Shown here in pieces: positions 1 through 19,281 of a stretch of 19,281 bases of DNA. The notes beneath the pieces are model-generated. The model made no database searches. It was given only the letters and a program-made list of their open reading frames with translations, and had not been told where the DNA came from. This stretch comes from Alphaproteobacteria bacterium (GTDB taxonomy: Bacteria > Pseudomonadota > Alphaproteobacteria > RF32 > CAG-239). Numbering within the stretch: the stretch's first letter is position 1; each line of letters begins with the position of its first letter. Both the position numbers and the translations under genes were made by a program. The stretch is from the NCBI GenBank assembly GCA_017964705.1, contig JAGCRL010000038.1, positions 1 to 19,281 on the forward strand. The letters are read 5' to 3'.

Positions 1-342
1 ACAATTAATAATTGTCAAACTGATGGTCTTTTAGTGCATCATAAAGATGAAAATAAAAATAATAATACTGTTGATAATTTGGAATTGATGACGATAATTG
101 ACCACAATCAGCATCATCACGGTGGCAAAAATCCGTGGAATAAAGGAGTTAAAATGTCACCGGAAGTGTTTATTAAAATGAGTAAAACAAAAGCTGATAA
201 TTTAAGACCACGCAATATTGAAATCATCAATCTTGCAAAAGTTGGTAAAAAGACAAAGGAATTGGCAGAACAATTTGGCATCTGCACACGGCAAATTCAA
301 CAAATATTAAAGGAGGAAAACAAATGGATGACATCAAATTAA
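1..342 (+). CDS. HNH homing endonuclease, C-terminal part (5' end outside window)
   Basis: The reading frame is open from base 1 to the TAA at 340-342, so the gene begins upstream of the window and only the last 113 codons are seen. The visible part starts in an HNH nuclease fold: a paired His (LLVHHKDENKNNN), then the typical N-x-V-x-N-L-E-L turn, then DHNQHHHGG. After a basic linker there is a helix-turn-helix near the C-terminus (TKELAEQFGICTRQIQQIL), which would supply extra DNA contact. HNH proteins of this design are phage homing endonucleases, often intron-encoded. Here the ORF lies outside the intron: its last 19 nt overlap the start of the next gene, and the intron begins 38 nt after its stop codon. 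It may cut intron-minus alleles of the neighbouring gene; that is inference. Confidence 0.85.
   Translation, partial: TINNCQTDGLLVHHKDENKNNNTVDNLELMTIIDHNQHHHGGKNPWNKGVKMSPEVFIKMSKTKADNLRPRNIEIINLAKVGKKTKELAEQFGICTRQIQQILKEENKWMTSN
309..316 (+). promoter_or_regulatory. Strong ribosome binding site setting the start of the NrdD-like gene
   Basis: AAAGGAGG lies 7 nt before the ATG at 324-326, inside the HNH reading frame. It is a near-perfect anti-16S match and is the reason for placing exon 1 of the split gene here, although the unspliced frame is open for only 22 codons. Confidence 0.8.
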
Positions 343-741
343 ATGACAATGAACGTACTAAGTGCGAGGTGTGGACTCGTAAACGCCCATAAATGCGTGT
401 CCATAAAAACAGCCGTCTAAACGGGGGAACACCCATGAGGTCAATCCCGTGCTAATATAATGCCTAACGACTATCTCGAAAGGGAGTAGGTTCAAGCGAG
501 CCGAAATGGCGGCAACAGCAAAAGCTGTTAAGATATAGTCTAATCTGTATGGCAACATATAGCAGTTCTGCGGAACGGATAACGAGTAGCGACCGTTATT
601 GAATAAATGGTTATGGGGTACCATCGCCCTCTCGAAAGCTTTAATAAAGGCAAAAAAGAGGAGTTTTACGAACGTGTTTGCTTTAAAGAGGAAAAAGCGG
701 TCGAACATTTATTACTTGACAACGCCATCGCGGCGGAGTAA
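324..741 (+). CDS. Small NrdD-like glycyl-radical protein, split by a group I intron (exons 324-380 and 610-741)
   Basis: Exon 1 (324-380, 19 codons) and exon 2 (610-741, 43 codons plus TAA) join to give a 62-residue protein. Across the junction it reads CEVWTR|VMGYHRP followed by SFNKGKKEEFYERV. This matches the C-terminal glycyl-radical segment of anaerobic (class III) ribonucleoside-triphosphate reductase, where R-V-x-G-Y carries the radical Gly (here Gly22, codon 616-618) and an F-N-x-G-K-x-E-E stretch follows. A full NrdD has about 600-700 residues, so this is only the radical-loop portion. It could be a stand-alone domain that partners a separate large subunit, as GrcA/YfiD does for pyruvate formate-lyase; that is inference. 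The intron falls between codons 19 and 20 (phase 0). Unspliced RNA would stop at 390-392. A terminator follows at 770. Confidence 0.75.
381..609 (+). ncRNA. Group I self-splicing intron, td-like (IA2-type) core, 229 nt, no ORF
   Basis: P1 pairs the exon end GGACTCGT (373-380) with GCGTGTCC (395-402), leaving the expected U.G wobble at the 5' splice site and one internal mismatch. P10 pairs CCCATAA (386-392) with exon-2 bases TTATGGG (611-617). P7 is GACTAT (469-474) with ATAGTC (535-540). P8 is AACAGC (514-519) with GCTGTT (524-529). P9 is CTGTATG (545-551) with CATATAG (556-562), closed by a GCAA tetraloop. The P3-P6 region (TAAACGGGGGAAC..., TCAATCCCGTGCTAA) and the AACGACTATC stretch resemble the phage T4 td intron as remembered. 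The final intron base is G609. Both splice sites are fixed independently by P1 and P10, and they restore the protein frame. Confidence 0.93.
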
Positions 742-769
742 TATAATCACTGTGTATTTTATAGCAGTC

Positions 770-800
770 GAGCGGAGTTTTAGGACTCCGCTCTTTTTCT
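770..800 (+). terminator. Rho-independent terminator after the NrdD-like gene
   Basis: A perfect 9-bp stem, GAGCGGAGT (770-778) with ACTCCGCTC (785-793), has a 6-nt loop and is followed by TTTTTCT. It sits 29 nt after the stop of the split gene. The stop codon of the converging MazG-like gene (780-782) lies in the loop. Confidence 0.88.
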
Positions 801-1127
801 ATCGTAATCTGTACCATTCCAAAAATATGTCCGGCTGTTAATAACGTTTACCTTGTCATCAACGGCTTTCAGGATTTTATTACGCCATTCATCGTTGAAA
901 TTATGAAAATAAAAATTCAATGTATCACTACCTAATTGTTCACCTTCATCCCAACGGTATAATGATACGCCGACAATGTAAATATCAGCTAATTCCTCAA
1001 TGCTGTGCGATTCGTCAGCTTCTTCAAATTCTTTAATCTCCTGTTCAAGATGTAATTTTTGACTACTTAAATTAGCAAGTGGAAACTTCTCACGATGCCA
1101 GTCTAATAACTCAATCATATCTCTCAT
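780..1127 (-). CDS. MazG-like nucleotide pyrophosphohydrolase
   Basis: This 115-residue all-alpha protein has the MazG/dUTPase-type metal-binding pattern: a Glu-rich helix (EQEIKEFEEA, about residues 28-37) and E-E-L-A-D (44-48), then N-x-I-N-S-R-x-Y-F-W near the C-terminus, like the K-x-N-x-R-x-W stretch of phage MazG-like proteins. The family hydrolyses (d)NTPs to monophosphates and pyrophosphate; phages use it to shape nucleotide pools or possibly to lower alarmone levels. The substrate cannot be told from the sequence. Its ATG overlaps the polymerase stop by 4 nt (ATGA-type), so it is the last gene of the minus-strand replication operon. It meets the plus-strand terminator tail to tail, and its last codons are part of that hairpin. 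Confidence 0.75.
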   Translation of the reverse strand: MRDMIELLDWHREKFPLANLSSQKLHLEQEIKEFEEADESHSIEELADIYIVGVSLYRWDEGEQLGSDTLNFYFHNFNDEWRNKILKAVDDKVNVINSRTYFWNGTDYDRKRAES

Positions 1128-3154
1128 ATCAATAACTTCTCCGCTTCTTCAACGTACCATTTATAGTCCACATTATTCCAGTTAAAATCATTAATGTCAT
1201 TAACAATCGTAACTTTATAACCAGCCGCCAACCCTGTAACGCGTTCCTCGTATTTGGATTTATTGCTTGTGCATACGCGTTCATCCCATTGCCCACCTGT
1301 CTCAGCCATAACTTTATCATATTCAGCTTGTGAGACACCATTTTTGCGTTTATAGGTGCCAACAACGCCAGCGGCAGGCATAACTTTTGTTAAATATGCG
1401 CCATCTGTGGATATATAATATCTTGAGTTCTTTTGAACAGGTTTATCACCCCACATTAATTGTGCGCCACCTCTAGCTTTAGCAGCGCAGCAAAAGTCAT
1501 AAGGGTTATAAGACGTGCGAATATAGGTCTCAATATCTATACCGTCTATCATATTTGCAACGGCTGCTTGCACGCTGACAACGTTTGAAAAGTTTTTATG
1601 CCATGCAGGCGGTTGACTGGATGCTATAGATTCAAAGTAATCTAACGGATTCGGTGTCCAATAAGCACCTTTGAGTTTACATTTACCGTCAGTACCGATA
1701 GCAATATAATTGTTAACGTCTCTGATATACATTTTAGCGTACCGTGCTTCTTCAAGGTCAAGTCGAGTTATACGCTCCCATTCTTTGCAAATATCTACTG
1801 TTTGCTGATAATGGTCTTTATGGATATAATAAGTGATACCATCGGTATTAGCTTGAATAACGCTTAATGTCGGTACAGCTATAAGACGTTCAAGCAACAT
1901 TGACAACATTAACTGTCCATTGATAGTAATTGTCATAGTGAATTGTGGGTCGTAAAACACGCTAAAAATACTGTTAGATTTACCATACGCACCGTTAAGA
2001 GCAAGTTTAATACTGTTAGCTTCAGGGCATTTTTTACCTTTTTCCTTCTGCCATTTTTTGCGTTCAACTTTAAGGTCACCGTAAATTTTTGCAAATCTTT
2101 CGCCAAGATGTTCAGGGTGCAAACCGTTTACGATTGCTATTGACGGGTACAGAGAGCTAACATCAACGTCGACAATCCACCAATCATCAGTTGCTTGGAT
2201 TCGTTTCTTTTCAACCGAGCCATGAATACCACCAACGCCGTAATGATACGTTACATCGCCCACGGTCGTTGTAAGGTCGGTAAACACACCTTTGGTTTTA
2301 ATACTGGTAGCGTCAACCTCAGTACCAGCCTCGTTAAACTCGTCAGAAGTAAGTGTCTGGCTGCACATATAATCATAAATACGCTTAAATTCCGGTGTAT
2401 CGAGATGCACATAAGGGAAAATAATATCTTTAAGCGCTATATGTGTGCGAGGTGTTTGACGCATTTTACGCTTGCCTGACGACGTGTCATAGCATACATC
2501 GTCACCAAGTCGCTGTATCATATTTTGTTCGCCGATTTTGGTATCATTCCAGTTATAAACGTCAATACCGAATAAATGTTCCAAACCTTGACGGAACTCA
2601 ATAGCGTGGTGAGCGTATTTAGCGAATCGTTTAGTTTCAAGTACGTCGTGTTTGTTGTAGCTGACAAGGATTTCAACCTGTTCTTTGGTTAATACCGTAC
2701 CGTCTTTAATCGGCATATCTTGTACAAACGGCGCACGCATATTAATTTGAAGCGCTTTTAACGATGTGGACTTGGCTTTATTGTCAAAATGGTGCATTTT
2801 AAATAAGTCAACTTGTGGTGCGAATCGGTCATCGGCCCAAATAATGTGACCGAATCGGTCTTGACTTTCAATAATCTCCATGGCCTTAGCGTAAAGTTGT
2901 TGGTAGGTTGCTGACGGATTATTCCAAAGGAAGTGAATGACCGGATAGTCGAATCCGACATTATTAAAACCTATCATTGGTGTTTGCAATCGCGCAAGCT
3001 CGCGGAAAAAAGCCAATAACTGTTGGCGGTCGTCACGAAATTCAGAAATCTCCCAAACGGATTTAACATTAGAGTTCAACATCTCCATAGCAAACGTAAA
3101 GCAATTCGGAAATGTCTCTATATCGTACACAATGGCGTTATCAAAGTTTAGCAT
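1124..3154 (-). CDS. Family B DNA polymerase with 3'-5' exonuclease
   Basis: This 676-residue replicative polymerase has an N-terminal DEDDy proofreading exonuclease: Exo I D11-I-E13, Exo II GFNNVGFDYP (D69) and Exo III Y166-x3-D170. A YGVGGIHG motif (305-312) comes before the palm. Motif A is D331-VSSLYPS, motif B is K383-x3-NGAYGKS and motif C is ANTDG (436-439, D438). About 45 residues separate motifs A and B, too few for the TPR2 insertion of phi29-type protein-primed enzymes, so it probably extends RNA or DNA primers; this fits the primase encoded at 14195. The C-terminus carries a KRKNG...WDERV module seen also in the 5658-6410 protein. Its start overlaps the preceding small gene by 14 nt, and it overlaps the MazG-like gene at its end. 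Confidence 0.93.
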   Translation of the reverse strand: MLNFDNAIVYDIETFPNCFTFAMEMLNSNVKSVWEISEFRDDRQQLLAFFRELARLQTPMIGFNNVGFDYPVIHFLWNNPSATYQQLYAKAMEIIESQDRFGHIIWADDRFAPQVDLFKMHHFDNKAKSTSLKALQINMRAPFVQDMPIKDGTVLTKEQVEILVSYNKHDVLETKRFAKYAHHAIEFRQGLEHLFGIDVYNWNDTKIGEQNMIQRLGDDVCYDTSSGKRKMRQTPRTHIALKDIIFPYVHLDTPEFKRIYDYMCSQTLTSDEFNEAGTEVDATSIKTKGVFTDLTTTVGDVTYHYGVGGIHGSVEKKRIQATDDWWIVDVDVSSLYPSIAIVNGLHPEHLGERFAKIYGDLKVERKKWQKEKGKKCPEANSIKLALNGAYGKSNSIFSVFYDPQFTMTITINGQLMLSMLLERLIAVPTLSVIQANTDGITYYIHKDHYQQTVDICKEWERITRLDLEEARYAKMYIRDVNNYIAIGTDGKCKLKGAYWTPNPLDYFESIASSQPPAWHKNFSNVVSVQAAVANMIDGIDIETYIRTSYNPYDFCCAAKARGGAQLMWGDKPVQKNSRYYISTDGAYLTKVMPAAGVVGTYKRKNGVSQAEYDKVMAETGGQWDERVCTSNKSKYEERVTGLAAGYKVTIVNDINDFNWNNVDYKWYVEEAEKLLI

Positions 3155-3362
3155 TTTTAAATTCTTCTATCATTTTATCTCTTTGGATTTTATACAATTC
3201 TTTAGCTGTTTCATTTAATTCTTCAGCTTTCATAATGTTTTTACTTATTAAAATAGCGCCTATCGCTTGAAGTATTATCACAGTATGTATGCTTGGGCAT
3301 TTTTCTTGTAATTCATTAAAATTTTCCGGTAAAATTTCTTCCGGTTTAATAACTGTTGGCAT
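3141..3362 (-). CDS. Hypothetical protein, 73 aa
   Basis: I do not recognise this small, mostly helical protein. It has one hydrophobic stretch (HTVIILQAIGAILISK, about residues 26-41) that is short and only weakly membrane-like, then a charged helix ending EEFKNAKL. The start is supported by AGGAG 8 nt before the ATG. Its last 14 nt overlap the start of the polymerase gene, so translation of the two is probably coupled and the protein may act alongside the polymerase. It is the first gene after the tRNA-like RNA in the minus-strand transcript. Confidence 0.75.
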   Translation of the reverse strand: MPTVIKPEEILPENFNELQEKCPSIHTVIILQAIGAILISKNIMKAEELNETAKELYKIQRDKMIEEFKNAKL

Positions 3363-3383
3363 TATTTTCTCCTGTTAAAAATG

Positions 3384-3525
3384 TGGTGTCAGTGGGATTT
3401 GAACCCAATCTCGGTTAGTCAAACCTATGTTACCAACATTTATAACGGTGACTAAATGTTATAAACTGTAACAGTCCATCAGGCATAAAGCACAGATGCG
3501 CGTATCCTATCGGCTTCTGACACCA
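3384..3525 (-). ncRNA. tRNA-like RNA with oversized central region (about 141 nt)
   Basis: Read on the minus strand, GGTGTCA (3524-3518) pairs perfectly with TGACACC (3391-3385) as a 7-bp acceptor-like stem; the pairing extends to 9 bp. Directly before the 3' strand is a textbook T-arm, TGGG-TTCAAAT-CCCA (3407-3393). A tRNA of this kind should be 75-95 nt, but the two acceptor strands are about 125 nt apart. The interior holds GCAT-N9-ATGC (3499-3483, roughly where an anticodon arm would be), TTTATAAC/GTTATAAA (3465-3458 with 3446-3439), GTTAC/GTAAC (3472-3468 with 3433-3429) and GGTT/AACC (3425-3413). No standard D-arm or 7-nt anticodon loop can be drawn with confidence, and CCA is not fully encoded. 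It could be a degenerate tRNA, a tRNA with a giant variable arm, or a tRNA mimic used as an RNA-processing site between the SSB and polymerase messages. Confidence 0.5.
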
Positions 3526-3534
3526 TAAAATATG

Positions 3535-3556
3535 GACAGACTTTAACCGGTCTGTC
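3535..3556 (-). terminator. Weak hairpin after the SSB gene, possible attenuator
   Basis: GACAGAC (3535-3541) pairs with GTCTGTC (3550-3556) around an 8-nt loop, 22 nt after the SSB stop. On the minus strand it is followed by CCATATTTTATGG, which is only loosely T-rich and is itself a small palindrome. It may be a partial terminator or part of the structured RNA gap. Confidence 0.3.
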
Positions 3557-3577
3557 AGCGGTTGTCAACACTTGCAA

Positions 3578-4579
3578 CTACCTAGAAGGGAATGTAGTCA
3601 CAAACGGAGCAGTAGTAGCGGCCATTGGGTGCGCGGTCTGTTGCTGGCCTGCCACATTCGCAACAGATTGGTTGAAAACTGGTTGAGCTTGCGGCATAGC
3701 CATAGGAGCCGGTTGAGCTTGCGGCATACCAGCGTTCTGAACAAAATCATAAGCCGGTGCAGGCATATTTACTGGGGTAACCGTGTTCACGCCGCCATTG
3801 TTCATCTGAGGAACGGCAGTACCCACATTTGCCATCCCATTTACTTGCGTAACCCCTACCGCAGGAACAGATGACGGGTTCTGAAAATTTTGTGGTGCTT
3901 GCGGCATAGCTTGCGGCATCGGCGCAGTTGCCGGAGCAGAACTTATCGGCATTGTTGACGCGCCCTGTGGTAAATTATATGTTTGGCGACCAAACATTTC
4001 TTCAGGATTACCACCGGCAGCACCTTTAATTTCTTTACCGTAAGCAACCAATTCAAAACCATTCGGATTCCAATATAAACCACCGTCATTTTCTTTATGG
4101 CAGGTAACATTGACGTTGACAGCTACGTAATCGCCGGTTTTGATTTCATTGTTTTCAATCTTGCGATACGCACCATTTTCATATTTGAATACGCTCGGTG
4201 CAAATGCAGACGTGCGAATTTTAACAATGTAGTTACCCGGATAACCTTCGCGAGTGTTATACGGTACATTAGACCCTTTAGGGCAAGCAGGGCTATCACC
4301 GTTAATAACCTTCCAACTGAATTTCGAGTTTTCATATTGGTCCGGGTGTATATTGGCATATTGCGGATAATTTGCCGAAACTTCCTGATTGATTAACGGC
4401 CAAATTTGTTCCATAAATTCTTTTTTCGGAAAAGCAACTTCACACCGATATTCGTCAATCGGCTGACCGGCTTGGTCGAGTTTAGGCTGCTTCGTGTAAA
4501 AATCCGTTACTTGTTGTTTGACAACAGGATTACCACCTACCAAACGACCTAACGGGGTTCTCAAATTTTCAATACTCAT
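3578..4579 (-). CDS. Single-stranded DNA-binding protein, DUF2815-like, with long P/Q/A-rich tail
   Basis: Of its 333 residues, the first 190 or so form a beta-rich domain like phage DUF2815/gp2.5-type ssDNA-binding proteins: an N-terminal start (ENLRTPLGRLVGG), an F-P-K-K-E stretch, YIVKIRTSAF, GDYVAVNVNV and a closing NPEEMFG. The rest is low complexity, rich in Pro, Gln, Ala, Met and Asn, with repeated MPQAQP units. Such disordered tails in SSBs usually recruit partners, but the usual acidic tip is missing: the protein ends in TTFPSR. The start is supported by GGAGA upstream, and the gene abuts the nuclease gene (no gap). In Firmicutes phages DUF2800 and DUF2815 genes are regular neighbours, which supports both assignments. 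Confidence 0.82.
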   Translation of the reverse strand: MSIENLRTPLGRLVGGNPVVKQQVTDFYTKQPKLDQAGQPIDEYRCEVAFPKKEFMEQIWPLINQEVSANYPQYANIHPDQYENSKFSWKVINGDSPACPKGSNVPYNTREGYPGNYIVKIRTSAFAPSVFKYENGAYRKIENNEIKTGDYVAVNVNVTCHKENDGGLYWNPNGFELVAYGKEIKGAAGGNPEEMFGRQTYNLPQGASTMPISSAPATAPMPQAMPQAPQNFQNPSSVPAVGVTQVNGMANVGTAVPQMNNGGVNTVTPVNMPAPAYDFVQNAGMPQAQPAPMAMPQAQPVFNQSVANVAGQQQTAHPMAATTAPFVTTFPSR

Positions 4580-5656
4580 TTATTTTTCTCCAAATAGTTT
4601 ATTACCAAGTTTGTTTTCATCAATTTTCACCAGCTTAAAACCGTTATCCGGTCGATGCGTGAACTGACCGATTAAATCTTCCGGCACACCTTTTTTCTTA
4701 GCTTGTGCAGGTGTTATCAGTTTTTTAACAGTACAATCAACACCTGATATAACTTCAAGCATTTCCGGCGTTACATCGTCATTCCATATCGTATTACCTA
4801 AAGCGGTTTGAATGTCGTATGATTTAATTTTATCACCGGCTTTTAACCTGTGCAATGCTAAATCTTGATATGCTTCATAAGATTGTTTTATGACTTCTTG
4901 CGCGCGTTTCAAGTTATCCAGCATCCATGCAAGTTTATCATCTGATATTTCACTATCAAATGCCATATTTGCAACATCAACAGCGTTCATAGTCGCTATT
5001 TGTGCCGCAGGACATTGCGAAAGTGATTTGCACCTATAGCATTGTTCACTGCTGCAAACCGTTGCTGACGGGTTGTTCAATGTCGATATAAGTTGGTCCT
5101 CAAATTCATCAAGTTCAACTTTACCGATAACCCAATCACGAACAGGCCCGCGTGGATGGAATGGTCTAGGTTGATAAACTCGGAATATGAATCTTGTCGG
5201 AATGAAACCACAATATCTTCTAGCTTCAATAGCGTGACTAATTAAAGTCCAATTCATTTCCGGTTCAACAATTCGCCAACCATATTTTAAGTCGGCTATC
5301 ATTAAAGTATGTTCATCATATCGAGCAATATAATCAGCACGACCGCGAATCTCCCACAAATTACCGTTACGATGTGAAGTATCTTTTTCAACGTAACAAC
5401 TTGTGCTTGTGATAAGATTGATATATTCACGGCAGTTTTCAACCATATCCTCTGTTATAAATAAACCGTTATATGCTTTCTGACCGATTAAACTTTCAGG
5501 TTTAATACCTTGATAAACCTGTTCACATAGCCAGTGAGCGGCGTTACCTTCATCTGTGATTTCGGTTGACGGGTTAAACGGCTCAATGCCGCCTAACCTC
5601 GTAAAACCGTTACAAGCCATGAATCTAGGTAACTCTGTGGCTGTGAGAGATAACAT
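4580..5656 (-). CDS. PD-(D/E)XK nuclease, Cas4/RecB-like, DUF2800 family
   Basis: I use the ATG at 5654-5656 (358 aa, preceded by AAAGGA) rather than a longer frame, because the longer frame runs back into the upstream gene. The nuclease core shows the GNAAHW helix (about 37-42), GRADYI with D108, the I-A-D122-L-K124 motif (D-x-K catalytic pair) and a Q-containing R-V-Y-Q-P helix (Q162). Four cysteines surround the core, C15 and C201/C206/C209/C215, the spacing used in Cas4/AddB-type enzymes to hold a 4Fe-4S cluster. It is likely a 5'-3' or end-processing exonuclease in phage recombination, acting with the adjacent SSB. Polarity and cluster are inferred from the family. Confidence 0.85.
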   Translation of the reverse strand: MLSLTATELPRFMACNGFTRLGGIEPFNPSTEITDEGNAAHWLCEQVYQGIKPESLIGQKAYNGLFITEDMVENCREYINLITSTSCYVEKDTSHRNGNLWEIRGRADYIARYDEHTLMIADLKYGWRIVEPEMNWTLISHAIEARRYCGFIPTRFIFRVYQPRPFHPRGPVRDWVIGKVELDEFEDQLISTLNNPSATVCSSEQCYRCKSLSQCPAAQIATMNAVDVANMAFDSEISDDKLAWMLDNLKRAQEVIKQSYEAYQDLALHRLKAGDKIKSYDIQTALGNTIWNDDVTPEMLEVISGVDCTVKKLITPAQAKKKGVPEDLIGQFTHRPDNGFKLVKIDENKLGNKLFGEK

Positions 5657-5657
5657 A

Positions 5658-6410
5658 TTACAATCCTTTGTTAACCAAATTGTTGATAACGAATTGCAAC
5701 GCTGCAACATTGTCGTTAATTGCAGCTAAAGTTTGATATTGCGTACCAAATTGCGTGTTAACAGCCGTTATAAGGTCTCTAACGTCGTTAGCTTTAACAG
5801 CACCAGCAGCCATACCAGCTTTAACCTTGTCAAACATCGTCTTGAAAAGGACGGTAACATCCGGCTGAGCTGTTACAGGCTGAGGTGCTTGCGGAGCTAC
5901 TGGAGCTATTGAAGCTTGCGGTTGAGCCACAGGTTGAGCGTATATATCAGGTGCTACTACTTGTGGCACAAACTGATTATCTACAACAAGCTGTGTAGGT
6001 GCTACTACCGGACTTATCGGTGCAACAGGCGCTGTCGGTGCCGGTGCTACCGGAGTTACCACCTCTTGAGGTTCAACAGCTACCGGAGTTACCGGAGTTA
6101 CCGGAGCTTGGACGCCTAACAACTCGTTTTTAACTCTTTCAAACTCAATGTCGGTGATACCTCTGCGACGTTGCCAAACACCTTTATCGGTCATTTTATG
6201 ATTTGAGCTGTGGATTCGTTCATCCCACGGTAAACCATTTTTATCGTAAGCCGGTCCATGTAACACCGGTTCTTCAACTGGTACGATTGGTTCATCGGTG
6301 AGAACGATGTCATTTTTTGACACTTCTACACACGGTGTAATATTAAAAGCATTTGCTACACGTGCAAATTCTTCATCGTTCATATCTGTAATTGTTAATG
6401 TATATTTCAT
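5658..6410 (-). CDS. Proline/valine-rich replication-operon protein, 250 aa
   Basis: This is the first gene of the minus-strand replication operon, with GGAG 8 nt before its ATG and the divergent promoter just upstream. Residues 1-35 form a small alpha/beta head. Then comes a module, NGLPWDERIHSSNHK followed by WQRRRGITDIEFERVK, that recurs in many phage proteins. A long Pro/Val/Ala/Gln linker follows (about 105-185, including DNA-level 9-bp repeats at 6081-6110), then a helical C-terminal domain. The function is unknown to me. A polymerase-C-terminal segment carries the same two elements in swapped order, so the module may bind a common replisome partner. One base separates this gene from the nuclease gene. 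Confidence 0.75.
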   Translation of the reverse strand: MKYTLTITDMNDEEFARVANAFNITPCVEVSKNDIVLTDEPIVPVEEPVLHGPAYDKNGLPWDERIHSSNHKMTDKGVWQRRRGITDIEFERVKNELLGVQAPVTPVTPVAVEPQEVVTPVAPAPTAPVAPISPVVAPTQLVVDNQFVPQVVAPDIYAQPVAQPQASIAPVAPQAPQPVTAQPDVTVLFKTMFDKVKAGMAAGAVKANDVRDLITAVNTQFGTQYQTLAAINDNVAALQFVINNLVNKGL

Positions 6411-6431
6411 TTTATTACTCCATTTTTTATG

Positions 6432-6460
6432 TTGACATTTAACATTAACCGTTTTACATT
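6432..6460 (+). promoter_or_regulatory. Promoter of the plus-strand helicase operon
   Basis: TTGACA (6432-6437), 17 nt, then TACATT (6455-6460): a good sigma-70-type promoter 46 nt before the first plus-strand ATG. It overlaps the minus-strand promoter; the two -10 boxes share bases, so the two directions probably compete or are co-regulated. Confidence 0.68.
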
Positions 6461-6479
6461 ATTGTTAAACAGTTGTCAA
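6451..6479 (-). promoter_or_regulatory. Promoter of the minus-strand replication operon
   Basis: On the minus strand TTGACA (6479-6474) is followed after 17 nt by TAAAAC (6456-6451), a perfect -35 and a moderate -10. It faces the 250-aa gene and the DEXK-SSB-polymerase operon. Confidence 0.55.
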
Positions 6480-6506
6480 GAAAAATTTTAACGGAGTTGG
6501 AAAATT

Positions 6507-7076
6507 ATGAAAGTGACAATACCTGCAACGATTTTACAACGGTTTATAGCGTTATCAGATTTGAAAATTGAGATAAGCGGTGGTAAAATTTATTTAATAG
6601 GTACTAACAAAAATTTTGCTTGTGTGCAATATTTAGGTGAAACAAAAGAGCCAGAAGATTCGTGTTATATTAATAATAATGTTTCTCTTAAAGAAGTTGT
6701 CGATAGAGAATCAGGTATAGCAGGGTCATTAACGTTTGACACGATACCTGATTTAGCAACAGGTTCAGTCATTGATACACTAGGACAAATTTATACAGAT
6801 TATATTCATTGGCCTGACGAATCGGTTTTAGATAATTGGTATAATTGGTTCGAGTTATCCACAGAGCAAAACGGTTTTTTATATTTTGATATGTTGGATA
6901 TTGAAACTTTATGGCGCGTTTCACCGACAGGAGAATTGGTGTTTCCTGAAGTTATTGACGCTAATAAACCTGTAATCATCAGAGACGTTAATGATGATAA
7001 TTGGATTGGAGTATTTATACCAAGTATCGAAGGCAAACGTATTCTTAAACCTGCAACATTACCGGAGTGGTTATAA
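6507..7076 (+). CDS. Possible DNA sliding-clamp-like protein, 189 aa
   Basis: This beta-rich protein starts at an ATG preceded by ACGGAG. The end of the chain (VIIRDVNDDNWIGVFIPS, about residues 155-172) resembles the last strands of beta-clamp-type proteins, in which a Pro-hydrophobic-Arg-Asp stretch leads into an M-P-M/I-P-S strand. The start (KVTIPATILQRF...LKIEISGGKIYLIGT) fits a clamp-like strand-helix-strand unit. At 189 residues it is about half a bacterial beta clamp (about 370) and would need to assemble as a larger ring. The context favours replication: first gene of the operon with the SF2 helicase, which starts at its stop (TAATG). The family assignment is inference; otherwise hypothetical. 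Confidence 0.4.
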   Translation: MKVTIPATILQRFIALSDLKIEISGGKIYLIGTNKNFACVQYLGETKEPEDSCYINNNVSLKEVVDRESGIAGSLTFDTIPDLATGSVIDTLGQIYTDYIHWPDESVLDNWYNWFELSTEQNGFLYFDMLDIETLWRVSPTGELVFPEVIDANKPVIIRDVNDDNWIGVFIPSIEGKRILKPATLPEWL

Positions 7077-8776
7077 TGCCAGTAACGCTTAGACCTTATC
7101 AACAGGATGTCGTGAATAAAGTTTATAACAGCTGGAACGCCGGTAACAGGAACGTATGCCTTGTAATGGGTACAGGGCTTGGTAAATCTGTTTGTATGTC
7201 GTCAATAGCTTTAAACTTTCATAACCGTTCACAACACACTGCTGTTGTTGCACACCGTAACGAACTTGTGAGCCAGATGAGTTGTCATCTCGCTCTTGCA
7301 GGTATTCCACACAGAATTATTGCACCAACATCAACAATCGGTCAAATAACTCATAAACATCGTAGAGAGTTTGGGCAATCGTTTGTAAACCCGTCAGCGT
7401 TAACAGCTGTTGTCGGCGTTGATACACTTATCAGCCGTGCCGACTCGTTGAAATCATGGGCAGAGCAGATAGATTTGTGGGAAATCGATGAGTGCCATCA
7501 CCTACAAGTCAAAAATAAATGGGGTAAAGCTGTTGAAATGTTTAAAAATGCTCGTGGACTCGGCGTAACTGCTACACCGAATCGAGCTGACGGCGGTGGA
7601 TTAGGTCGTTGGGCTGACGGATTTATGGATGATATTGTTATCGGGCCGACAATGCGGTGGGCGATTGATAACGGTTATTTGGCAGATTATGAAATTGTAT
7701 GCCCAAAATCCGATATTAACGTTGAGGATAGTCAGCTTAGTTCAAACGGTGACTGGTCGCTTCAAACGCTTAAAAAAGCGGCACGTAAATCAAAAATCGT
7801 CGGCGATGTTGTTGCCAATTATGTAAAATATGCGCTTGGCCGCAGAGCTATTGTGTTCGCAACGGATATTGAAACCGCTGCAGATATTGAACGTGATTTT
7901 AACGCGAGTGGTATTAAAGCTGTGTCATTAAACGGTAAAAGTGTTACAAGCTATCGCGAACAATCTGTAGAACTATTTAAAACCGGTAAAATTGACGTGC
8001 TTGTCAACGTTGATTTGTTTGATGAAGGGTTTGATTTACCGGCTTGTGATGTGGTAATTATGGCGCGTCCTACAGCTTCGTTGGCTAAATTCTTGCAACA
8101 ATGTGGGCGAGCGCTTAGACCACTTCCGGGTAAAACAGCGTTAATTATCGACCACGTTAGTAACGTTATTCGGCACGGTCTGCCTGATATGGAGCGAGAA
8201 TGGTCGCTAAATCGTCGAGAGCGTAGAGCGAAATTACAACCTGACCCGGATGATATACCTCTGACGGTCTGCAAACATTGTCTGAAGCCTTATGAAAAGT
8301 TTAGAACTGTTTGCCCGTATTGTGGATTTGAAAAACCGTTACCGGAGCCGCAAGCACGTAGTATTGAGATGGTTGAAGGCGATTTGGTATTATTAACGCG
8401 TGATATGCTTGAACGTATGCGGCGTGGAACGGTGTTAGAAGCACCGGGTGACGTTGCGGCAAGAGTTAATCACGTTGCAGGGCCAATAGCGGCTAAAGGT
8501 GTTGCGAATCGGCAAGCTGAAAAGATTGCTGCACAAGCAGAGCTTAAAGAAGCTATTGCACAGTGGGCGGCCATTGAACGTTTGAAAGGGTTTGATGACC
8601 GAGAAATTTATAAAAAATTTTATTTAACAACAGGAACAGACGTATTATCAGCGCTTGACGGTTCACACAATCGTCAAGATTTTGAGAATATGGCTAAAAG
8701 AGTAATGGACTGGTGGAAAAGAGAGAGAGAGCAGAAAAATCACACGTACGTCTTGCGGCCGCACAACTCAATGTAA
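7076..8776 (+). CDS. SF2 DEAD/DEAH-type helicase
   Basis: The start is placed at ATG 7076, overlapping the previous stop (TAATG), with GGAG 9 nt upstream; this gives 566 residues. Domain 1 has the Q-type entry RPYQQ (6-10), Walker A MGTGLGKS (31-38), motif II D138-E-C-H and motif III TATPNR (165-170). Domain 2 has motif V (VNVDLFDEGFDLP) and motif VI (QQCGRALRP). A four-cysteine zinc knuckle follows (C399, C402, C413, C416), and then a helical tail. This is the restriction-helicase/RAD25-like architecture common in phage replication modules, where it is thought to work in origin opening, recombination or fork repair. It is followed by the overlapping VRR-NUC gene, a frequent pairing in Firmicutes phages. 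Confidence 0.93.
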   Translation: MPVTLRPYQQDVVNKVYNSWNAGNRNVCLVMGTGLGKSVCMSSIALNFHNRSQHTAVVAHRNELVSQMSCHLALAGIPHRIIAPTSTIGQITHKHRREFGQSFVNPSALTAVVGVDTLISRADSLKSWAEQIDLWEIDECHHLQVKNKWGKAVEMFKNARGLGVTATPNRADGGGLGRWADGFMDDIVIGPTMRWAIDNGYLADYEIVCPKSDINVEDSQLSSNGDWSLQTLKKAARKSKIVGDVVANYVKYALGRRAIVFATDIETAADIERDFNASGIKAVSLNGKSVTSYREQSVELFKTGKIDVLVNVDLFDEGFDLPACDVVIMARPTASLAKFLQQCGRALRPLPGKTALIIDHVSNVIRHGLPDMEREWSLNRRERRAKLQPDPDDIPLTVCKHCLKPYEKFRTVCPYCGFEKPLPEPQARSIEMVEGDLVLLTRDMLERMRRGTVLEAPGDVAARVNHVAGPIAAKGVANRQAEKIAAQAELKEAIAQWAAIERLKGFDDREIYKKFYLTTGTDVLSALDGSHNRQDFENMAKRVMDWWKREREQKNHTYVLRPHNSM

Positions 8777-9102
8777 CCCTCTGGCGTAATAACTGCGGTG
8801 GGTTTTATGACGAGAACGGGCGCTTCGTGCGTTATGGATTGGGTAGCGAGGCCAAACTTGCCAGTTCTGACTGGGTTGGCATCCGACCGGTACTCATAAC
8901 ACCTCAAATGGTCGGGCAAGTTATAGGGGTGTTTACAGCCGTTGAAATGAAAGCTGCAGGCTGGCATTATCATCCTAATGACAAGCACGAGCAAGAACAA
9001 AAACATTTTATAGATATTGTAAATGCAAACGGCGGTATGGCCGGATTTGCAACTGGGATTAACGATTTTTATAGGATTATAAGATATGCCGATAGCGTAT
9101 AA
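8713..9102 (+). CDS. VRR-NUC domain nuclease
   Basis: This 129-residue PD-(D/E)XK nuclease of the virus-type replication-repair family shows the key residues in order: GSEAKLASSDWVG with D53, the V-E78-M-K80 catalytic pair and the Q96-containing helix EQKHFIDIVNANGG. Stand-alone VRR-NUC proteins of about 100-130 residues are common in phages and are thought to resolve branched DNA. The start is a GTG at 8713, giving a 64-nt overlap with the helicase gene; no strong ribosome binding site is seen, so translation is probably coupled. The downstream HTH gene starts inside its last 17 nt. Confidence 0.88.
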   Translation: MEKRERAEKSHVRLAAAQLNVTLWRNNCGGFYDENGRFVRYGLGSEAKLASSDWVGIRPVLITPQMVGQVIGVFTAVEMKAAGWHYHPNDKHEQEQKHFIDIVNANGGMAGFATGINDFYRIIRYADSV

Positions 9103-9382
9103 AACAAAAGAACAGGGTGAAAGAACCCGTGAACTGATTTTACAAACCGGCTTGAAATTATGGCCGAATGTAACACCATCAACGATTGCAACAGCTCTTA
9201 ACATTACACACGCTGCTGTGTTGTATCACTTTGCAGACGTTAAAGAAGCTGTTGCACAATACGCGCTTGATACAGATTGTAGTAAAGTGATTGTGCAAAT
9301 GTTGGCAACAAACCATAAACTCGTTAGAAATATGAAAGCACCGGAGCGTTTACGGCATTTTAGTCGCGCTTTAAATTCTTAA
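9086..9382 (+). CDS. Small TetR-like helix-turn-helix protein, 98 aa
   Basis: Residues 31-55 (PSTIATALNITHAAVLYHF) match the TetR-type N-terminal DNA-binding domain: an HTH with the A-x-x-L-Y-x-H-F recognition helix. The usual ligand-binding domain (about 120 residues) is missing, since the protein ends at residue 98. A short charged helical tail takes its place. It may regulate phage transcription or act as a DNA-tethering part of the replication complex. It is the last gene of the plus-strand operon, overlaps VRR-NUC by 17 nt, and its 3' end overlaps the converging methyltransferase by 12 nt. No terminator is seen between them. Confidence 0.72.
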   Translation: MPIAYKTKEQGERTRELILQTGLKLWPNVTPSTIATALNITHAAVLYHFADVKEAVAQYALDTDCSKVIVQMLATNHKLVRNMKAPERLRHFSRALNS

Positions 9383-9940
9383 TATTTCAGGATTACCTTT
9401 GAAACCGCGGTACCATATAAACCACGCATGGCACGTTGCGCTCGATTCACCTTTTGGAAAAGCGGCATTTTTAGATGTTCGAGCGCGTTTACGGAATACA
9501 GCAATATAACGTGGTGGATTGTTAGTAAATAAAGCGTCTCTATGCTCGGATTCAATAAACCCTATTCTTAAAAACATACAAACAACAGGTGCTATTCTGA
9601 GAGATTTTTCAACAAACTCTAAAGCATATTTGAATGGTGGGTTTGTGATTATTGCATCGTACGGTAAATCGTCGTATGGTGTTGGTTGTAAGAAGTCAAT
9701 ACCACCAACGCCAAAACCTCTGTAAATGAGGTCAGTGCTTATAACCTGATGACCGTAAAGCTCAAGGATTTGAGACAGATGACCTGCACCCACAGCACAT
9801 TCCCAGATAAGTTTGTTGCCGGCTTCCCAATCAGGCCCAAGTACCTTGAGCAACGGCGGAATTACAGCTGGGTCGGTAGCGTAAAAATCTTCCGGCTGAC
9901 GTTCAACACCTTCAGGACGATTTAAACCTCTAAGCGGCAT
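9371..9940 (-). CDS. Phage DNA adenine methyltransferase (NPPF type)
   Basis: This 189-residue SAM-dependent N6-adenine methyltransferase has a substrate and cofactor-binding start typical of phage enzymes (EDFYATDP near residue 20), motif I in degenerate form (WECAVGAGHLS, with V-I-S-T-D-L after it) and catalytic motif IV NPPF. The end includes ATCHAWFIWYRG, like the C-terminal W-F-x-W-x-K/R of phage Dam-like proteins. No separate target-recognition domain is visible, so its site is unknown. It overlaps the start of its 3' neighbour on the plus strand and the stop of the next methyltransferase (11 nt), so it is the last gene of the minus-strand modification operon. Confidence 0.83.
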   Translation of the reverse strand: MPLRGLNRPEGVERQPEDFYATDPAVIPPLLKVLGPDWEAGNKLIWECAVGAGHLSQILELYGHQVISTDLIYRGFGVGGIDFLQPTPYDDLPYDAIITNPPFKYALEFVEKSLRIAPVVCMFLRIGFIESEHRDALFTNNPPRYIAVFRKRARTSKNAAFPKGESSATCHAWFIWYRGFKGNPEILRI

Positions 9941-10667
9941 TAATTCGCTCCTTTGCTATTTGAAAATATTTATCGTCCAGTTCAATACCGATAAAATTAC
10001 GATTTAAACGCTTGCAGGCAACTCCAGTAGTACCGGAACCCATAAACGGGTCTAAAACGGTATCACCTTCGTTTGTTGAATTTATTACAAAATTTTCAAC
10101 TATATTAAGAGGTTTAATTGTCGGATGCCCGTATTTCTTTTTATCTTCCATATTACTTTTTGTTACATAATAAGTAAACTTTGTATCAAAATTTCCGTAA
10201 ATTTTAACACCTTTTTCTCTAAAAAACATTATATATTCTGAATCGGACAAATATTTATTTCCACAAGCAGGGATAGGATTAGTTTTATGCCAACATAATA
10301 AATTCCAATTACAACCTTTTTTTTCAACGAAAAATTTATAAAGAATTGGTAATTGTTTTTGACTACAAAAGAAATAAATATTTATTTTTTTCATAATTTT
10401 ACAAAGTTTTTCTAAAGTTTCTTCTGAAATACCGTCTTTCATTGAATTAATTTCTTGCATAACATAACGTTCACCACCGTATGTATAAGCTTTTTTTCCT
10501 TTATAGTTCATAGAATATTCATCAGACTTTTTACCAAAAAATCCAGCACCTTCAGTTTCTAAAAGATACGGTGGGTCGGTAATAATAGCATCCACCTTTA
10601 CACCCATTGCTATCAACGTGTCCATTACTTCGAGACAATCGCCGTGATACAACTCTATATTACTCAA
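9930..10667 (-). CDS. DNA methyltransferase, beta class (DPPY)
   Basis: This 245-residue N6-adenine or N4-cytosine methyltransferase has the beta-class motif order: catalytic DPPY (about residue 31-34) first, a variable recognition region in the middle, then H-P-T-I-K-P and FMGSGTTG (motif I, SAM) near the C-terminus, ending with GIELDDKYFQIAKERI. DPPY is most often an adenine enzyme, but N4-cytosine cannot be excluded. The central segment, roughly 10110-10560, is clearly more AT-rich than both ends of the gene and the neighbours. It overlaps the upstream 64-aa gene by 4 nt. Confidence 0.92.
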   Translation of the reverse strand: MSNIELYHGDCLEVMDTLIAMGVKVDAIITDPPYLLETEGAGFFGKKSDEYSMNYKGKKAYTYGGERYVMQEINSMKDGISEETLEKLCKIMKKINIYFFCSQKQLPILYKFFVEKKGCNWNLLCWHKTNPIPACGNKYLSDSEYIMFFREKGVKIYGNFDTKFTYYVTKSNMEDKKKYGHPTIKPLNIVENFVINSTNEGDTVLDPFMGSGTTGVACKRLNRNFIGIELDDKYFQIAKERINAA

Positions 10668-10858
10668 TTTAACACTCTCCCTTCAACATCTTCAACATCA
10701 GCTTGCACTGCTGTAAACCTGTAAATTTTATCACCTTGCACGAAGTTGAAAGTAACCGTGCCGTCATCATTTTCATCAACACTTGCCAGATACGGGCGGT
10801 CGGCAAGTGTTGATAACGCTTTAATAATGAGAGCATATTTTTTAATACTAAGCCACAT
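10664..10858 (-). CDS. Hypothetical protein, 64 aa
   Basis: The start is the ATG at 10856-10858, preceded by AAAGGA within the end of rtcB; a longer frame running into rtcB is less likely. It is a small alpha-then-beta protein: a basic helical N-terminus (SIKKYALIIKALSTLA), then strands with an acidic centre (VDENDDGTVTF) and an acidic C-terminus (DVEDVEGRVLN). I do not recognise the family. It lies between rtcB (4 nt gap) and the DPPY methyltransferase (4 nt overlap), so it is co-transcribed with both. Confidence 0.72.
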   Translation of the reverse strand: MWLSIKKYALIIKALSTLADRPYLASVDENDDGTVTFNFVQGDKIYRFTAVQADVEDVEGRVLN

Positions 10859-10862
10859 TACT

Positions 10863-12020
10863 TTATCCTTTAATAACACCCATTGGTGATAACTTGAATA
10901 AGATTTTAACCAAATCCTTTTGCTCATCCATTACGACATCAATGTCCTTGTATGCAGACGGTGCCTCATCTAAGTCATTTACATTACGAATTGAATGAAC
11001 AATGCCTAAATCATCCATACGCTTTGCTTCGCCCTCGACTGTCAACTCTTGCTTTGCCTTCATACGAGACATCTTACGGCCTGCACCATGGGAACAAGAT
11101 TGTAACGAGGCTTCGTTGCCTAAACCCTCAACAATATAAGAGCAAGTACCTTGAGAACCCGGAATAATACCGATAATTCCCTCACGAGCTAAAGTAGCTC
11201 CCTTGCGATGAACCCACACATCTCGACCAAAATGATGCTCAAGAGCGGCGTAATTATGATGAATGTTTATCGTGTTCAAATTATTGAAATTAGGAAACAC
11301 ATCTGCAAAAGAATCCATTATTCGTTGTGCCATGAGCATACGATTTTCATAAGCAAACTGCAAACAAATCTTCATTTCATCTATATAAGCACGAGCTTCA
11401 TTAGTACCTATCGGTAAAATAGCAAGGTCGTTGTTCACGATTTCATTTTGCTTCCAAAATTTGCACAATTCCTTTGCTTTACGATTATAAAAATCAGCAA
11501 CCTTCTTTCCTAAGTTACGAGAACCAGAATGTATCATAAACCAGATATTGTTATCCTCGTCACGTTGAATCTCAATGAAATGATTTCCACCACCTAAAGT
11601 ACCTATTTGATAACGTGCAGATTGAAACTCATGCAAACATATATTTGTAGTATTCCAACTCTCATCGGCAAAAACAGGGCTTAATTGTTGAGTCGTATGA
11701 TGGTTAAACCCAACCGGAACTTGCTCACGAATTTTACCCATAACTTGCTTTAACAAATCTACAGTAACTTGCTCAGTAGTTAAATTAGTCTTAACCGCAA
11801 GCATACCACACCCAATATCAACACCAACCATATTCGGACAAATAGCATTATCAAGTGCTGCAACACCACCAATCGGCATACCGTAACCCTCATGAGTGTC
11901 CGGCATTAAACACACGTTGCCGACTAACCATGGATGGTTTGCAATATTCTTCGCTTGTTGAACAACACCTGCCTCTGGGTTACCGCACCAACATAATATA
12001 TTATTTGCTAACTTTTGCAT
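10863..12020 (-). CDS. rtcB: RNA 2',3'-cyclic phosphate/5'-OH ligase RtcB
   Basis: This complete 385-residue RtcB (bacterial enzymes are about 400) keeps every active-site motif: MPDTHEGYG, VGVDIGCGM (D68, C71 metal ligands), GGGNHFIE (N146, H147), HSGSRNLG (H164), the H254-H255 pair and SCSHGAGRKMSR with H311, the residue that takes GMP in the first step. The C-terminal APSAYKDIDVV and final K-G are also present. RtcB joins 3'-phosphate or 2',3'-cyclic phosphate ends to 5'-OH ends, using GTP and Mn2+. In a phage the likely use is repair of tRNAs cut by host anticodon nucleases; that is inference. GAGGTGAG precedes the ATG. The transcript leader holds a long hairpin (12050-12100). Confidence 0.97.
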   Translation of the reverse strand: MQKLANNILCWCGNPEAGVVQQAKNIANHPWLVGNVCLMPDTHEGYGMPIGGVAALDNAICPNMVGVDIGCGMLAVKTNLTTEQVTVDLLKQVMGKIREQVPVGFNHHTTQQLSPVFADESWNTTNICLHEFQSARYQIGTLGGGNHFIEIQRDEDNNIWFMIHSGSRNLGKKVADFYNRKAKELCKFWKQNEIVNNDLAILPIGTNEARAYIDEMKICLQFAYENRMLMAQRIMDSFADVFPNFNNLNTINIHHNYAALEHHFGRDVWVHRKGATLAREGIIGIIPGSQGTCSYIVEGLGNEASLQSCSHGAGRKMSRMKAKQELTVEGEAKRMDDLGIVHSIRNVNDLDEAPSAYKDIDVVMDEQKDLVKILFKLSPMGVIKG

Positions 12021-12049
12021 TTTCTCACCTCATTTATTATAATTAAACC

Positions 12050-12100
12050 GTGCAGAGGTTCGGTTATATTGTGGATTTAACCCTCTGTAAACCTCTGCAC
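12050..12100 (-). promoter_or_regulatory. Long hairpin in the rtcB 5' leader
   Basis: A perfect 11-bp inverted repeat, GTGCAGAGGTT (12050-12060) and AACCTCTGCAC (12090-12100), encloses 29 nt that contain a second stem GGTTA/TAACC (12062-12066 with 12078-12082). On the minus strand it would begin about 4 nt into the rtcB transcript. A second CAGAGG copy inside the loop could compete for the same partner strand. The ribosome binding site (about 12025-12033) lies outside the hairpin. Confidence 0.6.
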
Positions 12101-12110
12101 TTACCAACAC

Positions 12111-12137
12111 CTTATAACGCTTTATAGCCGTTGTCAA
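12111..12137 (-). promoter_or_regulatory. rtcB operon promoter
   Basis: On the minus strand TTGACA (12137-12132) is followed by TATAAG (12116-12111) at 15 nt. The short spacer is unusual, but the same arrangement TTGACA-N15-TATAAGGT is present in the opposing promoter. Predicted transcription start is near 12104. Confidence 0.6.
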
Positions 12138-12177
12138 GTGTAAAAATGTGTAAAAATGTGTAAAAATGTGTAAAAAA
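12138..12177. repeat. Four tandem 10-bp repeats GTGTAAAAAT between divergent promoters
   Basis: Units at 12138-12147, 12148-12157 and 12158-12167 are identical; 12168-12177 differs only at its last base. The A5/A6 tracts recur exactly once per helical turn, which should bend the DNA. The array fills the space between the two -35 boxes, as expected of an operator, a bent upstream element or an iteron-like protein-binding site. Confidence 0.93.
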
Positions 12178-12181
12178 TATG

Positions 12182-12210
12182 TTGACAGCAGTTATAAACG
12201 GTTATAAGGT
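12182..12210 (+). promoter_or_regulatory. Promoter of the HTH-methyltransferase-primase operon
   Basis: TTGACA (12182-12187), then TATAAG (12203-12208) after 15 nt, or TAAGGT after 17 nt. It matches the divergent rtcB promoter closely, including an inner TTATAAA, which suggests common control of the two operons. Confidence 0.6.
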
Positions 12211-12241
12211 TACGTCAACTGATAATTTTGGAGGTTGAATT

Positions 12242-12439
12242 ATGGATGAACAAAAAACATTAACTCTTACCGAGGTTGCCAAACTCATAGGCGTTACTAA
12301 GAAAACGCTATATAATTGGATATTGGGCGGGCGGTTTCCTGTAAAACCGATTGAAGGTTCAAATCCTAGACGTTGGAATATTGAAGATGTGGAAAATTGG
12401 CGATTCGGAGGTAAGGGTAATGACAATGCAGAAAATTAA
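12242..12439 (+). CDS. Excisionase/MerR-type helix-turn-helix protein, 65 aa
   Basis: The chain has a winged-helix HTH_17 signature: LTLTEVAKLIGVTKKTLYNWI (about residues 7-27), then a G-R-F-P wing, P-R-R-W and a final helix D-V-E-N-W. Proteins of this size and form include phage excisionases and small repressors. No integrase is present in the window, so a regulatory role at the adjacent promoter and repeat array is more likely; that is inference. GGAGG stands 7 nt before the ATG. Its last 20 nt overlap the start of the cytosine methyltransferase gene. Confidence 0.85.
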   Translation: MDEQKTLTLTEVAKLIGVTKKTLYNWILGGRFPVKPIEGSNPRRWNIEDVENWRFGGKGNDNAEN

Positions 12440-14198
12440 AATTATAGAATTGTTTAGCGGAATTGGCGCTCAAGTAGCAGCTCTCAAACGTTTAGGGCTT
12501 GATTATGAAGTTGTAGGCATTAGTGAGATTGATAAATATGCCATACAATCTTACGAAGCTATAAACGGTCCTACATATAATTATGGTGATATAACCAAAA
12601 TACCGATGTTAGATTATGCGGATTTATGGACTTATAGTTTTCCATGCCAAGATTTAAGCGTGGCTGGAAAACAAGCAGGTATAAACGAAGGAACTCGTAG
12701 TGGTTTGTTGTTGCACGTAGAGAGATTGTTGGAAAACGCTATAATTTATGGTAATCAACCTAAGTATTTGTTACTTGAAAACGTTAAAGCATTGGTTGGT
12801 AAAAAATTTAAACCTGATTTTGAAAGATGGTTAGGAAAACTCGATTTGTTAGGTTATAACAATTATTGGCAGGTACTTAATGCTAAAGATTACGGAGTAC
12901 CGCAAAATCGTGAACGTGTTTTTGTTGTTAGTATTCGTAAAGATGTGGATGTTTTAGGTTATAAATTCCCTGAGAAGATACCACTCACTCGCAAACTTAA
13001 AGACGTTTTAGAGCCTGTGGTTGATGAGAAGTATTATTTGTCACAAGATAAAGTTGATAAGTTAGTTATGAATATGGGCAAAGAAATCAGCAATACAATC
13101 CGCTGTGGTGGTTGTGGTTCGACTGACGGAAAGCACACGTGGGATATAGTGGCTCAACCTGTTAATACAGATTCTGATAACTATGCAAGAACAATTTGTA
13201 GCAATTATTACAAACAAACACCTGATAATGTTATAGGTGTTGGATATGGTTGCACGGGTGTTATAGAACCTCTTGCGTGTGCAAGTCGTGGGCGAAATCC
13301 TGATAATCCTAGCGATAGAACAGCGGGTGCGCCGACTAAACAACGTTTAGAAATTAACGGAACCGGTTACTCAAACACGTTAACAACTGTTGAAAAAGAT
13401 AATTATGTTATTTATATTGGTAATATTAACGGTAGAGATTCTCATGGTGGATTCGCGGGTGATATTTTTAGTGTTGATGGATTATCACCTACTTTAAATA
13501 CTATGAGCGGTGGCAATCGTCAACCTTATATAAACGAACCGCAAGTTTTAACACCTAAACGTAATGAATACGGTAAAGCTGTGAGAAAAGCATATGAATC
13601 GGGGAATTTTAAAGAAAGTCGTCATAACATGACTAATATGCAACCGAGAGTTGATGGCGTTTCAAACACACTTACAACCGTTGAAAAAGATAATTATTTG
13701 TTGGAACCTAGCGGTTTATATATAAACGATACCGAGGCATTTCATCGAAAACCATTAAACGGATTAAGTAGATGTTTGAAAGCGGAAAAACACGATGCTA
13801 CAGTAGTCCAACTCGGTAATATTATCAACAGTGGTAATTGGGATAACCCACAAGGCGGTCAGAGAGAGCCGAAAATTGTTGAAGAATTACAAGTTATAAA
13901 TCCTTTGAAAGGAAAAACAGAATATGGATGGCATTTTGAACAACAAGTTTATGATGAAAATGGTATAACTAGAACTATTAAATCAGGAGAAGGAAGTGGA
14001 AATATACCAAAAGTAATAAATTCTTATCGCATCCGTAAACTCACCCCGTTAGAATGTTGGCGATTAATGGATTTTACAGATGATGAGTTCTACGCAGCAC
14101 AATTATCAGGTGTATTTAACTCACAACTCTACAAACAGGCCGGCAATTCTATTGTCGTAGCAGTGCTACAAGCTATATTTAAGGAGTTGTTAGCATGA
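12420..14198 (+). CDS. C5-cytosine DNA methyltransferase with repetitive recognition region
   Basis: The start is ATG 12420, 8 nt after GGAGG (592 aa); an earlier in-frame start lacks such a site and lies deep in the HTH gene. The catalytic domain holds motif I (IELFSGIGAQVAAL), motif IV with the catalytic Cys (SFPCQDLSVAGKQ), motif VI (LLLENVKAL) and motif VIII (QNRERVFVVS). Motifs IX-X return at the C-terminus (RKLTPLECWRLMDF, KQAGNSIVV). Between them lies an unusually long region of about 330 residues made of repeated S-N-T-L-T-T-type units, two of them identical for 12 residues (13371-13406 and 13672-13707). Single-target enzymes are usually near 320-450 residues, so this one may have several target modules. 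The stop overlaps the primase start (ATGA). Confidence 0.94.
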   Translation: MTMQKIKIIELFSGIGAQVAALKRLGLDYEVVGISEIDKYAIQSYEAINGPTYNYGDITKIPMLDYADLWTYSFPCQDLSVAGKQAGINEGTRSGLLLHVERLLENAIIYGNQPKYLLLENVKALVGKKFKPDFERWLGKLDLLGYNNYWQVLNAKDYGVPQNRERVFVVSIRKDVDVLGYKFPEKIPLTRKLKDVLEPVVDEKYYLSQDKVDKLVMNMGKEISNTIRCGGCGSTDGKHTWDIVAQPVNTDSDNYARTICSNYYKQTPDNVIGVGYGCTGVIEPLACASRGRNPDNPSDRTAGAPTKQRLEINGTGYSNTLTTVEKDNYVIYIGNINGRDSHGGFAGDIFSVDGLSPTLNTMSGGNRQPYINEPQVLTPKRNEYGKAVRKAYESGNFKESRHNMTNMQPRVDGVSNTLTTVEKDNYLLEPSGLYINDTEAFHRKPLNGLSRCLKAEKHDATVVQLGNIINSGNWDNPQGGQREPKIVEELQVINPLKGKTEYGWHFEQQVYDENGITRTIKSGEGSGNIPKVINSYRIRKLTPLECWRLMDFTDDEFYAAQLSGVFNSQLYKQAGNSIVVAVLQAIFKELLA

Positions 14199-16513
14199 CA
14201 CCAGACAATCTTAATCTTACTGCTGCGTTTATAACCTCTCTGACCGGCTCACCAGACACCGAGTGCGATTGGCGCGTTATAAACGACCGCGACAAAGGCG
14301 AGCAAGGTATTAACCTCAGAGGTACGCTTGCAGCTCTTGCGAACACCCTTATAGATTATAATAGTCGTGGTTATGGTATTTTTATGACCGTTAATGCTAT
14401 GAAACCGACTGGCGCTCGTACACTTGATAATGTCGAATATATCCGCGCACACGTTATTGACCTTGATGATGCTTTGACGGCTCAGGACAGCTACCAACGC
14501 GCTGTTAATAGCTCTACACCGCCACATTTTGCAGTGCAATCCTCTCAGGGTAAATATCACCTTTACTGGCTTGTACAGCCTTATACCGGCAATGATTTTT
14601 ACACTTTACAACAACGTAAACTCTGCCAGCTTTATGCCAGTGACCCGAATGTTATTGACGCTACCAGAGTTATGCGTGTACCGGGTTTTCTCCATAACAA
14701 ATCCACTCCACAACTGACAACTTGCTGGTCGCTTAATAACACTGCGAGATATACAGCACAGCAAATTGCTGACAGCCTTGCCAACGTTAATATCGTTGAA
14801 AAAGTTGGTAACCGTTGTGAACTTGGGTCGGCAGATTTAGCGGCACCAAGTATGGAATGGCTTGACTTCGCTCTCAACCTTGTCAACCCGAACAATTTAT
14901 CACGCGAAGATTGGTTAGCGTTATCAGCCGCTTATAAACAAGCCGGTTGGACGCTCGCATCTGAAGAAGAATTGCGTACAAAATGGCTGGATTGGTGTGC
15001 AAAATATACCGGTAACGACAGCAAAGAAAATCTTAAACTTTGGAACTCTATTAAAGACAGTGAAGTAGGTTGGGGTCGTTTTATGCGTGTCAGCGGTGTT
15101 GCCGGTTGGTTTAATCATCAGGAAACACCGCCAACTCAGGAACAAATGAACGCGATTAAAACCGCTGCGGCCACGTTGACCGAGTCTGTAGATGAAGATA
15201 TGTTTGAAGGTATGGAAGTTCTTGATGAATACGCTAAAAAAGTATGGTTTAAAAATTGTTACTTTGTTGAACGCGAAGGTAGAATTTTCTCACCGACCGG
15301 TCGTTTTATGAATGAAACGCAGTTTTGCGGGCGCTACGGTGGCAAAGAGTTCACGACTAAGCGCTCAGGTGGTAAAACGACCGATAGCGCGTGGAAAGCC
15401 GCCCTACGAGCAACAGACTGGGTTATTCCTAAGGTAGACCATTGTCGGTTTTTGCCGGACTTAGCACCGTTTGCAATTATCAAAGATGATATGGGCCGTA
15501 AAGGTTTGAATACTTATATACCTGCTATAATTCGTCACAGAGCCGGTAACGTTGAAAGATGGTTAAAATACCTCTCGCGGATATTTAACACTGCTGACGA
15601 CGTTAAAATCTTTCAAGATTATGTCGCTCATTGTATCAAATATCCGGGCCATAAAATACCTTGGTCGGTGCTGTTGCAGTCAGCTAAAGGTATCGGTAAA
15701 CAAATGATAGGTGATGTGATTAAATTCTGCATTGGCGAATCGTACACTTATCAACCGGACGCTGAAGAACTTGTTAGCGGTGTCAGCCAGTTTAACGGTT
15801 GGATGCGCAATAAACTTATGATACTTGTGGACGAAGTGCGTGTCGGTGACCGTAATGACCTTATGAATGGCCTTAAAACTATTATTACCGACCGCCGAAT
15901 CGCCGTTGAAAGCAAAGGTGTGGACCAAGAGATGGAAGATAACGTTGCCAACTGGATATTCTTCTCTAACTTCAAAGATGCGTTTCCGATTGATGAAAAC
16001 GAGCGGCGGTATTGTATTTTTTATTCAAGCCTGCAGTCAGCTCAGCAAATTGCCGATGCCGGGCTGGATAAAGAATTTTTTGATATGATGTATAATTGGC
16101 TTGAGTTAGAAGGCGGTTACGAACAAATTGCCGACTATTATCTCAATTATCCGATTGAAAAAGGCGAGCTTCCGCACAGGGCGCCGCAGACTTCAAGCTA
16201 TGATGAAGTTATAAGAATTGGCAGAAGCCCGTTGCGTGTCTTGCTTGATGATAAAGTTGACAATAAAGAGCGCGGATTTCGCGGTGGTTATATCAGCTAC
16301 ACAGCGTTTCAAAAAGCTATTGCAGATAGCAGTTCGATTCGCACTAAACCGCTTGAACACACAATTAAAGCGATTATAGAGAATAAAGGTTATGAGGAGT
16401 TAGGATATACAAAAGCACCTGTGGCCGGTGAGGATTTAACGCATCCAAGCTTGATTTACGGTATCAGAGGTGCAGGACTTAATATAGATGGATATGAAGG
16501 AGCGCAAGGATGA
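14195..16513 (+). CDS. Primase-helicase: RepB/AEP-like primase, PriCT and SF3-type (DUF5906-like) helicase
   Basis: This 772-residue protein has two enzyme parts. The N-terminal primase-polymerase domain shows the AEP-type acid pair V-I-D89-L-D91, the S-x-G-K-Y-H122-L-Y-W motif and D-A-T-R-V-M-R-V-P-G (156-164). A helical PriCT-2-like linker follows (about 215-310). The C-terminal ATPase shows Walker A QSAKGIGKQ (495-503), Walker B MILVD546-E547, sensor/motif C IFFSN and an arginine-rich E-R-R-Y-C turn. Gln in place of Thr/Ser after the Walker Lys is within what DUF5906-type proteins allow. It should start and unwind the fork for the family B polymerase encoded at 1124. It overlaps its neighbours by 4 nt on both sides. 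Confidence 0.93.
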   Translation: MTPDNLNLTAAFITSLTGSPDTECDWRVINDRDKGEQGINLRGTLAALANTLIDYNSRGYGIFMTVNAMKPTGARTLDNVEYIRAHVIDLDDALTAQDSYQRAVNSSTPPHFAVQSSQGKYHLYWLVQPYTGNDFYTLQQRKLCQLYASDPNVIDATRVMRVPGFLHNKSTPQLTTCWSLNNTARYTAQQIADSLANVNIVEKVGNRCELGSADLAAPSMEWLDFALNLVNPNNLSREDWLALSAAYKQAGWTLASEEELRTKWLDWCAKYTGNDSKENLKLWNSIKDSEVGWGRFMRVSGVAGWFNHQETPPTQEQMNAIKTAAATLTESVDEDMFEGMEVLDEYAKKVWFKNCYFVEREGRIFSPTGRFMNETQFCGRYGGKEFTTKRSGGKTTDSAWKAALRATDWVIPKVDHCRFLPDLAPFAIIKDDMGRKGLNTYIPAIIRHRAGNVERWLKYLSRIFNTADDVKIFQDYVAHCIKYPGHKIPWSVLLQSAKGIGKQMIGDVIKFCIGESYTYQPDAEELVSGVSQFNGWMRNKLMILVDEVRVGDRNDLMNGLKTIITDRRIAVESKGVDQEMEDNVANWIFFSNFKDAFPIDENERRYCIFYSSLQSAQQIADAGLDKEFFDMMYNWLELEGGYEQIADYYLNYPIEKGELPHRAPQTSSYDEVIRIGRSPLRVLLDDKVDNKERGFRGGYISYTAFQKAIADSSSIRTKPLEHTIKAIIENKGYEELGYTKAPVAGEDLTHPSLIYGIRGAGLNIDGYEGAQG

Positions 16514-16701
16514 AGCAAAACCAACAACTTGATAACCTTAACACACTCGCTAACATTTTACAGGTTTATAATACAATGCTCTTGCAACAGGACGCCAGTA
16601 ATAATGACGTGTTGCAAGAGCTGAGGAAACAAAACCAAGAGATTATAGCTCGTTTGGAACGAATTGAAAATCAGTTAAAAAAGTTCGAGATACTTAAATA
16701 A
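16510..16701 (+). CDS. Small coiled-coil protein, 63 aa
   Basis: The ATG lies in the ATGA overlap with the primase-helicase stop, and AAGGAG precedes it. The chain is nearly all helix: a Gln/Asn/Leu-rich first half and then a heptad-like coil (LQELRKQNQEIIARLERIEN) ending in basic residues. It is probably an oligomerising accessory protein co-translated with the primase-helicase, but no function is recognised. Its 3' end overlaps the end of a minus-strand gene by 27 nt. Confidence 0.72.
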   Translation: MKQNQQLDNLNTLANILQVYNTMLLQQDASNNDVLQELRKQNQEIIARLERIENQLKKFEILK

Positions 16702-16827
16702 TTGATTGAGTGTAAGACCAAAATAACGTGTATTGTTTGGCAAGCGATAAATTTTATAACGCTTGCCATCTTTTATAAATTCACCAACCTGTTGGCAGCC
16801 GTTATAAATTTTATCTATCGTGTACAT
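16675..16827 (-). CDS. Hypothetical protein, 50 aa
   Basis: Found by direct translation: ATG at 16827-16825, preceded by AAGGAG, and TAA at 16677-16675. The peptide begins MYTIDKIYNG and ends NQLFKYLELF, a mixed beta-then-helix pattern with several Tyr and Lys; I see no known motif. Its first 17 nt overlap the end of the 59-aa gene, and its last 27 nt overlap the plus-strand coiled-coil gene. The last gene of the rightmost minus-strand operon. Confidence 0.6.
   Translation of the reverse strand: MYTIDKIYNGCQQVGEFIKDGKRYKIYRLPNNTRYFGLTLNQLFKYLELF
16739..16777 (+). terminator. Candidate terminator for the primase operon
   Basis: A perfect 8-bp stem, GGCAAGCG (16739-16746) with CGCTTGCC (16760-16767), has a 13-nt AT-rich loop and is followed by ATCTTTTATAA. 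It lies 38 nt after the last plus-strand stop but inside the 50-aa minus-strand gene. The T-tract is imperfect, so it is only a candidate. Confidence 0.42.
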
Positions 16828-16990
16828 TTTTTAATTTCTCCTTCTGTTTTTTAATCCATTCAAGCTGTTCTTGCTTGGTAAGGTCTCTAATTTTGGTATC
16901 GTCTTGATTATAAATTGACACCGGCCGCCAATGCACACCGCTGTCAAACAATTCATTCATGACCTCGCAGTCATCTGAGTCTTTAGCCAT
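16811..16990 (-). CDS. Hypothetical protein, 59 aa
   Basis: Found by direct translation: ATG at 16990-16988, GGAG 9-13 nt before it, TAA at 16813-16811. The N-terminus is acidic (MAKDSDDCEVMNELFDSG) and the rest is charged and helical, ending QEQLEWIKKQKEKLKNVHDR. No family is recognised. It sits 2 nt after the 55-aa gene and overlaps the start of the 50-aa gene, so it is part of one operon. Confidence 0.62.
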   Translation of the reverse strand: MAKDSDDCEVMNELFDSGVHWRPVSIYNQDDTKIRDLTKQEQLEWIKKQKEKLKNVHDR

Positions 16991-16992
16991 TA

Positions 16993-17160
16993 TTATTTTA
17001 ACTCCTTCTTTTTAACAAGTATTTCAAGTTTGTTTTCCCAATCATCCTGATATTGCATCAGATATAAACTAATTTCATTCAATGCACCATCTTTATCCGG
17101 TGCGGTTCCTTGCGCCCAAGTCTGGCCGTCAATCTTTATTTTCCACTCGTAATACGTCAT
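16993..17160 (-). CDS. Hypothetical protein, 55 aa
   Basis: Found by direct translation: ATG at 17160-17158, overlapping the stop of the 81-aa gene (ATGA), and TAA at 16995-16993. It starts MTYYEWKIKIDGQTWAQG, a short beta unit, then has a helix (LNEISLYLMQYQDDWENKL) and a Lys-rich tail. The ribosome binding site is weak, which fits coupled translation. The function is unknown. Confidence 0.62.
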   Translation of the reverse strand: MTYYEWKIKIDGQTWAQGTAPDKDGALNEISLYLMQYQDDWENKLEILVKKKELK

Positions 17161-17402
17161 TTTTTCTTCAACCCAAACTTGCTTAAAAATGTTTCCGTTT
17201 CACCTTTTACATCTTCAAATTTTTGGTTAGTTATCTTTTCAAAAACAGGGATTAAGACATTGACAAGTTCCGCTGTAACGATTTCATCTGCCTTTGCATA
17301 AACAGTAATATCTTCGTTAACATCAAAACATATTTTGCTTTTATATTTTCCTTTATCGTTTCCCCATTTTTCATATTCTATTGTTATGCTTGTTAATTTC
17401 AT
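17157..17402 (-). CDS. Hypothetical protein, 81 aa
   Basis: The protein begins with two beta strands (KLTSITIEYEKWG and YKSKICFDVNEDITVYA) and ends with a helical, Lys-rich half (ELVNVLIPVFEKITNQ ... FGLKKK). I do not recognise it. Both ends overlap neighbours by 4 nt (ATGA), so it belongs to the same tightly coupled operon. Confidence 0.7.
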   Translation of the reverse strand: MKLTSITIEYEKWGNDKGKYKSKICFDVNEDITVYAKADEIVTAELVNVLIPVFEKITNQKFEDVKGETETFLSKFGLKKK

Positions 17403-17575
17403 TTTTCTAACTCCGATTCAAATTTATGCACAGCTTGGAATAAGTAACCAAATTTAGAATCAATATAAACACCACCTGATAATTTCCAACCGGTGTTTAG
17501 ATATTCCGAAACTATGTTTTCAAATTCTTCTATTGACTTTTTAGGGTTTGAGACAATTACTTTATATTTCCACAT
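17399..17575 (-). CDS. DUF1737-like small protein, 58 aa
   Basis: Found by direct translation: ATG at 17575-17573, GAGG 8 nt upstream, TGA at 17401-17399. The pattern YKVIVSN ... EEFENIVSEYLNTGWKLSGGV ... YLFQAV matches DUF1737, a small beta-alpha-beta domain in which a helix ends in G-W-x-x-x-G-G-V and a final strand has Y-x-Q-A. The biochemical role is not known. A paralogue lies at 18859-19014. It overlaps both neighbours. Confidence 0.72.
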   Translation of the reverse strand: MWKYKVIVSNPKKSIEEFENIVSEYLNTGWKLSGGVYIDSKFGYLFQAVHKFESELEK

Positions 17576-18015
17576 TTTAATACCTCATTGATTTTTTGAG
17601 AGAATACCTTAAAAATATGTTCAAAATTACCTATCGGTAAGTTTCTGTTATGTTCGCCGACGTTTTTATCGTTCATATTACCAACAATACCGGTAAACCA
17701 TAACTCACACTCTTTCAGCAGTTCTTTGAGTTTTTTATTATCTTCCAACGTCTTTTCAAATAATCGCTGTGAAAAAGGTTTAAAACTGTGGTCGATAACC
17801 CATTGATAAGACGGTACAGGTGCGAGAACTTGTTTAATATTATACCAACCAGCAAATTTAGACCATCCCAATATACCAATATTTCCTTCGTTATTTTCTA
17901 CATAATATAAACCTTCCGGCAGTTCGCCTTTGCGCCATTGTGCGGTTAAATCGTTGTCTCCTAGTATGCAATCAAAATATAAGTTATCATTATAATCCGG
18001 CGTATTATTACTCAT
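17557..18015 (-). CDS. Hypothetical protein, 152 aa
   Basis: I choose the ATG at 18015-18013, 6 nt after GGAGG, over an earlier start that would run deeper into the upstream gene. The N-terminal half is acidic and aromatic, with an apparent beta-sheet character (LPEGLYYVENNEGNIGILGWSKFA split over several strands). The C-terminal half is helical (KTLEDNKKLKELLKECELWF). No family is recognised. It overlaps the gene before it by 8 nt and the DUF1737-like gene by 19 nt. Confidence 0.7.
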   Translation of the reverse strand: MSNNTPDYNDNLYFDCILGDNDLTAQWRKGELPEGLYYVENNEGNIGILGWSKFAGWYNIKQVLAPVPSYQWVIDHSFKPFSQRLFEKTLEDNKKLKELLKECELWFTGIVGNMNDKNVGEHNRNLPIGNFEHIFKVFSQKINEVLKCGNIK

Positions 18016-18403
18016 CTTTAGCCTCCACTTCATCACATTCAAACGCATCCTTCAATTTTTCAGCGTTTATCTCAAAGTATTTGCATTTATTTTCATCAAG
18101 TCCGCAGTCAAGTTCAGACCTATCAGTATCTTTTAATTCATCCCACGGCAAATCACACCAATACTCAATTTCTTCATCAAAGATGTTGCTATATTTCACG
18201 AAATTAGCACAATTAGCGCAACAGCGACGAATTTTAAGTTTGTTTAATATATTGCCTTGTGCAAAGTTTGGTACTCGACCCAACAGTATATACTCGCGTT
18301 CACAACAAAAACCGCTGAGATAAGGATATTTCAAACCTTTTCTTTTTTCAACAATCTTTTCTTCACCATCCATTATGGCGTAATAATAACCTTCTTTCAT
18401 CAT
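18008..18403 (-). CDS. Cysteine-rich, probably zinc-binding protein, 131 aa
   Basis: The N-terminal half is beta-rich (EGYYYAIMDGEEKIVEKR). The C-terminal half holds a cysteine cluster, RRCCANCANFVKY, then YWCDLPW, then DCGLDENKCKYFE, with the C-x2-C ... C ... C-x6-C spacing of a small zinc-binding module found in many phage accessory proteins. The tail is acidic. The function is unknown. The ATG at 18403 is preceded by AAGGTAGG; a second ATG follows at once. Confidence 0.7.
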   Translation of the reverse strand: MMKEGYYYAIMDGEEKIVEKRKGLKYPYLSGFCCEREYILLGRVPNFAQGNILNKLKIRRCCANCANFVKYSNIFDEEIEYWCDLPWDELKDTDRSELDCGLDENKCKYFEINAEKLKDAFECDEVEAKDE

Positions 18404-18412
18404 GCACCTACC

Positions 18413-18862
18413 TTAATTGTTTTCATATCTCAATCTCCTAATTATATACACATAATGTTCATAACTTCCGGGCGTTTTATCGTTTTCTTGCATCTTTGCC
18501 AGATAACCGATAACGTTATCTTTATGCACATCACCAAGTCTCTCACCTTTAACCTTTGATTCCTTCCAAAGTAATTTTTTAAAATCTTCTTTAGTTTTTT
18601 CTGACCGGTAGATCCATTTAACTTTAAACTTTTTAAGCGTTCTTTTGGTAATAGCATATTGCCACCACCAGAAACGCCTTGTATAAGCAATCTGGTCGGC
18701 TTTTTCGTTATACTGATTAATACATTGTGTGATGTGATATGCCATAAAACCAAGTTCAATTTCAAGTTTTTGGCACTCACTGCCGTATTCTGAATCACGT
18801 TCTTGTTTGTAACGAGAATAATAATACTCAGCTTGTTGTACGTCGTTTGGTGCTTTAGTCAT
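18413..18862 (-). CDS. Hypothetical helical protein, 149 aa
   Basis: The ATG follows AAGGAG closely. The chain is mostly helical and rich in Tyr, Lys and Glu (AEYYYSRYKQERDSEYG), has a Trp-rich patch (RRFWWWQYA) and a basic centre (KRTLKKFKVKWIYRSEK). There are no recognisable catalytic motifs or membrane segments. The basic and aromatic make-up would allow nucleic-acid binding, but that is only a guess. It overlaps the second DUF1737-like gene by 4 nt. Confidence 0.68.
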   Translation of the reverse strand: MTKAPNDVQQAEYYYSRYKQERDSEYGSECQKLEIELGFMAYHITQCINQYNEKADQIAYTRRFWWWQYAITKRTLKKFKVKWIYRSEKTKEDFKKLLWKESKVKGERLGDVHKDNVIGYLAKMQENDKTPGSYEHYVYIIRRLRYENN

Positions 18863-19014
18863 ATCTCAATCTCCTTGTAAACTGCTTGCAACATCCATTC
18901 TTCATAAAGTGTTACACCTCCTGTCGGTTTATAACCACGCCGGATATATAACGATACTGTATCTTCCAGCTCTGTAATCGTACGGCAAGCTATAAGTTTA
19001 TACTCTTTAGTCAT
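18859..19014 (-). CDS. DUF1737-like small protein, second copy, 51 aa
   Basis: Found by direct translation: ATG at 19014-19012, GGAGG 13 nt upstream, TGA at 18861-18859. The pattern YKLIACRTITELEDTVS ... RRGYKPTGGV ... WMLQAV is the DUF1737 beta-alpha-beta domain, closest in the window to the 58-aa protein at 17399. It overlaps both neighbours by 4 nt. Confidence 0.72.
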   Translation of the reverse strand: MTKEYKLIACRTITELEDTVSLYIRRGYKPTGGVTLYEEWMLQAVYKEIEI

Positions 19015-19280
19015 TTTTTCTTTTCCCTCCAACTATCTGATGGTGTGTTTTCCCAATGTCTAAATTGTCCAATAGCTTCATAAAGACATTCTTCAAAACA
19101 GACAACTTTATCTCCAGCGTTAATAAAGTTTTCTATTCCACTTATCTCTTTACCGCATACATCACAGTTTGTTTGTATTTTATTATCAGCAACGTCATTA
19201 GCTTGTTTCTCAATACAAACAAGTGTATATGCTTGTCGGTTCGGGTTTTCCTCAAGCCACTCTATTTCTTCCTTTGTGAG
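19011..19280 (-). CDS. Hypothetical zinc-finger-like protein, C-terminal part (5' end outside window)
   Basis: The frame is open from the right edge to the TGA at 19013-19011, so only the last 89 codons are seen. A Glu-rich helix (TKEEIEWLEENPNRQ) is followed by C-D-V-C-G-K-E and, 19 residues on, C-F-E-E-C, a likely four-Cys zinc site, then a Trp-containing basic tail. The family is not recognised. It overlaps the DUF1737-like gene by 4 nt. Confidence 0.65.
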   Translation of the reverse strand, partial: LTKEEIEWLEENPNRQAYTLVCIEKQANDVADNKIQTNCDVCGKEISGIENFINAGDKVVCFEECLYEAIGQFRHWENTPSDSWREKKK

Positions 19281-19281
19281 C

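Follow-up and report, generated by a model that had tools for sequence, protein, structure and literature searches.

A gene that with very high probability encodes a stand-alone glycyl-radical domain of class III (anaerobic) ribonucleotide reductase (RNR) is interrupted at its radical-loop codons by a group I intron, and we are nearly certain that this intron and its splice sites are genuine. The gene lies in a 19,281-nucleotide stretch of DNA, referred to here as the window. In the bacterial family of the host, the class III reductase is natively split into a body and a small radical gene. We consider it likely that the intron in the radical-subunit gene, docking of the spliced product on the host reductase and collaborative homing with a neighboring HNH gene together form the explanation of this locus. 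The features concerned, all on the + strand of the window, are as follows.

1..342, +: 3' end of a free-standing gene for an HNH endonuclease of the homing type; its N-terminus is lost at the contig edge, and 19 nt are shared with exon 1
309..316, +: likely ribosome-binding site of exon 1, AAAGGAGG, 7 nt before the ATG
324..380, +: exon 1, 19 codons, the last being CGT (Arg); homologues are continuous
373-380 with 395-402, +: P1, 7 of 8 pairs, one U-U mismatch, U.G at the splice site
381..609, +: group I intron of 229 nt, ending in G and lacking an ORF; the frame of exon 1 stops at 390-392
386-392 with 611-617, +: P10, 7 of 7 pairs, 3' strand formed by the Val-Met-Gly codons
412-417 with 508-513, +: P3, enclosing P4 (421-426/445-450) and P5 (431-433/439-441)
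469-473 with 536-540, +: P7
474-477/482-485, 489-493/498-502 and 514-519/524-529, +: P7.1, P7.2 and P8, inside P7
545-551/556-562, 565-568/573-576 and 579-584/594-599, +: P9, P9.1 and P9.2; P9 and P9.2 covary
610..741, +: exon 2, 43 codons and stop, starting Val-Met-Gly(radical)-Tyr

Identification of the intron and its splice sites

An earlier note on this DNA had called the insertion a group I intron and proposed a covariance-model search with Infernal and the Rfam group I model. When this search was run, RF00028 matched window positions 369-562 (+) at 52.9 bits, above the curated cut-off of 50, with E values of 4e-11 for the whole window and 9.5e-13 for positions 300-760 alone; together with the covariation described below, this bore out the assignment. 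The U.G pair at the 5' splice site, the terminal G and a P10 with the 3' exon are all present. The Rfam match ends before the last peripheral helices of the intron, and the 3' end was placed at 609 because of P10, the reading frame and relatives that remain similar up to intron position 225 of 229. P10 also surfaced unprompted in a repeat listing (repeat I15). Joining positions 324-380 and 610-741 gives 62 codons and a stop with no frame error, while the unspliced frame runs into TAA at 390-392, three codons past the splice site; a ribosome-binding site precedes exon 1 only. The 5' site that the earlier note had set by P1, its 3' site set by P10 and its uninterrupted 62-amino-acid product therefore all held.

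Helices P3, P4, P5, P7, P7.1, P7.2, P8, P9, P9.1 and P9.2 form by standard pairs throughout when G-U pairs are counted, and P6 is weak. Folding of the single sequence was only mildly unusual (z of -2.35; 3 of 200 shuffles folded equally well). The intron is the sole RF00028 match in the source genome bin of 283 contigs, and under stricter filters the model was found in 1 of 152 host-family genomes, which is the source genome itself. The same genome was the only one of 385 genomes of the class to contain the intron DNA, and an exact 33-nt intron probe had no match among the viral contigs. The intron is quite probably splicing-competent.

Covariation in the 3' half of the intron

A search with the P7-P7.1 motif gave at least 120 viral stretches, and the best intron relatives among the matches listed reached 76% identity between intron positions 86 and 225 of 229. 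From these stretches 17 were picked, 2 near-duplicates were dropped and L317 and L274 were left out, so that the alignment of the 3' half consisted of 13 relatives and the window, 14 sequences in all. It excluded P9.1 and the sixth P8 pair, which the alignment did not place. For 32 pairs in six helices, 97.1% of 447 cells were paired against a shuffled mean of 83.4%, changes on both sides were seen in 16 of the 32 pairs (shuffled mean, 8.0), and 56 cells were double changes (shuffled mean, 13.1). None of 500 shuffles was as high as the observed value on any of the covariation measures, and helix partners that had been slid paired in 32 to 45% of cells.

The relatives were found with a motif that dictates P7 and most of P7.1, and these helices therefore say little here. 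The signal is carried by P7.2, P8, P9 and P9.2, among which P8 is the least clean (88.4% paired, with one pair unpaired in 7 of the 14 sequences). Core helices with covariation were thus found in the 3' half, and P3 to P5 form by standard pairs. Covariation of the 3' half confirms that the intron structure is beyond chance. Group I introns of subgroup IA are marked by P7.1 and P7.2 between P7 and P3; both are present in the window and P7.2 covaries. The intron is a compact, ORF-less intron of the phage IA kind and a further member of a well-known class.

The interrupted gene encodes a radical subunit

The spliced product matched only positions 531-562 of the 562 positions of Pfam NRDD, at 33.4 bits against a cut-off of 26.2, and thereby carries the R-V-x-G-Y loop of the radical domain. 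Against the full class III NrdD model (NCBIfam TIGR02487) it reached 29.8 bits, far below the cut-off of 326.35, over positions 549-579 of 581. NRDD was the only Pfam match at E values up to 10, which places the product outside GrcA/YfiD. Because the match is confined to NRDD 531-562 and the gene is homologous to a separate small gene of the host family, we read it as a stand-alone radical subunit split by the intron. The earlier description as an NrdD-like gene was right about the NrdD family and the radical codons, but the gene is a separate small subunit and not a full NrdD.

We also considered a disrupted full-length NrdD and rejected it, as an NRDD search of the genome itself hit two places, both on contig C176, and the 32 best relatives are complete proteins of 64 amino acids. 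The same search found nothing else on the contig of the window; it missed the intron-split gene, as expected. These 32, the best of 120 listed among 751 protein relatives, are 76 to 87% identical and uninterrupted. Columns R19 to P26, which span the junction, are invariant in 21 aligned sequences (20 relatives and the query). The earlier note had named a break between the exons at CGT/GTT in intronless relatives as evidence against its reading; continuity was found instead.

Within the R-VMGYHRP radical loop, the intron separates the codon for Arg from that for Val. The radical Gly, said in the earlier note to be the third codon after the junction, is indeed there, as it aligns with residue 621 of Thermotoga maritima NrdD, and Gly621 is the radical site of that enzyme (PMC4493059). 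The match to the T. maritima structure in the PDB is weak alone (E of 0.59); the match to Pfam NRDD has an E of 2.7e-8.

In 80 viral loci, kept of 166 found by exon 2 alone, there was no intron at this site; in 79 of the 80 the codon preceding the exon 2 side is for Arg, in L359 only through a frame break, and in L372 an additional codon is present at the insertion site. The first 35 radical-gene loci gave no RF00028 match at the curated cut-off. L036 and L359 were rejected as interrupted alleles, both being frame breaks, and no second intron-bearing allele was present in the loci compared. A search of 50,697 named phage records yielded nothing close to the radical gene: there were 9 weak matches, the best with an E of 0.004, and none covered 80%.

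Class III reductase is split in the family of the host

The small radical gene was found in 51 of 90 related genomes searched, source genome included; by rank, it was present in 16 of 17 genomes of the same genus, 31 of 32 of the same family, the single one of the same order and 2 of 39 of the same class. In the source genome the chromosomal copy is intact and lies on C176, next to an NrdD that matches the profile up to position 534. At G000:C176:3872-5722 and in family loci L038 to L056, the class III reductase consists of the body, the small radical gene and nrdG. In all nine same-genus loci displayed, a CPKH...CPIC zinc motif is followed closely by the end of the body, and in four loci translated further the small gene has its own start after the body and is followed by nrdG. 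By script, body and small gene are separate in 19 of 19 family loci, with nrdG seen in 18. A route to the radical loop by read-through of the stop of the body was rejected as a general one: the two are in the same frame in G000 and L060 and in different frames in L062 and L067.

The arrangement extends beyond the family. Among 80 GTDB loci kept of at least 581, the body was present in 66 (65 split and 1 fused), NrdG in 66 and both in 63, and the body was absent in 14. These are script labels, in which L135 was counted as split with an abnormal body end and L093 was called fused. By record titles, the loci kept are mostly from Alpha-, Beta- and Gammaproteobacteria, with a few from Omnitrophica, Actinobacteria and Verrucomicrobia. 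In addition, the same three genes are annotated on the Cupriavidus necator H16 megaplasmid, with 676, 66 and 239 codons by their coordinates. The NrdG fragment of the host exceeds the cut-off for NrdG2 (TIGR02495). In the accessible portions of the open-access literature, including PMC9669993, PMC4390871, PMC9531940 and PMC3019208, no class III enzyme with a separate glycyl-radical subunit is described.

The assignment of the host rests on binning of the 19-kb contig, which is phage-like throughout the ORFs examined. The contig also carries a gene for an RtcB RNA ligase (window 10863-12020, -; E of 6.3e-114).

Phages carry the subunit without the enzyme

Forty viral records, chosen as longer contigs, were searched whole. 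All 40 of these records, which may be fragments, have the radical domain, and two (G198 and G224) have an NrdD body. None of the 40 reached the NrdG2 cut-off and four gave weaker matches, counts that refer to NrdG2-type activases only. Of 115 viral loci, in which some contigs are counted twice, 113 lack a body in the flank and none has NrdG. We rely on the 40 whole records because the 115 loci hold duplicates, for example, L002 and L149. One of the locus collections kept 80 of 203 loci. The label of viral locus L031 as fused was an artefact, its body lying downstream.

Several viral records showed other features. G209 (locus L023) has two radical domains, at 44711-44821 and 48252-48362, about 3.5 kb apart. 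G198 (locus L009) has an NrdD in two pieces (59258-63127 and 103133-103231), the second extending to the radical end of the profile, and a separate stand-alone radical domain elsewhere. Type II hammerhead ribozymes were found in radical-gene loci L015 (2339-2424) and L022 (1550-1625), and L015 also matches C4 antisense RNA and isrK.

An HNH gene beside the intron and a broken allele

The HNH ORF of the window matches HNH_3 just over the cut-off (E of 1.3e-5) and PHROG 59, HNH endonuclease (E of 1e-13). A free-standing endonuclease gene therefore stands beside an ORF-less intron, which is the arrangement expected of collaborative homing. The earlier note does not mention this gene. In the viral locus L359 (IMGVR_UViG_3300031867_001457), an HNH gene (905-1411) whose product is 59% identical over 106 amino acids lies directly upstream of the radical gene (1438-1626). 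This HNH protein is full-length. Its NUMOD4 and HNH_3 matches exceed the cut-off, and a helix-turn-helix match falls short of it. L025 has a distantly related HNH gene (30% identical) by its radical gene; HNH adjacency is rare among the loci compared, L359 and L025 being the two cases. A scan of viral contigs with the HNH protein confirmed no relative, though it was blind to the HNH of L359.

The flanks of L359 match those of L160, which has no HNH gene at this place, with identities of 94.0% over 803 nt and 98.8% over 903 nt. Compared with the same contig (as L368), the radical gene of L359 is 91.7% identical on the exon 2 side and 66.0% identical on the exon 1 side. As a background, 13 pairs with exon 2 identities of 0.90 to 0.95, drawn from 156 distinct genes, have a mean exon 1 identity of 88% and a first percentile of 70.7%. 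The radical gene of L359 is thrown out of frame by four additional nucleotides where the intron would lie, and its relatives have intact copies. The gene is broken and is apparently recombinant at the intron site. Such a pattern would be left by cleavage at the position of the intron if recombination also ended there; the pattern comes from a single contig and would also fit other causes, including assembly error. We give about an even chance to the HNH protein of the window being aimed at the insertion site of the intron.

Proposed mechanism and alternative explanations

On the explanation that we favor, splicing would restore the 62-amino-acid radical subunit, and unspliced RNA would yield a peptide that takes in three intron codons before it stops. 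The spliced product would dock on the NrdD body of the host, which is encoded without a radical loop, and the host NrdG (NrdG2) would activate the subunit, so that dNTP synthesis would be kept running during infection. We find it reasonably likely, on sequence grounds, that the phage subunit works with the split reductase of the host. The HNH protein would most likely cleave copies that lack the intron, in or close to the codons of the insertion site, and the HNH gene and the intron would spread jointly, the intron shielding its carrier, as in collaborative homing.

The joint spread of the two elements has to be weighed against an ordinary intron that arrived alone, by reverse splicing or recombination, with the HNH gene upstream by chance. 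The HNH gene lies outside the intron, there is one other close case of an HNH gene with a radical gene only, and HNH genes are common in phages (PMC2988022), but L359 has its 59% identical HNH in the same place and a radical gene that breaks and changes ancestry exactly at the codon boundary of the intron. We regard the solitary arrival as rather unlikely. A further alternative is an assembly chimera of phage and intron sequence, as the window is a single contig of a draft bin. P1 and P10, however, pair intron sequence to the exon on either side, precisely at the junction, and the frame is restored, which makes such a chimera extremely improbable.

The role of the subunit itself can also be read differently. 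If the intron were decayed or the phage gene dispensable, no radical protein would come from the window copy; an intact small radical gene is present in the host itself, and P1 carries a mismatch. This reading is improbable, as the core helices, the terminal G, P10, the exon frames and a strong ribosome-binding site are all intact, and columns invariant in the 20 relatives (defined with the window sequence included) are kept in the window gene. Slightly less probable still is a phage protein that poisons or competes with the host reductase. A radical subunit without a body could form dead complexes, yet the radical loop is fully conserved, Gly included, phages usually need dNTPs, and in the T4 precedent Y06I restores pyruvate formate-lyase (PMC8683613).

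Comparison with known systems

Group I introns in phage RNR genes are known, for example, in T4 nrdD with I-TevII and in nrdD of Lactococcus phage 949 (PMC3653736; PMC2988022). Split and intron-bearing phage RNR genes have been described (PMC3653736), the curators of RNRdb report more than 100 group I introns in RNR genes (PMC2795772), and free-standing HNH genes occur beside RNR genes in T4 phages (PMC2988022). The window shares with these a self-splicing-type intron in a phage RNR gene. In contrast to T4 nrdD, its gene is a 62-codon radical subunit, and its intron contains no ORF and is next to the codon for the radical Gly. Reading of T4 nrdD meets a stop after 181 open codons, and the joined protein has 605 amino acids with the radical Gly at 580. 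Because the T4 intron is at codon 181 or earlier, it is not at the window site, and a common insertion was rejected by position. The earlier note had suggested an independent or related invasion; the shared protein family stands and a shared site does not, and the window intron looks like an independent insertion into the family to which T4 nrdD belongs.

The pairing of an ORF-less intron with a free-standing endonuclease suspected of having the same target resembles F-CphI and the psbA intron of cyanophage S-PM2 (PMC6083498; PMC3984707), whereas the putative homing endonuclease of the window is of the HNH/NUMOD4 type and concerns another gene. YfiD/GrcA and Y06I of T4 are likewise small stand-alone glycyl-radical domains, phage encoded in T4 (PMC8683613). 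In T4, vs.6 (NC_000866, 63557-63919; L230) is annotated as autonomous glycyl radical cofactor GrcA. Unlike these, the window subunit belongs to the NrdD family, and the host enzyme starts out in two parts, whereas theirs is repaired after cleavage by oxygen. The split class II enzyme NrdJa/NrdJb also has a C-terminal functional domain of RNR on a separate gene (PMC5704485; PMC4520616), but the system of the window is class III, and its separate piece holds the radical glycine instead of a cysteine-rich domain.

Implications for phages and their hosts

According to PMC8683613, pyruvate formate-lyase is the only enzyme for which stand-alone spare parts have been validated, with the possibility raised for other glycyl-radical enzymes. 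A class III reductase with its radical glycine on a polypeptide of its own, and phages that take only that piece, are undescribed in the RNR literature searched. The locus may be a new case of collaborative homing, with intron-plus-HNH, HNH-only and empty alleles for comparison. As a wider picture, to which we assign roughly equal chances of being right and wrong, many Pseudomonadota would have a two-gene class III RNR, phages would carry its radical subunit as an exchangeable cartridge, and the radical-loop codons would be a homing hot spot on which an HNH gene and an ORF-less intron have converged. The proteins, of about 60 to 90 residues, provide a natural system in which radical-subunit exchange, repair after oxygen damage and phage control of the host dNTP supply are testable.
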